From NCBI RefSeq assembly GCF_020149915.1, contig NZ_CP083760.1:2914001-2978000 (forward strand): 64,000 bases of DNA, in the 5' to 3' direction. Of this stretch, positions 1 through 64,000 are shown piece after piece. The translations under genes and the position numbers were made by a program. Numbering within the stretch: position 1 is the stretch's first letter; every line of letters begins with the position of its first letter. Origin of the DNA: Candidatus Sulfidibacterium hydrothermale. Lineage in GTDB: Bacteria; Bacteroidota; Bacteroidia; Bacteroidales; F082. Under the pieces are notes generated by a model that did not search any database, was not told the origin of the DNA, and saw only the letters and a program-made list of their open reading frames with translations.

Positions 1-2827
1 CCTTTTCGGGAATGCGGTATCCTACCGACAAAAGGGCTTTCAGGATGGCTTCGTAATAATCGTCGCCGATACAGCCCACTTCGCCTGTGGAAACCATGTC
101 CACACCGAGCACCGGGTCGGCTTTGCTCAGGCGCGAAAAGGAAAACTGTGGTGCCTTGACGCCGATGTGGTCAATGTCGAAAAGCGATTTTCCAGGTTTT
201 TCGGGATTTTCCCCCAGCATAATCCGGACGGCATAATCGATAAAATTGGTGTTTAACACTTTGGAAACAAACGGAAAGCTGCGCGAAGCCCGCAGGTTAC
301 ATTCAATGACCTTGATATCGTTGTCTTTGGCCAGGAACTGGATGTTAAACGGACCGCTGATGTGCAGCTCGCGGGCAATCTGCCGGCTGATGCGTTTAAT
401 GCGGCGAACGGTTTCCACGTAAACTTTTTGCGGGGGAAACATGATGGTGGCATCGCCCGAGTGAACGCCGGCAAATTCCACATGTTCCGAAATGGCATAC
501 ACAACCACGTCGCCGTCGCGGGCCACGGCGTCCATTTCAATCTCTTTGGCTTCGGTAAGGAATTTGGAAACCACCACCGGATACTGTTTGGAAACTTCGG
601 TGGCCAGCCGGAGGAAATGTTTCAGCTCGTTTTTATTGGAAACCACATTCATGGCAGCGCCCGAAAGCACATACGAAGGCCGAATCAGCACCGGAAAGCC
701 TACTTCTTCCGTAAAGCTGTAAATATCTTCGAGGCTGGTCAGCTCGCGCCATTCGGGCTGGTGTACCCCAATCTTGTCCAGCATTTCCGAAAATTTATAA
801 CGATTTTCGGCGCGGTCAATGTTTTCGGGGGCGGTTCCCAAAACAGGAATTTTTTGTCGGTGCAGCCGCATGGCCAGGTTGTTGGGTATTTGTCCGCCGG
901 TGGAAACAATTACCCCGTGTGGATTTTCCAGTCCGGCAATGTCCAGCACCCGTTCAAAAGTGAGTTCTTCGAGATAAAGCCGGTCGCAGCGGTCGTAATC
1001 AGTGCTTACCGTTTCCGGGTTGTAGTTGATCATCACAGCACGAAAGCCTTTGCGACGGATGGTGTCCAGTGCATTTACCGACGACCAGTCAAATTCCACG
1101 CTGCTACCGATGCGATACGCCCCCGAGCCCAGCACGATGACCGAACGGCCGTCGTTTTCGTAACGGATGTCGTTTTCACTTCCGTGGTACGTGAGATAAA
1201 GATAATTGGTTTGTGCCGGGTATTCGGCTGCCAGCGTATCAATTTGCTTAACGGAAGGGACAATTCCCCGTTTTTGCCGGTGATTTCGCACTTCCAGAAT
1301 TTCATCGTCGGTACTGCCGATGGCCCGGTCGTTATAAATCAGGCGGGCAATCTGAAAATCGGAAAATCCGGCTTGTTTGGCTTCGCGCAACAGCGCATCC
1401 GGTAAATCTTCCAGGTGGTTAAAAGTTAGCAGTTCCTGCTCGATATCCAGTATGTTCTTCAGCTTTTCGAGAAACCATTTGTCAATGCGGGTGTGTTGAT
1501 GGATTTTTTCCACTGGCCATCCCCGGTGCAGTGCTTCGGCAAGGTAGAAAACCCGCATGTCGGTAGGCTTTTGTAATGCCTGCGCAAGATTGCGCGGTTT
1601 CAGTGCTTTGTTGGCAGCAAAGCCGTGCATGCCTACGCCCACCATGCGCAGTCCTTTCTGAAAAGCTTCTTCAAAACTCCGGCCGATGGCCATCACTTCG
1701 CCCACGCTCTTCATCCCGGAACCGATTTCGTGCGAAACACCGACGAACTTGTTTAAATCCCATCGCGGAATTTTCACCACAAGATAATCCAGTGCCGGTT
1801 CAAAAAAAGCCGGTGTAGTCCGGGTAACGCTGTTTTTCAGTTCGTGCAGGCCGTATCCCAGTCCCAGCTTGGCCGCCACAAACGCCAGCGGATAACCGGT
1901 AGCTTTGGATGCCAGCGCACTGGAACGCGACAGCCGGGCATTGACTTCAATAACCCGGTAGTCTTCCGAATCAGGGTCGAGGGCAAACTGTACGTTGCAT
2001 TCGCCAATGATGCCTACAGCCCGGGCAATGTCCATGGAAAGTTGTCGTAATTTGTGGTATTCGCGGTTGGTAAGTGTTTGCGATGGGGCCACCACAATGC
2101 TTTCGCCGGTGTGGATGCCAAGCGGGTCGAAATTTTCCATGTTACACACGGTAACCACGTTGTCGTACCGGTCGCGAACCACTTCGTATTCCACTTCTTT
2201 CCAGCCTTTAAGCGATTCTTCCACCAATACCTGATTTGAATAAGAAAAGGATTTGGACAACAGCGTGGAAAGTTCTTCTTCATCGGAACAAAATCCGCTG
2301 CCCTGGCCGCCCAGCGTGTAAGCCGCCCGGATAATCAGCGGGAAACCTATTTTCCGTGCCGCTTCAAGGGCTTCCTGCCGGTTGGTAACGGCTACCGATT
2401 GCGGGGTTTTGATGCCGGCAGTATGTAGCATTTCGGCAAAACGTTCGCGGTCTTCGGTTTGAATGATCGATTCCACCGGCGTACCCAGTACTTCCACTCC
2501 GTGTTTTTTCAGTACTTCCGAACGGTACAGTTCCACGCCACAGTTCAGGGCCGTTTGTCCGCCGAAGGCCAGCAGGATGCCCTGCGGTTTTTCTTTTTCG
2601 ATGACCTTTTCCACAAACCAAGGAGTAACGGGCAGAAAATAAAGCTTGTCGGCAATGCCTTCCGACGTTTGTACCGTGGCAATGTTGGGATTGATCAGGA
2701 CGGTTTCTATTCCTTCTTCTTTCAGCGCTTTCAACGCCTGGCTGCCGCTGTAATCGAACTCGCCGGCTTCGCCGATTTTCAGGGCACCGGAACCAAGAAC
2801 AAGGACTTTTTTTATCTGTTTTTCCAT
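1..2827 (-). CDS. carB: Carbamoyl-phosphate synthase large subunit (3' end outside window)
   Basis: Makes carbamoyl phosphate from bicarbonate, ATP and the ammonia delivered by CarA, feeding pyrimidine and arginine synthesis in the cytoplasm. Translating the minus strand from the ATG at 2827 gives [14 protein letters not shown], the usual CarB opening, then the first ATP-grasp half ([32 protein letters not shown]). The repeated second half follows, with [20 protein letters not shown] and [11 protein letters not shown]. The frame stays open to base 1: 942 codons are visible of about 1,070 usual, so the C-terminal allosteric (MGS-like) domain lies off the left edge. The first 16 bases overlap the end of carA, so the two are translated as one operon, presumably from the carA promoter. 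Identity is very secure. Confidence 0.97.
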
Positions 2828-3900
2828 TTTTCGATTTCCTGTACAAAATTTCCAAATAAAAAGGCTGTATCGGTTGGACCACCGGCTGCTTCAGGATGAA
2901 ACTGCGTGGTAAAAACGGGTTTTGTCCGGTGGCGGATTCCTTCGTTACTCTGATCATTCAGGTTTTTAAAATAAATTTTCCAGTCGCTGTTTAACGTCTT
3001 TTCATCTACGGCAAAACCGTGATTTTGCGAAGTCAGGTAAGCCCTGCGGGTTCCAGCCTGAATAACCGGTTGATTATGACTGCGGTGACCGAATTTCAGT
3101 TTGTACGTCTGTGCTCCGGCAGCCAGCGCTACCAGCTGATGTCCCAGGCAGATGCCAAATACGGGTTTGTCTTCTTCAAGGGATGTTTTCAGATGATTGA
3201 TGGTAGGAACACAGGTTTGCGGGTCGCCGGGACCGTTGGAAATAAACAGACCGTCGTATTCCTCGTGGCTGTAATCGTAATCCCACGGCACACGAATAAT
3301 CTGGGTGTCGTAACGCAACAGGTAACGAATGATGTTGTTTTTCACGCCGCAGTCCACCAGCAAGATTTTGTGTTTCCCGTGGCCGTAAACCCGTTTCTCG
3401 CGGATGCATACCTGTGCCACCAGGTTTTCTTTGTTAGGATCCCAAAAGGGGATGTCTTCATCGAAAATGATTTTAGCGGGCATGGAACCTTTTTCACGGA
3501 TGTGTTTGGTAAGCTGCCGGGTATCAATACCGAACAGGGCCGGCACTTTTTCGCTTTTGAGCCAGTCGCCCAGGCTCTGGGTGGCATTCCAGTGGCTGTG
3601 TTTCTCTGAGTAATCGGAAATAATAAGTGCCGAGATGTGTACATGTTCCGACTCGAAATGCAGCAACATGTCCCGGTCGGTTTCTTTTCCGGGAACGCCG
3701 TAATTACCGATGGAAGGATAGGTCAGTACCAAAATCTGGCCGCGGTACGAAGGGTCAGTAAGGCTTTCGGGATAACCGGTCATGGCGGTGTTGAAGACAA
3801 TTTCGCCGGCTACGGAAGCCTCGTATCCGAAAGAAAATCCCGAAAAGGTGGTGCCGTCTTCAAGTATCAGTGTGGCCTGCCGGTAGCGGTTGCTTTTCAT
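2812..3900 (-). CDS. carA: Carbamoyl-phosphate synthase small (glutaminase) subunit
   Basis: Hydrolyses glutamine and channels ammonia to CarB. The 362-residue protein has the family N-terminal domain ([32 protein letters not shown]) and a class I amidotransferase domain from about residue 178. The nucleophile is Cys251 in [10 protein letters not shown], and the triad is completed by His335 and Glu337 in QFHPEA. Length fits the family, which is usually 355-390 residues. It starts with ATG at 3900, and a -7 box (TATCTTTG) lies about 75 bases upstream. It is the first gene of a carA-carB operon with a 16-base overlap. No pyrimidine attenuator is evident in the short leader. Confidence 0.97.
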
Positions 3901-3975
3901 GACTAAGCTTTTTAAGGCCGAAAAAAGGCGGGAAATAATCCCGGAACTTTATCGACTTGTTGTTGTTCCGGGGTT

Positions 3976-3983
3976 CAAAGATA
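3976..3983 (-). promoter_or_regulatory. -7 promoter box for carAB
   Basis: On the minus strand this reads TATCTTTG, an exact match to the Bacteroidota TAnnTTTG element, 76 bases before the carA start. A TTG at 4007-4009 lies 23 bases upstream, slightly more than the usual -33 spacing. Confidence 0.5.
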
Positions 3984-4357
3984 AGCGGATTATTCAGCCA
4001 GGAAAACAATTTTGTTTTTCTCTTATTCCGGTTTATGAACACGGATTGTTAGCAATCTGATTAACAGGTGTTTAAAAATAAACAAAAAGGGATATGCTCG
4101 GGATAATTATAACTTCCGAAACCGATTGAAACAACTCTTGGAAAGAGGCAAAAGAAAATGTTTAAAAAGTTTCCCCGGTCAAATCTTTTACCTTTCCACT
4201 TTTCAGGTTTGGATCAACCTGAAAAGTGATCTTTCGCTCATCCGTGTTTGCAATGCGGATGTACTTTTTGAAATAGTTTTGTAAGATTTGTCTGTCGTTA
4301 AAATATGCGGGCGAATGATGGATAAAATCCAAAAAATTAGCGTGAATTTTTAAAGTG

Positions 4358-4389
4358 TAATCGAAAAATTCACGTGAAAATTTCGATTA
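4358..4389. promoter_or_regulatory. 32-bp near-perfect palindrome, possible operator
   Basis: The sequence TAATCGAAA...TTTCGATTA is symmetric around a central TTCACGTGAA. Both 9-base outer arms and the 10-base core match their reverse complements, with only a 2-base mismatch region on each side. It ends 18 bases before the TACTTTTG -7 box, so it covers the -33 region of the ATPase promoter, where a repressor would be expected to bind. A further partial half-site (CGTGAATTTTT) lies at 4341-4351. No regulator gene is adjacent, so the binding protein is unknown. Confidence 0.45.
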
Positions 4390-4407
4390 TATCTGAAAAA
4401 TTTGCGT

Positions 4408-4415
4408 TACTTTTG
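4408..4415 (+). promoter_or_regulatory. -7 promoter box for the DUF4143 ATPase
   Basis: TACTTTTG matches TAnnTTTG and lies 20 bases before the ATG, implying a leader of roughly 12-15 bases. The -33 region (TTTCG at 4381-4385) is weak and lies inside the palindrome at 4358-4389. Confidence 0.5.
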
Positions 4416-4434
4416 TTCTTATAAATAATAACCA

Positions 4435-5571
4435 ATGGAAAATAAGATTGAAAGAAGCTTAATGCCGGTATTGCAAAAAGAGCTGGCCGAAAGCCATAAG
4501 ATTATTATTTTGTACGGGGCAAGGCAAACCGGAAAAACCACGCTGGCCAATGATGTGCTTTCAAAGACAGAAGGAAAAATTTTAAAAGTAAATGCCGACG
4601 AATTAAGATATGCCGAAGTACTTTCTTCGCGGGATTTGCATAAATTGAAACTGCTGACGGGCGATTATGATATTTTGTTTATTGATGAAGCACAACGCAT
4701 AAAAGATATCGGTATTAATCTTAAAATCTTGTATGACAACATTCCAAACCTGAAACTGTTTGTTACAGGTTCTTCTTCTTTCGACCTCGCCGACAAAGTA
4801 AAAGAGCCTCTTACGGGAAGGACTTCCACGTGGGTTTTATATCCTGTATCGGTCAGGGAATTGAGCAAAACCCATAATTATTTTGAACTGCAAAGCCGGC
4901 TTGAAGAGTTTATGTTGTTCGGGATGTACCCGGAACTGTTCCGGTATGAAACGGCGCAGCGTAAGGAAAAATATTTACGGGAACTGGCCTCCGCATACTT
5001 GTACAAAGATATTTTGGAACTGGCACCTGTCCGTAATACTTCCAAGATAAAAGATCTGCTCAAAATGCTGGCGTTTCAAATCGGATCGGAAGTTTCCCTA
5101 AATGAATTGGGAAACAGCCTCGGGATGAGCCAGGAAACGGTTCAGTCTTATATCCATTTGCTCGAAAAATCGTTTATTGTTTTCCGGTTAAGCGGTTTCA
5201 GCCGAAATCTTCGGAAAGAGATATCAAAACGCGACAAGATTTATTTTTGGGATTTGGGCATCCGGAATATGCTGATTGATAATTTTTCGCCCTTTAGCTT
5301 TCGCAACGACATAGGTGCTTTGTGGGAAAACTTTATTATCTCGGAAAGAATGAAATATTTATCATACAACGAGATATATGCCTCTTCTTATTTTTGGCGT
5401 ACTTATACCGGTGCAGAGTTGGATTATGTTGAAGAACACAACGGCAAATTGTATGGCTATGAAATAAAATTTAAAAAAGCCCGGAAAAAAGCCCCCAAAG
5501 CATGGGTCGAAAATTACGGAAGCCGGTTTCAGTGTATCACCCGCGACAATTTTTGGGAGTTTGTTGTGTAG
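4435..5571 (+). CDS. AAA-type ATPase with DUF4143 C-terminal domain
   Basis: The protein has 378 residues. A P-loop (GARQTGKTT, residues 28-36) and a Walker B strand (LFIDEAQRI, 81-89) define the N-terminal AAA module. The C-terminal half has the DUF4143 pattern: a winged-helix-like stretch (SLGMSQETVQSYIHLLEKSF), then WENFIISERMKY and FWRTYTGAELDYVEE...GYEIKFKK. That tail resembles a PD-(D/E)xK nuclease fold (ELDYV with ExK). Families like this are widespread in Bacteroidota and often lie alone in variable positions. Substrate and function are not known, and roles in DNA or toxin-like processes are speculation. It is monocistronic, with a promoter and palindromic operator candidate directly upstream. 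Confidence 0.88.
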   Translation: MENKIERSLMPVLQKELAESHKIIILYGARQTGKTTLANDVLSKTEGKILKVNADELRYAEVLSSRDLHKLKLLTGDYDILFIDEAQRIKDIGINLKILYDNIPNLKLFVTGSSSFDLADKVKEPLTGRTSTWVLYPVSVRELSKTHNYFELQSRLEEFMLFGMYPELFRYETAQRKEKYLRELASAYLYKDILELAPVRNTSKIKDLLKMLAFQIGSEVSLNELGNSLGMSQETVQSYIHLLEKSFIVFRLSGFSRNLRKEISKRDKIYFWDLGIRNMLIDNFSPFSFRNDIGALWENFIISERMKYLSYNEIYASSYFWRTYTGAELDYVEEHNGKLYGYEIKFKKARKKAPKAWVENYGSRFQCITRDNFWEFVV

Positions 5572-5617
5572 TTTTGCTCAAAGAATGTTTATCCCGAACA
5601 TATTTGTAACCCATATT

Positions 5618-6364
5618 TTAAAGCGACAACAACTTTCTGCTTCCGGCACCGGAGGCTTTCAGTTCATATTTCTGAAGAATATCCGACAACACCACTGTTT
5701 TTGACTTTCGTCTATAACTTTCCAAGAAATTCAGATTGATTAATGCTGACCGGCTGATCCGGATAAAAGCCCCCCGGTTTTTTAACCTTTTACCTAACGT
5801 CCCCAATTGAGCAGTGATGAGATGGGACTTTCCGTTGGTGAGGTGGATATAAGAATAATTTTTATCCGCTTCGCAATAAACAATTTCTTCGGGGGCAACC
5901 ATAATAAAACCATCCAACGTGTTGAAACGTATTTTACCCCGGGTCATGTATGTTTCCAGCCGGTCAAGTTTTCTGTTCAGGTTCATTTCACTCCTTTCCA
6001 GCTGAAACCGGTCAATAGCATCTTTTAATTTATCCGTTTCAACCGGTTTGGTCAAAAAATCGAACGCTGCATGACGCAAGGCCTGTATTACATACTCGTC
6101 ATATGCTGTAACAAAAATGACACAAACATTGACACGGATCATCTTTAATTTTTCCACCAGCCAGAAACCATCGTGTACCGGCATCTGCACATCCAAAAAG
6201 ATAATTTCAGGAACCTGATCCACAATAATCTCTAAAGCCTGCTGTGCAGTTTCGGCTTTTGCAATAACAGAAAGCTCGGGGAAATGTTTCCTGATCAGGA
6301 TTTCCAAACCATCGCGGGAATCCTGCTCATCATCTACAATCAGAACCGGAATAGGGTTATTCAT
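5618..6364 (-). CDS. LytTR-family two-component response regulator
   Basis: The receiver domain covers residues 1-120, with the acidic pair Asp11/Asp12, phosphoacceptor Asp58 in FLDVQMP, Thr86 and Lys106 (FLTKP). The C-terminal LytTR DNA-binding domain spans about 145-245 (VYCEADKNYSYIHLTNGK, FIRISRSALINLNFL). At 248 residues it has the standard length. It lies downstream of, and on the same strand as, the LytS-type kinase at 6782-8911, its most probable partner, but 417 bases separate them and the regulator has its own good promoter (6389-6419). The target genes cannot be told from the sequence. Confidence 0.93.
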   Translation of the reverse strand: MNNPIPVLIVDDEQDSRDGLEILIRKHFPELSVIAKAETAQQALEIIVDQVPEIIFLDVQMPVHDGFWLVEKLKMIRVNVCVIFVTAYDEYVIQALRHAAFDFLTKPVETDKLKDAIDRFQLERSEMNLNRKLDRLETYMTRGKIRFNTLDGFIMVAPEEIVYCEADKNYSYIHLTNGKSHLITAQLGTLGKRLKNRGAFIRISRSALINLNFLESYRRKSKTVVLSDILQKYELKASGAGSRKLLSL

Positions 6365-6781
6365 TTTGGTTTTTTAAATAATAACAGTCAAAGTTAAATA
6401 AAAATATTTTTTCAGGCAAGACATGTACCGCCCTAAAAACAATATGGATTCGCTTTATAAGCAGTAAAAAGCGCTTCTCTGTTTCTCAAAATAATATTCA
6501 TAAAAAGCTGAAAACTCATTACCTTTCCACGGTTTATCTGTTTTTAGGAATGTTTTTTCAAATTAGAGTAAAAAATGACAGGTTATTTTTTCTTCATGTT
6601 TTTTCAAAATTAAACAGAGAACCATTCTCTTCCAAAAAATTCTTTAGCTATTGTACCAGTTCCCCTTCTTTCTGTATAAAGACATATATTTTAAGTTTAA
6701 AGAGAAAAACAATACACTGATTCCAAATACCCATAGAATAATTATCACAATAAAAATGATGAAAAACAGATAAAAAAGAAA
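6365..6781. other. AT-rich spacer between response regulator and kinase
   Basis: This 417-base, strongly AT-rich stretch holds the response-regulator promoter at its low-coordinate end. No open frame, tRNA or convincing hairpin was seen in the rest. Confidence 0.5.
6389..6419 (-). promoter_or_regulatory. Promoter of the LytTR response regulator
   Basis: On the minus strand TTG (6417-6419) is followed after 20 bases by TAACTTTG (6389-6396), matching the Bacteroidota -33/-7 consensus and spacing. The leader to the ATG at 6364 would be about 20 bases. Confidence 0.65.
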
Positions 6782-8911
6782 TCAGGATTTTTTATCCAAC
6801 ACTACCCGCACAAGGGTCCCGGATGGGTGGCCGTTTTTATCCCGTAAATCGACATATTGCAAAGAGATACCTCTACCGCCGGTTTTCCGGTGTAACCGGA
6901 TTAAATCGCGGAGCAGTTTCAGTCCTTTGCCGGGTTTTTGCAGTTTGGCTGCAGCTTCCCGGCCAATGCCATTGTCAGCAACTTCTATTACAGTATTCCC
7001 GCTTTCCATATAAAGCCGGACATCCACTTTTTTTAGCCCCGTTTTATTTCGTAAGCCGTGCTTAATGGCATTCTCCACCAGCAACTGTATCAACATCTGC
7101 GGAATCTTTTGATCAAGATTCACATGATTATCAATGGAAATAGAATACCCAAAATCTTCTTTAAACCGGAATTTTTCCAGTTCCAGATAATCTTTCACAA
7201 AATCAAGTTCCTCTTTCAGGGTAGTATTCAAAGTCTCTGTTTTCCTAAGCAACCCGCGAAGCAGCCGACTAAAGCGAACAATCTGGCCATACGTTTCATC
7301 TTTGTTCCCCAACGCTACATTATTGGCAATACCATTAAGAATATTAAACATAAAATGCGGGTCAAGCTGGCTTTTTAATGTTTTCATCTGCAACGCCGTA
7401 ATAGTTTCTTCCATTTGCCGGTTTCGCAATAACCGGTTCCGGTGCATCCGCTGGGCAAACCATAAAATAAAAACCACTACTCCGTAAATCAGCAGCCAGA
7501 AAGGAAACTTTAAACAGTACAATGGATTGAATCTGTATGTATAATAATACAGCCGCGTTTTATACCGAACATATAATTCTCTTTTCCCTGTTTTGTTTTT
7601 AGAAACGCCACAATCAAATACCTGTAAATCAAAAGCAAAACCTTTATTTTCTACAGGAATTCGTACTACATGATCAAAATGGTCATCGGTAATAACGATA
7701 TTCCGAAATCCTTTGGTAAGAAAAACATATTCTTTTTTATGACTTTTCCCAAGAAGAGAAGCAGACAAAATAAAGTTCCCAATATCATAATCTGTCTTCA
7801 ATTTTTTAATTTTCAGTTTCTCATTAATAAATACAAGATAATTCCCATCTTTATAAATGAGTATATAGGGTTTCCCTTGAATCCGGTACGTTCCAAAAGT
7901 ATTTTCCGTCGAAAATCTTTCACCAGGAGAGAAAGGAAAATCTTTTTCTGAAAACAACCGGGTACCATTTTTATAAAACCGGATTTTCAACAACTTTTTT
8001 GTCTTATTTCCCAAAAAGGCCACAATAAATTTTTCCCCTTTGTCATTCACAAAAGGCTTAATATTTACATAAGAGGGATATCCCTTATTCTCTATGGGAG
8101 GAAACAGAAATTGCAGTTTATGATTATACGCGGTAAACCACGAATCATAATCATCGTAAGGAATGGGCAGGGTGTCGCTGATATTGCCCGGTGTACCGGA
8201 GCTACAATAAATTTCAGGAAAGGAATCATTATCCATATCCGCAACCACTATATTCCCCAAATCAATTCCCGTGGACTTCGAGCGGAGTAATGTGTCTTTT
8301 TTCCGGTTAAAGATAAAAATACAACGCGGCTGTAAAGAGTAACCAGCCACAAAAGAAAAAACCAAATCTTTATATCCGTCTCGGTCCATATCAACGGCCC
8401 GAATTTTTGGAATAAGGTAATCTATTTCGCCATTTCTTTTCCATACTTTGGTGATAAACCGGTCTTTAAACAGATACCGCTTAGCGGGATAGGGTTGAAA
8501 AGCACCGAGAAAAACCGAATCATGACGATAATAAAAAACATACACTTCCGGATAACCATCCTTATTCAAATCCGCACAGATAAATTGTTTCGATCGATTC
8601 TGGAAATAACCGTTAAAATTCCATTGGTCATAATTAACTCCCTCATTGCTTGTTATCTTTACCGCTGCTTTATGATTAATATCATTATTAAAACCTACCA
8701 GGCATTCTGAAGCACCATCCTTGTTTAAATCCATAAAAACCAAATTAGAATGCAATCGGCTGTAATCTTTGTTTGTCACCTTTTTTACTTCATATTTGGA
8801 AAAGGTAACCGGAAGAGAAAGAATAATTCCAACAGCAATGGGAATAGCCAACACAAACGGGCTGGCCAACAAGTCGAGTAAAAATGTTTTAAAACGGGCT
8901 GAAAACATCAT
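6782..8911 (-). CDS. LytS-type sensor histidine kinase with FG-GAP-like extracytoplasmic domain
   Basis: A 709-residue membrane kinase. One membrane segment lies near residues 17-35 and a second near 468-487, so residues 36-467 should be outside the cytoplasmic membrane. That part carries at least four calcium-loop-like motifs: DLNKDG (61-66), DLNKDG (114-119), DMDRDG (174-179) and DMDNDS (225-230). Each is followed by a YPE/ECLVG-type strand, the pattern of FG-GAP/VCBS beta-propeller blades. The cytoplasmic part has the His_kinase (LytS/YehU) box LDPHFMFNILNGIA with phosphoacceptor His519, then an HATPase domain (LVENAIKHGL, ADNGIGREAA). LytS-type kinases signal through LytTR regulators, which fits the gene next downstream. 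The ligand is unknown. Confidence 0.9.
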   Translation of the reverse strand: MMFSARFKTFLLDLLASPFVLAIPIAVGIILSLPVTFSKYEVKKVTNKDYSRLHSNLVFMDLNKDGASECLVGFNNDINHKAAVKITSNEGVNYDQWNFNGYFQNRSKQFICADLNKDGYPEVYVFYYRHDSVFLGAFQPYPAKRYLFKDRFITKVWKRNGEIDYLIPKIRAVDMDRDGYKDLVFSFVAGYSLQPRCIFIFNRKKDTLLRSKSTGIDLGNIVVADMDNDSFPEIYCSSGTPGNISDTLPIPYDDYDSWFTAYNHKLQFLFPPIENKGYPSYVNIKPFVNDKGEKFIVAFLGNKTKKLLKIRFYKNGTRLFSEKDFPFSPGERFSTENTFGTYRIQGKPYILIYKDGNYLVFINEKLKIKKLKTDYDIGNFILSASLLGKSHKKEYVFLTKGFRNIVITDDHFDHVVRIPVENKGFAFDLQVFDCGVSKNKTGKRELYVRYKTRLYYYTYRFNPLYCLKFPFWLLIYGVVVFILWFAQRMHRNRLLRNRQMEETITALQMKTLKSQLDPHFMFNILNGIANNVALGNKDETYGQIVRFSRLLRGLLRKTETLNTTLKEELDFVKDYLELEKFRFKEDFGYSISIDNHVNLDQKIPQMLIQLLVENAIKHGLRNKTGLKKVDVRLYMESGNTVIEVADNGIGREAAAKLQKPGKGLKLLRDLIRLHRKTGGRGISLQYVDLRDKNGHPSGTLVRVVLDKKS

Positions 8912-9067
8912 TGTTGATTCGTCAGCCTAAATTAGTAAAAAAATGATTATAAACCGGAAAAGTCTTTGTTTTATGATTTTTGTGGGATAATGGTGTTTTT
9001 ACTTTTGAAGTTTCAGGATAATTGTTGGGAAATCCCAAAAGACAAAAAACAAATGACAAAAACCCTA

Positions 9068-9143
9068 CTACTTTAAGTACTTCCCACTTCAAACTTCAAG
9101 TACTTGAAATGCCTAAAGTTTGAAGTGCCTAAAGTGGGAAAAT
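9068..9143. repeat. AAGTACTT-family repeat, copy 1
   Basis: Mixed direct and inverted units of the type ACTTCAAGTACTTGAA / CTAAAGTTTGAAGTGCC. A perfect 12-bp inverted repeat, CACTTCAAACTT versus AAGTTTGAAGTG, can form a hairpin. Related stretches lie at 9485-9515, 21138-21234, 21610-21713 and 23899-23965. Confidence 0.7.
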
Positions 9144-9177
9144 TCCAAAAAAACAAAAAAGCAACCCCCAAAAAACA

Positions 9178-9462
9178 AATAAAATATTAATAATCAGCTT
9201 TTTGTCCTTCTGAGCGTAGCGAAGAATCTATTTTACTCCTTCATCGTTTGAGCATCCCGTTCGAACGATAATTTCCGGACTCATCTGCGTCAAACACCGA
9301 TAAGATGTGATACATTGGAGTCCCGTAGGGACAACTATTATCATTGACTCTGAATTTATTCAGAGGCCCGTGTTCAACCCCTTCGGGGTTGTGATTTTAT
9401 GATAGGTATTTCCCTGCACTTCGTACAGGGTTATTCCCGTTTAATCCCTCCGGGATTAGTTC
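9178..9462 (+). repeat. Composite multi-hairpin intergenic element, copy A
   Basis: The element starts with TCCTTCTGAGCGTAGCGAAGAATCT and then carries a row of short palindromes. These are CGTTCGAACG (9258-9267), GTCCCgtaGGGAC (9320-9332), CTCTGAAtttaTTCAGAG (9348-9365), AACCCCttcGGGGTT (9376-9390), CCCTGcacttcgtaCAGGG (9412-9430) and TAATCCCtccGGGATTA (9442-9458). The reverse complement of the same series in the same order is found at 23976-24268. The palindromes are better conserved than the spacers, suggesting they matter or that the unit spreads as a block. No coding potential was seen. Confidence 0.8.
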
Positions 9463-9484
9463 TAAACACAAGATATGGTTCCAA

Positions 9485-9515
9485 CTCGCTTTAAGTACTT
9501 CAAGTGCCTAAAATT
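9485..9515. repeat. AAGTACTT-family repeat, short copy
   Basis: CTTTAAGTACTTCAAGTGCC followed by TAAAATTTAAAATAC. A short degenerate member of the family, directly downstream of leuB. Confidence 0.5.
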
Positions 9516-9553
9516 TAAAATACGGAACATCAAACATTCTCACCACATCTCAC

Positions 9554-10621
9554 CTATTTTTTCCGGATATAATCAGCAATCCAGTCGCCTACTTCAGAAG
9601 TGGAACGCGGGTTGTCACGGGTTAGATCTTCGGTAACATAATTTTCTTCCATCGACTGCATTACGGCCTCACGAATCAAAGCCGCTTCTTCATTCAATTT
9701 AAAGGCATATTCAAACATCATGGCCGCAGAAAGAATGGTCCCCAACGGGTTGGCAATATTTTTGCCCTTGGCCTGCGGATACGATCCGTGAATCGGTTCA
9801 AAAACCGACGTCAGTTTTCCAATAGAAGCCGATGGCAAAAGGCCAAGTGAACCGGTAATCACGCTGGCTTCATCCGTAAGGATATCGCCAAACATATTTT
9901 CGGTGACCATCACATCAAATTTGCCCGGCCATTGTATAATTTGCATAGCGGCATTGTCCACAAACATAAAATCAACGGTCAATTCAGGATAGTCTTTGAC
10001 CACTTCTCCGGCCACCTCACGCCACAACCTTGAGGTTGCCAATACATTGGCTTTATCCACTACCGTCAACCGTTTGCTCCGCTGCATGGCGTATTCGCAA
10101 CCCAATTTTACAATTCGTTCAATTTCATAGCGATGATAAACCGAAGAATCGTACGCTGTATTTCCGTCTTCAGAACGTCCCTGAGGTTTTCCGAAATAGA
10201 TGCCGCCGGTCAGTTCGCGGAGTACCACAAAATCCACATTTTCCACCAAATCACGCCGCAAAGGCGATTTATCCAGCAACGAACGGAAAGTGGTTACGGG
10301 ACGAACATTGGCATAAAGCCCCAATTTCTTCCGCATGGCCAGGAGACCTTGTTCCGGACGTACTTTAGCTTTTGGATCGTTATCATATTTCGGATCGCCA
10401 ATGGCACCAAAGAGCACCGCATCCGAACTTTTACACAACTCAAAAGTTTCGTCAGGAAAAGGATTTCCCACCGCATCAATAGCGGTAGCTCCTACCAATC
10501 CTTCTTCGAATACCAGTTCATGATGATATTTTTCGCCAACGGCTTTACATACTTTTATTCCCTGTTCTACAATTTCAGGACCTATACCGTCGCCGGCCAA
10601 AACAGCAATTTTCATTTTCAT
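9554..10621 (-). CDS. leuB: 3-isopropylmalate dehydrogenase
   Basis: NAD-dependent oxidative decarboxylation of 3-isopropylmalate, the third dedicated step of leucine synthesis. The start [17 protein letters not shown], the NAD/substrate elements [36 protein letters not shown] and the C-terminal [20 protein letters not shown] are all LeuB signatures. From the ATG at 10621 the protein has 355 residues, as usual. A TTG three codons upstream (10630) would overlap the previous gene's stop as TTGA, and an ATG two codons downstream (10615) is also possible. It is the last gene of the leu operon, and a citramalate branch would use it as well. Confidence 0.96.
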
Positions 10622-10626
10622 AGATA

Positions 10627-12180
10627 TCAATTTTTATTTATTTTTTTCGGTTGAATATTTTCTGTTTTCTGTTCAATGATATTCAACATTTTTTCCGTGG
10701 CTTTGATGGCTGCTACTGTTTGGTCGCCATCCAATCCTTTTGTTGTGATGGTATGGCCATGAAATTCCCATTTGATAATGGTTTCGACCAATGCATCGGT
10801 TTTTCCGCCGGGAGGAATGGTTACCCGATAATCGGTTAAAACCGGTTTTTCCTTTCCCAGATCATCATATATTTTCCAGAGAGCTTTCATAAACGCATCG
10901 TACTGTCCGTCGCCTATTGAGCTGCTTTCCCGGACATCTTTATCCATTTGCACACGAATATGCGCCATCGGCCGCATGCCTCCCGAAAGGGTAAGGGTAT
11001 AATTTTTAATAAAAATCCGTTTATTCAGGGCTCCGTTATCCAGCACGTCGGCAATGATGTACGGTAAATCATCAGCCGTTACACTCTCTTTTCTGTCACC
11101 CAGCTCGATAATCCGTTGGGTTACCTGCCGGAGCGCATCATTATCAAGATGATACCCTAATGTTTCCAGATTTTTTTTGATACTGGCTTTCCCGGAAAGT
11201 TTTCCCAGGGCATATTTCCGGGTTCTTCCAAAACGCTCCGGAAGCAAATCATTATAGTACAAATGGTCTTTGCTGTCGCCATCGGCATGGATGCCGGAAG
11301 TCTGGGTAAACACATTTTCGCCCACAATGGGTTTGTTCACCGGAATACGAATTCCCGAGAACCGTTCTACCAGATGGCTGGCCCGGTTAATATTTTTTTC
11401 AACAATACCGGTTTTTACTTTCAGATGGTCATGTAAAACGCCCACAATACTTGACAAAGGTGCATTTCCGGCCCGCTCACCCAATCCGTTGATGGTTGTA
11501 TGAATTCCGTTAAAGCCTGCTTTAACGGAAGCCAACACATTAGCCACCGACAAATCATAATCGTTATGGGCGTGAAAATCAAAATGTAAATCCGGATAAC
11601 GGTCTCTTATTTTTTTACAAAAAGTATACGTTTGGTCTGGGTTTAAAATTCCCAGTGTATCCGGCAACATAAACCGCAGAATGTTTTCCTCTTTCAGCGC
11701 ATCAAGCATAAAATAGACATACTCGGGCGATTGTAACATTCCGTTAGACCAGTCTTCGAGATAAATATTTGCCGCAATTCCCGATTTTTTTGCCCATTGC
11801 ACTTCTCTTTTTATTTCATTGACATGTTCTTCCGGCGTTTTGCGTAATTGTTTTTCAAGATGACGTAAAGACCCTTTACTCAGCAAGTTAACCACCTTCA
11901 ATCCGGCATCCTGTATCCATTGAATCGACTGTCCGTTATCAATAAACCCCAATACCTCAACACGATCTGTTTTTCCGGTTTCGGCAGCCCACCGGGCAAT
12001 TTTACGAGCGGCATTAAATTCTCCCTCCGACACACGGGCAGAAGCAATCTCCACACGGTCTACTCCCAGCTCGGTAAGCAGAAATTTAGCCAGCTGCAAT
12101 TTTTCGCCCGGTGAAAAAGAGATTCCTTGTGTTTGTTCCCCGTCACGCAGGGTCGTATCCATAATTTCCAAACGCATCAT
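10627..12180 (-). CDS. cimA: LeuA-family acyltransferase, candidate (R)-citramalate synthase
   Basis: A second HMGL-like/LeuA-type enzyme of 517 residues in the same operon as leuA. It has the family opening [20 protein letters not shown], the metal-binding [19 protein letters not shown], and a LeuA_dimer-like C-terminal regulatory domain (about 385-505). It differs clearly from the gene at 14227-15720 and resembles the citramalate-synthase/LeuA2 branch, which condenses pyruvate with acetyl-CoA towards 2-oxobutyrate and isoleucine using LeuCD and LeuB. That specificity is inferred, and a second isopropylmalate synthase is the alternative. It starts ATGA-coupled to leuD (overlap 12177-12180). 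Confidence 0.75.
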
Positions 12181-12776
12181 TCCTGTTCTCTTTGTTGTTC
12201 AAATGCCATAATTTTCTCTTTTTTACTCAAAAGAAAATCAATATCATCATAACCATTTAAAAAGCAGAGTTTTTTATACGGATTGATTTCAAAATGTTCA
12301 CTTTCTCCGGTAGAAAGCAAAGTAATGGTTTGCTCTTCAAGCCGAATTTCCAGCTGCACTTTCGGGTCTTTTTCTATCTCAGCAAAGATCTTTTTCAGAA
12401 ATTCTTCTGAAACCTGGACGGGCAGCAAGCCATTGTTCATGGCATTATTTTTAAAGATGTCTGCAAAAAAGCTGGACACCACCACCCGAAAGCCATAATC
12501 AAAAATAGCCCACGCAGCATGTTCACGGCTGGAACCACTTCCAAAGTTTTTCCCGGCTACGAGAATCTTTCCGGAATATTTCGGGTTATTCAGCACAAAA
12601 TCTTTCACCGGTTTTCCGGCTTTATCGTAGCGCCAGTCGCGAAAAAGATTTTCGCCAAACCCTTCGCGGGATGTTGCTTTCAGAAAGCGTGCAGGAATAA
12701 TCTGATCCGTATCCACATTTTCTGCCGGCAGAGGCACACCGGTTGAAGTCAGTATATCAAATTTGTCAATAGCCAT
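12177..12776 (-). CDS. leuD: 3-isopropylmalate dehydratase small subunit
   Basis: Partner of LeuC in isomerising 2- to 3-isopropylmalate. The swivel-domain motifs are clear: [19 protein letters not shown] at residues 15-33 and [17 protein letters not shown] near 75-91. At 199 residues it has the normal length. It lies 28 bases after leuC and overlaps the next gene by 4 bases, so translation is coupled within the operon. Confidence 0.97.
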
Positions 12777-12804
12777 TTTTCTAAATTTTTTGATTGGTTT
12801 ATGA

Positions 12805-14205
12805 TTACATCAACGAAGCCGGATCGGTAATTTTTCCGGTTACGGCAGCCGCTGCAGCCGTCAGCGGACTGGCCAGCAATGTACGGGCTCCGGGGCCCTG
12901 GCGTCCTTCAAAATTACGGTTAGAGGTAGAAACCGAATATTTTCCGGCCGGAATTTTATCTTCGTTCATTGCCAAACATGCCGAACATCCCGGCTGACGC
13001 AATTCAAATCCGGCTTCTTTCAGAATATCAACCAAGCCTTCTTCATAAGCCTGTTTTTCCACCTGTCTTGATCCGGGAACAATCCAGGCTGTAATATTCT
13101 CGGCTTTCTTTTTGCCTTTTACCAAAGCGGCAAAAGCCCGGATATCTTCGATACGGCCATTGGTACAACTTCCCAGAAAAACATAATCCACCGGATGACC
13201 TTCTAATTTCATACCGGGTTCAAAATCCATATATTTTAACGCTTTTAAAAATGAGGGTTGTTCTGCTTCCGGTATTTCTTCCAATGCAGGGATGGTTCCG
13301 TCGATGGCGATTCCCATACCCGGATTAGTTCCGTACGTGATCATCGGACGAATATCTTCTGCCCGAAAATCTAATTCTTTGTCAAATACAGCATCCGGAT
13401 CGGTTTTCAGGTTTTTCCATTTTTCAAGAGCCCGATCCCAGTCTTTTCCTTTGGGAGCAAACTCCCGGCCTTTCACGTATTCAAAAGTTATTTCATCAGG
13501 AGCAATTAATCCTCCGCGGGCTCCCATCTCAATACTCATATTACAAATCGTCATCCGGGCTTCCATACTCAGACTGCGAATAGCACTTCCGGCATATTCT
13601 ACAAAATAACCGGTAGCTCCGCTGGCCGAGATCTGCGAAATAATATAAAGGATAATGTCTTTTGCCGTAACCGCTTTCCCCAACGTCCCTTCAATATTTA
13701 TCCGCATTTTTTTGGGTTTGGGCTGCAAAACACACTGACTGGCAAAAACCATCTCCACTTCGCTGGTACCAATCCCAAAAGCAATACTTCCGAAAGCACC
13801 GTGCGTGGAAGTGTGGCTATCTCCACAAACAATGGTCATGCCGGGCTGGGTAAATCCCAGTTCAGCTCCGATAACATGAACAATGCCGTTATACGGATGT
13901 CCGAGCCCGTAAAGTTCCACGCCAAATTCTTTGCAGTTCTTTTCCAACGTTTGTACCTGAATGCGAGAGAGTTCTTCGCGAATGGGTTTATCCTGATTTT
14001 TGGTAGGAATGTTATGGTCAGCCGTGGCCAAGGTACGCTCGGGACGAAATAAAGGAATTCCCCGCTGACGCAATCCGCTAAAAGCCTGCGGACTGGTTAC
14101 TTCATGAATATAATGACGGTCGATATACAGCACATCCGGTCCGTCCGGTACCGAATCAACCACATGGCTGTCCCAGATCTTATCAAATAATGTTTTTGGT
14201 TTCAC
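12805..14205 (-). CDS. leuC: 3-isopropylmalate dehydratase large subunit
   Basis: Aconitase-superfamily [4Fe-4S] enzyme of leucine synthesis. Visible signatures are [37 protein letters not shown] with the first cluster cysteine, and [19 protein letters not shown] with the other two. At 466 residues it matches LeuC. It lies 21 bases after leuA and is transcribed with it. The Fe-S cluster makes it a natural client of the SUF genes just upstream on the same strand. Confidence 0.97.
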
Positions 14206-14226
14206 GAATATTTCTTTTTTAACAGG

Positions 14227-15720
14227 TTAAATAATTTTTGAAATAGCATCTACAAAAGCTTCTACTGCGCCGGTAATAATATCGGTACTGGCCGAAAAAC
14301 CATAGTAAAGTGTTCCACGATTTTCAATTTGCACATGCACTTTACCCAAATCGTCACTACCACGGGTAATGGCCTGAATTAAAAACTCTTCGAGATGCAC
14401 CTTGCGTTTAATGATTTGCTTGACTGCCGTAAAAGCAGCATCAATAGGACCGTTTCCTGAAGCGGTAGCCGAATGGATCTCGTCATTGATTTTCAGCTGG
14501 ACTGTAGCCATCGGAACCGCCGATTTACCACACACCACCTGCAAAAGCTCCAGATGAATTTTGTGGTCTTTACGGGTTGCTTTCCCGATTAGTGCCCGTA
14601 AATCATCATCTTTGATGTCTTTTTTCTTATCTGCCAAAGCCAGAAAACGATCATAAATCTTATCCAGTTCTTTGCGGGCAAAGCTGTAACCGAGAATTTT
14701 CAAACGGTGTTTTAGTGCAGCACGGCCACTCCGGGCGGTCAGCTCGATACTCGACTCTTTGATCCCCACATCTTTAGGATTAATAATCTCATAGTTTTCC
14801 CGGTTTTTCAACACGCCATCCTGGTGAATTCCAGACGAATGAGCAAAAGCATTACGTCCTACAATGGCTTTGTTGGGTTGTACTGGCATGTTCATGAGCG
14901 ACGAAACCAAACGGCTGGTTTTATAAATCTGTTTGGTATTGATATCTGTATGCAAAGGCAGATCTTTATGACTTTTCAGAATCATTACCACCTCTTCGAG
15001 CGACGTATTTCCGGCCCGTTCTCCAATACCGTTAATGGTAACTTCCACCTGCCGGGCTCCATTCAAAACGCCTTCGATGGTATTGGCGGTTGCCATCCCC
15101 AAATCGTTATGACAATGCGTAGAGATTACCGCTTTGTGCACATTTGAAACATGCTCCATCAGGTAACGGATTTTTTCGCCAAATTCATGAGGAAGACAAT
15201 AACCGGTAGTATCCGGAATATTTACCACCGTAGCACCGGCAGCAATCACGGCTTCCACCACTTTGGCAAGATAAGCATTGTCGCTCCGTCCGGCATCTTC
15301 AGCGTAAAACTCCACATCTTCCACAAACTTCTTGGCATATTTCACCGCAGCCACTGCCCTTTCCAGAATTTTATCCGGGGTAGAATTCAGCTTGTATTTA
15401 ATGTGGTACGGAGACGTTCCGATACCGGTATGGATTCTTTTTCGTTTGGCATACTGCAACGCTTCTGCCGCTACTTCAATATCTTTTTCAATGGCACGGG
15501 TAAGTCCGCAAATTACCGGTTTGGAAACCGCTTTAGAGATTTCGACCACCGACTGGAAATCACCGGGGCTGGAAATAGGAAATCCGGCTTCAATGACATC
15601 TACCCCCAAAGATTCGAGAGCTTTGGCTACTTCAATTTTTTCCACGGTGTTCAGCTGACAACCGGGTACTTGTTCGCCATCACGAAGTGTGGTGTCAAAA
15701 ACAATAATTTTGTCGCTCAT
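14227..15720 (-). CDS. leuA: 2-isopropylmalate synthase
   Basis: Condenses acetyl-CoA with 2-oxoisovalerate, the committed and feedback-controlled step of leucine synthesis. The TIM barrel carries [34 protein letters not shown] and [17 protein letters not shown]. The C-terminal regulatory LeuA_dimer domain spans about residues 370-495. At 497 residues the length is typical. It is the first structural gene of the operon. The 180 bases before it contain an attenuator with leader peptide, so expression should respond to charged branched-chain tRNAs. Confidence 0.97.
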
Positions 15721-15764
15721 AACTTTACTTGTTTAATGTTTTTTGATCAGGTTAAGTCGCCACA

Positions 15765-15800
15765 TAAAAAAAACTTCCCGTCAATTTATGGCGGGAAGTT
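15765..15800 (-). terminator. leu attenuator terminator hairpin
   Basis: On the minus strand AACTTCCCG (15800-15792) pairs perfectly with CGGGAAGTT (15780-15772) across an 11-base loop, followed by a run of T. It lies about 45 bases before the leuA ATG (15720), so termination here would switch off the operon. The left arm is shared with a competing upstream pairing (15835-15823 with 15804-15792). Confidence 0.85.
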
Positions 15801-15886
15801 TGTATTTTATCTGAGCAACATTTACAAAACTCCCGTCAACACCTATCAATGATAAGTATCGAAAGAATTATCCACCAAATGTTGCT
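15801..15886 (-). promoter_or_regulatory. leu attenuator: mutually exclusive pairing segments
   Basis: Three segments can be read in the minus-strand RNA. Segment 1 (15886-15877, AGCAACATTT) lies inside the leader peptide codons and is perfectly complementary to AAATGTTGCT (15823-15814). Segment 2 (15835-15823, CGGGAGTTTTGTA), starting just after the leader stop codon (15838-15836), pairs 12 of 13 positions, one of them G-U, with segment 3 (15804-15792), the left arm of the terminator. So 1:2 leaves the terminator free, while 2:3 destroys it. This is the classic amino-acid attenuator layout. Pairings were found by eye and no folding energy was computed. Confidence 0.75.
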
Positions 15887-15904
15887 GCGACTGTCCATAA
15901 TCAT
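15836..15904 (-). CDS. leuL: leu operon leader peptide (Ile/Leu-rich)
   Basis: A 22-codon frame from ATG 15904 to TGA 15836. An internal ATG at 15898 would give 20 residues. Its core reads IWWIILSILIID, and the peptide has seven isoleucine and two leucine codons in 22, far above chance. The stop codon directly precedes the antiterminator segment, so a ribosome that reaches the end would mask it and allow termination, while a ribosome stalled at Ile/Leu codons would leave it free. The predicted transcription start (about 15903-15905) lies at or next to the ATG, so the leader may be translated from a leaderless or nearly leaderless mRNA. Confidence 0.7.
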   Translation of the reverse strand: MIMDSRSNIWWIILSILIIDRC

Positions 15905-15909
15905 GGGGA

Positions 15910-15939
15910 CAAATGTAAAAGTTTTTTGAAACTGACAAA
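15910..15939 (-). promoter_or_regulatory. Promoter of the leu operon
   Basis: On the minus strand TTTG (15939-15936), an 18-base spacer and TACATTTG (15917-15910) form one of the best -33/-7 matches in the window. Transcription would begin at or next to the leader-peptide ATG. Confidence 0.75.
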
Positions 15940-15995
15940 TATTAATTTATCCTTTTTCTAAATTCTTTTAATAAACCGAATTAATTTATTAAAAA

Positions 15996-16886
15996 TCAAC
16001 CAAATAGCGATGTGCTCAAATATTTCTCTCCACGGTCGGGAAAAATCACCACAATGTTTCCTTTTTCTGCTTTTTTGGCTGTTTCTATAGCAGCCACCAT
16101 AGCTGCCCCACTGCTCATGCCGACAAAGATGCTTTCTTTCCGAATAATTTCACGGGCCATTTCATAAGCTTCTTCCGTTTCAATCATTACCGTCTCATCA
16201 ATTTTTGACGGATCGTAAATCGAGGGTACCAGGGCTTCTTCCATGTTTTTCAGTCCCTGGATATAATGCCCTTTGACCGGATGAGCACAAACAATTTTTA
16301 TTTTCGGATTGTTTTCTTTCAATGCTTTACCTACTCCCATAATGGTTCCTGATGTTCCAATGGCCGAAACCAGATAATCCACCTCTCCATTGGTTTGCTG
16401 CCAGATTTCTTCTCCTGTGGTTTTGTAATGGGCCAGTTTATTGAAATGATTGCTAAACTGATCGGGCATAAAATATTTATCCGGAAAAGCAGCGGCCAGT
16501 TCCCGGGCTTTCTTTATGGCCCCATCGGTTCCTTCAGCAGCATCTACCAGGGTAAGTTTTGCTCCAAAAGCCTGGATAATTTTACGGCGTTCCACGGAAA
16601 CCTGATCGTTCATCACGATCTCCACATCATATCCTTTGATATTTCCGATCATGGCTAAACCGATTCCCGTATTTCCGGAAGTCGCTTCAATAATGGTTTT
16701 GCCTTTGGTTAACAGTCCTTCGGCTTCGGCCTGTTGAATCATTTTCAGGGCAATCCGGTCTTTGATGCTTCCCGTAGGATTAAAACCTTCAAGCTTGGCA
16801 AAAATATTCACCTTCGGATTGGGATTCAAATGATTGATTTTCACCATAGGTGTATTTCCTATGGTCTGTAAAATATTTTGATACAT
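15996..16886 (-). CDS. cysM: Cysteine synthase (CysM type)
   Basis: PLP enzyme making cysteine from an activated serine and sulfide. The PLP lysine is Lys42 in PTGSIKDR, the phosphate-binding TSGNTG is at 69-74, SAIGTSGTIMGVG follows further on, and the end DRGEKYLSTSLFG is very close to CysM-type enzymes. At 296 residues its length also suits CysM rather than the slightly longer CysK. It follows sufT by about 30 bases at the end of the suf cluster, so it would supply cysteine to the desulfurase SufS. The substrate (O-acetylserine or another) cannot be told from sequence. Confidence 0.93.
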   Translation of the reverse strand: MYQNILQTIGNTPMVKINHLNPNPKVNIFAKLEGFNPTGSIKDRIALKMIQQAEAEGLLTKGKTIIEATSGNTGIGLAMIGNIKGYDVEIVMNDQVSVERRKIIQAFGAKLTLVDAAEGTDGAIKKARELAAAFPDKYFMPDQFSNHFNKLAHYKTTGEEIWQQTNGEVDYLVSAIGTSGTIMGVGKALKENNPKIKIVCAHPVKGHYIQGLKNMEEALVPSIYDPSKIDETVMIETEEAYEMAREIIRKESIFVGMSSGAAMVAAIETAKKAEKGNIVVIFPDRGEKYLSTSLFG

Positions 16887-16917
16887 TTTTTTAAAGTTTA
16901 AACGGTAAAAAGGAATT

Positions 16918-17238
16918 TTACAACAGGCCCAGTTCCAATTTGGCTTCGTCAGAAATCATATCCTGATCCCAGGGCGGGTCGAAGGTAATTTCCACATCCA
17001 CATTTTTCACCCCGGTAAGATAGGAGATCTCCTCTTTTACCTGCTGTGGCAAAATTTCTGCCACCGGACAATTGGGAGCCGTAAGCGTCATCAGGATTTT
17101 TACATTGCCTTCGTCATCCACTTTGTGTTCATAAATCAGTCCCAGATCATAAATATTCACCGGGATCTCGGGATCAAAAATATTTTTCAAAACATTAATG
17201 ATCTTTTCTTCCAAAGCACGTTTTTCTTCTGCCGTCAT
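16918..17238 (-). CDS. sufT: SufT-type Fe-S assembly factor (DUF59/MIP18 family)
   Basis: A 106-residue protein consisting of one DUF59 domain: FDPEIPVNIYDLGLIYEHKV at about 21-40, the conserved cysteine in TAPNCPVAEILP (Cys76), and FDPPWDQDMISDEAK. Such proteins help mature Fe-S proteins, and in SUF operons they are called SufT. It starts one base after the sufE stop, consistent with coupled translation. Length is normal for single-domain members. Confidence 0.9.
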   Translation of the reverse strand: MTAEEKRALEEKIINVLKNIFDPEIPVNIYDLGLIYEHKVDDEGNVKILMTLTAPNCPVAEILPQQVKEEISYLTGVKNVDVEITFDPPWDQDMISDEAKLELGLL

Positions 17239-17239
17239 C

Positions 17240-17692
17240 TTATTGTTGTTTTAATTGGATTTGAAAAGCACGGGCATACAACATAATTTGTTTGACCATC
17301 GACGAAAGTCCGTTGGCGCGGGTAGGTGAAAGATGTTCTTTCAAGCCGATTTTTTCCAGAAAGTCGAGTTTGGCTTCCAGTATTTCTGCCGGAGTATGTC
17401 CCGACAAAACCCGGATAAGCAAGCTGATAATTCCTTTGGTTATGACGGCATCGCTATCAGCCGTCAGGTACATTTTCCCGTCTTTCAGCTCGGCATGCAA
17501 CCAAACCCGGCTTTGACAGCCTGTAATTAAATACTGGTTGGTTTTATATTTTTCGTCAATCAGCGGAAGCTCTTTTCCCAGCTCAATAAGGTATGAATAC
17601 TTATCCATCCAGTCGTCAAACATGGAAAATTCGTCAATGACTTCCTGTTCTTTTTCAGCAATGGTCATGGTTTTGTTTTTTTTATCCGACAA
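17240..17692 (-). CDS. sufE: SufE cysteine-desulfurase activator
   Basis: Accepts persulfide sulfur from SufS and passes it to the SufBCD scaffold. The acceptor cysteine is Cys59 in ITGCQSRVWLHAEL. FDDWMDKYSYLIELGKELP and LSPTRANGLSSMVKQI are also family signatures. It has 150 residues and lies 5 bases after sufS, in the normal SUF order. Confidence 0.95.
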   Translation of the reverse strand: MSDKKNKTMTIAEKEQEVIDEFSMFDDWMDKYSYLIELGKELPLIDEKYKTNQYLITGCQSRVWLHAELKDGKMYLTADSDAVITKGIISLLIRVLSGHTPAEILEAKLDFLEKIGLKEHLSPTRANGLSSMVKQIMLYARAFQIQLKQQ

Positions 17693-17697
17693 AAAAT

Positions 17698-18909
17698 CTA
17701 CCGCAACATTTTTACGGCATCATTTACCGCCTTGGCAAAAATATCAATTTCTTCCAGGGTATTATACAATGCAAACGAAGCACGCACGGTTCCGGGAATA
17801 CCGTAAAAATCCATCAGTGGCTGTGCACAATGATGCCCTGTGCGTACGGCAATCCCCATTTGGTCAAGCAACAAACCCAAATCATAAGGATGAATTCCAT
17901 TAACCAGAAATGAAATTACCGCTGCTTTTTCCGGGGCATGTCCCACAATACGCAGTCCGTCAATTTCCTGCAATTTTTCTGTGGCATATTGCAGTAATTT
18001 TTCTTCGTGTTCAAAAATTGCTTCCTGTCCGGTTTCCTGCATATACCGTAAAGCAGCTTCCAAACCTAAAGCGCCCGCCACATTGGGGGTACCGGCTTCA
18101 TAACGATAAGGCAATTCATTAAAAGTAGTTTTTTCAAAAGTAACCTGATCGATCATTTCGCCACCAAACTGATAAGGAGGCAGGCGACGCAACCAGGTAA
18201 ACCGACCGTAAAGCACGCCAATTCCCATGGGAGCATACACTTTATGTCCGGAAAAAGCATAAAAATCCACACCCAGATCCTGCACATCCACTTTGGTATG
18301 GGCAATTCCCTGCGCACCATCCAGTAAAACCGGAACGCCTTTTTTGTGGGCTAACGCTACAATTTCTTTCACCGGATTAATGGTACCCAGCACATTGGAA
18401 ACGTGCGTAACCGCCAGTAATTTAACCTGAGGGGTTAACATTTTCTCAAGAAAATTCAAATCCAGGGTTCCGTCTAAATCAACCGGCCAGACCTTCAATT
18501 TAACTTTTCCATTTTCGCAAAGTTGCTGCCAGGGAACCAGATTCGAATGATGCTCCATTCCTGAAACAACAATTTCATCTCCCGGTTGAATCCAGGGACG
18601 CAACACCGTAGCCAGCAAATTGATGGATTCAGTTGTCCCGCGTGTAAAAAGAATTTCTTTACTTTCAGCAGCATTAATGAACCGGGCAATTGTTTTCCGT
18701 GCATTTTCATAAGCTTCGGTAGCGGTCTGACTTAAATGATGAACGCCCCGGTGAACATTGCTGTTTTCGTGCAGATAATAATCTGAAATACGCTGAATCA
18801 CAGCCAACGGCTTCTGTGTTGTTGCCGCGTTATCAAAATAAACCAACGGTTTTCCGTTCACCTCTTGATGAAGAATTGGAAAATCTTTTCTTATTTGCCC
18901 ACTATTCAT
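17698..18909 (-). CDS. sufS: Cysteine desulfurase SufS
   Basis: Class II (SufS-type) PLP cysteine desulfurase that releases sulfur from cysteine for Fe-S clusters. Starting at the ATG at 18909 gives MNSGQIRKDFPILHQEVNGK and 403 residues, the usual length, 4 bases after the sufD stop. A longer frame to 19002 would only overlap sufD. Key residues in this numbering are the PLP lysine Lys223 (FSGHKVYAPMG) and the catalytic Cys361 in RTGHHCAQPLM. The family TTESINLLA and GTPNVAGALGLEAAL motifs are present. Confidence 0.96.
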   Translation of the reverse strand: MNSGQIRKDFPILHQEVNGKPLVYFDNAATTQKPLAVIQRISDYYLHENSNVHRGVHHLSQTATEAYENARKTIARFINAAESKEILFTRGTTESINLLATVLRPWIQPGDEIVVSGMEHHSNLVPWQQLCENGKVKLKVWPVDLDGTLDLNFLEKMLTPQVKLLAVTHVSNVLGTINPVKEIVALAHKKGVPVLLDGAQGIAHTKVDVQDLGVDFYAFSGHKVYAPMGIGVLYGRFTWLRRLPPYQFGGEMIDQVTFEKTTFNELPYRYEAGTPNVAGALGLEAALRYMQETGQEAIFEHEEKLLQYATEKLQEIDGLRIVGHAPEKAAVISFLVNGIHPYDLGLLLDQMGIAVRTGHHCAQPLMDFYGIPGTVRASFALYNTLEEIDIFAKAVNDAVKMLR

Positions 18910-18913
18910 AATC

Positions 18914-20323
18914 TTAAATTTTGCTGATATCAATATCAAAAATGACTGGTTGGTCCGGATTACTACAATGCAACACACACCGGTCGCAAATGGAAAGGTC
19001 ACCGCGCAAACGCCGTTTTACCATATCTTCAATGCTCACCCGCAAAGCATCAATGGAAATTTCTTTGATCACGGCATCGGCAAAGGCATACATCAGCAAC
19101 ATCCGGGCGTCGGCAAACGGAATACCCCGCTGCATCAGATAAAACAAAGCTTCGTTATCGAGCTGTCCCACCGAAGCCCCGTGGCTGCACTGCACATCGT
19201 CGGCATAAATTTCGAGATGGGGCATGGTATCAATGCGGGCTGTCTTTGTCAACAAAATATTGGCATTTTTCTGAAAAGCATTCGACTGCTGGGCATCGCG
19301 TTTGACATAAATATATCCGTTAAAAACGCCGGTAGCTTCGTTGTCAAGAATCCCCTTAAAAAGCTGATTACTATCACAATTTGGCACGTTATGATACACA
19401 TTCACCTGGTTATCGATATGTTGCTTTTGATCCATCAGGTATAATCCCCGGATATCTGACCAGGCCCCGGAACCATTCATAAAATCGTGTATCTCATTAC
19501 GAATCAATCCGCCATTGAGCGAAAAAGCATTAATCTTCAGCCGGCTGCTGGCCTCCTGATGGAGTGCTGTCTGATTCAGTAAAACCGTTTCATTATTCAG
19601 GTTTTGCAACTTATACAACTCCAGTTCTGCCTTCTCGCCTAAAAATACTTCGTTGACTTTATTAATAAAACCGGCATGATGGTTTACCGAATCGTCACAA
19701 TGTAGCAAACGCAATTTGGCATTCTTTCCCAAAACGATCAGGTTACGGACGTTGATCATCAATCCCGGTTTATTCAGAATATGGATCACCTGAAAAGTCG
19801 TATCCACTTCCACTCCGTCAGGAACATAAATAAACACCCCATCAGGAGCCGCAGCAAGATTTAATGATTTAAAGCCGTCCGTTTGGGGCATTATTTTCCC
19901 CCAATGCTCTTTAACCAGCTCGGGAAATTCACGAAGAGCTGCTGAAAGGCTGGCTACGATCACACCGTTTTTATCCCGGGTAATTTTTTCTTCTTCGGGA
20001 GCATAAAAGCTGCCATTTAACACGGAAATAACCCGAGACTCAAATCCATGCACTTCACAAAGAAAGATCTGGCTCAGTTCTTTTTCGTAAGGAACCGGAC
20101 GGTCAAAAAGATGCCAGTCGGTTTCCAATGCTGTTTTCAGATCCGTATGGCGCCAGCGCTCCATCCGGTTGTGAGGAAATCCGGACTGCTGAAAAGCAGC
20201 CAGGGCTTCCTGATGCAACTTATTCTCCGCCAAAGCATGGGCGCCACTATCTTTCAGCCGTTCCGAAAGATGACGAACAATCTTTTCCTCAAGCGGGAAT
20301 TTTGTTTTTTCTTTTTTCATCAT
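18914..20323 (-). CDS. sufD: Fe-S assembly scaffold protein SufD
   Basis: Subunit of the SufBC2D scaffold. The right-handed beta-helix core is seen in LLHCDDSVNHHAGFINKV, GILDNEATGVFNGYIYVK and SHGASVGQLDNEALFYLMQR (the His-Gly-Ala region near residue 390). The C-terminal helices end in IDALRVSIEDMVKRRL. At 469 residues it is slightly longer than E. coli SufD, as in other Bacteroidota. Two ATG codons in tandem make either the start. It lies 9 bases after sufC. Confidence 0.95.
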   Translation of the reverse strand: MMKKEKTKFPLEEKIVRHLSERLKDSGAHALAENKLHQEALAAFQQSGFPHNRMERWRHTDLKTALETDWHLFDRPVPYEKELSQIFLCEVHGFESRVISVLNGSFYAPEEEKITRDKNGVIVASLSAALREFPELVKEHWGKIMPQTDGFKSLNLAAAPDGVFIYVPDGVEVDTTFQVIHILNKPGLMINVRNLIVLGKNAKLRLLHCDDSVNHHAGFINKVNEVFLGEKAELELYKLQNLNNETVLLNQTALHQEASSRLKINAFSLNGGLIRNEIHDFMNGSGAWSDIRGLYLMDQKQHIDNQVNVYHNVPNCDSNQLFKGILDNEATGVFNGYIYVKRDAQQSNAFQKNANILLTKTARIDTMPHLEIYADDVQCSHGASVGQLDNEALFYLMQRGIPFADARMLLMYAFADAVIKEISIDALRVSIEDMVKRRLRGDLSICDRCVLHCSNPDQPVIFDIDISKI

Positions 20324-20332
20324 TTCATTTTC

Positions 20333-21097
20333 TTACACCGACTCAGCACCAAATTGTTCTTTGATCCATTCATACCCTTTTTCTTCCAGTTCGAGTGCCA
20401 GTTTCTTGCCACCCGATTTTACAATACGTCCGTCGTACATTACATGAACAAAATCCGGAACGATATAGTCGAGCAGACGCTGATAGTGCGTAATCACCAC
20501 AAAGGCATTTTCATCCGATTTCAGCTGATTTACTCCATTGGCCACCACCCGGAGCGCATCAATATCCAACCCGGAATCGGTTTCGTCCAGGATGGCCAGT
20601 TCCGGTTCAAGCATGGCCATCTGAAAAATTTCATTTTTCTTTTTTTCGCCTCCGGAAAACCCTTCATTTACCGAACGGTTGGTTAATTTCGACTGGATCT
20701 GGACCAACTTTTTCTTTTCTTCCATTTTCATCAGAAATTCCTTGGCAGAAATCGGGGGTTTCCCCTGATATTCCCGTTTGGCATTGAGAGCCGTACGCAT
20801 AAAGTTGGTCATACTAACGCCCGGTATTTCAATCGGATATTGAAAACTCAGGAAGATTCCTTCATTGGCCCGTTTATCCGGAGTCCAGTCATTGATTACC
20901 TGACCTTTATAAATAATCTCACCCTGGGTAATTTCATATCCTTCACGACCGGTAATGGCTGCCGCCAGCGTACTTTTACCGGTACCATTTGGCCCCATAA
21001 TGGCATGTACTTCTCCTTTGTTTACGCTAAAATTCAGCCCTTTAATGATTTCTTTTCCATTAATGGAAACATGCAGATTTTTTATGTTTAAAAGCAT
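20333..21097 (-). CDS. sufC: SUF ABC-type ATPase SufC
   Basis: Cytoplasmic ABC ATPase of the SufBCD complex. Walker A is GPNGTGKST (residues 35-43), the signature loop is FSGGEKKKNEI, Walker B is LAILDETDSGLD, and a switch histidine follows in VITHYQRLLDY. At 254 residues it is standard. Normally sufC follows sufB closely. Here 658 bases containing a four-helix-bundle gene and repeats separate them, so a separate promoter or mRNA processing in the insert would be needed for balanced expression. Confidence 0.97.
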   Translation of the reverse strand: MLLNIKNLHVSINGKEIIKGLNFSVNKGEVHAIMGPNGTGKSTLAAAITGREGYEITQGEIIYKGQVINDWTPDKRANEGIFLSFQYPIEIPGVSMTNFMRTALNAKREYQGKPPISAKEFLMKMEEKKKLVQIQSKLTNRSVNEGFSGGEKKKNEIFQMAMLEPELAILDETDSGLDIDALRVVANGVNQLKSDENAFVVITHYQRLLDYIVPDFVHVMYDGRIVKSGGKKLALELEEKGYEWIKEQFGAESV

Positions 21098-21137
21098 TTT
21101 TTTTATATTTATCCGGCCTGACCGGGTTGATGATTCT

Positions 21138-21234
21138 TTTTAAGTGCCTTAAGTTTGAAGTATTTGAAGTGCCTTAAGTTTGAAGTACTTCAAGTACTTA
21201 AAATACTTAAAGTTATAACGTCATTATGTTTTCC
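21138..21234. repeat. AAGTACTT-family repeat, left flank of the four-helix-bundle gene
   Basis: Several direct copies of AAGTGCCTTAAGTTTGAAGT are followed by AAGTACTTCAAGTACTT. The right end, 21205-21234, is a 30-base near-exact direct repeat of 21683-21713 (ACTTAAAGTTATAACGTCAT and on). It covers the last codons and stop of the gene at 21224-21589. Confidence 0.75.
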
Positions 21235-21589
21235 CTTTCAATTTTTTTCCAATTGAAGTAAAAATCGCTATCAATTCGTGTGCTTCTTTCAAAATCAATT
21301 GTATCCTTTCTTCTTCTAACAAATTTAAATCTGAAATAATTTCTAACCAATAAATTGTTTCATTGGCTTCACTTTCACATATTTTAATTCTATTAATAAA
21401 ATCTGCTTTACTTCTTGCCCGGTTCGCTTCTCTGTAGTTTGCACCAATACTTGTTCCCGATTTTGTTATTTGATTTTTAATTACATGATTTTCAACAGTA
21501 TTTGGAATAGATCCCGAAAGGGCAATAATACTCATTGCAAACTTTCTTGTCCTTTTTTCCAGTTCATCACCAAATACCTTATTGTTCAT
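21224..21589 (-). CDS. Four-helix-bundle protein (23S rRNA intervening-sequence protein family)
   Basis: A 121-residue all-helical protein with the family core QITKSGTSIGANYREANRAR followed by SKADFINRIKICESEANE and TIYWLEII. The family (PF05635/TIGR02436-like) includes proteins encoded in intervening sequences of 23S rRNA genes and is related to the Avd accessory protein of diversity-generating retroelements. Its molecular role is unknown. The gene interrupts the sufB-sufC junction on the operon strand, leaving 166 bases to sufB and 126 to sufC, all repeat-rich. Its stop codon lies inside a 30-base direct repeat whose second copy precedes the gene. This suggests it moves or duplicates together with its flanks. 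Confidence 0.88.
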   Translation of the reverse strand: MNNKVFGDELEKRTRKFAMSIIALSGSIPNTVENHVIKNQITKSGTSIGANYREANRARSKADFINRIKICESEANETIYWLEIISDLNLLEEERIQLILKEAHELIAIFTSIGKKLKGKT

Positions 21590-21609
21590 TTCTGTTAACT
21601 TTTACCTAT

Positions 21610-21713
21610 TTCAAATTTTAGGCACTTTAGGCACTTCTAACTTTAAGTACTTGAAATGCCTTAAGTTTGAAATACTTCAAGTACTTAAAGTTATAACGTC
21701 ATTATGTTTTTCC
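21610..21713. repeat. AAGTACTT-family repeat, right flank of the four-helix-bundle gene
   Basis: Contains a perfect 17-bp inverted repeat, AACTTTAAGTACTTGAA (21639-21655) and its complement (21676-21692), with a 20-base loop that can fold in the suf mRNA. It ends with the 30-base direct repeat 21683-21713 shared with the other flank. Confidence 0.75.
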
Positions 21714-21755
21714 TTAGCATTTTTTCCACTTCCGACTTCCATCTTCCGTCTCCTT

Positions 21756-23210
21756 TCACCCCACACTTCCTTCCAACGTAATGGCCAGCAATTTTTGCGC
21801 TTCCACAGCAAATTCCATGGGCAACTTATTTAAAACCTGTTTAGCATAACCATTTACAATTAACCCAATGGCTTTTTCCATATCAATGCCGCGCTGCTGG
21901 CAATAAAACAACTGATCATCCGAAATTTTCGACGTAGTGGCTTCGTGTTCTACAATTGCACTGTCGTTGGCCGTTTTAATGTACGGGAAAGTGTGTGCAC
22001 CACACTGATCGCCCAACAACAGCGAGTCACATTGGGAATAATTTCGGGCATTATCTGCTTTTTTTGACACACGCACCAAACCACGGTAGCTGTTGTTGCT
22101 TTTTCCGGCAGAAATCCCTTTAGAGATAATGGTGCTTTTGGTATTTTTTCCAATATGAATCATTTTGGTACCTGTATCCGCCTGTTGATAATTATTCGTT
22201 ACCGCAACCGAATAAAATTCTCCCACAGAATAATCCCCCATCAAAACACAACTGGGATATTTCCAGGTAATGGCCGAACCGGTTTCCACCTGTGTCCAGC
22301 TGATTTTTGAATGGTGTCCTTTACAAAGTCCGCGTTTGGTCACAAAGTTGTAAATACCGCCTTTCCCTTCTTTATCTCCCGGATACCAGTTCTGCACCGT
22401 AGAATATTTCACTTCGGCATCATCGTGAGCAATAATCTCCACAATGGCAGCATGCAGCTGGTTTTCGTCACGCATCGGCGCTGTACAGCCCTCGAGGTAA
22501 CTGACATACCCGCCGTCATCAGCGATCAACAGTGTTCGTTCAAACTGTCCGGTATTGGCTGCATTAATCCGGAAATAGGTAGAAAGCTCAATAGGACACC
22601 GCACACCTTTCGGGATATAGCAAAACGAACCATCGCTAAACACCGCTGAATTCAAAGCAGCAAAATAATTATCGGTATACGGCACCACCGTACCGAGATA
22701 TTTTTTTACCAAATCCGGATATTTTTGCACGGCTTCGCCGAAAGAGCAGAAAATAATATCGTGTTTGGCCAGGGTTTCCTGAAAAGTGGTTTTTACCGAA
22801 ACACTGTCAATCACCGCATCCACAGCCACACCACTCAGCCGTTTTTGCTCTTCGAGTGAAATCCCCAGTTTGTTAAATGTTTCCAGCAATTCAGGGTCCA
22901 CTTCATCCAAACTTTCCAACTCTTTTTTGGGTTTGGGTGCCGAGTAATAGATGATATCCTGATAATTGATCGGCGGGTGATGCAACAAAGCCCAATCGGG
23001 TTCCTCCAGTGTAAGCCAATGGCGGAAAGCTTTCAACCGAAATTCCAAAAGCCATTCCGGTTCATTTTTCTTTTTGGAAATAAAACGGATTGTATCTTCG
23101 GTGAGTCCTTTGGGGGCTTGTTCTGCCTCAATATCCGTAACAAAACCGTACTTATATTCTCCTGATGTGACTTCTTCCAAAACCCGCTTATCACTCTTTT
23201 CGTCACTCAT
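21756..23210 (-). CDS. sufB: Fe-S assembly scaffold protein SufB
   Basis: Core scaffold on which new Fe-S clusters are built. Recognisable stretches are [75 protein letters not shown] and the C-terminal [20 protein letters not shown]. At 484 residues the length is typical. It is the promoter-proximal gene of the suf cluster. A TAATTTTG box lies upstream at 23246-23253. No IscR/SufR-type repressor gene is nearby. Confidence 0.97.
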
Positions 23211-23245
23211 GATCTATCTATTTAGATTAATTTTAAATTGAGCTG

Positions 23246-23253
23246 CAAAATTA
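23246..23253 (-). promoter_or_regulatory. Possible -7 box of the suf operon
   Basis: On the minus strand TAATTTTG, a TAnnTTTG match, lies 36 bases before the sufB ATG. The nearest TTG (23270-23272) is only 16 bases upstream, so the -33 part is uncertain. Confidence 0.4.
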
Positions 23254-23479
23254 CAAAATAAAAGGTACCCAAGGAGGTTTGGATGGGAAGATTTTTGATG
23301 TGGGATGGAAGATGGAAAGAGGTTTGGATGTGAGGATGTTTGATGGAGGATGTAGGGATGTTCGATGTTTTTCTTTAGTGAGGGGAAGGGTCATCAGTAA
23401 ACTGGTCATTGGAAATGATGAACGATAAATGTTGGGGAATGAACTGATGAAAGGAAAAAAGTCATTGGTCATTGATTGA

Positions 23480-23560
23480 TTTTAAGCCTTTGGCGTTCTG
23501 CGTTTGGGATTTTTTTGTGATTTGTTTTTTTGTTTTTTGGGATTTCTAACATTGGTCATT
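23480..23560. repeat. T-rich intergenic repeat module, first copy
   Basis: TTTGGCGTTCTGCGTTTGGG followed by a run of T-rich GATTTGTTTTTTTGTTTTTTGG and GATTTCTAAC...GGTCATTAGTCA. The same order of blocks recurs at 23765-23905, partly at 24265-24302, and in inverted orientation at 9030-9062. Confidence 0.55.
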
Positions 23561-23764
23561 AGTCACTGGCATTGGGAAGGATGAACGATGAATGGTGAGT
23601 GACGAATTGTGAATCGTTGATTTTCAAGATTTTACCTGTATTTCCACTGTCATACTGAACGGAGTGCAGCGCAGTGAAGGATCTAAAAATAATCACGACT
23701 GTTCAAAGAGATTCTTCGCTACACTCAGAAGGACAAAATAGTTGATCTTTTGCGTTTTTTTTGC

Positions 23765-23905
23765 CTTTTGGGATTTCTAACCTGGTCATTAGTCATTGGA
23801 TGATTGGTTGGTTTTAAGCAGTTTGGCGTTCTGCGTTCTGTGTTTTGCGTTTAGGGTTTGAGATTTTTTTGTCATTTGCTTTTTTGTTTTTTGGAATTTC
23901 CCACT
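23765..23905. repeat. T-rich intergenic repeat module, second copy
   Basis: Repeats the GGGATTTCTAACxTGGTCAT, TTTGGCGTTCTGCGTTCTG and TTTTTTTGTCATTTGCTTTT blocks of 23480-23560 in the same orientation and runs directly into an AAGTACTT repeat. Confidence 0.55.
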
Positions 23906-23965
23906 TTAGGCACTTGAAGTATTTGAAGTACTTAAAATTTGAAGTGTGAAGTACTTAAAGTTAGA
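23899..23965. repeat. AAGTACTT-family repeat, copy near the composite element
   Basis: CCCACTTTAGGCACTTGAAG, TTTGAAGTACTTAAAATTTG and GAAGTACTTAAAGTTAG units. Like the copy at 9068-9143 it lies beside a composite hairpin element. Confidence 0.6.
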
Positions 23966-23975
23966 CCGATCCGTG

Positions 23976-24268
23976 CTTATAATTAATCCCTTCGGGATTA
24001 AACCAAAATAACCCTGTACGAAGTGCAGGGAAATAAACCCATCAGAGAATCATAACCCCGAAGGGGTTGAACACCGGCCTCTGAATAAATTCAGAGTCAA
24101 TGGTAATAAGTTGTCCCTACAGGACTCCAATATATCACATCTTCCGTATTTACACAGACGAAACCGGGAAATTATCGTTCGAGCGGGATGCTTAAACAAT
24201 GAAGAAGTAAAAGAGATTCTTCGCTACGCTCAGAAGGACAAAATAGTTGGTTATTAATATTTTATTTG
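23976..24268 (-). repeat. Composite multi-hairpin intergenic element, copy B (inverted)
   Basis: The reverse complement of the element at 9178-9462, with all palindromes kept: TAATCCCttcGGGATTA (23984-24000), CCCTGtacgaagtgCAGGG (24012-24030), AACCCCgaaGGGGTT (24054-24068), CTCTGAAtaaaTTCAGAG (24079-24096) and GTCCCtacAGGAC (24113-24125, one G-U in RNA). It ends with AGATTCTTCGCTACGCTCAG. The two copies point in opposite directions about 14.5 kb apart and flank the leu-cysM-suf block. Confidence 0.8.
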
Positions 24269-24386
24269 TTTTTGTCATTTCTCTTTTGTTTTTTGGGATT
24301 TTAAAGCAATCAAACAAATCATTCCGACAAAAAAGAGAAGAAAAAACATATTTTTTTTCAGCGTTCGAACATTTTAAAAAAAATTG

Positions 24387-24394
24387 TACATTTG
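24387..24394 (+). promoter_or_regulatory. -7 box of tRNA-Gln
   Basis: TACATTTG matches TAnnTTTG and ends 9 bases before the tRNA 5' end, a spacing consistent with transcription starting just before the mature tRNA. Confidence 0.6.
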
Positions 24395-24403
24395 CACCCC
24401 GAT

Positions 24404-24474
24404 TGTCCGATGGTGTAATGGCAGCACTGCAGATTTTGGTTCTGCCTGTCCAGGTTCGAATCCTGGTCGGACAA
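24404..24474 (+). tRNA. tRNA-Gln (anticodon TTG)
   Basis: A complete 71-base cloverleaf. Acceptor arms are TGTCCGA (24404-24410) and TCGGACA (24467-24473). The anticodon stem GCAGA/TCTGC encloses the loop TTTTGGT with anticodon TTG at 24436-24438, and the T arm is CCAGGTTCGAATCCTGG. Discriminator A is at 24474. CCA is not encoded. A terminator follows before rimP, so the tRNA is its own transcript. Confidence 0.96.
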
Positions 24475-24497
24475 CGAAGGTTAAACGAGAATGATTT

Positions 24498-24522
24498 GGA
24501 GGGGACGCATGTCCCCTCTTTT
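24498..24522 (+). terminator. Intrinsic terminator after tRNA-Gln
   Basis: GAGGGGAC gcat GTCCCCTC followed by TTTT: an 8-bp GC-rich stem with a 4-base loop, between the tRNA and the rimP ATG. Confidence 0.8.
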
Positions 24523-24529
24523 GTTGAAA

Positions 24530-24991
24530 ATGATTAGCAAAACACAAATAGAACGTTGGGCTGAAGAACAGCTGAAAGATACTGACCGGTTTGTAGTGCA
24601 GGTAAAAGTAAGTAACGACAATGTTATTAATGTCATTATTGACAGCGACAGCGGCGTAACCATTGAGCATTGCATTGCTTTAAGCCGGTATATCGAGCAG
24701 CATCTTGATCGCGACAAAGAAGATTTTGAGCTGAAAGTTCTTTCGTCCGGATTGGAGTATCCTTTTTCGCTCCTGAGACAATACAAAAAATATCTTGGGA
24801 AACGGATCCAACTGAAAATGGCGGACGGTACAGAAAAAAAAGGGATTTTACAGGAGGCTGAAACCGACCATATTGTACTTCAGGAAGAAATAGAGAAAAA
24901 ATATAAGAAAAATGTCCGGCGTATTCCGGGGGAAACACTACACATTCCCATGGAACAAATTAAACAGGCCAAAGCCGTGATTGAATTTTAA
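24530..24991 (+). CDS. rimP: Ribosome maturation factor RimP
   Basis: Acts in late assembly of the 30S subunit. Starting at the ATG at 24530 (MISKTQIERWAEEQL) gives 153 residues, as usual, and begins right after the tRNA terminator; an upstream in-frame start would run through that hairpin. The central VIIDSDSGVTIEHCIALSR, FELKVLSSGLEYPF and the C-terminal Sm-like barrel GKRIQLKMADGTEKKGILQ are the family pattern. It is the first gene of the conserved rimP-nusA-infB operon, with nusA 19 bases downstream. Confidence 0.94.
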   Translation: MISKTQIERWAEEQLKDTDRFVVQVKVSNDNVINVIIDSDSGVTIEHCIALSRYIEQHLDRDKEDFELKVLSSGLEYPFSLLRQYKKYLGKRIQLKMADGTEKKGILQEAETDHIVLQEEIEKKYKKNVRRIPGETLHIPMEQIKQAKAVIEF

Positions 24992-25010
24992 CTGACAAAA
25001 CAAAAAAACA

Positions 25011-26246
25011 ATGGATAACATAAACTTAGTCGAAAACTTCTCGGAATTTAAAGAGTTTAAAAATATCGACAGAGAAACCATGATGCGCATCATCGAAGAT
25101 GTGTTTCACAGTATGCTGGCCAAAAAATACGGTGAAGAAAGTAACTTCGACGTGATTGTAAACATTGACCGCGGTGACCTGGAGATCTGGCACAACCGCG
25201 AGATTGTGGAAGACGGCGAAGTAGAAAATCCGAACACTCAAATTGCTTATTCTGATGCCATTAAAATAGAACCCGACTTTGAAGTAGGAGAAGAAGTTTC
25301 CGAACAGATCTTTTTATCCGATTTTGGCCGTCGTGAGATTCTCAATGTACGCCAGGCGTTGGTAGCCCGTGTAATGGATTACGAAAAAGACAATATTTAC
25401 AAAAAATACAAAGAAAAAGTTGGCGAAGTCGTTACAGCAGAAGTTTATCAAATCTGGAAAAAAGAGATTCTGCTGCTTGACGATGAAAATATTGAACTGA
25501 TTCTCCCCAAATCGGAACAAATTCCTTCCGATTACTTTAAAAAAGGAGATAATATCCGCGCCGTGGTTTCCAAAGTGGACATGCGCAACAATACACCGGT
25601 GATCATCTTGTCACGTACTTCCCCTGTATTCCTGGAAAGACTTTTTGAACAGGAAGTTCCGGAAATCTACGACGGACTGATCACCATCAAAAAAATTGTG
25701 CGTGTTCCGGGTGAAAGAGCAAAAGTGGCGGTTGAATCGTATGACGACCGTATTGATCCGGTAGGCGCTTGTGTCGGGATGAAAGGATCACGTATTCATG
25801 GTATCGTGCGGGAGCTTCGCAACGAAAACATCGACGTGATCAACTACACAACCAACGACAGCCTTTTCATCCAGCGGGCACTTTCCCCGGCTAAAATTAC
25901 CTCGATCCATCTCGATGAAGAAAACCATCGTGCCGATGTGTATATGCGACCCGATCAGGTTTCGCTTGCCATCGGAAAAGGCGGATTCAACATCCGGCTG
26001 GCCGGACAGCTGACCGGTTATGAAATTGATGTGTACCGCGACACCGATACGGACACAGAAGATGTAAAACTGCAGGAATTTTCCGATGAAATTGACCAGT
26101 GGATCATTGACGAGCTGATCAACATCGGCTGCGATACTGCAAAAAGTGTATTGGAGCTCGATGTAGAAGAACTGGTGAACCGTACAGACCTTGAAGAAGA
26201 AACCATTCGTGAGGTCATTCGTATTCTGAAAGCAGAATTTGAATAA
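25011..26246 (+). CDS. nusA: Transcription termination/antitermination factor NusA
   Basis: Binds RNA polymerase and nascent RNA to control pausing and termination. The N-terminal polymerase-binding domain is at about residues 1-125, S1 at about 135-200 (VGEVVTAEVYQIWKKEILLL), and KH1/KH2 at about 235-345 (DPVGACVGMKGSRIHGIV, SLAIGKGGFNIRLAGQLTGY). A short acidic tail follows with one helix-hairpin-helix-like repeat (DIEELVNRTDLEEETIREV-like). At 411 residues it lacks the long C-terminal repeats of E. coli NusA, which is normal outside Proteobacteria. It lies between rimP and infB. Confidence 0.96.
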   Translation: MDNINLVENFSEFKEFKNIDRETMMRIIEDVFHSMLAKKYGEESNFDVIVNIDRGDLEIWHNREIVEDGEVENPNTQIAYSDAIKIEPDFEVGEEVSEQIFLSDFGRREILNVRQALVARVMDYEKDNIYKKYKEKVGEVVTAEVYQIWKKEILLLDDENIELILPKSEQIPSDYFKKGDNIRAVVSKVDMRNNTPVIILSRTSPVFLERLFEQEVPEIYDGLITIKKIVRVPGERAKVAVESYDDRIDPVGACVGMKGSRIHGIVRELRNENIDVINYTTNDSLFIQRALSPAKITSIHLDEENHRADVYMRPDQVSLAIGKGGFNIRLAGQLTGYEIDVYRDTDTDTEDVKLQEFSDEIDQWIIDELINIGCDTAKSVLELDVEELVNRTDLEEETIREVIRILKAEFE

Positions 26247-26314
26247 TATTGTTGCCGTTAAGCAAACAAATAGTATATTTCAGGAGTTAAAAAAGAAATA
26301 AAAGTAAAAACTAT

Positions 26315-29300
26315 ATGCCCGAAGCAAAAAGAAAAATAGTACGATTAAGTAAAGCTGCCAGGGAATTCAATATCGGGATGAATACCATTATTGATTTTCT
26401 CGGGAAAAAAGGTTTTAAAATTGAAACTTCCCCAAACACGAAGCTCGATCCTGAAATGTATGAATTGCTGGTAAATGAATTTCAGGAAGAAAAAGCAGTC
26501 AAAGAAAGCGCGCATAAAAAGGGCCTTGAATTCATTGGGAAACAAACCATTAGTATTGAAGACAAGCTGAAGCAGGAAAAAGAACAAGACAAAGAAGACG
26601 AACCGGAAGTGGATGATTTGCTGATTGCCGGGCACTCTGCTTTAGATTTTGAAAAACCGGAACCCAAACCGGAAAAAGAAACAGCTTCGCAGCCGGCACC
26701 TCAACCGGAACCGGAAGAAAAAGCCAAAGAAGAGCCACCTGCGGCTCCCGAACCGGAAAAAGCTGAAAAAGAACCGGAAAAAGAAGAAGAACCAGCTGCC
26801 GGCCCGATAAAAGAAGTAACTGAAGAAACCAAACCGGTGGAGACTCCTAAAGAAGAACCGGCTCCCGAACCGGAAAAAGCACCCGTTTCTGAAGAACCAG
26901 CTGCCCAAGCTCCTGAAGAAGAGAAAGAACCGGTTAAACCCGAAAAAGCACCGGAAGCTGAAGAAGAGAGTCCATTAAAAGGACCTAAAGTTCTGGACAA
27001 GATCGACCTCGACAGCATCAACCAAAAAACCCGGCCGGCGAAAAAAACCAAGGCCGAACGCAAAAAAGAAAAAGAAGCAGAACAAAAAAAGAAACAAAGC
27101 CAGCAACAGGCTGCCGCTGAAGTTCAGAAAAAAGAAAAACAGCCGGAACCGGAAAAACAACCGGCTCAACCGGAAAAAACAGAAACCCCGAAAGAACAAA
27201 AACCGGCGGAACAAAAACCGGCGGAACAAAAACCGGAAGAAGACCGTTCTAACTTTATCGAAACCAAGGTAGAAAAACTGACGGGACCCAAAATCATGGG
27301 AAAAATCGACCTCCCGGAAAAGAAAAAGAAAAAACCGGTCGCTTCTTCCTCTGGTGACGGACATGGTAAAAAGAAAAGAAAGAGAATAGATACCCGGAAA
27401 CCAGGAGAAGCCGGCGGAAGGTCTCGTCATGACAACCATAAAAAGAAAGGAAAAGGACCGAAAAAACCGATCAAGCACGAGCCTACCGAAGAAGAAATCC
27501 AGAAACAGATTAAAGAAACACTGGCTCGTCTGGCTCCTACCGGAAAATCCAAAGCTTCTAAATACAGAAGACAGAAAAGAGAGAGTATCTCTCATGTTCA
27601 TGAAGAAGAACTCCGGAAACAACAGGAAGAACAAAACATCCTGAAAGTTACCGAGTTTGTTACCGCCAACGAGCTGGCCAACATGATGAATATCAGTGTT
27701 AATGATATTATCAAAACCTGTATGCAGATTGGTTTGTTCGTATCGATCAACCAACGGCTGGATGCCGAAACCATTTCGCTGCTGGCCGACGAATACGGCT
27801 ACAAAGTGAAATATGTGGATGTGGAAGAACATGAGATTCTGGATGTGGAAGAAGAAGCTGACGATCCGGACAAACTGGTTCCGCGTGCTCCCATCGTTAC
27901 CGTAATGGGACATGTTGACCACGGAAAGACCAAATTGCTTGACTATATCCGGAATACCAACGTAGTAGCCGGTGAAGCAGGTGGAATTACTCAGCACATC
28001 GGAGCTTACGAAGTTACCCTGAACGATGGTAAAAAAATCACTTTCCTCGATACGCCGGGTCACGAAGCTTTTACAGCCATGCGTGCCCGTGGTGCCAAAG
28101 TTACCGACGTGGCCATTATTGTAATTGCCGCTGACGACAATGTGATGCCGCAAACCAAAGAGGCCATTAACCATGCCCAGGCTGCCGGCGTTCCTATTGT
28201 TTTTGCCATCAACAAAATTGATAAACCTACAGCCAATCCGGACAAAATAAAAGAAGAACTTTCGCAACTGAATATTCTTGTGGAAGACTGGGGTGGAAAA
28301 TACCAGTCACAGGAAATTTCAGCAGTGACCGGCCAGGGAGTCGATGAATTGCTGGAAAAAGTGTTGCTGGAAGCCGAATTACTGGAGCTGAAAGCCAATC
28401 CGGACAAACGCGGAAAAGGAACCGTTATTGAAGCTTCGCTGGATAAAGGTCGTGGTTATGTGGCCACCATTCTGGTACAGGACGGAACAGTAAGAAAAGG
28501 CGATATTCTGATTGCCGGACCTGTTTTTGGCCATGTAAAAGCCATGTTTAACGAACGAAATGAAAAGGTAAACAGTGCCGGGCCATCAACGCCGGTGCTC
28601 TTACTGGGACTAAACGGAGCTCCGCAGGCAGGCGATACGTTCAATGTGATGAAAGATGAAAAAGAAGCCAAGGCCATTGTTACCAAACGGCAACAACTCA
28701 TCCGCGAACAAACGCTGCGTTCACAAAAACACATTACACTGGATGAAATTGGTCGTCGTATTGCCATTGGCGACTTTAAAGAGCTGAATATTATTGTAAA
28801 AGGTGATGTTGACGGTTCGGTAGAAGCGTTGAGTGATGCCTTGCTGAAACTCTCTACCGAAGAAACCAAAGTAAACATTATCCATAAAGCAGTAGGTGCC
28901 ATTACCGAATCGGATATTTTGCTGGCTTCTGCTTCCGATGCCATCATCATCGGATTCCAGGTACGGCCCATGCCGCAAGCCCGTAAACTGGCCGAAAAAG
29001 AACAAATCGACATTCGTCTCTATTCGGTAATTTACAAAGCTACCGAAGAACTGGAAGCTGCTATCGAAGGGATGCTGGCTCCCAAAACAGAAGAAAAAGT
29101 TACGTGTAACCTCGAAGTTCGCGAAACCTTTAAAATCTCTAAAGTGGGAACCGTGGCCGGATGTTATGTATTGGATGGTAAGATCACCCGGAACACCCGC
29201 GTGCGCCTGATCCGTGACGGAATTATCATTTATACCGGAAATCTCGGCTCCTTAAAACGCTTTAAAGATGATGTAAAAGAAGTTTCTGCCGGTTACGAAT

Positions 29301-29386
29301 GCGGACTGAACATCGAAAACTTTAACGACATCAAAGTCGGTGACATTATCGAAGGATTTGAAGAAGTGGAAGTCATGCGAAAATAG
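26315..29386 (+). CDS. infB: Translation initiation factor IF-2
   Basis: GTPase that brings initiator tRNA to the 30S subunit. At 1,023 residues it is long because of an expanded N-terminal part. A small IF2_N-like domain (1-60) is followed by a roughly 350-residue Pro/Glu/Lys-rich linker with perfect 15-base tandem repeats encoding EQKPA (around 27190-27236) and then a second IF2_N module (about 445-500). The G domain has GHVDHGKT from residue 531, DTPGHEAF near 579 and NKID near 632. Domains II-IV complete the factor. The linker is low complexity and its length should vary between relatives. An intrinsic terminator follows. Confidence 0.97.
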
Positions 29387-29410
29387 CAGAATTCCATGTC
29401 ATTAATAACA

Positions 29411-29440
29411 AAAAATGCCGGTAGGACTACCGGCATTTTT
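29411..29440. terminator. Bidirectional terminator between infB and the DHS-like gene
   Basis: AAAAATGCCGGTAG and its exact complement CTACCGGCATTTTT with almost no loop, A-tract before and T-tract after. It can serve infB on the plus strand and the polyamine operon on the minus strand. Confidence 0.85.
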
Positions 29441-29458
29441 TATTACTCATAATAATCA

Positions 29459-30436
29459 TTACCACCCCAGCACATACGCAAAAATCAGCGGGGCTACAAT
29501 GGTGGCATCACTTTCCACAATAAATTTCGGGGTGTCAATTCCCAGTTTTCCCCAGGTAATCTTTTCGTTGGGAACAGCTCCTGAGTACGAGCCGTAGCTG
29601 GTGGTCGAATCGCTGATCTGACAGAAATAACTCCAGAAAGGCGTTTCCGTACGTTCCAGATCCTGATACAGCATGGGCACCACACAAATCGGAAAATCAC
29701 CGGCAATACCACCGCCTATCTGGAAAAAGCCGATTCCTTCGTCTCCGGCATTTTGGGTGTACCAATCGGCCAGGAAACTCATGTATTCAATCCCCGATTT
29801 TACTGTAGACGATTTCAGTTCGCCTTTAATGCAATAGGAAGCAAAAATATTTCCCATGGTCGAATCTTCCCAACCGGGAACCACAATGGGCAGGTTTTTT
29901 TCGGCAGCAGCCAGCATCCAGCTGTCTTTCGGATCAATTTCATAATATTGTTCCAATACGCCCGAAAGAAGCAGTTTATACATGTACTCATGCGGGAAAT
30001 AGCGTTCCCCTTTGTCTTCTGCTTCTTTCCAGATATCAAAAATATGTTGCTGCAACCGCCGGAAAGCTTCTTCTTCCGGAATACAGGTATCGGTTACCCG
30101 GTTTAATCCGCTTTGCAACAAATCCCACTCCTGTTGCGGAGTCAAATCACGGTAATGCGGAACTCTCTTATAGTGTTTATGAGCCACAAGATTCATGATA
30201 TCTTCTTCCAGATTGGCTCCGGTACAAGAGATGATCTGCACCTTATCCTGACGGATCATTTCCGCCAGCGATTTACCCAATTCGGCCGTACTCATGGCAC
30301 CAGCCATGGCAATCATCATTTTTTTACCGTCACGGATGTGCTGATCATAAGCACGGGCAGCATCAACCAGTGTAGCTGCATTAAAATGTTTGTAATGTTC
30401 AACCATAAAACGGCTGACAGGACCTTTATTTTCCAT
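29459..30436 (-). CDS. Deoxyhypusine-synthase-like aminobutyltransferase
   Basis: From the ATG at 30436 the protein has 325 residues and the deoxyhypusine synthase fold signatures: NAD-binding ISCTGANLEEDIM, VVPGWEDSTMGN, FFQIGGGIAGDFPICVVP, and NEKITWGKLG with the conserved lysine that forms the enzyme-imine intermediate in eukaryotic DHS. Bacteria lack eIF5A, so the acceptor is probably a small amine. Transfer of an aminobutyl group to putrescine would give homospermidine, and this is inference. It overlaps the end of the agmatinase gene by 11 bases as third gene of an arginine decarboxylase-agmatinase-DHS-like operon, placing it in polyamine synthesis. Confidence 0.88.
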   Translation of the reverse strand: MENKGPVSRFMVEHYKHFNAATLVDAARAYDQHIRDGKKMMIAMAGAMSTAELGKSLAEMIRQDKVQIISCTGANLEEDIMNLVAHKHYKRVPHYRDLTPQQEWDLLQSGLNRVTDTCIPEEEAFRRLQQHIFDIWKEAEDKGERYFPHEYMYKLLLSGVLEQYYEIDPKDSWMLAAAEKNLPIVVPGWEDSTMGNIFASYCIKGELKSSTVKSGIEYMSFLADWYTQNAGDEGIGFFQIGGGIAGDFPICVVPMLYQDLERTETPFWSYFCQISDSTTSYGSYSGAVPNEKITWGKLGIDTPKFIVESDATIVAPLIFAYVLGW

Positions 30437-31280
30437 GGTATTTAAATTGATAAGACAACATTTTGTAATAAAGTTTGGCCGCAAGAAAATCCGGCCCTTT
30501 TAATTGAGGGATAGGGGCAAGTTCCACCATATCGAAACCCACCACCTGTTTATGCTGAAAAACTTTTTTCAAAAAACGAATCACGGTTATCCAGTCCAGT
30601 CCGCCGGGTTCCGGCGTTCCGGTTGAAGGCATCACCGAAGGATCAAAAACATCCAGATCCAGCGTAATATAAACCGGACCGGTAAGTTGCTGCAAGGCCT
30701 TTTCCATCCAATCGTTACGGCCGGCAATCTCTTCGGCAAACCAGCATTGCTCCCGGTTTAAAAAGGGCTTCTCCACCGTATCCATACTGCGAATACCCAC
30801 CTGCACCAAATTGGTATGCAGCGAAGCATCGTGCAACGCACAGGCATGATTATACGGCGTTCCCAAATACTCCGGACGTAAATCGGTATGCGCATCAAGA
30901 TGCAGAACACTTAAATCAGGATATTTTTCATAAAAAGCCCGGATAATTCCTATGCTGATGGAATGTTCTCCGCCAAAGAAAGTCAGAAAACGATTGGATT
31001 CCAGCAACTGTTTTGTTGTATGATAAACCGTTTCAAAAACCTTTTCCGGAGAACGGTTTTCGGTAATTTCCGGTAAAATATGGATGCCGTTCCGGTACAC
31101 TTCCGAATCGGTTTCAATGTCGTAAATCTCCATATTTTCTGCCGCTTCGAGAAAAGCCGGAAAAGCCTGATCAGCTCCTTTTCCCCAGGTACTGGTCCCA
31201 TCGTAAGGGATGGACTGCAACCAAACAGCCGCTGTTTCTTTTTGCGCATATTTTGCTTCGATGCCGGCAAAAGTTCTCAT
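30426..31280 (-). CDS. speB: Agmatinase (ureohydrolase family)
   Basis: Hydrolyses agmatine to putrescine and urea. The binuclear manganese site is complete: His106 in FFGGEHSIS, Asp129/His131/Asp133 in HLDAHTDLRPE, and Asp208/Asp210 in ITLDLDVFDPSVMP. The 284-residue length fits. Position between an arginine decarboxylase and a DHS-like gene supports agmatinase over arginase or formiminoglutamase. It overlaps the upstream decarboxylase by 4 bases and the downstream gene by 11. Confidence 0.9.
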   Translation of the reverse strand: MRTFAGIEAKYAQKETAAVWLQSIPYDGTSTWGKGADQAFPAFLEAAENMEIYDIETDSEVYRNGIHILPEITENRSPEKVFETVYHTTKQLLESNRFLTFFGGEHSISIGIIRAFYEKYPDLSVLHLDAHTDLRPEYLGTPYNHACALHDASLHTNLVQVGIRSMDTVEKPFLNREQCWFAEEIAGRNDWMEKALQQLTGPVYITLDLDVFDPSVMPSTGTPEPGGLDWITVIRFLKKVFQHKQVVGFDMVELAPIPQLKGPDFLAAKLYYKMLSYQFKYHGK

Positions 31281-32695
31281 TGGTCGCTGGTATTATATCC
31301 CAAAATCTTAAACATTTCCTCCGGAGATTGTTCATTGCGATACACCCGGTCAATAAAATTACCGTTGCTGTCACGGTCAATAATCACATGCTTGGGCGAA
31401 GGAATCAAACAATGTTTAATGCCCCCGTAACCACTGATGGAATCCTGATATGCTCCGGTGTGAAAAAACCCGAGATAAAGCGGCTCTTTTTCCGTTTTGC
31501 TGTCGTATTTGGGCAACAAAACTTCCTGGTTCAGATCTTCTGAGTTGTAATAATCGGAATGATCACAGCTAATGCCGCCAATATTCACCCGCTGGTATTC
31601 GTGATCCCATTTATTGACCGGAAGCAGAATAAATTTTTCATGAATAGCCCATGCATCCGGAATAGTATTCATTAAACTGTTATCAATAATGTACCAGGTT
31701 TCACTGTCGTTTTGCTGTTTGGTTTCCAAAACTTTAAAAATCACCGCTCCGCTTTCCCCCACGGTATATTTTCCAAATTCGGTATAGATGTCCGGCTCCG
31801 GAATACCTTCTTTCAGGCAGCTTTCTTTGATATTCGAAATGATTTCATTGATCATGTATTCGTAATTATACTCAAAACCGAGGTTGTTACGAATAGGGAA
31901 ACCGCCTCCCAGATTAAAAGCAGAAAGTGACGGAGCTTCTTTCCGTAATTTCACATAAAGACTCAGGGCTTTTTGAAATTCACCCCAGTAATAAATAGTG
32001 TCTTTAATTCCGGAATCTACAAAAAAGTGAAACATAACCAGTTCCACTTGTGGATTGTCTTTTATATTTTGCAGATAAAAGTCCATGATATCAGTATGTG
32101 GAATGCCGAGACGCGATGTGTAATACGACGATTGCGATTCTTCATTAATGGCCATCCGGATACCGATTTTAACCTTTTTGTCGCCCCACAGCTGACGAAT
32201 TCTTTCCAGCTCTACCACACTGTCAAGAACGATAATGGACTGGTCAAAACCTTTTTGCTGAAGAAGATGAATCTTTTTTAAATAGCTCTCGGTTTTATGT
32301 CCGTTGTGTACGATCACACGGGAACGGTCAATTTTTCCTTCTTCGTACAAGCTCAGAATCAGGTCGATATCAAAAGATGAAGATGTTTCTATATCCACAT
32401 TATGCTTTAGCGCTTCATTAACTACATGATAAAAGTGGTTGCACTTGGTACAGTAACAATAATGGTATCTTCCACGGTAACCATTGTTCTTTATGGAACG
32501 GTTAAAGAGGTTCCGTGCTTTTTTTATCTGGTCACCAATTTTTGGCAAATAGATAAAACGAAAAGGGGTTCCGTATTTTTCGATCAGATATTTGAGTGAA
32601 ATGCCGTGAAAAGTGAGATGACCATCACGCAAATCAAAGCCTTCCTGCGGAAAATAGTAGCTTTGTTCAATCAAATCAAAATAACTGTTTTTCAT
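31277..32695 (-). CDS. speA: Arginine decarboxylase (PLP fold III, short form)
   Basis: Would turn arginine into agmatine. The protein has the alanine-racemase-type barrel with the PLP lysine Lys84 in YCYCTKCNHFYHVV, a glycine-rich phosphate site NLGGGFPI near 265, and a catalytic-cysteine-type motif GISCDHSDYY near 397. At 472 residues it is much shorter than E. coli SpeA (about 650) and represents the compact Bacteroidota form. Substrate is inferred mainly from the agmatinase gene that overlaps its end; diaminopimelate or ornithine decarboxylation is less likely. First gene of the polyamine operon. Confidence 0.85.
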   Translation of the reverse strand: MKNSYFDLIEQSYYFPQEGFDLRDGHLTFHGISLKYLIEKYGTPFRFIYLPKIGDQIKKARNLFNRSIKNNGYRGRYHYCYCTKCNHFYHVVNEALKHNVDIETSSSFDIDLILSLYEEGKIDRSRVIVHNGHKTESYLKKIHLLQQKGFDQSIIVLDSVVELERIRQLWGDKKVKIGIRMAINEESQSSYYTSRLGIPHTDIMDFYLQNIKDNPQVELVMFHFFVDSGIKDTIYYWGEFQKALSLYVKLRKEAPSLSAFNLGGGFPIRNNLGFEYNYEYMINEIISNIKESCLKEGIPEPDIYTEFGKYTVGESGAVIFKVLETKQQNDSETWYIIDNSLMNTIPDAWAIHEKFILLPVNKWDHEYQRVNIGGISCDHSDYYNSEDLNQEVLLPKYDSKTEKEPLYLGFFHTGAYQDSISGYGGIKHCLIPSPKHVIIDRDSNGNFIDRVYRNEQSPEEMFKILGYNTSDQ

Positions 32696-32793
32696 TTCCC
32701 AAAAATTCCGTTTAACAAACCGGTTAACTACTTTTGCAACATTTTAATTGTCAACATATTAAAACGCATTCTTTTTCTTCTGAAAAGGTTTTG

Positions 32794-32827
32794 CAAAAAT
32801 ACGCTGAAAACGTATTGATAAATCAAA
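32794..32827 (-). promoter_or_regulatory. Possible promoter of the polyamine operon
   Basis: On the minus strand TTTG (32827-32824), 22 bases, then TATTTTTG (32801-32794). It lies about 100 bases before the decarboxylase ATG. The leader contains a GTTAACCGGTTTGTTAAAC inverted repeat. Confidence 0.4.
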
Positions 32828-32884
32828 TTGAAAAAGAAAAAGATACCGGGCTGTCAATCTTTTACAGAAAAATAAACCGGCAAC

Positions 32885-33502
32885 TTAAATAACCCCGATA
32901 TACAAAGCATTTCCGTTTTTTCCTTCCAGAATATCCACTGCCGGAAAGCAGGCATCCATCTCTGCAGCAAACCGTTTTTTAAATTGCCGGTAATCACTTC
33001 GTTCCAGGGTTTCCAATAACCATACCGCAAAAGAATTGCCTTTATAAAAATCGTGGATAACTACAAATTGGCGTGAAACCCGTTTCATTTCATCCAGCAA
33101 ACGGGCTCTGGAGGGCGCTTTCATTCCGTGGAGCACGAAAGTAGCGGTAACCACGTCAAACGAATGATCCGCAAAAGCCGAAAGGTCTTCTCCATTTTGA
33201 TGAAAGAACGTAATATCAGGATGATTTTTCCGGGCCTGAACCAGCATTTTCTCCGAAAAATCAACGCCCACCGCTTTTTTCAGTCCGTAAGCATTCAGTA
33301 CACCAATCCAGGCTCCTGTTCCACAGCCCACATCAAGAACCTGTTTGTTTTTTAACGAAATACGGTCATTCAACAAAGCCGCCATGGCTTTATAATGGTT
33401 TTGTGTTCCCTTATCGATCAAGTGATAAAACGGGGCAATCAAATTGAAAATAAAAAGCGCCCGTTTATGCTCCTCTTTTGAAAAATAGTGTAGCATTCCC
33501 AT
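32885..33502 (-). CDS. Class I SAM-dependent methyltransferase
   Basis: A 205-residue protein with a Methyltransf_11/25-type Rossmann fold: motif I VLDVGCGTGAWIG near 56-68, VGVDFSEKMLVQAR, FFHQNGEDLSAFADHSFDVV and a following TFVLHGM. The substrate is unknown; the closest look is to UbiE/small-molecule methyltransferases. It is monocistronic on the minus strand, convergent with nothing obvious. A TATTTTTG box at 33507-33514 ends only 5 bases before the first ATG, so the mRNA may be leaderless or start at the second ATG (33496). Confidence 0.85.
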   Translation of the reverse strand: MGMLHYFSKEEHKRALFIFNLIAPFYHLIDKGTQNHYKAMAALLNDRISLKNKQVLDVGCGTGAWIGVLNAYGLKKAVGVDFSEKMLVQARKNHPDITFFHQNGEDLSAFADHSFDVVTATFVLHGMKAPSRARLLDEMKRVSRQFVVIHDFYKGNSFAVWLLETLERSDYRQFKKRFAAEMDACFPAVDILEGKNGNALYIGVI

Positions 33503-33506
33503 GCGG

Positions 33507-33514
33507 CAAAAATA
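33507..33514 (-). promoter_or_regulatory. -7 box of the methyltransferase gene
   Basis: TATTTTTG on the minus strand, 5 bases before the annotated ATG at 33502. No good -33 element was seen. Confidence 0.4.
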
Positions 33515-33650
33515 ATCTTTTCCGAAAATTCGCTCATCCTTTACCCAACAGACAAAGAGTAAAATTCACAGTATCTGACCGGTACCAAACTCCCGGAGAT
33601 AATGAAAAAGAACCCGGAAGCCACCCCACAAAAGGAACCTCTATTTTGCT

Positions 33651-33658
33651 TACCTTTG
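33651..33658 (+). promoter_or_regulatory. -7 box of the UPF0182 gene
   Basis: TACCTTTG matches TAnnTTTG, 31 bases before the ATG at 33689. It supports that start over the in-frame ATG at 33602, which lies upstream of this promoter. Confidence 0.5.
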
Positions 33659-33688
33659 ACGGTTACTCTTTTTAAAAGGACAATTATC

Positions 33689-36442
33689 ATGAAAAATGTA
33701 AAACGCGGAATTATCTCGGCTATTATTTTACTCTTCCTGCTTTATTTAAGCGGATTGTTTGTTACTTATTACAGCGACTGGCTTTGGTTCAAAAACCTGA
33801 GTTACAGCTCCGTATTCGACACCATGATTCTGGCAAAAATATTGTCATTTATTCTCTTTTTCGTGGTGTTTTTAATTTTTGCCGCCATTCAGGTCAGGCT
33901 GGCGTACAAACGGGGAGGGGCCACCCGACATATTCCGCTGTTACGCAATGAAGACCCGCGCGAGCTTATTCTCCCGCTTTATCAGGGAAAACGTGTTTTT
34001 TGGTTCTGGGCTGCCGTTATTGCCTTTTTTGGTATGGTCATGGCTTCTTCAGCCTCTGCCCAATGGAATGATTTTTTACAATACATTCACGCCACAAATT
34101 TCGGGATCAAAGAACCGGTTTTGGGAAAAGATGCCGGATTTTACATCTTCCGTTTGCCGGTATTCTCATTTCTGACCGGATGGTACCTTTTTATGGTAGC
34201 GCTTACTGCCGCTTTGGTATTCCTCTCCTATTACCTTGACAATGCTTTTGGCATGGAAGGCAATACGCTGCGTATTTCCGGACACATGAAAAGCCATTTC
34301 ATTCTGCTTTCAGGATTCTTCGCGTTGGGCATTGCTGCACTTTTTCAGATCAAACTCTACAATTTACTTTATTCTTCCAACGGCGTAGCTTACGGTCCAA
34401 GTTATATGGACGTCCATGCACAAATTCCGGCTTATCATCTTATTGTCATTCTAACCCTTGTTATTTCCCTGCTTTTGTTCTTATATCCGCTTTACCGGAA
34501 AAAGAAATTTCTCTTGTCGGGTATCGCCGTCTGGGTTTTGGTATGGATTGGATTTGTCTGGATTTACCCGTCGCTTATTGAACAGTATGTGGTAAAACCC
34601 AATGAGCTGAAAAAAGAAACTCCGTACATTTTAAACAACATCAAACTCACCCGCGAAGCTTTCGGCTTAAATAAAATCAAAGTAAAACCCTTTCCTGTAA
34701 AACAGGATATCACCTATCAGGATATTCTTGAAAACAGTCATACCATCAACAACATCCGGCTTTGGGACCGGAGGCCGTTAATTCAAACCTACAAACAGTT
34801 GCAGGAAATCCGGTTGTACTACGATTTCAGCAGCGTTCAGGTTGACCGTTATCATTTTAAAAAATACACCCAAGTGGCTTTAGGAGCCAGGGAATTGCCG
34901 TTGTCAGAAATTCCGGCACGGGCACGTACCTGGGTGAATGATCATTTGATTTATACTCATGGCTATGGAGTGGTAATGAGCCCGGTAAACAAAATCACCC
35001 CCAACGGAATGCCCGACCTTATTGTAAAAGATATTCCACCGGTTACCACCGTTCCGCTCCAGCTGAAACAAATGGGCATTTATTACGGAGAAGAAACCAA
35101 TCAGTATGTTATTGTCAACACCAAAGCCAAAGAATTTGATTATCCGAAAGGCAACCAGAATGTTTACACCAGTTACAAAGGAAAAGGCGGCGTGCGTATT
35201 TCATCGCTGTTCAGACGGCTGGTTTATGCCTGGAAATTTTCTGACATCAAAATCCTGCTGACCGGATACATCACCAACCAAAGCCGGATTATGTTTTACC
35301 GGAACATTGCTTTACGCGATAAAATTCTGGCTCCGTTCCTTTCTTTCGACAGTCAGCCTTATCCGGTTGTAGGAAAAGACGGAAAACTTTACTGGATACA
35401 CGATGCCTATACCACTACCAACATGTTTCCTTACTCCGAACCGGTATATCAGAACCCTATCGAACGTGGAATCAACTACATACGCAATTCGGTAAAAGTA
35501 GTTATCGATGCTTATAACGGCAATGTAACCTATTATGTCATCGATCCGAAAGATCCCATTATCCGAACTTTTGAAAAAATCTATCCCAAACTGTTTAAGC
35601 CATACAGTGCCATGCCCGATTTCCTGAAAGCACATATCCGGTATCCTACCGATTTGTTTACCCTGCAGGTTAAAATGTATAATGTTTACCACATGACCGA
35701 CCCCAAGGTATTTTATAATCAGGAAGATTTCTGGCAAATTCCGAATGAAGTGTACAGCGATATCCAGCAAAAAATGTTTCCGTATTACATCATCATGCGG
35801 CTTCCCGGAACAAAAAAAGAAGAGTTTATTCTGATGATTCCGTTAACGCCGTCGAACAAAGACAACATGGTAGCCTGGATGTGTGCCCGTTGCGACGCTC
35901 CGAATTACGGTAAGCTCATTGTGTACTCTCTGCCAAAAGACAAACTGATTTACGGCCCCATGCAAATCGAAGCCCGGATTAACCAAAAACCGGATATCTC
36001 GTCTGAGCTTACGTTGTGGGGACAACAAGGTTCTCAGGTCATAAAAGGCAATCAGCTGGTGATTCCGGTGAAAAATTCATTCCTTTATGTTGAGCCGGTT
36101 TATCTGCAATCGGAGCAAGGACAAATTCCTGAACTAAAACGGGTTATTGTGGCTTACAAAGAACAAATTGAAATGCGGCGTACGCTGGATCAGGCTTTAA
36201 AAGCGGTATTTCAGGTACAAGCCGCACAAGACAGTACAGCCCAACAGATGACACCAGCCGCAATGATATCAACAGGAAACTACTCCGGGCTTTCCGTACA
36301 GGCACAACAAGCCTTGCAACATTACAATAAAGCCCTTGAATATCTGAAAGAGGATAACTGGTCAGGTTACGGAAAAGAATTGCAAAAAATGAAAGATATT
36401 CTTTCCCAAATGGCCGGTACCAAAAATGAAAAGAGTAAATAA
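33689..36442 (+). CDS. UPF0182-family large integral membrane protein
   Basis: From the ATG at 33689 (MKNVKRGIISAIILLFLLYL) the protein has 917 residues, the usual size of the family. About seven hydrophobic segments fill the first third (for example LSFILFFVVFLIFAAIQ, FWFWAAVIAFFGMVMAS, YHLIVILTLVISLLLFLYP). A long soluble part follows with the conserved PYILNNIKLTREAFGL, YQNPIERGINYIRNSVKVV, VIDAYNGNVTYYVIDPKDP, PDFLKAHIRYPTDLF and SRPPG-like RLPGTKKEEFILMIPLTP. The function of the family is unknown. The next gene, an MgtC/DUF4010 membrane protein, starts 16 bases after its stop, so the two are probably co-transcribed. Confidence 0.9.
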   Translation: MKNVKRGIISAIILLFLLYLSGLFVTYYSDWLWFKNLSYSSVFDTMILAKILSFILFFVVFLIFAAIQVRLAYKRGGATRHIPLLRNEDPRELILPLYQGKRVFWFWAAVIAFFGMVMASSASAQWNDFLQYIHATNFGIKEPVLGKDAGFYIFRLPVFSFLTGWYLFMVALTAALVFLSYYLDNAFGMEGNTLRISGHMKSHFILLSGFFALGIAALFQIKLYNLLYSSNGVAYGPSYMDVHAQIPAYHLIVILTLVISLLLFLYPLYRKKKFLLSGIAVWVLVWIGFVWIYPSLIEQYVVKPNELKKETPYILNNIKLTREAFGLNKIKVKPFPVKQDITYQDILENSHTINNIRLWDRRPLIQTYKQLQEIRLYYDFSSVQVDRYHFKKYTQVALGARELPLSEIPARARTWVNDHLIYTHGYGVVMSPVNKITPNGMPDLIVKDIPPVTTVPLQLKQMGIYYGEETNQYVIVNTKAKEFDYPKGNQNVYTSYKGKGGVRISSLFRRLVYAWKFSDIKILLTGYITNQSRIMFYRNIALRDKILAPFLSFDSQPYPVVGKDGKLYWIHDAYTTTNMFPYSEPVYQNPIERGINYIRNSVKVVIDAYNGNVTYYVIDPKDPIIRTFEKIYPKLFKPYSAMPDFLKAHIRYPTDLFTLQVKMYNVYHMTDPKVFYNQEDFWQIPNEVYSDIQQKMFPYYIIMRLPGTKKEEFILMIPLTPSNKDNMVAWMCARCDAPNYGKLIVYSLPKDKLIYGPMQIEARINQKPDISSELTLWGQQGSQVIKGNQLVIPVKNSFLYVEPVYLQSEQGQIPELKRVIVAYKEQIEMRRTLDQALKAVFQVQAAQDSTAQQMTPAAMISTGNYSGLSVQAQQALQHYNKALEYLKEDNWSGYGKELQKMKDILSQMAGTKNEKSK

Positions 36443-36458
36443 TAAATTTTTTTGAACG

Positions 36459-37715
36459 ATGATCGAAAACATCCCGAAAGACTTTATCAATTTTGCGCTC
36501 GTTCTGGTTTTTTCACTCCTGATCGGAATGGAACAACGCCGGCGTCATTTTGACGAGAAACCCGGTGCATTGTTCGGAACCGACCGTACGCATGTTTTTA
36601 TCGGAATTTTAGGTTTTATGCTGTTTGTTATGGCACCGCAGCATCTTTTTTTATTTGCTGCCGGCGGAATTGCCATTACCATTTTCCTTTCCATTTTTTA
36701 TTGGAAAAAAATCGAAAACCGGAATCAGTACGGCATTACTTCCATGATTATTGTCTTGATCACTTACAGCCTGGCACCACTGGTTTATCTAAAACCGATT
36801 TGGATGGCCGTTTCGCTGGTAACTGTGGTGTTGGTTTTTACCGAAATCAAACAATTCTTGTGGAAACTTAGTAGCCGGTTTGATGAAAATGAATTTATTA
36901 CCCTGGCCAAATTTTTATTGATCTCGGGAGTAATTTTACCCCTGTTGCCGCATCACGAAATCAGTGCACAAATTCCGGTTTCTCCTTTTAAAATATGGAT
37001 GGCTGTTGTGGTTATCTCGGGTATCTCTTACATCAGTTATCTCATTCAAAAGTTCATTTTCCCCGACAAAGGAATCATGATTACAGGTATCCTGGGCGGA
37101 ATTTACAGCAGCACAGCTACCACGGTGGTGCTGGCTCGTCGTTCGAAAACCAGCGATGCCAATATGAAACAAATTGCTGCAGCTATTATTGTAGCTACGG
37201 CCATGATGTTTCTTCGGATTTTGGCCTTGGCTTATATTTTCAATACCGCGCTGGCCACAGAATTAACCGTTCCTTTTGTTTCGCTGGCCGCTTTCTCCAT
37301 ACTGGTTTCTTTTCTGATCCTGAAAGTCGGGAAAAAACAAAAGGAAATGGATTTTAAACAGGCTGTAGCCAAAAACCCGCTGGAATTTAAAACGGCCCTG
37401 CTCTTTGCTTTGCTTTTTGTGGTTTTTACCCTGCTTACCAAATTTGTCATGTTGCACTATGGCAATAAAGGACTGGATATCTTATCGTTCATTGTGGGCG
37501 TTACCGATGTGGATCCGTTCTTATTGAGTCTGTTTACCGGAAAATATCATCTGACTTTAGCCATCTTGTCGCATGCTACCCTGATTGCCGTTACCAGCAA
37601 CAACCTGATCAAGCTTATTTACGGGCTTTCCTTTGGAAGTGTTCATTTAAGAAAATTGTTGATCATTGGCTTTTCTGCTATTCTTGCTGCCGGTGTGCTG
37701 TTCATCATTTTTTGA
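36459..37715 (+). CDS. MgtC/DUF4010 family membrane protein
   Basis: 418 residues, mostly hydrophobic helices. The N-terminal third is MgtC-like (FALVLVFSLLIGMEQRRRHF, with TDRTHVFIGILGFM) and the rest has the DUF4010 character (MITGILGGIYSSTATTVVLARRS, LSFIVGVTDVDPFLLSL). MgtC proteins are linked to magnesium or acid stress, but DUF4010 members have no assigned function. It lies 16 bases downstream of the UPF0182 gene on the same strand, probably the same transcript. Confidence 0.85.
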   Translation: MIENIPKDFINFALVLVFSLLIGMEQRRRHFDEKPGALFGTDRTHVFIGILGFMLFVMAPQHLFLFAAGGIAITIFLSIFYWKKIENRNQYGITSMIIVLITYSLAPLVYLKPIWMAVSLVTVVLVFTEIKQFLWKLSSRFDENEFITLAKFLLISGVILPLLPHHEISAQIPVSPFKIWMAVVVISGISYISYLIQKFIFPDKGIMITGILGGIYSSTATTVVLARRSKTSDANMKQIAAAIIVATAMMFLRILALAYIFNTALATELTVPFVSLAAFSILVSFLILKVGKKQKEMDFKQAVAKNPLEFKTALLFALLFVVFTLLTKFVMLHYGNKGLDILSFIVGVTDVDPFLLSLFTGKYHLTLAILSHATLIAVTSNNLIKLIYGLSFGSVHLRKLLIIGFSAILAAGVLFIIF

Positions 37716-37737
37716 TCAACCGGGAAACAAGACTTTA

Positions 37738-37757
37738 TTATGAACTATTGTTCATAA
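37738..37757. promoter_or_regulatory. TTATGAAC-TATT-GTTCATAA inverted repeat before the CDF gene
   Basis: A perfect 8-bp dyad directly upstream of the -7 box at 37767-37774, overlapping the -33 region. It could be a repressor operator (a metal-responsive one would suit the gene) or, since T-rich DNA follows, an AT-rich terminator of the preceding gene. Confidence 0.4.
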
Positions 37758-37766
37758 TTTTTTTAT

Positions 37767-37774
37767 TACTTTTG
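37767..37774 (+). promoter_or_regulatory. -7 box of the CDF transporter gene
   Basis: TACTTTTG, 16 bases before the ATG at 37791, immediately after an inverted repeat. Confidence 0.5.
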
Positions 37775-37790
37775 CAGAAAAACAAAGAAT

Positions 37791-38945
37791 ATGTTCCGGC
37801 TGGAAAAAAAACGTGAGCGGGAAGCCTGGTTACTGGCTTCCGTGATCCTGAATTTCATCTTCTCCATTGCCAAACTCGGATGGGGATTTTGGGTAGGAGC
37901 TACCGTACTAACAGCGGATGGTATTCACAGTATTTCGGACGTGATTGGAGCTTTTTTGGTTTTTCTGGCTTTACGCTTTGCCGGACATCAATCAAAAAAG
38001 TTTCCGTTCGGGATGAACAAGCTGGAAGACATGGCCGCCCTGCTGGGAGGGGTAGCAGTACTGCTGGCCGGTTATGGCATCATCCGTACCGTATTTTTCA
38101 GTGGCGGGGTTAAAACCCCGGAGGACATCGGCCCCACCCTTATTTTTATTGTCATTCTCATTGCTTTGGAATTTGTTTTTTACTATTTCGAACGCAAAGC
38201 CGGGAAACGGCTGAACTCGCCCGGAATAAAAACCGATGCGTTGAACTGGCTGGGTGACATGGGCGCCAGTTTGGTGGTTATTGCCGGAATGGTAGGATGG
38301 CATTATTCCATTCCTTATGCACAGGAAATAGCGGTAGTTATCATTGTCGTTATGATTTTTTACGGGGCATTTGAAATTTTACGCGACGCTGTTCTTTCGC
38401 TGCTGGATGCCTCGGTTGATACGGAAACGCTTCGAAAAGCGCAGGAAGTCATTGCATCCTTTGATGAAGTAGCCAAAATTGAACGACTGTTTATCCGGCG
38501 GGCCGGCAGTGTGTTATTTGCCGATATTGTTTTGGAAGTCAAAGAAAAAAACATGGAAAGTGCCCACCTGCTGATCGATAAAATTGAAAAAGCGTTGCAC
38601 CGGCAGATTCCGGATCTGGCCATTGTTACCATTCACTATGAACCCGAGAAAAAACCGTTTAAAAAAGTGGCATTGCTCTTGAACGAAACCCGTCAACATG
38701 TAGCCAGTACTTTTGGCAACGCTGCCTGGATAGAATTGCGCGAAATCAACGATAAAGGCGAAGTACTCAGCAAAACGCTGGTAAAAAATCCGGTTATTCA
38801 GGGACAACGCGGAAAAGCCATCCGGCTGGCAGCCTGGCTTATTAAACAAAAAGTGGATCAGATCATCATCCATCCGCGAGACATGGAAGGCGAACTTCAC
38901 ACTTTATTTTCTGCACTGGGCATCGAAATCACAGAGAACATTTAA
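37791..38945 (+). CDS. Cation diffusion facilitator with NifX-like C-terminal domain
   Basis: 384 residues. The CDF membrane part (about 10-205) has the metal-site helices: TVLTADGIHSISDVIGAFLV with Asp/His/Asp, and IKTDALNWLGDMGASLVV with the second acidic pair. A cytoplasmic CDF dimerisation domain follows (about 210-290, ERLFIRRAGSVLFADIVLEV, VTIHYEPE). The last 90 residues (KVALLLNETRQHVASTFGNA to the end) resemble the dinitrogenase iron-molybdenum cofactor (NifX/NifB-C) fold, an addition to the standard transporter. Probably exports Fe2+, Mn2+ or Zn2+. The tail might bind metal or a cofactor, which is inference. Confidence 0.85.
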   Translation: MFRLEKKREREAWLLASVILNFIFSIAKLGWGFWVGATVLTADGIHSISDVIGAFLVFLALRFAGHQSKKFPFGMNKLEDMAALLGGVAVLLAGYGIIRTVFFSGGVKTPEDIGPTLIFIVILIALEFVFYYFERKAGKRLNSPGIKTDALNWLGDMGASLVVIAGMVGWHYSIPYAQEIAVVIIVVMIFYGAFEILRDAVLSLLDASVDTETLRKAQEVIASFDEVAKIERLFIRRAGSVLFADIVLEVKEKNMESAHLLIDKIEKALHRQIPDLAIVTIHYEPEKKPFKKVALLLNETRQHVASTFGNAAWIELREINDKGEVLSKTLVKNPVIQGQRGKAIRLAAWLIKQKVDQIIIHPRDMEGELHTLFSALGIEITENI

Positions 38946-39029
38946 TGTGTTCTTTTTCAAAAACAATCGGTATGAAATCCAACCGGAAAGAAGAACCCGG
39001 CTACATCTCCGGCAGTTTTCAAAAAACCT

Positions 39030-39037
39030 TATTTTTG
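39030..39037 (+). promoter_or_regulatory. -7 box of the HAD hydrolase gene
   Basis: TATTTTTG, 19 bases before the ATG at 39057. Confidence 0.45.
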
Positions 39038-39056
39038 TTTCAAACAGAACAGCAAT

Positions 39057-39704
39057 ATGGCGGAGATAGAAAACATTATTTTTGATTTTGGCGGTGTCAT
39101 TATTGACATTGATCCTTTGCTCACCATTAAAGCCCTGGAAAAACTGGGATTTCATGATATCGAACGGCTAAAAACAGAAGAATTTTACCAAAAAGTGATT
39201 TATAAGTTTGAGAAAGGGATTGACACGCCGGAAGTCTTCCGGAACAAGCTGCGTGACTATCTGCAAATGAACCTCTCCGACCAGCAATTAGATGATGCCT
39301 GGAATGCCCTGCTTTATGACATTCCAGAAGAGCGTATCCGCATCATCGAGGAAGTCAAAAAAAATTATCCGGTTTATCTGCTCAGCAACTCCAATGAAAT
39401 TCACTACGACCTGTATGTTCGTGATTTACAGCTTCGTTTTGGCTACCGTGAATTTGACGAGCTTTTCTCCAAAGCCTATTTTTCTTTCGACCTGCATCTG
39501 GCCAAACCCCATGTTGAGATCTATGAATTTGTGATTCATCACCACCGTATGGATCCGGAAAAAACCCTGTTTATCGATGACCGCATGGATAACATTGAAG
39601 GAGCCCGCCGGGCAGGGTTAAAAACCTTCCATTTGCAGCCCCCGCAAACCATCCGTCACCTTTTCAAAAACGGAAAACTTAAACCGGGGCTGGCCATTCA
39701 ATAG
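39057..39704 (+). CDS. HAD-superfamily hydrolase (IA subfamily)
   Basis: 215 residues with a HAD fold and small alpha cap. Motif I is IIFDFGGVIIDIDP, with Asp10 as nucleophile but Gly in place of the second aspartate, as in YihX/epoxide-hydrolase-N-terminal-like members. Motif II is PVYLLSNSNEIH and motifs III/IV are AKPHVEIYEFV and TLFIDDRMDNIEGARRAGLK. It is likely a phosphatase acting on a sugar or nucleotide phosphate (YihX of E. coli acts on glucose-1-phosphate), with the substrate undetermined. It has its own promoter. Confidence 0.88.
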   Translation: MAEIENIIFDFGGVIIDIDPLLTIKALEKLGFHDIERLKTEEFYQKVIYKFEKGIDTPEVFRNKLRDYLQMNLSDQQLDDAWNALLYDIPEERIRIIEEVKKNYPVYLLSNSNEIHYDLYVRDLQLRFGYREFDELFSKAYFSFDLHLAKPHVEIYEFVIHHHRMDPEKTLFIDDRMDNIEGARRAGLKTFHLQPPQTIRHLFKNGKLKPGLAIQ

Positions 39705-39722
39705 CAAAATCGTTTCTTTTTC

Positions 39723-39730
39723 TACCTTTG
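39723..39730 (+). promoter_or_regulatory. -7 box of the LOG-family gene
   Basis: TACCTTTG, 17 bases before the ATG at 39748. Confidence 0.5.
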
Positions 39731-39747
39731 CCCCCAAAATTGAAACC

Positions 39748-40341
39748 ATGACAACCATTTGCGTATTTTGTGGTTCCAGTATGGGAACCAATCCACTGTA
39801 TAAAGAAGCTGCCAAGCAAACCGCCGATTATTTTGTCCAGCACCGGCTTAAACTGGTTTACGGCGGGGCCAGCGTAGGGCTGATGAAAATATTGGCGGAT
39901 ACTTTATTGGAAAACAACCAGGAAGTCATCGGCATTATGCCCGGCCTGCTTATCGAAAAAGAAGTAGTGCACAACGGACTTACACAACTCATCCGTGTGG
40001 AAAGTATGGCCGAACGAAAAGTAAAAATGGTAGAAATTTCTGATGCGTTCATTGCTTTGCCGGGCGGTTTCGGAACCTTTGACGAATTAACAGAAGTATT
40101 GATATACAATCAGCTCCGTGTAATGGACAAACCTGTAGGGATTTTGAATACTGCCGGATATTTTGATAAAATGCTGGATTTTTTCGATCATGCCGTGCAG
40201 GAAGGTTTTGTCCGTGCCGAACACCGGGATAACCTGATTGTATCGGACAACATCGAAACACTAATGCAGCAAATGCAACAATATCAACCGGTTTCTACCA
40301 AAAAATGGATTGAAGACATTAAATCTGAATCCGGAAAATAA
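39748..40341 (+). CDS. LOG-family nucleotide 5'-monophosphate phosphoribohydrolase
   Basis: 197 residues with the Rossmann-like LOG/lysine-decarboxylase-like fold. The opening is ICVFCGSSMGTNPLYKEAA, then YGGASVGLMKILAD, and the signature PGGFGTFDELTEVLIYNQL carries the PGGxGTxxE active-site motif. Such enzymes cleave the N-glycosidic bond of nucleoside or cytokinin monophosphates. Bacterial members are often mislabelled as lysine decarboxylases. The in vivo substrate is unknown. Confidence 0.92.
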   Translation: MTTICVFCGSSMGTNPLYKEAAKQTADYFVQHRLKLVYGGASVGLMKILADTLLENNQEVIGIMPGLLIEKEVVHNGLTQLIRVESMAERKVKMVEISDAFIALPGGFGTFDELTEVLIYNQLRVMDKPVGILNTAGYFDKMLDFFDHAVQEGFVRAEHRDNLIVSDNIETLMQQMQQYQPVSTKKWIEDIKSESGK

Positions 40342-40460
40342 TGCCGGCTAAACCAAAGCATTTCAACTTCTTTTAGTAATTTCGCAACCTGAAAAACTGC
40401 TCGGATAGCGATCGGTTTTTATATTGATTATCAGCTTATTAAAAAAACAAAAGAAAAGGC

Positions 40461-43256
40461 ATGGCATACAATCATCAGGAAATAGAGAAACGTTGGCAGC
40501 AATTTTGGCGCGAAAACAAGACTTTTAAAGCCGAAAACCGGTACGATTTACCCAAATACTATGTACTGGATATGTTTCCTTATCCTTCGGGAGCCGGACT
40601 GCATGTAGGTCATCCGCTGGGCTACATTGCTTCGGACATTTATGCCCGCTACAAACGCCATCAGGGTTATAATGTGCTTCATCCCATGGGCTACGATGCC
40701 TACGGTCTTCCGGCGGAGCAGTATGCCATTCAAACCGGAACCCATCCGGAAATTACCACCGAAAAAAACATCAAACGCTATCGCGAACAACTGGATAAAA
40801 TCGGTTTTTCGTTTGACTGGGATCGCGAAGTCCGCACCTCCGATCCTTCTTATTACAAATGGACGCAATGGACTTTTATTCAGCTTTTCAAATCGTGGTA
40901 CAACAAAAAAACCGATAAAGCCGAACCCATTGCCGACCTGATAAAAATATTTGAAAAACAAGGAAACAGCGGTATAGAAGCGGCTTGTGATGAAGTGGGA
41001 ACATTCTCTGCCGACGAGTGGAACCAGATGAACGAAAAAGAGCAGCAGGAAATACTGATGCACTACCGGCTGGCTTATCTTTCTGAAACGTTGGTGAACT
41101 GGTGCCCGGCACTCGGTACGGTTTTGGCCAACGATGAAGTAAAAGACGGGCTGTCGGAAAGAGGCGGACATCCGGTAGAACGAAAAATGATGAAACAGTG
41201 GCTGTTGCGCATCACCGCTTATGCCCAGCGATTATTAGACGGATTAGAAACCGTGGACTGGCCCGATTCGCTGAAAGAGATGCAACGCAACTGGATTGGT
41301 CGCAGTGAAGGGGCTTCGCTTACCTTTCCGTTAAGCCGCGATGCCGCCAAAGAAGGCGGAATCAAAGTTTTTACCACACGTCCGGACACCCTTTTCGGAG
41401 CCACATTTATGGTTTTGGCTCCGGAACACGAACTGGTGGAAAAAATCACGACGCCCGAACAGAAAGCCGAAGTGGAAACTTATGTTCAATGGGCCAAAAA
41501 CCGCTCGGAACGGGAACGGATGACCGAGGTAAAAAAAGTAACCGGTAAGTTTACCGGTGCTTATGCGGTGAATCCGCTGACCGGAAAAGAAATTCCGATT
41601 TGGGTAGCCGATTATGTCCTTTCCGGATACGGAACCGGAGCCATTATGGCTGTTCCGGCACACGACAGCCGCGACTTTGCCTTTGCCCGGCATTTTGGAT
41701 TGCCCATTGTTCAGGTCGTATCAGCCCAAGGAGAAACGCCCTCTGATCCTTCTGAGTGGGAAGAATCGTATGATGCCAAAGAAGGAATCATGATCAATTC
41801 CGGTTTTTTAAATGGCCTGACAGTAAAAGAAGCTATCCGGGCTGCCATTCAAAAAATAGAAGAAATGGGCATCGGAACCGGCACCGTCAATTACCGTTTA
41901 CGTGATGCTATTTTCAGCCGCCAGCGGTATTGGGGTGAACCTTTCCCCATCTATTACAAAAACGGAATTCCCTACCCGTTGCCGGAAGAAGAACTCCCGT
42001 TAAAACTTCCGGAAGTGGACAAATATCTTCCCACAGAAACCGGAGAACCGCCATTGGCCCGCGCCAAAAACTGGAAAACTAAAGAAGGTTATCCGTTAGA
42101 AACCAACACTATGCCTGGTTTTGCCGGTTCCAGCGGATATTATCTCCGTTACATGGATCCGCATAACGACAAAGAATATTTTTCACGCGAAGCCAATCGC
42201 TACTGGCGTAATGTGGATTTGTACATTGGTGGTGACGAACACGCTGCCGGCCATTTGATCTATTCCCGTTTTTGGAACAAATTTTTGTATGACCTGGGGC
42301 TGGCCTGCGAGCCCGAGCCTTTCCAGAAACTGATCAACCAGGGGAAAATTCAGGGACGTTCCAACTTTGTGTACCGTATTCAGGGTACCAATAAATATGT
42401 TTCGTATAATCTGCGCAAGCAATACAAAACCCAGGCGTTACACGTGGATATCAATCTGGTGGATAACGATATTCTGGACATTGAAGCTTTCAAAAAATGG
42501 TTGCCCGAAAATGCCAATGCCGAATTCATTCTTGAAGACGGTAAATACATTTGCGGGTACGAGATTGAGAAAATGTCAAAATCGAAACACAACGTCCAGA
42601 ATCCGGATGACCTGATTGAAAAATACGGAGCCGATACCCTTCGGTTGTATGAAATGTTTCTGGGCCCCATCGAACAGGATAAACCCTGGGATATCAAAGG
42701 AATTGAGGGCGTTTTTCGTTTCCTGAAGAAAATGTGGCGGCTTTATTTTGACGAAGAAAATCAGTTGTTGGTAAATGATGAAAAAGCCACCGAAGCCGAA
42801 CTAAAAATCCTGCACAAAACCATCAAAAAAGTCAGAGGTGACATTGAACGTTTTTCGTTCAATACCGGAGTCAGTGCTTTTATGATTTGTGTTAACGAAC
42901 TGACAGAACACAAATGCCATAAGAGAGAAATTCTGGAACCCCTAGCCATACTGATCGAACCTTATGCCCCGCATCTGGCCGAAGAACTCTGGAGCCGTTT
43001 GGGACATGAAGGCAGCATCAGCCGGATTGATTTTCCGGAATATGATGAAAAATACCTGAAAGAAAATACTTTTACTTATCCGGTTTCTTTTAACGGAAAA
43101 ATGCGGTTTAAACTGGAACTTCCGGTAGATATGGATAAAGCGGAAATCGAAAAAGCAGTGCTGAACGCACAGGAAGCACAACGCTGGTTAGAAGGAAAAA
43201 CCGTCCGGAAAATCATTGTGGTTCCCAAACGCATTGTAAATGTTGTTGTCGGATAA
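40461..43256 (+). CDS. leuS: Leucyl-tRNA synthetase
   Basis: Charges tRNA-Leu. Class Ia signatures: HVGH at residues 48-51 (the HIGH motif, in [14 protein letters not shown]) and KMSKSKHN at about 704. The editing domain is recognisable by [18 protein letters not shown] and [19 protein letters not shown]. At 931 residues it is about 70 longer than E. coli LeuS, mostly in insertions such as [20 protein letters not shown], typical of Bacteroidota. Monocistronic; a hairpin-containing spacer follows. Confidence 0.97.
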
Positions 43257-43559
43257 AAATTAATCCGGACAAATCTGTTTTTACGGTTATTTATCTGTCT
43301 TTCCGCCACGAGCCCCTCTTTGACGCGTGTAAAAAACGCTGTTTTTATACACTAATACCGGCTGAAAATCGACCGGCGCTTTTGATTCATTTCAATCCCA
43401 AAAGTGCTTTGATTTAATACCGGCATTTACCATTGTAGATTTTAAAATATTTCTAAACGGGACAGCCGAGTGCTGTTGTTTTGCCATAAAATGAAAAAAT
43501 GTATCTTTACACTTTGAAACAGAAATAGTCAAATTAGCGTTGTTTAAAATTCTCTGTCA
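43257..43559. other. Spacer between leuS and the TetR gene
   Basis: 303 bases without a gene. GTGTAAAAAAC (43327-43337) and GTTTTTATACAC (43341-43352) form an 11-bp stem with one bulge and a GCT loop, but no T-run follows, so its role is open. ACCGGC/GCCGGT-type short repeats lie at 43365-43440. The TetR promoter is not clear (TATCTTTACACTTTG at 43502-43516 is the nearest resemblance). Confidence 0.5.
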
Positions 43560-44141
43560 ATGCATAACACAAAAGAAAAAATTCTGGCCGTAGCCACTAA
43601 AATTTTCAGCCGGTACGGTTTTTACAAAACTTCAATGGACGAAATTGCACGCATTGCCCACAAAGCCAAAGGCTCGCTTTACTATCATTTTGCCAGTAAA
43701 GAAGAACTTTTTACCGAAGTGGTTTCGCGCGAGATTGAACACATGAAAAAAGAACTTTCTGTGATTGTTACGGACACCGAACTGGATGCAAAAGAAAAAC
43801 TGAAAAAATATCTGCTGACAAGAATGGCCGTACTTAAACAGGCAGCAAATTACCATGAAACGCTCAAAGCCGATTTCTTTGAACATTTTGAATTCATTGA
43901 CAAATTACGCAGCAATATGGACCACTGGGAGAAAGTCCAGTTGCGCAGCATTATTAACCAGGGGATTCAGGAAGGCGTTTTTGCCAAAAAAGATAAAAGT
44001 ACAGGCGTACTGCTTGATGTTTTTATTATGGTTTTAAAAGGACTGGAAATCCCGTTTTTCCTTCAGGATAAATACGATGAACTTAGTCCGCATTTTGATG
44101 ATCTGATCAACATCATTATTAAAGGAATGGCTCCCGAATAA
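43560..44141 (+). CDS. TetR/AcrR-family transcriptional regulator
   Basis: 193 residues. The N-terminal helix-turn-helix domain reads ILAVATKIFSRYGFYKTSMD, EIARIAHKAKGSLYYHFASK and EELFTEVV, textbook TetR. The C-terminal ligand domain is poorly conserved, as usual. It ends with a strong terminator and is convergent with hsp20. No efflux pump or other obvious target lies beside it, so ligand and regulon are unknown. Confidence 0.93.
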   Translation: MHNTKEKILAVATKIFSRYGFYKTSMDEIARIAHKAKGSLYYHFASKEELFTEVVSREIEHMKKELSVIVTDTELDAKEKLKKYLLTRMAVLKQAANYHETLKADFFEHFEFIDKLRSNMDHWEKVQLRSIINQGIQEGVFAKKDKSTGVLLDVFIMVLKGLEIPFFLQDKYDELSPHFDDLINIIIKGMAPE

Positions 44142-44162
44142 TCCGGAGCCAAAGTCAGAACA

Positions 44163-44192
44163 AAAAAAGCCCGGCTTTCACCGGGCTTTTTT
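44163..44192. terminator. Bidirectional terminator between the TetR gene and hsp20
   Basis: AAAAAAGCCCGG ctttca CCGGGCTTTTTT, a perfect stem with A and T tracts on both sides, placed between two convergent genes. Confidence 0.9.
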
Positions 44193-44210
44193 ATCTTTCA
44201 GCTCGTCCGC

Positions 44211-44633
44211 TTAGGAGATCTTAATCTGTCTGGTCAGTTTAGTTTCTTCTTCTTTCTTAGGCAGGACAACGCTCAAGATGCCGTTTTTGTAATCGGCTTT
44301 GATTTTTTCAACATCCACACTTTTCGGTAAGGTGAACGAACGGCTGAATGTGCTGTAGAAGAATTCTCTCCGGGTGTAGTTATCATCTTTTTCATTCTTT
44401 TCTTCTTTTTTCTCAGAAGAAATAGTCAGCTGATAGTTGTCCAGGTTAATCTGGAAATCATCCTTTTTCATTCCCGGAGCAGCCATTTCCAATACGAATT
44501 TATCTTTTTCTTCTTTAATGTTCACAGCCGGAACATCACCGGTATATTCATCAACACGACCTAAGAAGTTTCTTTCAATATTTTCTAACAGGTCGGTAAA
44601 AGTCGGATACTGATTAAATTTTACTAAGCTCAT
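44211..44633 (-). CDS. Hsp20/alpha-crystallin small heat-shock protein
   Basis: A 140-residue holdase chaperone. The alpha-crystallin domain (about 35-135) includes VNIKEEKDKFVLEMAAPGMK, YQLTISSEKKEEKNEKDD, REFFYSTFSRSFTLPKSVD and KADYKNGILSVVLPKKEE. The C-terminal I-x-I-type anchor is present as RQIKIS. Unusually for this window, a perfect AGGAGG Shine-Dalgarno lies 9-10 bases before the ATG on the minus strand (44643-44649), suggesting very strong translation. Monocistronic. Confidence 0.96.
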   Translation of the reverse strand: MSLVKFNQYPTFTDLLENIERNFLGRVDEYTGDVPAVNIKEEKDKFVLEMAAPGMKKDDFQINLDNYQLTISSEKKEEKNEKDDNYTRREFFYSTFSRSFTLPKSVDVEKIKADYKNGILSVVLPKKEEETKLTRQIKIS

Positions 44634-44642
44634 AATTAAACC

Positions 44643-44649
44643 CTCCTTT
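44643..44649 (-). promoter_or_regulatory. Strong Shine-Dalgarno site of hsp20
   Basis: GGAGGGT within AAAAAGGAGGGTTTAATTATG on the minus strand. Nearly all other genes here lack such a site, so it stands out as a high-expression signal. Confidence 0.7.
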
Positions 44650-44829
44650 TTATTTTTTGTTTTTTAATTTTTATTTTCAATTTCACCCTTGCTTAGTCAA
44701 ATTGCATACCAATCCGATTTTTGTGGCTAACACGCTATAAATTACGACATTATGTCACTTTACAACGACAATACCTGTCAATTTGACTGTGCCCCACCGG
44801 TTTTCTTTCGCCCAAACACGAAGATTGCG

Positions 44830-44837
44830 TATCTTTG
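44830..44837 (+). promoter_or_regulatory. -7 box of the flippase-like gene
   Basis: TATCTTTG, 20 bases before the TTG start at 44858. TTTCG at 44806-44810 lies 19 bases upstream as a weak -33. Its position excludes in-frame starts at 44783. Confidence 0.5.
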
Positions 44838-44857
44838 TTTTTTTAAGTAAAAGGAAT

Positions 44858-45913
44858 TTGGATAAAGTCATTAACAGTCTCCGGCCTTCCCGCATTATTT
44901 TTCCCATACTCATTGGTATTGGAGTAAGCGGATGGTTATTATATCATAACTTTAACCGGGAGGCTTTTTCGTTTGTCCAGTTTTCGTGGCACACCCTGCT
45001 TTTCATCGTCATTGCTTTTTCAATGATGCTGGTGCGAGATGTGGCTTACATGTATCGTATCATTATCCTTACCGACAACCGGCTTACCTGGAAGCAGGCT
45101 TTCAACATTATCATGCTCTGGGAGTTCAGCTCAGCCGTTTCACCTTCGGTGGTGGGAGGTACCGCTCCGGCCATCTTTTTCCTTTACAAAGAAGGACTAA
45201 GCGGAGGACAAAGTACAGCGGTAGTACTGACGGCCATTTTTCTGGACGAAGTCTTTTTTATTGTTTCGGTTCCTTTGCTGTTTCTTTTTTACCGTGATAA
45301 TATTTTTCCGCCCGAAGCACAACATCTCTCACAAATTATTTACGGATTTTACATGGGATTCGGAATCATCTTCGTGTACACCCTTTTCCTTACCTATGCT
45401 TTGTTTGTCAATCCGTATCTGTTCAAATCATTTATTTCGTGGGTCTTTCTTTTCCCGCTGATCAAAAAATGGCGTATGGGAGCCCGGAAATGGGCCAATC
45501 AGCTTATTCAAACCTCAAAGGTTATTAAAAAGAAACCGGCATCCTATTGGTTTAAAAGCGGTTTGGCCACTGTTTTATCCTGGACAGGACGCTACTGGGT
45601 GGTGAACTTTTTGTTCATGGCCTTTTTTGAACAATCCAAGAATTTATACGATCAGTTTCTGATTTACGGACGACAGCTAAGCATGTGGATTATTTTGCTG
45701 GTCAGCCCCACCCCAGGCGGAAGCGGCATTGCGGAATATATCTTCACCGATTTTTTAGGCGATTTAATTCCCAACAAAATCTGGATTACCACTCTGGCCA
45801 TCTTCTGGCGATTGATTTCTTACTATCCCTATCTTTTTGCCGGAGTCATTATTCTTCCGATATGGATTCGTCACGTCTATAAAAAATCAAAAAAATACAA
45901 GGTAATCCGCTAA
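44858..45913 (+). CDS. Lysylphosphatidylglycerol-synthase-TM-type (UPF0104/AglD) membrane protein
   Basis: About 351 residues with some eight membrane helices. The PF03706-like pattern is seen in MLWEFSSAVSPSVVGGTAPA, YKEGLSGGQSTAVVLTAIFL, and VSPTPGGSGIAEYIFTDFLG. The family covers flippase-like and lipid-modifying membrane parts. Without the catalytic synthase domain the role is unknown, with lipid or glycolipid translocation usually proposed. The only sensible start after the promoter is TTG at 44858 (LDKVINSLRPSRIIFP), preceded by AAAGGA. A second member of the same family is at 50152-51174. Confidence 0.83.
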   Translation: MDKVINSLRPSRIIFPILIGIGVSGWLLYHNFNREAFSFVQFSWHTLLFIVIAFSMMLVRDVAYMYRIIILTDNRLTWKQAFNIIMLWEFSSAVSPSVVGGTAPAIFFLYKEGLSGGQSTAVVLTAIFLDEVFFIVSVPLLFLFYRDNIFPPEAQHLSQIIYGFYMGFGIIFVYTLFLTYALFVNPYLFKSFISWVFLFPLIKKWRMGARKWANQLIQTSKVIKKKPASYWFKSGLATVLSWTGRYWVVNFLFMAFFEQSKNLYDQFLIYGRQLSMWIILLVSPTPGGSGIAEYIFTDFLGDLIPNKIWITTLAIFWRLISYYPYLFAGVIILPIWIRHVYKKSKKYKVIR

Positions 45914-46014
45914 CTCAATCGTTTGCGTAAAGCATTGTACAATATGGCTTTTTGCAAAAAGCAGCTACAAACCGTAATTCAGGAACATACCCACAAAAAG
46001 CCCCTTTATTTTAT

Positions 46015-46022
46015 TAATTTTG
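46015..46022 (+). promoter_or_regulatory. -7 box of the aldolase gene
   Basis: TAATTTTG, 34 bases before the ATG at 46057. No clear -33 element was found. Confidence 0.45.
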
Positions 46023-46056
46023 TAAACAGTAAAAACATCATAAAAATTTAAGAAAC

Positions 46057-47136
46057 ATGTCAGCAAAAATTTCAGACAAAGTAAAACCCGGTGTAGTTAC
46101 CGGCGACGACGTACAATATATTTTTAAAATCGCCAAGCAGGAAAAATTTGCCATTCCGGCGGTAAATGTAGTAGGATCCGACTCCGTTAATGCGGCGCTT
46201 GAAGCTGCCCGGGAGGTCAATTCTCCGATCATCATCCAGTTTTCCAATGGTGGCGGCGCTTTTTTTGCCGGAAAAGGCCTGAGTAATGAAGACCAAAAAG
46301 CGGCCATCGCCGGAAGTATTACCGGGGCAAAACAGGTTCATCAACTGGCCGAAATATATGGTATTCCGGTTATCCTGCATACCGACCATTGTGCAAAAAA
46401 ACTGCTTCCCTGGGTGGAAGGATTGCTCGATGCCGGTGAAGAATACTTTAAAACACACGGCAAACCGTTGTTCAGTTCGCACATGCTTGACCTGAGCGTG
46501 GAGCCGCTGGAAGAAAACTTAGCAATCTCCAAACGTTTTCTGGAAAGAATGAGCAAACTGGGAATGACACTCGAAATCGAGTTGGGGATCACCGGCGGAG
46601 AAGAAGACGGTGTAGACAATTCGGATATCGAAAATTCCAGACTTTACACCCAGCCCGAAGAAGTAAACCAGGCTTACGAAACCCTTTCATCGGTAAGTCC
46701 GCGCTTTACCATTGCAGCTGCTTTTGGTAATGTTCACGGCGTATATAAACCCGGAAACGTAAAACTGGAACCAATTATCCTGCATAATTCACAAAAATAC
46801 ATTCAGGAAAAACACCACACCGAAGAAAATCCGGTGAACTTTGTTTTCCACGGCGGTTCCGGATCAGAACCCGAAAAAATCAAAGAAGCCGTTTCGTATG
46901 GTGTGGTAAAAATGAACATCGATACCGATACCCAATGGGCTTTCTGGAATGGGGTACGGCAATACGAAGCCAAATACCACGACTACCTGCAAAGTCAGAT
47001 TGGAAATCCGGAAGGAGAAGATATCCCCAACAAAAAATACTACGATCCCCGCAAATGGCTGCGTGCCGGAGAAGAATCCATGCGCGACCGTTTAAAACAG
47101 GCTTTTGAAGATTTAAATTGTCTGAACAGATATTAA
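46057..47136 (+). CDS. fbaA: Fructose-bisphosphate aldolase, class II
   Basis: Zinc enzyme interconverting fructose 1,6-bisphosphate with dihydroxyacetone phosphate and glyceraldehyde 3-phosphate. At 359 residues it has the same length as E. coli FbaA (class IIA). Motifs: AIPAVNVVGSDSVNAALEAA, the metal/catalytic ILHTDHCAKKLLPWVEGLLD (about 107-126), LEIELGITGGEEDGVDN, AAFGNVHGVYKPGNVKL, and FVFHGGSGSEPEKIKEAVSY. Monocistronic, with a perfect terminator directly after it. Confidence 0.97.
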   Translation: MSAKISDKVKPGVVTGDDVQYIFKIAKQEKFAIPAVNVVGSDSVNAALEAAREVNSPIIIQFSNGGGAFFAGKGLSNEDQKAAIAGSITGAKQVHQLAEIYGIPVILHTDHCAKKLLPWVEGLLDAGEEYFKTHGKPLFSSHMLDLSVEPLEENLAISKRFLERMSKLGMTLEIELGITGGEEDGVDNSDIENSRLYTQPEEVNQAYETLSSVSPRFTIAAAFGNVHGVYKPGNVKLEPIILHNSQKYIQEKHHTEENPVNFVFHGGSGSEPEKIKEAVSYGVVKMNIDTDTQWAFWNGVRQYEAKYHDYLQSQIGNPEGEDIPNKKYYDPRKWLRAGEESMRDRLKQAFEDLNCLNRY

Positions 47137-47147
47137 AATAAAAACCA

Positions 47148-47179
47148 AAGGCGCAAAACGGTTCGTTTTGCGCCTTTTT
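47148..47179 (+). terminator. Terminator after fbaA
   Basis: AAAGGCGCAAAACG gtt CGTTTTGCGCCTTT followed by more T: an 11-bp perfect core stem. It ends 8 bases before the next ATG. Confidence 0.9.
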
Positions 47180-47186
47180 CATTCTC

Positions 47187-47588
47187 ATGCTAAACTACCC
47201 GCCCAAAATATTGCTGGCCTTTGGTGAAACTTTTTCCGAAACAGACGGTGTTTTTCACCAATGGCTTTTACAAAACGGATATCCGGAACTGGCTGCCCTG
47301 AGCAGTGCCATTCGCGGGAGCTACGAAGCAGCCGACTGGCTTTTAAAAAACAAATATCCGCATTTTGCCGCGCTTGACGGAGCCATCGACAAGCAGCCCA
47401 AAGCATACGCCTGGCTCCGAAAACATCATTTCGATTTTCTGGTGATTTTTGCTGATGCCGTTAACCAACACCCGGCTGCCGAACAGTGGCTACGCAACAA
47501 CGACCTTCCCATTTTTTTACGTTTGTCTGATAAAATACGACAATACCGCGACAATCAGACATTTAACTACCACAAACTGCATTTTTAA
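47187..47588 (+). CDS. Small protein of four degenerate ~27-residue helical repeats, function unknown
   Basis: 133 residues that I do not recognise. It has no signal peptide or membrane helix and is rich in Trp, Ala and His. The middle consists of four tandem units built as xxxxWLxxxxxPxFAxLxxAIxx: GVFHQWLLQNGYPELAALSS (about 21-40), AADWLLKNKYPHFAALDGAI (47-66), AYAWLRKHHFDFLVIFADAV (73-92) and AEQWLRNNDLPIFLRLSDKI (98-117). Such spacing suggests an alpha-solenoid or helical-hairpin scaffold for protein binding. It begins 8 bases after the fbaA terminator and has no obvious promoter of its own, so expression may depend on read-through or an unrecognised start. Confidence 0.7.
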   Translation: MLNYPPKILLAFGETFSETDGVFHQWLLQNGYPELAALSSAIRGSYEAADWLLKNKYPHFAALDGAIDKQPKAYAWLRKHHFDFLVIFADAVNQHPAAEQWLRNNDLPIFLRLSDKIRQYRDNQTFNYHKLHF

Positions 47589-47658
47589 CCCATCCCCTTT
47601 TTGATAAAAAGGAAACCCGGACGCCCTGCTTTCCGTAAAAGGAAGAAAAATCAGGACA

Positions 47659-48327
47659 ATGGATCTTATTGCTTACCTGTCAGAAAGATACTACGGACAA
47701 AAAAAAGAACCCACAGGAACCGGTCCGTACATCACCCTCTCGCGCGAAACAGGATGTAATGCCACCGGACTGGCTGCCGCGCTGGTAAAAACTTTCCGGA
47801 AAAACGGCCAACACTGGCACTTTGTTAACAAAGAGATTCTGGATAAATCAGCAGAGAAACTGCATCTTGACCGGCGACGGCTCGAGCACGAATTTCTTCT
47901 CTCCAAAAGCAGCATAATGGATGATGTCATCAAAGCCATGTCGTTACGCTATTTTAAAAACGACAAAAAGATCCGGGATACTATTTCGGAAATCATCCGC
48001 TATGAAGCACAAAAAGGACATGCCATTATTGTCGGGCGGGCCGGTGTGGTATCCACACAAGGAATTCCCAACGGACTAAACATCCGTCTGGTAGCTCCAT
48101 TGTCGTGGCGTATCCGGTCACTGGCAAAACGAAAGCTGCTATCGGAAAAAGAAGCCCGGGAATACATTGAAGAAATGGACAGGAAAAGAAATTTTTTTCT
48201 GGAACAATTTTCCGGAAAACCGGTTTCCGAGATTTATTTCGACCTGACCATTAACCTGGCTACTTTTTCTGAACAGGAAGTTATCCGGATCATTATGAAT
48301 ACACTGGAAATAAAAGGAATCCTGTAA
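47659..48327 (+). CDS. Cytidylate-kinase-like family protein
   Basis: 222 residues of the Cytidylate_kin2 (PF13189-like) group. It has YITLSRETGCNATGLAAALV, a variant P-loop region in which the canonical GxxGxGKS is replaced by ETGCNATG, then FVNKEILDKSAEKLHLDRRR and HAIIVGRAGVVSTQGIPNGL with IRLVAPLSWRIRSLAKR. These proteins probably phosphorylate a nucleotide or small molecule, but no substrate has been assigned from sequence. It is separated from the repeat protein by 70 bases on the same strand. Confidence 0.85.
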   Translation: MDLIAYLSERYYGQKKEPTGTGPYITLSRETGCNATGLAAALVKTFRKNGQHWHFVNKEILDKSAEKLHLDRRRLEHEFLLSKSSIMDDVIKAMSLRYFKNDKKIRDTISEIIRYEAQKGHAIIVGRAGVVSTQGIPNGLNIRLVAPLSWRIRSLAKRKLLSEKEAREYIEEMDRKRNFFLEQFSGKPVSEIYFDLTINLATFSEQEVIRIIMNTLEIKGIL

Positions 48328-48384
48328 TACCGATTACTCATCAAAATGCACTTTTAGCGCAGTGTAAAAACCAATCGGCGTAAA

Positions 48385-49209
48385 TTACTTTTTCCAGGCT
48401 TTGGCAATCAAACCGGTACCGGTTTGATGCGTTCCTTTTACATCAAGATAGTTGAGTATCAAAACAAAAGGAAAAGTCAACAGATAATAAAACGGAAGTA
48501 ATACAAAAAACAGGTAGCTGGTATTCAGCATAATAATCGGGAATTTCATACTCAGCTTCCACGCCAGTTTACCCGCCGGACCATACTGGTAATAAACATC
48601 GGTTTCGGCAAAACCGGCCCGTTTCATTTTTTGTGTGATTTCATCTATTCCGTATCCGTCACGAACATGTTCATCAATAAAAGAATGTTCTTCGCCTTCT
48701 TCATGATCATGATGATGCACATCAGAGCCTCCCTGATCAGAAGGAGTGGAAATAAGCAACATCCCTCCTTTTTTTAACGAACGATAAAAATTTTGCAATA
48801 CTTTTTCATCTTCTTCAATATGCTCCATTACATCCACGCACAAAACCAGGTCGTATTGTTCTTCTTCAGCAAAGCGTGTTAAATCGGCCACAGCAAAAGT
48901 GGCATTGTCCAGTCCGATACGGTGAAAAAAAGCATTACAATCGGCGATTTGTTCTGATTTAACGTCAATGCCTTTTATTTTCCAGTTTTTATGACGCGAG
49001 GCCATGTAATAATCATACTGACCAAACCCCGAACCGGCATCCAAAACGGAAAGGGCTCCTTTTTTCTCTTTTTCAAGCTTTTTAAGCTCTTTACGGATAT
49101 GCCACGAACGGAGCAACAAAAGGTCAAGCAGGCGGTAAAACAGTTTACGAAAAGCAGGTGTCCGGTTGAAGAAAACGCCTAATTTGCGTTTAATAGGATC
49201 GTATTGCAT
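48385..49209 (-). CDS. Membrane-anchored class I SAM methyltransferase with His-rich insertion
   Basis: 274 residues. Methyltransferase motifs are VLDAGSGFGQYDYYMASR (55-72), KGIDVKSEQIADCNAFF, and LVLCVDVMEHIEEDEKVL with LLISTPSDQGG. Between strands lies an unusual stretch at 165-181, HHHDHEEGEEHSFIDEH, which could bind a metal. The C-terminus has a hydrophobic hairpin (NTSYLFFVLLPFYYLLTFPF) that should hold it at the membrane, so lipid or envelope glycolipid methylation is plausible but unproven. Last gene of the panC-panD-rfaE2-rbfA cluster, 21 bases after rbfA. Confidence 0.85.
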   Translation of the reverse strand: MQYDPIKRKLGVFFNRTPAFRKLFYRLLDLLLLRSWHIRKELKKLEKEKKGALSVLDAGSGFGQYDYYMASRHKNWKIKGIDVKSEQIADCNAFFHRIGLDNATFAVADLTRFAEEEQYDLVLCVDVMEHIEEDEKVLQNFYRSLKKGGMLLISTPSDQGGSDVHHHDHEEGEEHSFIDEHVRDGYGIDEITQKMKRAGFAETDVYYQYGPAGKLAWKLSMKFPIIMLNTSYLFFVLLPFYYLLTFPFVLILNYLDVKGTHQTGTGLIAKAWKK

Positions 49210-49230
49210 GAGCTTTCAGATTAAATCGGA

Positions 49231-49584
49231 TTATTTTTCGTCTTCTTCGTCGTTTAATAATTCATCAATTCGTTCAATATAGTCCAGTGAGTCATCTTCG
49301 AAGAACTGCAAATCAGGGACTACCCGCAACTGAAAACGAATTCTTTCTCCCAGTTTTTTCCGTATTTCTTTTTTGTGCCTATCAATGTCTTTCATCAAAG
49401 CCGCTTTATCTTTCACGGCAAAAAGGCTCAGATAAATACGGGCAAGACTCAAATCAGGCGTTACATATACTTTAGTCACCGTAACCATCGCGGTTTTGGT
49501 AACATGTCCCAGCTCACGCTGAAAAATTTCACCTAAATCGCGTTGTAACAGCTTTTGAATTCGTTGTTGTCTTTTTGTTTCCAT
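49231..49584 (-). CDS. rbfA: 30S ribosome-binding factor RbfA
   Basis: KH-fold assembly factor needed for 16S rRNA 5'-end processing and late 30S maturation. 117 residues: RQQRIQKLLQRDLGEIFQRE, VTVTKVYVTPDLSLARIYLS, and the C-terminal RIRFQLRVVPDLQFFEDDSL with DYIERIDELL. It sits 83 bases after rfaE2 on the same strand and directly before the methyltransferase gene. Confidence 0.95.
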   Translation of the reverse strand: METKRQQRIQKLLQRDLGEIFQRELGHVTKTAMVTVTKVYVTPDLSLARIYLSLFAVKDKAALMKDIDRHKKEIRKKLGERIRFQLRVVPDLQFFEDDSLDYIERIDELLNDEEDEK

Positions 49585-49667
49585 ACGGCAAAAATAACAC
49601 CTTTTACGGGAACGGATAAAATTTGCCTGGAATTATACAAACAGGCGCAACAAAAGGTCATAAAATT

Positions 49668-50165
49668 TTACCGGGCATTCCGGATTTTCTGCTCAATGGC
49701 CGTCGTAGAATAGCCCGGAAGGTAATCAATGGTCTCCACCTTTCCGCCACGGCTGGTCACCACGTCGTAACCCACAATTTCTTCCGGCTGATAATCACTT
49801 CCTTTCACCAACACATCCGGAAGAACGGTTTTTATCAATTCGTAAGGGGTTTCCTCATCAAAAAGCACCACCGCATCCACAAAATGCAGAGCCGCCACAA
49901 TAACCGCACGTGCCTGTTCATCATTAATAGGACGTCCGGCGCCTTTATCCAAAAGCCGGACCGAGCGATCGGTGTTTACCCCAACAATCAAAACGTCGCC
50001 TTTATCTTTGGCCTTGCTGAGATAATCAATATGGCCCAGATGGAGTATATCGAAACATCCATTGGTAAAAACAATCTTTTTTTGCTGAAACCGCCAAAGA
50101 TTTAACGTTCTTTGCAACTTACCGGAAGCTAAAATTTTGTTTTTAATGATGTCAAGATTTTTCAT
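49668..50165 (-). CDS. rfaE2: D-glycero-beta-D-manno-heptose 1-phosphate adenylyltransferase
   Basis: Makes ADP-heptose for the LPS inner core. This is the stand-alone nucleotidyltransferase half of HldE: VFTNGCFDILHLGHIDYLSK with HLGH at residues 42-45, VGVNTDRSVRLLDKGAGRPI, and DVLVKGSDYQPEEIVGYDVV. At 165 residues the length is right for the split form. The kinase half is not in the window. Its first 14 bases overlap the end of the flippase-like gene, so the two are translationally coupled. Confidence 0.94.
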   Translation of the reverse strand: MKNLDIIKNKILASGKLQRTLNLWRFQQKKIVFTNGCFDILHLGHIDYLSKAKDKGDVLIVGVNTDRSVRLLDKGAGRPINDEQARAVIVAALHFVDAVVLFDEETPYELIKTVLPDVLVKGSDYQPEEIVGYDVVTSRGGKVETIDYLPGYSTTAIEQKIRNAR

Positions 50166-51174
50166 TACAGGGTTTTTTTGTTTTCGTTAACAAAATGTAC
50201 AAATATCCCAGGCTACCCGCCACCACATTCAACAAGGTTTGACCGGCATGGGTAATGGTAGCAAATGAGATGGCTATATCCGGAGAGATATGGTAAAGTT
50301 CAACCAAAATAGACTTGACGATAAAGTGATACGCCCCGATTCCTCCGGGGACCGGAGCCACTATCCCCAGGCTGCCAATGGCCAGTAATGTCAATCCGTC
50401 CACAAAATTCAACCGGGATGTTTCCGGAAACATCATCACCGGAACGTAAACCATCAAAGCATAAAAAAACCAGATAAGAAAGGTGTATATCAGAAACAAC
50501 CATTTGTGTTTCATGGTTTTTACTGTTTTTACCCCATCATAAACCCCACGAAAAAAACGCCGCATTTTCAAATAAAACGGATGATGTTCAAACCAATGCT
50601 TATTTTTTTTCAACAGCAGAAAAGCACCCACCAGAATAAAAAGCAAAACCGAAACAAACAGGGTGATATCCAAAATATTCACAAAAATCTTTTTGGCAAA
50701 AGGCCCCAAAATTTCATGCAGGAAATCACGCAGCAGCCGCACCTGAAAAACAATTACGCCCAGGATGAGCAAAGCCAGCGTCAACAAATCGATCATCCGC
50801 TCAAGGATAACCGTACCAAACAAGGCATTAAAAGGAATGTTTTCTTTTTTAGACAAAACCCCGCAACGGACCAGTTCGCCCATACGGGGCACCGCTGTAT
50901 TGGCCAGATAACCAATCATTACCGATGAAAAGGTAGTGGAAAGCCTGGTTTTGTAATTCAATCCGCCAATGAGCATATTCCAACGTGCCGCCCGGAAAAC
51001 ATGCGAAATAAGAACCAACAGCAGCGAGAAAAAAAGCCAGGCATAATCTGCTTTTTTGATCTCTCCCCACACTTCCTGCATGTCAAGTTTACGAAAGCTT
51101 AACCACAGCAACACCAAACCAAAGGCCAGGAAAAAAAAATATTTCAGAACAGATGATACCCGCTTTCGTTGCAC
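50152..51174 (-). CDS. Lysylphosphatidylglycerol-synthase-TM-type membrane protein (second copy of family)
   Basis: 340 residues with about eight membrane helices. Family patterns are FRAARWNMLIGGLNYKTRLS, YLANTAVPRMGELVRCGVLS and APVPGGIGAYHFIVKSILVE (the PGGxG motif also seen in the protein at 44858). The precise role is unknown. Overlap with rfaE2 and the LPS-precursor context suggest transport or flipping of an envelope lipid. It lies 10 bases after panD, a neighbourhood I recall as recurrent in Bacteroidota. Confidence 0.83.
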   Translation of the reverse strand: MQRKRVSSVLKYFFFLAFGLVLLWLSFRKLDMQEVWGEIKKADYAWLFFSLLLVLISHVFRAARWNMLIGGLNYKTRLSTTFSSVMIGYLANTAVPRMGELVRCGVLSKKENIPFNALFGTVILERMIDLLTLALLILGVIVFQVRLLRDFLHEILGPFAKKIFVNILDITLFVSVLLFILVGAFLLLKKNKHWFEHHPFYLKMRRFFRGVYDGVKTVKTMKHKWLFLIYTFLIWFFYALMVYVPVMMFPETSRLNFVDGLTLLAIGSLGIVAPVPGGIGAYHFIVKSILVELYHISPDIAISFATITHAGQTLLNVVAGSLGYLYILLTKTKKPCNEKS

Positions 51175-51184
51175 TGTTTCAGGG

Positions 51185-51538
51185 TTATTTTAGCCGGTTA
51201 TTGCTATCCGGGAAAATGATATGCGGTTTGAAATTTTTGGCTTCTTCAAAATCCATGGCAGCATAGGATACGATGATGATCACGTCGCCCACTGCCACTT
51301 TCCGGGCAGCGGCTCCGTTCAGGCAAATTACTCCCGAATCGCGGTCTCCTCTCAACACATAAGTATCAAAACGACTGCCGTTGGTAATATCATAAATGCT
51401 CACCTTTTCGTTTTCGATAAGGTTTGCTGCGTCCATCAAATTTTCATCAATGGTAATGCTGCCGATATATTCCAGGTTGGCTTCGGTAACCGTAGCCCGA
51501 TGAATTTTCGATTTTAGGACTTCGATGGTCATTTTCAT
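51185..51538 (-). CDS. panD: Aspartate 1-decarboxylase (pyruvoyl-dependent)
   Basis: Makes beta-alanine for pantothenate. [20 protein letters not shown]-like N-terminus: [20 protein letters not shown] is followed by [10 protein letters not shown]. Self-cleavage occurs between Gly and Ser in YIGSITID. Starting from the ATG at 51532 puts this serine at position 25 exactly as in E. coli, so 51532 may be the true start rather than 51538. INGAAARKV-like [20 protein letters not shown] is also diagnostic. Lies between panC and a flippase-like gene in one operon. Confidence 0.96.
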
Positions 51539-51572
51539 GAGAAAAATTTAGTCGTAATTTTTTGCAAAAGTA

Positions 51573-52415
51573 TTAAATTATTCGAATGTTGTCGATAAGA
51601 CGCACCTTTCCGAGCCATACCGCCACACAAGCCACCGTGCCTACTTTGTTATTCCAGGCATGGATCGGCTGGAGCGTTTTATCGTCCACAATATCAAAAT
51701 ATTCCAGTTTAAAATGCTCATTTCCTTCAAACCGGTTGATAATCATTTGCCGCAACGGATTAGCACAAATATGCTGCCGGCGCAACTTGGCTTCTTGCAA
51801 CGTCCGGTAAATAAACGGCGCTTCTTTCCGTTGTTCAGGCGTTAGCAAGCGGTTTCGTGAACTCATGGCCAAACCATCCGGTTCGCGTACAATGGGACAG
51901 GGAACAATCTCTACCGGAATGTTTTCCATCTCCACCAGTTTTTTTATGATGGCCAGTTGTTGAAAATCTTTTTCTCCAAAATAGGCCCGGTGCGGCTGAA
52001 CAATATCAAAGAGTTTTTTTACCACAATCGCCACTCCGTTAAAATGTCCCGGACGAAACTTTCCTTCCATCACTTTGTCCAGCTCACCAAAATCATACTG
52101 TTTGGTCACTTTTTCAGGATACATCTCTTCTGCATCCGGGGCAAAAAGCACATCACATTGTACCTGTTCCAGTTTTTTTATGTCCTCTTCAAGCGTCCGC
52201 GGATATTTTTTCAGATCATCCGGATTGTTAAACTGAATCGGGTTAACAAAGATGCTCACGACCAGAATATCATTTTCTTTGCGGGCTCGCCGCATCAATT
52301 CAAGATGTCCTTCGTGCAATGCGCCCATCGTCGGGACAAAACCGATCGTTTTTCCTTCCGACCGCCGGGCAGCCAGATACTCATTCGTTTCTTTTATGGT
52401 GGAGAATATTTTCAT
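51573..52415 (-). CDS. panC: Pantothenate synthetase
   Basis: Joins pantoate and beta-alanine with ATP. 280 residues with FVPTMGALHEGHLELMRRA (HEGH, 34-37), VVSIFVNPIQFNNPDDLKKY, GHFNGVAIVVKKLFDIVQP, YFGEKDFQQLAIIKKLV and the KMSKS-like LAMSSRNRLLTPEQR. It overlaps the upstream thioredoxin-like gene by 4 bases and precedes panD, so both branches of the last steps of pantothenate synthesis are expressed together. Confidence 0.97.
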   Translation of the reverse strand: MKIFSTIKETNEYLAARRSEGKTIGFVPTMGALHEGHLELMRRARKENDILVVSIFVNPIQFNNPDDLKKYPRTLEEDIKKLEQVQCDVLFAPDAEEMYPEKVTKQYDFGELDKVMEGKFRPGHFNGVAIVVKKLFDIVQPHRAYFGEKDFQQLAIIKKLVEMENIPVEIVPCPIVREPDGLAMSSRNRLLTPEQRKEAPFIYRTLQEAKLRRQHICANPLRQMIINRFEGNEHFKLEYFDIVDDKTLQPIHAWNNKVGTVACVAVWLGKVRLIDNIRII

Positions 52416-52933
52416 TTGTCTTTTGTTTTATTCAGGATAGAAAGCAAATCGGCTTCTATACTTGTTTTGGGGGATTCAACAATCCGTCCGATTTCTTTTC
52501 CCTGATAGTCAACAATAAAAGTGGGGATACGATGAATATTCAAATCCGAAATATCCACATCACCGGCTTTTAACGTACGTTGAACCGCAATAATTTTAGG
52601 ATGCCCGTGGTATCCGGCGTCATCCAGCACTTTAAAAAAGCGACCCATTTCCCGTTTGCTGTCGCCACACCAGCTTCCGAAAACAACAGTAAACTGCACA
52701 CGGTTAATCTCCGGAGCCAGCTGTTTCAGGATATTGGTATCCGGATGATAATTCTTGTACTGACTGTTAAACCAGGTGCTGAACAGTCCGGTTTCTAACC
52801 CTTTCCGGTTACACAAACCGGTTAAAACTTCGCGATGCAAAGCAGGATCAACAATCACCCGGTTTATTTGCTGGGCCATCAGGACTTCTCCTCCTAAAAA
52901 AAGAAAAGCCACAAGAAAAAATATCCGTTTCAT
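52412..52933 (-). CDS. Exported thioredoxin-fold protein with a single active-site cysteine
   Basis: 173 residues with a signal peptide (MKRIFFLVAFLFLGGEVLMA, cleavage near residue 20). The thioredoxin-like fold shows VQFTVVFGSWCGDSKREMGR, where the usual CxxC is Cys89-Gly-Asp-Ser, and the cis-proline strand HRIPTFIVDYQGKEIGRI. Lacking the second cysteine, it cannot work as a normal dithiol oxidoreductase. A monothiol, peroxiredoxin-like or binding role is possible. It starts the panC-panD operon with a good promoter at 53000-53031 and overlaps panC by 4 bases. Confidence 0.83.
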   Translation of the reverse strand: MKRIFFLVAFLFLGGEVLMAQQINRVIVDPALHREVLTGLCNRKGLETGLFSTWFNSQYKNYHPDTNILKQLAPEINRVQFTVVFGSWCGDSKREMGRFFKVLDDAGYHGHPKIIAVQRTLKAGDVDISDLNIHRIPTFIVDYQGKEIGRIVESPKTSIEADLLSILNKTKDK

Positions 52934-52999
52934 GAATTTACATTTTACTATGAATCAATCTATTTTGGTATCATCCCCTTCCTCTTTCCTTACACCATG

Positions 53000-53031
53000 C
53001 AAAGTTAGGATAAAACCGTATGGAGAACCAA
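53000..53031 (-). promoter_or_regulatory. Promoter of the thioredoxin-like/panCD operon
   Basis: TTG (53031-53029), 21 bases, then TAACTTTG (53007-53000) on the minus strand. Leader of about 60 bases to the ATG at 52933. Confidence 0.6.
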
Positions 53032-53063
53032 GTAAAAGGCGAAAAAATTCTATCGGGAAAATC

Positions 53064-55082
53064 TTACTTCGACTTTTTCCGGAAGTTTAACTGATAACGC
53101 ACACCGGCAAGTGCCCAAATGCCCGGCATTTCCACACTTCCAATGTCGCGGTACGGACGATCAAGCAAATTATTGACCTGTAAATAAAACCGAAAATGCG
53201 GAATCCGGTATTGCAGTTTCATATTGACCAAAAACACGGTAGCATAAGGAACTTTGTCATTGTCCGGATAATTATAGTAGTCTCCGTTTCGTTTCTGAAC
53301 CTGAAATGTCCAGCCGGCCGTGAGCTTCCGAAGAACCTTATGCTGTACAAACAACGAAAAATGATGCCGCAGATAATCCAGTGCATAAAGCGACACATAT
53401 CCGTTGGCCTCTTTATCGGCATGAAGAAATTGATAATGTATCCGAAGACTTTTCAGGAAAGCCGAAGCGGCTTTAGGCCGATATTGCAAAGAAAAACCCG
53501 TTCCAAACGTATTCATTTTCGTCAGGTTCATACTTTCCCACGGCAAATCCGGATCGGTTTTTATCCAGTCGATCAGATCAGAGGCTATCCGGTAAGAAAA
53601 ATCAAGAGACAACGTTACTTGTCCGAAAAAATATTGCATTCCGGTGGAAAAGCCCCAGGCTTTTTCCGGTTTTAAATCGGAATTACTGATGTGATCAGGA
53701 CCTTTATAATACAGATCGGTAAAAGTAGGCAGCCGGTTAGCCCGGTTAACGGAGAAATAAAGTTTCAGATCTTTTTCGGGGAACCACGAAAAATCCATCC
53801 CCGGGGATAACAACAATCCGTAATCCACATTGTACAAACCGTTAATTCCCACAGACAAAGAAAAAGACGCTTTCTGAACCAGCTGATTAACAAAAAGGTT
53901 TAATAAATGCCGCTCTTTTTGTCGCGTATAAAAAGCGCCGGGGTCAATAGACGAAAAAATGGTGTCGTGCATAGGTACCCCCAAAACATTGCTCACAATT
54001 CTTTGATACTGCCAGGAAGCTCCAGTAGACGTTTTTCCCAGTTGCGAATGAAAACGCACCGAAGCCTGTGCTCCGGTAACATCGGTACGATGAAAATTGG
54101 GGCCCTGATAAGGGAAAAATCCGTCCGGGGTATGGAATCCTGCACTGTCACCGTCTTTTACAAACCAGTCGCCTTCTTTCTGATACCAGCCCTCCCCTTC
54201 CCGGAAAAGTTCAAAACGATCATACAGCCGCCGCCAGTAAACACTGCCATTAAACTGCCATGGATGCTGCCATTGGGGACGGTTTTTCACCGACAGACCA
54301 GAGGTCATCACTTTTACTTTTTCATACTGATCCGGAAACAAGGCGGTATAAAAGCTGTTGGCCCCAAATGCTTTATCGGCATATCCCAGCATTAAATGAT
54401 ACTGACAACCTTTGGTTTCCAAGAAAGACTGGTGACTAACAGACAAACTCCGGAAATCGGTATTCACCCGATAACCATCAGACCGGTTCCAGGAGAAAGA
54501 AGTCTGCTGATCAATTTTTCCGGTTTGATAATTTGCCAATAACGCCGAAGAAAAAAGTCCGTATTGACCGGCATGCGTATCAAATGTCAGTGAATTACCC
54601 GTTGGTTGACGGGTAATGATATTCACCGCTCCGGAAAAAGCATTGGCACCAAACCACCGGGATGCCGGACCACGAACAATTTCTATTTTTTGAATATCCA
54701 TCAGGTTCAGCACCTGATCCAGATTATGATGACCGGTTTGCGGATCACTCACCGGAATTCCATTAATCAGCAAAAGAGCCTGATCAAAAGAGCCACCGTC
54801 TAAATTAAGATCAGCCTGCATGCCAAAAACGCCCCGTTGGCGGACATCCACCCCCGCACTTTGTTCCAATACTTCTGCTGCAGAAACAGCCGGCAAGGCA
54901 CGGATTGTCTTTTGTCCGATAACAGCAATCTGACGGGGAATCTGTCTCAGGCTGACACTATTGGCCACCGAAGAAATACGCACCTCATGCAAATTCACCG
55001 TATCGTGCTGTGCACAGGCAGGAAAAGCGGACAAAAATGCCGCCAAAAACCCAACAACAAAAAGGACAATTTTTTGTTTCAC
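53064..55082 (-). CDS. TonB-dependent outer-membrane receptor (BtuB-like)
   Basis: About 672 residues. A GTG at 55082 starts a good signal peptide (VKQKIVLFVVGFLAAFLSAF, ending in ACAQ), and no ATG is available nearby. The plug domain (about 40-145) has LPAVSAAEVLEQSAGVDVRQ, LLLINGIPVSDPQTG and EIVRGPASRWFGANAFSGAV. The 22-strand barrel ends with LNNLLDRPYRDIG-like VNNLLDRPYRDIGSVEMPG and a terminal aromatic strand. The general look is BtuB/CirA-like, but no cobalamin riboswitch or transport genes are near, so the substrate is open. It follows a TPR gene by about 66 bases. Confidence 0.88.
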   Translation of the reverse strand: MKQKIVLFVVGFLAAFLSAFPACAQHDTVNLHEVRISSVANSVSLRQIPRQIAVIGQKTIRALPAVSAAEVLEQSAGVDVRQRGVFGMQADLNLDGGSFDQALLLINGIPVSDPQTGHHNLDQVLNLMDIQKIEIVRGPASRWFGANAFSGAVNIITRQPTGNSLTFDTHAGQYGLFSSALLANYQTGKIDQQTSFSWNRSDGYRVNTDFRSLSVSHQSFLETKGCQYHLMLGYADKAFGANSFYTALFPDQYEKVKVMTSGLSVKNRPQWQHPWQFNGSVYWRRLYDRFELFREGEGWYQKEGDWFVKDGDSAGFHTPDGFFPYQGPNFHRTDVTGAQASVRFHSQLGKTSTGASWQYQRIVSNVLGVPMHDTIFSSIDPGAFYTRQKERHLLNLFVNQLVQKASFSLSVGINGLYNVDYGLLLSPGMDFSWFPEKDLKLYFSVNRANRLPTFTDLYYKGPDHISNSDLKPEKAWGFSTGMQYFFGQVTLSLDFSYRIASDLIDWIKTDPDLPWESMNLTKMNTFGTGFSLQYRPKAASAFLKSLRIHYQFLHADKEANGYVSLYALDYLRHHFSLFVQHKVLRKLTAGWTFQVQKRNGDYYNYPDNDKVPYATVFLVNMKLQYRIPHFRFYLQVNNLLDRPYRDIGSVEMPGIWALAGVRYQLNFRKKSK

Positions 55083-55148
55083 GCCCCTGTTTTTAACAGG
55101 CAGCAAAAATAAAAAAAGGAATGAAGAGCTCCTGCTTTAACACAGCAA

Positions 55149-55841
55149 TTATTTTTGAAGCATTTCAAAACCTTTTTCTTTTGAAACATCTTCTAAAACG
55201 GCTTTTTTATCCAGCAAGTTGCTTTTTTGGAGCTTTTGGTACCATATCCGGGCTTCATCATAATTCTTTTCGGCCAGCAAAACTTTTATAATATTGGCAT
55301 ATAAAAAACCATACGGATAAGCCGGATTTTCATCAATTGCTTTTTTAAATTCCTGATAAGCATTCGCATAGTCGCCATGATCGAAAGCATCGTACCCTTT
55401 ATTTACCGCATCGTTCATTGTCCGGTCAAGAATGAGGCCGAAAATGGAAAAACAATGTTCCTTACATTTTTCAATGACATCCACATAACGGATATTGCTA
55501 TCCAGCGGCGGGAAATAGAGTTTAAAGGTCAGTTTCTCACCCTGCCACCGGAAATGGTAAACATCCGGGCAAACCGGAATACCTTCCGAGTGGGTCATGT
55601 ACCATTTTTTGCGGCTTTGCAGGTTTTGAAGATAAATGTGTTTGCTGGCACAGAAATAGCCGGAGGGTGCCTGGTTTTCGATCGTAAGTTCAATCACAAA
55701 AGCATCTTTCAGAAAACTGACTTTGTTGACCATAAACGGGTGGGTAGCCACGGCAAAATTAGGAACCAAAATCGTATCCTGTGCCACAACGGGAACAGAA
55801 ACCAACAAAAAAAAGAGCCACAAAAACTGGAATTTTTTCAT
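55149..55841 (-). CDS. Exported TPR-containing protein with N-terminal cysteine-bearing domain
   Basis: 230 residues with a signal peptide (MKKFQFLWLFFLLVSVPVVA). The N-terminal domain (about 25-135) has five cysteines (YFCASKH, GIPVCPDVYHF, EKCKEHCFSIFG) and resembles domains of periplasmic thiol-related proteins only loosely, so I cannot name it. Two TPR-like helical hairpins follow (GYDAFDHGDYANAYQEFKKA, IKVLLAEKNYDEARIWYQKL). Directly upstream of the TonB receptor on the same strand, it may be a periplasmic partner of it. The stop lies about 66 bases before the receptor GTG. Confidence 0.7.
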   Translation of the reverse strand: MKKFQFLWLFFLLVSVPVVAQDTILVPNFAVATHPFMVNKVSFLKDAFVIELTIENQAPSGYFCASKHIYLQNLQSRKKWYMTHSEGIPVCPDVYHFRWQGEKLTFKLYFPPLDSNIRYVDVIEKCKEHCFSIFGLILDRTMNDAVNKGYDAFDHGDYANAYQEFKKAIDENPAYPYGFLYANIIKVLLAEKNYDEARIWYQKLQKSNLLDKKAVLEDVSKEKGFEMLQK

Positions 55842-55865
55842 CTGTTTAAATTTTTACACGAAAGA

Positions 55866-55903
55866 AAAAAAGCCACGAACCTCCGGATCCGTGGCTTTTT
55901 TTT
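55866..55903 (-). terminator. Terminator after the FadL-type gene
   Basis: On the minus strand, AAAAAAAAGCCACG (55903-55890) pairs with CGTGGCTTTTTT (55877-55866) around a 12-base loop, followed by T. It separates the FadL gene from the TPR gene. Confidence 0.85.
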
Positions 55904-55918
55904 GAAATCGGTTATTTT

Positions 55919-57601
55919 TTATTTTTTCTTGTTTCCACCAATTTTATAATCCAAACCTACAGAAATACCCCACAGGCTTTTGTCATACGTAACGTTGTAT
56001 CCTACAGGAGTTCCGCCTACATCAGCAGAACCAGGAACAGTTTGGCTGTCGTAAGAAACGATATAACCACCGAACTGGAAAGTCAGGGCATCATTCAGTT
56101 TCCAAGCGCCACCGGCACCCACCGTATTGGTTGTCAAACTATAGCTAAAGTCTGACTGGTAAGAGGGGTTAACACCCGTTTGTGCATACAGGTAACCACA
56201 GCTTAACAACAGTTGTTTAGTTACGTGGAACTCTGCTCCAAGTGCATACTCCTGAAAGTTTTTATTAATGTTCTGATCGACATTCGTCCATCCGGTATTT
56301 CCATCCCAGTAAGTATGGAATCCGCCCTGCAGGCTAACCACTTTACTTACATTCATTTTAACACCAACCGAAAGCATAGCCGGCATATCAGCATTTACTT
56401 CTCCGCCATCAGGGAACATTTCAATCGGTGTTCCATCCGGATTCATTCCAATAATAAAGCCTTTTCCTTTAGGAGTGGAGTTTGTCAAAGTCATATTGGT
56501 TTTAAATTCATATTTAATACCAAAATTCAGGTTATCATCCATAAAAGAAAGGTTCACACCAATAATCGGAGTAAAACCACTTCCGCTTTGAGTAACATCA
56601 ATATCCTGATCGGCCATCAATTTAGCTCCCGAATAGAGTTGGGCAGCCTGCTGAGCATACTCTTCAGCCATGGTAGCATAATTGGTAGATGCACCGTAAT
56701 ACGTTGTTTGAATTTGACTAAAATCCATTGCATCCACTTGATCCTGGGTTAATCCCAACTGAAGAAGAGCTCCGGTCATCTGGTCAGCCTGGTCCTGGGT
56801 AATGTATCCGGCAGAAAGCGCCTGATCAATGGTTAAACCACCAGCACCCTGGTCGAGTAAAGGTTGCAAACCTGAAGCGGCTGCACTATACAGCTCCGAA
56901 GCGGCTGCAGCCTGGGCAGAACCAGCAGAAAGCTGATCTCCCACATCATTCATAAAGGTACCGGCCGGAACATCGCCACTGGCTGTTTTCAGTGTAATAT
57001 CCCTGATATATCCTGTGTAAGAATTTTCTGCCAAAACATAACGTACACCAGCATAAACCGAAACGTGATCGGAAATAGCGTAGCTGGCTCCCACCTGGAA
57101 ACCATAATACACTGAAGTACCTGTCACCGACATATCTACAGAATAGCCGGTAACTCCCAGGCTGCTAAAAGCACCAACCAAAGAAGAAATCGGAACTTCT
57201 GCAGAAGGAATCCCTTTAGAGAAGTCAGCACTTCCGCCCCCGCCAATAACGGTAAAACCGAAAGAAAAAGCCCAGCGTTTATGTTTGTAAGCAAAATACA
57301 AATCCGGGAAAACAGGTGCTGTTACTGTTCCGGTAAAAGTTTTGTTATTTAAATAAGGAAAGGTGTTGGTAATAGTCAAGTCTTCAAAAATAGACTGGTT
57401 ACTGAATGAAATATACATTCCATCTGCTAGTTTAGTTAATCCAGCCGGATTGTAATATACAGCATCGATTTCAGTAGAAGCATCACGCACCAGCATACGT
57501 GACCATGCTGCACTTTGATTGGTATTCGTCACCAACCCCCCTGCAAAAACAAGATTAACAACCAACAACAAACTCATTAAGGAAATGGTAAATTTTTTCA
57601 T
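55919..57601 (-). CDS. OmpP1/FadL-family outer-membrane protein
   Basis: 560 residues. A signal peptide (MKKFTISLMSLLLVVNLVFA) is followed by the family N-terminal AAWSRMLVRDASTEIDAVYY and NPAGLTKLADGMYISFSNQS. FadL-type channels carry hydrophobic compounds across the outer membrane. A large insertion of about 130 residues (about 225-345), rich in Ala, Gln and Ser (AQAAAASELYSAAASGLQPL, DQADQMTGALLQLGLTQDQV), separates barrel strands and has coiled-coil/helical character; it is larger than in standard members. The C-terminus ends in a beta strand (GISVGLDYKIGGNKKK). It has its own terminator. Confidence 0.88.
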   Translation of the reverse strand: MKKFTISLMSLLLVVNLVFAGGLVTNTNQSAAWSRMLVRDASTEIDAVYYNPAGLTKLADGMYISFSNQSIFEDLTITNTFPYLNNKTFTGTVTAPVFPDLYFAYKHKRWAFSFGFTVIGGGGSADFSKGIPSAEVPISSLVGAFSSLGVTGYSVDMSVTGTSVYYGFQVGASYAISDHVSVYAGVRYVLAENSYTGYIRDITLKTASGDVPAGTFMNDVGDQLSAGSAQAAAASELYSAAASGLQPLLDQGAGGLTIDQALSAGYITQDQADQMTGALLQLGLTQDQVDAMDFSQIQTTYYGASTNYATMAEEYAQQAAQLYSGAKLMADQDIDVTQSGSGFTPIIGVNLSFMDDNLNFGIKYEFKTNMTLTNSTPKGKGFIIGMNPDGTPIEMFPDGGEVNADMPAMLSVGVKMNVSKVVSLQGGFHTYWDGNTGWTNVDQNINKNFQEYALGAEFHVTKQLLLSCGYLYAQTGVNPSYQSDFSYSLTTNTVGAGGAWKLNDALTFQFGGYIVSYDSQTVPGSADVGGTPVGYNVTYDKSLWGISVGLDYKIGGNKKK

Positions 57602-57809
57602 AGGAATACGGTTTTAAATTTGTTAAAGTTATTGGACGCTAATATATAAAATAATCATCCAAAAAAAGCAAATTTCTAACAAAAAAATAAGCATTTGCAG
57701 CTTATCAAATTGCAGCAAAACTCATTGTTATAAAATTACAATGCTGATTTCCAGGTATTTACCGATCTAATTCAGTTTGAAGATAAACAACAAAATATTT
57801 TCACATTTG

Positions 57810-60800
57810 TTAAGATTCTAACCATTTTCGGGCATTTACAAAGGCTTCTAGCCAGGGAGAAACGGCATCTTTTCGCCGGTTATCGGGGTAAAAAGGCCAT
57901 TGCCAGGGAAAAACAGAACGTTCAAGATGAGGCATCATGGCCAAATGCCGCCCGTTATTTGAGCAAACAGCAGCCGCTCCCCAGTCGGAGCCATTGGGAT
58001 TCCCGGGGTATTGCTCATAACTATACGATATGGGGATACTGTACTTGTCGCGGTAATAGGGGAAACTAAATTTTCCTTCTCCATGAGCTATCCAAACTCC
58101 CAGTCGTTGCCCGGCCAGACTCTTTAACATTATCGAATGGTTTTCGTGGATATTCACGTTCACGAATCCGGACTCGAACTTTCCGGAATTATTGGGCAAC
58201 ATCTTTGCTTTTTCAGGATGATCCGGATAAATCAATCCCAGCTCCATCATCAGCTGGCAGCCGTTACATACTCCCAGGCTCAGGGTGTCTTCCCGGGCAT
58301 AGAAAGCATCCAGTGCTTTTTTGGCTCTTTCATTATATAAAAAGGCACCAGCCCAGCCTTTGGCTGATCCCAGGACATCCGAGTTAGAGAACCCGCCAAC
58401 AAAAACCACCATTCCCACATCTGAAAGGTCTTCCTTTCCGGAAATCAAATCGGTCATGTGCACATCTTTTACCCGAAAGCCGGCCAGATACAAAGCATAG
58501 GCCATTTCGCGGTCGCCGTTCACTCCTTTTTCGCGGATGATCGCTGCCACCGGCGCTTTCTCGCGATGAACCGGACCGGTAACGTTTTCCTGCTTTCCGG
58601 AAAAATTCCGGCGAAAATGAAATTGCAGGTCCTGCCGTTTATAATTCTTCCAACGGGCATCTGCCGCCGCCTTACTCGACTGTTTTCGTTCAAACAAATA
58701 AGAAGACTGGTACCAAATATCACGATAACGCGGAATATCAAGCTGGAAATTTTTCGTTCCATGATGAATAACCAGCTGTCGCTGTGCAGTTACTTCGCCC
58801 AAAGCAAAAAATTCAACTGCGGCTTCTTGCAGAGTCCGGGTTACTTCCTCTGCCATTTCAGGTAAAACCTGTACCACCACCGACGGTTTTTCGCTAAACA
58901 TCAAACGGATCAGATCTTTCTCCGGAAGAACAGCTGTATCGATTTCCATTCCGCCTTCGCTGTTGGCAAAATTCATTTCAAGTAAGGTGGTAATCAATCC
59001 GCCGGCCGAAATATCATGACCCGCTACAATTTTTTCCTCTTCAATCAATTTCTGAACCGCCTGGAAAGTTTTCTTAAAATAACCGGCATCTTCCACATCA
59101 GGATACTCCCGTCCTACTTTAGAGAATGTCTGGGCCAGGCTACTACCGCCCAAAGCAAACGGAGCCCGTGAAAAATCAATATAAAACAGTTTGGATCCGG
59201 GAACATTTTTTATTACCGGCGTAATGGTCTTTCGGATATCTTTTACAGCACCCACAGCAGAAACGATCACCGTTCCGGGGGCAAAGACCACTTTGCCGTC
59301 ATCGTATTTCTGCGTCATCGAGAGCGAATCTTTTCCGGTGGGCACCGGAATTCCCAAGCGCACAGCAAAATCACTGAGTGCTTTTACCGCATCATACAGC
59401 CGGGCATTCTCGCCCTTATTCTTGGCCGGCCACATCCAGTTGGCACTTAATGCCACACTTTCGATACCTTCATCTAACGGAGCCCAAACCAAATTAGTAA
59501 GTGCTTCGGCTACAGAAAGACGCGAACCGGCTTCCGGATGAATCAGTGCTACAGCCGGGGCATGTCCTAAAGCGGTTGCTATGCCATTAACACCCTGATA
59601 ATCAAGCGCCATAACGCCAAGATTATTCAATGGAAGCTGTAAAGGTCCGGTACAGGGCTGCATGGCCACTTTTCCGGTTACCGAGCGGTCCACTTTGTTG
59701 GTCAGCCAGTCTTTCGATGCTACCGATTCTAATAACAACACCTGCTGCAGGTATTCTTCAAACAAATTTTCCTGATGCAAAAGGTCTTCAAAAGAACGAT
59801 CCTGACGTTGATCTTCAAGAATCGTTTTAGGTGGTTTGCCAAAAAGGAATTCCAGTGGCAGATCTACCGGCCGGACATTGGTTTTTTCATCTTCCACCAC
59901 AAACCGGCCATCGCCGGTTACTTTTCCGACAACATACAACGGAGCTCTTTCCCGTTCTGCAATTTCCTGCAACAACGGCAAATCTTCAGGAGAAATAACC
60001 AGTCCCATCCGCTCCTGCGATTCATTGCCCAGAATTTCTTTGAACGACAAAGTCGGATCGCCCACAGGCAACCGGTTGATATAAATGACAGCACCGGTTT
60101 CTTCCACCAGCTCAGACAAGCTGTTCAAATGGCCGCCTGCTCCGTGGTCGTGAATAGAAATAATCGAATTTTTAGCTGCTTCCGCCAAAGCACGAATGGC
60201 ATTGGCTACTCTTTTTTGCATTTCCGGATTGGCTCTTTGTACGGCATTCAACTCGGTACCCTGTCCATATTCGCCGGTAGCTACAGAGGAAACCGCACCG
60301 CCGCCCATACCAATACGGTAATTATCGCCGCCCAAAACCACGATTACATCGCCGGGATTGGGTTTTGCTTTCTGACTGTCGCGGGCATTGGCGTATCCCA
60401 CCCCGCCGGCCAGCATGATCACCTTATCGTAAGCAAAGGTTTTTTCGTCTTCCTGATGTTCAAAGGTAAAAAGGCTTCCATTGATCAACGGCTGTCCGAA
60501 TTTATTTCCAAAATCGGAAGCGCCGTTGGAGGCTTTGATCAAAATTTCGTCCGGAGCATGATACAACCAGGGACGTGGAGTTATTTTTTGTTCCCAGGAA
60601 CGAACGCTATCCAACCGGGGATAAGCAGTCATGTACACCGCCGTTCCGGCCAGCGGCAGACTTCCTTTTCCGCCGGCCATCCGGTCACGAATTTCGCCCC
60701 CGCTTCCCGTGGCGGCTCCGTTAAAAGGTTCTACCGTGGTGGGGAAATTATGGGTTTCCGCTTTCAGCGAAAGTACGGATGCTATTTTCTGTACATTGAA

Positions 60801-61496
60801 AAAATCGGGCTTATCTTGCGACAAAGGAGCAAACTGCTCGACGTCAGGGCCGGAAACAAAAGCCACATTATCCTTATATGCCGAAACGAGATGCGCCGGG
60901 CTTTTTTGTGAAGTTTTCTTTATCCAGGCAAAAAGACTTTCCGGCATTTTTTCCCCGTCAATAATAAAATTCCCGTTAAAAATCTTATGCCGGCAATGTT
61001 CCGAATTGATCTGGGCAAAGCCATACACTTCCGAATCGGTGAGTTTACGATTTAATTTCCGGCTGACTTCCTGCAGATAATTCACTTCATCATCACTCAG
61101 CGCCAGACTCTCTTCCCGGTTATACGCGGCGATATCATCAATATATTTTACCGGTTCCGGCACCCGTTCCGTAGAGAAAATATCCTGATCCAGGTTTTCA
61201 TAAATTTGCTGCAACATCGAATCAAAAGCGATGTCACGGTCTTTAAGCCGGAAAAACTGCTCGATGCGTTCCACTCCGCGAATTCCCATGTTCTGGGTAA
61301 TTTCAACGGCATTGGTACTCCAGGGGGTTACCATTTCTTTTCGGGGCCCCAGAAAAAGGCCTTCTACTTTTTGTACCGGACACAGACGGGCATCACCAAA
61401 AAGCCAGTTTAATCTGCGATGTACATGGACTGTAAGCGGATTGCGGGCAGACACAACAAAGTACTGATACCGGTCGGGGGAATAAAAATAAATCAT
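57810..61496 (-). CDS. purL: Phosphoribosylformylglycinamidine synthase (large, single-chain form)
   Basis: ATP- and glutamine-dependent conversion of FGAR to FGAM in purine synthesis. From the ATG at 61496 ([15 protein letters not shown]) the protein has 1,228 residues, the one-chain form; an upstream in-frame start at 61547 lies above the promoter and is rejected. FGAM synthase domains carry [59 protein letters not shown] and [20 protein letters not shown]. The glutaminase domain carries [20 protein letters not shown] and [15 protein letters not shown] with its nucleophilic cysteine. Monocistronic, divergent from the cold-shock gene. Confidence 0.97.
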
Positions 61497-61522
61497 GAAC
61501 AGGGATTTTGGGAAAACACCTG

Positions 61523-61555
61523 CAAATATAGAAAATGCCCCCTCCATTTAACAAA
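61523..61555 (-). promoter_or_regulatory. Promoter of purL
   Basis: TTTG (61555-61552), 21 bases, then TATATTTG (61530-61523) on the minus strand. Leader about 20 bases to the ATG at 61496. No PurR or purine riboswitch feature was noted. Confidence 0.7.
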
Positions 61556-61735
61556 AATTACGATTTATTTTTCGAAAGCAAAAACCGGCTCTCATCGCTT
61601 CTGTTTACAGACGAATTAATTGATTATTAATATAATACACAAACAAAGATCAGAAGTTCTCCGGAAACAGAAGTCCGAATTTAGAATTATTTTAAAAAAA
61701 ACAGCAGCAAATGTTTTCCGCATATAAATAAGGAG

Positions 61736-61743
61736 TACTTTTG
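61736..61743 (+). promoter_or_regulatory. -7 box of the first cold-shock gene
   Basis: TACTTTTG, 33 bases before the ATG at 61777. The following 5' leader (about 27 bases of T-rich ATTATTTATT and TTATTACACAATG) is closely similar in the second cold-shock gene. Confidence 0.6.
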
Positions 61744-61776
61744 TGCATTATTTATTTATTATTATTTTATTACACA

Positions 61777-61968
61777 ATGAAAAAAGGAACAGTGAAATTC
61801 TTCAACGAATCAAAAGGATTCGGTTTTATTATTGAAGAAGATTCAAAAAACGAGTACTTTGTACACGTTTCAGGCTTAGTTGACAAAATTCGCGAAGGCG
61901 ACGAAGTTGAATTTGACTTAAAAGAAGGCAGAAAAGGTTTAAATGCAATTGATGTGAAAGTAATTTAA
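61777..61968 (+). CDS. Cold-shock domain protein, first copy
   Basis: 63 residues, MKKGTVKFFNESKGFGFIIE and on: the RNP1 motif KGFGFI and RNP2 motif YFVHVSGLVDK of the single-strand-binding OB fold. It binds RNA or ssDNA and is likely to act as an RNA chaperone. The ATG at 61777 follows a TACTTTTG promoter and short leader; an upstream ATG-like start would lie before the promoter. It is followed by a terminator and then an almost identical gene 185 bases downstream. Confidence 0.95.
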   Translation: MKKGTVKFFNESKGFGFIIEEDSKNEYFVHVSGLVDKIREGDEVEFDLKEGRKGLNAIDVKVI

Positions 61969-61998
61969 TTTTTTGCATACTCTTTTAAACAAAAGAAA

Positions 61999-62024
61999 AC
62001 CTGACCGTTGTGTCGGGTTTTTTT
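61999..62024 (+). terminator. Terminator after the first cold-shock gene
   Basis: ACCTGAC cgttgt GTCGGGT with one G-U pair, followed by seven T. Confidence 0.75.
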
Positions 62025-62108
62025 ATGCCCCGACCCGTCGGCCTAACCGAATTAAAACTATTTTCCGAAAATAAACGGCACGGATGTCAGGCGTATCCAA
62101 TTTAGGTT

Positions 62109-62116
62109 TACTTTTG
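62109..62116 (+). promoter_or_regulatory. -7 box of the second cold-shock gene
   Basis: TACTTTTG, 37 bases before the ATG at 62153. TTTATTACACAAATG ahead of the gene matches the first copy. Confidence 0.6.
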
Positions 62117-62152
62117 CACAATTAATTATTTATATTACAATTTATTACACAA

Positions 62153-62344
62153 ATGAAAAAAGGAACAGTAAAATTCTTCAACGAGTCAAAAGGATTCGGA
62201 TTTATTATTGAAGACGACTCTAACGAAGAGTATTTTGTACACGTATCGGGCTTGATCGACGAAATTCGTGAAGGCGATATGGTAGAATTCGGCTTAAAAG
62301 AAGGCAGAAAAGGTTTAAATGCAGTGGATGTCAAAACCCTTTAA
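62153..62344 (+). CDS. Cold-shock domain protein, second copy
   Basis: 63 residues with the same RNP1 (KGFGFI) and RNP2 (YFVHVSGLIDE) motifs. It differs from the first copy at about nine positions, mostly conservative, such as DDSNEEYF for EDSKNEYF and VDVKTL for IDVKVI. Clearly a recent tandem duplication including promoter and leader. The two may differ in timing or temperature response. It has its own terminator. Confidence 0.95.
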   Translation: MKKGTVKFFNESKGFGFIIEDDSNEEYFVHVSGLIDEIREGDMVEFGLKEGRKGLNAVDVKTL

Positions 62345-62364
62345 TGTCTGCATCATAACTTCAT

Positions 62365-62399
62365 AAAAAAAGCCTGTCAGTTTTTGACAGGCTTTTTTT
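62365..62399 (+). terminator. Terminator after the second cold-shock gene
   Basis: AAAAAAAGCCTGTCA gtttt TGACAGGCTTTTTTT, a perfect stem with T-run. Confidence 0.9.
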
Positions 62400-62437
62400 A
62401 TGTCTTTATCCGGGCAAAACATAAACCGGAATTTTCA

Positions 62438-62445
62438 TATTTTTG
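62438..62445 (+). promoter_or_regulatory. -7 box of the Nramp gene
   Basis: TATTTTTG, 29 bases before the ATG at 62475. Confidence 0.4.
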
Positions 62446-62474
62446 GAAAAACGTCAGGTGTAGGTTCAGATTTC

Positions 62475-64000
62475 ATGAGAAAAGAAAAAAAATCACTGGA
62501 AGAAGTACACGCCTCGGTTGACACAACAAAGAAAACCGGAGTCTTCAGAAAACTCATGGCATTTATGGGCCCGGCATACCTGATCAGTGTCGGATACATG
62601 GATCCGGGAAACTGGGCTACCGATATTGCTGCCGGCAGCCGGTTTGGCTATCAGCTGATTTGGGTTTTGCTGATGTCGAACATTATGGCTTTATTATTAC
62701 AAAGCCTGAGTGTGCGCCTTGGCGTGGTACGCGGTCGTGATTTGGCCCAGGCCTGTCGCGAAACCTATTCGCGGCCGGTAAATTTCATCTTGTACATCCT
62801 GGCAGAAATCGCCATTATTGCCACCGATCTGGCAGAAGTGGTCGGCATGGCCATTGGGCTGCAGCTTCTTTTTCATATTCCGTTGCTGTGGGGTGTCCTG
62901 CTTACTTTTGCCGACACCTTTCTTTTGCTTTTTCTTATTAACAAGGGCATGCGAAAGATGGAAGCTTTTATTCTGGCCCTGGTAGGCGTTATCGGTCTGG
63001 CTTTTTTTGTAGAGATGATTTTTGCCCAACCCAATCTGACTGAACTGTCCAAAGGCTTTATTCCGTCTCTTCCGGGAGACTCTGCTTTATATATTGCCAT
63101 TGGCATTATCGGAGCCACGGTAATGCCCCATAACCTGTACTTACACTCATCGCTGGTACAAACCCGCAGTTTTAAACGAACACGTGTCGATATCGGCAGC
63201 GCCTTGCGATTCAACTTTCTGGATTCGCTTTTTGCTTTGAACATGGCTTTTTTTGTAAACGCCGCTATCCTGATCCTGGCGGCAGCCACTTTTTATCAGG
63301 CCGGGTTATTCCATGTAAGTGAAATTCAGGATGCATACAAGTTTCTGGCTCCTTTGCTCGGCACACACTGGGCCGCCATTTTGTTTGCCGTGGCACTGAT
63401 TGCCGCCGGACAAAGCTCTACACTTACCGGTACCCTGGCCGGGCAAATTATTATGGAAGGATTTATCAATTTCCGGATCCAGCCCTGGGCCCGGCGGATG
63501 ATCACCCGGCTGCTGGCCATTATTCCGGCCATTATCACCTTGTTATACTTTGGCGAAAGTTACACCGGGAGACTGCTCGTTTTGAGCCAGGTAGTTTTAA
63601 GCCTGCAACTGGGATTTGCCGTAATCCCTTTGATTCATTTTGTCAGCGACAAAACTTCCATGGGAAAATTCGCCATCCGGCTTCCGGTAAAAATTGCTGC
63701 CTGGTCCATTGCCCTGATTATCGTGATCCTTAATCTTCAACTAATTTTTCAGGAAATCCGGCAGTGGATGACCATGCATCCCGTACTGGTTACCACCCTT
63801 GTTATTCCGCTGACCACCCCTTTGATATTCCTGCTTTTTTATTTGCTTATTTATCCGGCAGTTAAAAAAGCAAAAATCAAAAAAAGCAATTTTATTCATT
63901 CGGGAATTCCGGAGCTACAGCTTTCACAGAAACCTTTATATCAACGGATTATGGTTGCGCTGGACTTTTCCGGTGCTGATGCATCCGTTATGCAACACGC
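62475..64000 (+). CDS. mntH: Nramp-family divalent metal transporter with C-terminal universal-stress domain (3' end outside window)
   Basis: The frame opens at the ATG at 62475 and stays open to the right edge, 508 codons. The Nramp core has YLISVGYMDPGNWATDIAAG (the DPGN metal motif), IATDLAEVVGMAIGLQLLF, and GATVMPHNLYLHSSLVQTRS (the MPHN motif), with about 11 helices to near residue 465, so it takes up Mn2+ or Fe2+ with protons. After a short linker the sequence KPLYQRIMVALDFSGADASV begins a universal-stress-protein (UspA-like) domain, an Nramp-USP fusion. The rest of that domain is beyond the edge. Symbol given by family. Confidence 0.92.
   Translation, partial: MRKEKKSLEEVHASVDTTKKTGVFRKLMAFMGPAYLISVGYMDPGNWATDIAAGSRFGYQLIWVLLMSNIMALLLQSLSVRLGVVRGRDLAQACRETYSRPVNFILYILAEIAIIATDLAEVVGMAIGLQLLFHIPLLWGVLLTFADTFLLLFLINKGMRKMEAFILALVGVIGLAFFVEMIFAQPNLTELSKGFIPSLPGDSALYIAIGIIGATVMPHNLYLHSSLVQTRSFKRTRVDIGSALRFNFLDSLFALNMAFFVNAAILILAAATFYQAGLFHVSEIQDAYKFLAPLLGTHWAAILFAVALIAAGQSSTLTGTLAGQIIMEGFINFRIQPWARRMITRLLAIIPAIITLLYFGESYTGRLLVLSQVVLSLQLGFAVIPLIHFVSDKTSMGKFAIRLPVKIAAWSIALIIVILNLQLIFQEIRQWMTMHPVLVTTLVIPLTTPLIFLLFYLLIYPAVKKAKIKKSNFIHSGIPELQLSQKPLYQRIMVALDFSGADASVMQH

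Follow-up and report, generated by a model that had tools for sequence, protein, structure and literature searches.

The region upstream of leuA in Candidatus Sulfidibacterium hydrothermale very probably acts as a ribosome-mediated transcription attenuator of leuA-leuC-leuD-cimA-leuB that responds to charged tRNA-Ile and charged tRNA-Leu, as judged from sequence comparison. The comparison supports a conserved open reading frame (ORF), codon choice, pairings, and spacing, from which we infer ribosome stalling, readthrough, and the identity of the effector amino acids. The leader lies on the minus strand of the window, the 64,000-nucleotide stretch of DNA analysed here, and its upstream neighbor is a cysteine-synthase gene (15996-16886).

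Leader architecture and operon context

The leader region is composed of the following elements.

15936..15939, minus strand: TTTG, a −33-type promoter element (from the sequence; PMC7366714 gives the consensus as TTTG / TAnnTTTG)
15910..15917, minus strand: TACATTTG, the −7 element (TAnnTTTG) of the Bacteroidota primary sigma factor (from the sequence)
15836..15904, minus strand: leader ORF MIMDSRSNIWWIILSILIIDRC plus stop, 22 sense codons (translation; kept in congeners; codon choice and placement across relatives)
15877..15886, minus strand: outer part of strand 1, AGCAACATTT, of the 1:2 hairpin (10/10 pairs with 15823-15814; compensatory change in L086)
15851..15869, minus strand: inner part of strand 1, AATTCTTTCGATACTTATC, within the Ile/Leu codons, whose pairing with 15847-15828 masks strand 2 (minimum free energy (MFE) fold; RNAalifold on six species)
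15823..15835, minus strand: strand 2, CGGGAGTTTTGTA, the antiterminator 5′ strand immediately past the leader stop (12/13 pairs with strand 3; 2:3 pairing in relatives)
15814..15823, minus strand: AAATGTTGCT, partner of outer strand 1 (pairing count)
15792..15804, minus strand: strand 3, TACAAACTTCCCG, common to antiterminator and terminator (folding and pairing; relatives)
15771..15801, minus strand: intrinsic terminator hairpin, strands 3:4 (MFE and pairing; 10 consensus pairs invariant in six species)
15766..15773, minus strand: run of eight T (from the sequence)

The promoter proposed in a first-pass annotation of this DNA is borne out, and its layout is of the Bacteroidota type: TTTG at 15939-15936, 18 nt, TACATTTG at 15917-15910, 5 nt, and then the ATG. 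The same TACATTTG was found in 9/9 congeners with leuA. A sigma-70 scan of the window did not have the leader promoter among its matches, as expected for a promoter of the Bacteroidota type. Translating the sequence confirmed the 22-codon Ile/Leu-rich leader described earlier, which opens with ATG ATT ATG GAC, includes seven Ile and two Leu codons, and stops at TGA (15838-15836). Tryptophan sensing through the WW of this leader was considered and dropped; WW is absent in L085 and L087, and L083 has one W.

The pairing previously designated 1:2 (15886-15877 with 15823-15814) is exact, with 10/10 Watson–Crick pairs, but in the modeled fold it forms no more than the base of a long hairpin, and strand 2 is masked by that hairpin’s inner helix. 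In the full-length MFE structure this inner helix joins 15869-15851 to 15847-15828, with C15835 bulged, and masks 15834-15828, the GGGAGTT of strand 2; the outer helix and the antiterminator strand share a single base, 15823. The 2:3 antiterminator just past the leader stop stood as described, with 15835-15823 and 15804-15792 forming 11 Watson–Crick pairs and one G:U pair around one mismatch (12/13). The terminator and its T-run are likewise present, although the 9 bp first assigned to the hairpin understated it: 15801-15771 forms 10 pairs plus two inner pairs in the MFE structure and runs into the eight T, which end 45 nt before leuA. A simple pattern scan reported the terminator inverted repeat in the plus-strand reading only and gave no minus-strand terminator, since the loop, lengthened by an inner C.A mismatch, exceeds what the scan’s rule allows. 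The stretch 15907-15764 has an MFE of −50.2 kcal/mol (z = −6.1), with none of 200 shuffles equally stable. When the 350-nt region upstream of leuA was dinucleotide-shuffled 400 times, the combination of promoter, Ile/Leu-rich ORF, and terminator never arose.

Downstream of the terminator lie five genes that appear to be transcribed as one operon.

14227..15720, minus strand: leuA, 2-isopropylmalate synthase, the operon’s first gene (NCBIfam NF002086 748 bits, TIGR00973 688 bits, both above cut-off)
12805..14205, minus strand: leuC (TIGR00170 above cut-off)
12177..12776, minus strand: leuD (TIGR00171 above cut-off)
10627..12180, minus strand: probable cimA, (R)-citramalate synthase (NF042433 680 bits, near full length, below the cut-off of 950)
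9554..10630, minus strand: leuB (TIGR00169 above cut-off)

The earlier suggestion that the second LeuA-like enzyme is a candidate citramalate synthase is supported, since NF042433 (CimA) is the best model by far (680.2 bits, though below its cut-off of 950) and the best isopropylmalate synthase model reaches 348; the match to TIGR00977 is 171.8 bits against a cut-off of 450. A CimA homologue is encoded downstream of leuA in at least 37 of 65 loci, a count in which the sequence of many other loci, including the window’s own (L001), ends early. If the second enzyme is CimA, citramalate would be an isoleucine precursor and leuCDB would serve both amino acids, matching the mixed codons of the leader. 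The best threonine-deaminase match in the genome scores 281 bits, below its cut-off of 379.

Conservation and codon placement across leuA loci

Conservation in related Bacteroidota, which the first-pass annotation had proposed examining, is evident within the genus: leuA is present in 9 of the 11 congeneric genomes searched, and a leader ORF and terminator lie upstream of it in 9/9. Stop codon and terminator are 34 nt apart in seven of these nine congeners and 36 and 13 nt apart in the remaining two. Ile and Leu together make up at least 30% of eight of the nine leaders and 18% of that of L088, where regulation may be drifting. The L088 leader has four Phe, three Ile, and one Leu, and its first ATG is gone.

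RNAalifold on six species, the window included, recovered both the 1:2 hairpin and the terminator. Support from covariation, which had also been suggested as a check on the two pairings, is modest in this alignment, with only 2 of the 34 consensus pairs changed on both sides, 9 with a change on one side that preserves pairing in one sequence or more, and no variation among the 10 terminator pairs. Some broken cells of the outer helix in the six-species alignment reflect a one-base alignment shift, and L086 carries a compensatory C-G to U-A change in this helix. The antiterminator score of the window is higher than those of all nine congeners.

A wider survey covered 105 leuA loci of at least 60% identity (80 named and 25 others), with Prevotella, Bacteroides, Parabacteroides, Tannerella, Dysgonomonas, Labilibaculum, Ancylomarina, and Prolixibacteraceae among the titles of the named loci. 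A few of the loci are uninformative or possible repeats: L110, one of the 25, is a mere 3′ fragment that lacks true upstream sequence, and L102 and L065 share their leader peptide and terminator. A fixed rule required a terminator of −9 kcal/mol or better, TAnnTTTG, and an ATG ORF of 12–40 codons with at least 30% Ile plus Leu and its end no more than 75 nt from the terminator. Terminators were located with a folding-based finder, which replaced a stricter one that missed clear cases. The rule was passed by 47/105 real upstream regions and by 3/2100 dinucleotide shuffles; 58/105 regions fail it, some of them with leuA seemingly close behind another gene. Among 27 more distant leuA regions (L112-L138; 17 of the same class and 10 of the same phylum), no such leader was seen by eye in the 330 nt upstream of leuA, and in several of these regions leuA seemingly lies inside a longer operon. 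The LeuA matches at L117-L131 (same class or phylum) span approximately residues 1–380 of 497, with open frames of ~400 codons, and from their sequences these proteins seem to be without the C-terminal regulatory region.

Codon and spacing tests used a hand list of 63 leaders, whose 39% Ile plus Leu is biased upward because the list was partly picked by Ile/Leu content. Loci L054, L060, L067, L072, L099, and L102 were excluded despite having an ORF, and for L004 a different ORF was used. Synonymous codon choice in these leaders is strongly skewed. CTA accounts for 28% of Leu codons (74/264), compared with 15% expected from base composition and 2% in the 63 leuA genes, and TTA for 9% (25/264) versus an expected 30%; ATT makes up 78% of Ile codons (237/302) versus 43% in leuA genes. 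Picking leaders by Ile/Leu content does not account for a preference among synonyms.

Placement of the Ile/Leu codons was examined relative to strand 2, itself placed by its complementarity to strand 3 within −36 to +24 nt of the stop-codon end, in the 54/63 loci with a pairing score of at least 18. Ile/Leu codons occupy 4/80 positions 0–5 nt upstream of strand 2 and 7/106 at 6–11 nt (together 11/186), then 66/108 at 12–17 nt and 93/108 at 18–23 nt (together 159/216), in counts that are not independent, as the loci are related. Measured from the end of the Ile/Leu cluster, strand 2 is 15.5 nt away (sd 4.6) and the stop codon 24.8 nt (sd 13.1), and the cluster-to-stop and strand-2-to-stop distances are tightly correlated (rho = 0.93). 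A ribosome footprint extends roughly 12 nt downstream of the first base of the A-site codon, and the codons are placed as stalling would require, with ~12 nt of covered mRNA past that base.

The edge is clearly blunter when strand 3 is replaced by that of another locus, the longest shared run of identical bases being at most six (2140 swaps), with Ile/Leu fractions of 0.24, 0.31, 0.55, and 0.68 and an sd of 11.3 nt. A residual edge persists in this control because 63% of 1811 swapped placements lie no more than 6 nt from the placement with the own partner; the 670 displaced placements have no edge (0.53, 0.62, 0.50, 0.46). The sharper edge with the own partner argues that Ile/Leu codons are positioned relative to the true antiterminator strand. 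The overlap of 62/63 strand 2s with −24..+18 around the stop was discarded as evidence, since strand 2 was sought only from −36 to +24.

Own 2:3 pairings scored 21.8 versus 16.0 for swapped ones across the 63 loci, with 303/2140 swapped strand 3s pairing equally well or better, figures that come from a loop-including test chosen after two weaker versions rather than from a pre-set one. Those versions, a gapped-duplex test with little of the terminator loop and a 5′-arm-only test, gave weak results, with 212/1197 divergent swaps and 625/2368 swaps, respectively, as good as the own partner. Against shuffled strand 2, p ≤ 0.01 was obtained in 15/63 loci and p ≤ 0.05 in 37/63.

The best strand 2 ends ahead of the stop codon, within sense codons, in 28/63 loci. 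Loci of Bacteroides/Prevotella type, e.g., L024, L025, L055, and L081, have strand 2 inside sense codons, so there a translating ribosome would traverse strand 2 rather than park on it. The C-terminal GSD/GSE of Bacteroides and Prevotella leaders was considered as a sign of peptide function and rejected; it is strand 2 (GGAAGTGA) read as codons.

Alternative folds, mechanism, and competing explanations

In the mechanism we propose, scarcity of Ile- or Leu-tRNA would stall the ribosome on codons 9–19, where it would occupy strand 1 just short of strand 2. Strand 2 could then pair with strand 3, no terminator would form, and leuA would be transcribed. With both tRNAs charged, the ribosome would reach the stop at 15838-15836 and cover strand 2, so that strands 3:4 would pair and transcription would end. 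In an untranslated leader, strand 2 is probably tied up in the 1:2 hairpin (15886-15851 with 15847-15814), and this would also favor termination.

Both of the alternative folds expected from the earlier reading exist. RNAs shortened from the 5′ side and ending at 15786 fold as the antiterminator (e.g., −14.3 kcal/mol from 15846), a crude proxy for a stalled ribosome in which 15786 precedes the terminator’s 3′ arm; when that arm is included, the terminator is in the MFE of every 5′ truncation tried. The RNA 15904->15786 also adopts the antiterminator (−34.0 kcal/mol) instead of the masking helix, so folding does not establish default termination without translation. The 1:2 protector pairing is thus seen in the full-length MFE and the six-species consensus, but is lost in the RNA ending at 15786.

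The first-pass annotation had favored sensing of isoleucine, or of both amino acids, and the second part of that statement has fared better: both Ile and Leu are most likely sensed, to judge from the leader sequences. An attenuator answering a single amino acid, whether isoleucine or leucine, with the other codons present by chance or through AT-rich composition, would fit the 7:2 ratio of Ile to Leu in the window, but seems unlikely to us. Ile (21.0% of residues) and Leu (18.4%) are about equally frequent in the 63 leaders (a list partly picked by Ile/Leu content), which favors sensing of both over isoleucine alone, and 62/63 have at least two Ile and at least one Leu. The skew of Leu codons to CTA, rare in leuA genes, would also make little sense if Leu were not read, and if the second enzyme is CimA, the products of the operon would be shared by both pathways. 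Single-amino-acid versions may nevertheless exist elsewhere. Nine loci with at least 1.4 kb of downstream sequence compared have no leuC there; two of them, L020 and L067, have clear leaders, with one Ile each and four or eight Leu, and these few loci are suggestive of Leu-only leaders accompanying leuA without leuC. The leuA genes at L020, L067, and L072 are without leuC in the downstream DNA examined (~1 kb for L072) and, in contrast to leuA of the operon type, have leaders that are rich in Leu and include just one Ile.

Explanations in which the leader peptide plays no sensing role are far less probable. A translation-independent switch (a T-box, a small-molecule riboswitch, or an RNA-binding protein) with an incidental ORF would have a terminator and an alternative pairing just as well, and a weak PyrR-site match (21.3 bits versus a gathering score of 54, E = 0.82) could be read in its favor. 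This PyrR match is the best in the leader region, where no Rfam leader, T-box, or riboswitch family reaches its gathering threshold; the sole Rfam match in the window that does is a tRNA (24404-24474). Moreover, the Ile/Leu-rich ORF recurs in 47/105 leuA regions, with biased codons and a set placement relative to strand 2, and we hold such a switch to be very improbable. Slightly more improbable still is an unregulated arrangement, in which a constitutive terminator follows a short ORF for a functional hydrophobic peptide. The leader peptides are indeed short and hydrophobic, but their sequences vary widely except for Ile and Leu, and an unregulated terminator 45 nt before a biosynthetic gene would be implausible. 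The reading that remains far ahead is a ribosome-mediated attenuator responding to both charged tRNAs.

Known attenuators, translation start, and other leaders of the genome

The enterobacterial leu, ilv, his, and trp operons are controlled by the ribosome-mediated attenuators leuL, ilvL, hisL, and trpL. The leuA leader resembles these in its short ORF rich in the end-product amino acid, its alternative 1:2, 2:3, and 3:4 pairings, its intrinsic terminator, and, across related loci, its use of the rare Leu codon CTA. It differs from them in having a Bacteroidota promoter, a 5′ UTR that is probably very short or missing, and mixed Ile and Leu codons before leuA, and in the related loci where the best strand 2 falls inside sense codons. 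The mechanism itself is classical; the leuA leader is very probably an instance of it, without a matching Rfam family, and the leader set could seed one.

A literature search on attenuation and leader peptides in Bacteroidota returned no leuA-leader paper among the matches listed, judged by title and start of abstract. A survey by Lopatovskaya et al. (2010), reportedly a comparative study of attenuation to go by its title, may already list Bacteroidetes cases. The Bacteroidota record in the literature found so far consists of hints. In Flavobacterium psychrophilum, of the same phylum, “strong clues” of leader-peptide attenuation upstream of amino-acid biosynthesis operons came from structured 5′ regions, in described cases that name no leuA leader and include no codon or spacing test (PMC9723704). 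Some small ORFs in long 5′ UTRs of Bacteroides thetaiotaomicron were called “reminiscent of leader peptides” mediating attenuation; the example given is a hypothetical gene rather than leuA, presented there without a test of mechanism (PMC7366714). Closer in content is the ilvD attenuator of Staphylococcus aureus, which has a Leu-rich peptide with three Ile codons, a terminator and antiterminator, and repression-relieving mutations (PMC5794164). It shares with the present leader a Leu/Ile peptide and terminator–antiterminator arrangement before a branched-chain operon; unlike it, the S. aureus element belongs to Firmicutes, acts jointly with CodY, and precedes ilvD rather than leuA (PMC5794164).

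The leuA leaders offer a comparative, testable case for ribosome-mediated attenuation of leu operons in Bacteroidota, and probably of ilv, his, and trp operons in this genome. They predict a joint Ile/Leu response, explained by the common leuCDB pathway. If the mechanism holds, the leading ribosome keeps up with RNA polymerase in Bacteroidota. More tentatively, with confidence a little short of even, we suggest a widespread Bacteroidales family of dual Ile/Leu leuA attenuators, with the ribosome tightly trailing RNA polymerase, in which the leader in this genus, like that of trp, would be read from a leaderless or near-leaderless 5′ end and feed a classical attenuator.

Translation in Bacteroidota mostly starts without Shine–Dalgarno pairing. 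The ATG lies 4–5 nt past TTTG in the window and five congeners; of the 49 other loci that have a promoter-like word fewer than 80 nt upstream, 36 have a spacing of 18–30 nt. L086 retains the first ATG only and L088 the second only. In B. thetaiotaomicron, ~3.7% of 5′ UTRs are shorter than 10 nt (PMC7366714). Near-leaderless initiation in the genus is plausible from these spacings.

Three further leaders were found in the same genome. Upstream of an ilvD-ilvB-ilvN-ilvC-like operon, in which ilvC was assigned by family and the other names from order and size, the ilvD leader MKRVFSNIHIIIVLLLVVISP (HIIIVLLLVVI) is accompanied by a terminator and a CCGGAGA/TCTCCGG pairing (L145:9262-9410, minus strand; G000:C1:2247261-2247449). 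DNA matches to it occur in 5/11 congeners, with similar peptide composition in those five. A genome pattern search for more Ile-repeat leaders gave three matches versus one in the reversed control. The hisG leader MRTTRRHHHHLHFHPLR (HHHH), also with a terminator, lies upstream of hisG at G000:C1:2705034-2705573 (L149, reverse complement of 1453-1576) and, from its sequence, is a probable histidine attenuator. The trpE leader MNKMNLNNNWWWLLFVRN (WWW) and its terminator are at L150:1430-1600, minus strand (G000:C1:850429-850599). DNA matches to the trp leader region were found in 6/11 congeners, two of them short and weak, with similar peptide composition in four. The trpE leaders of the genus have a similarly short start spacing, with the ATG 4–7 nt past TACATTTG, and WWW is kept in the six copies read.
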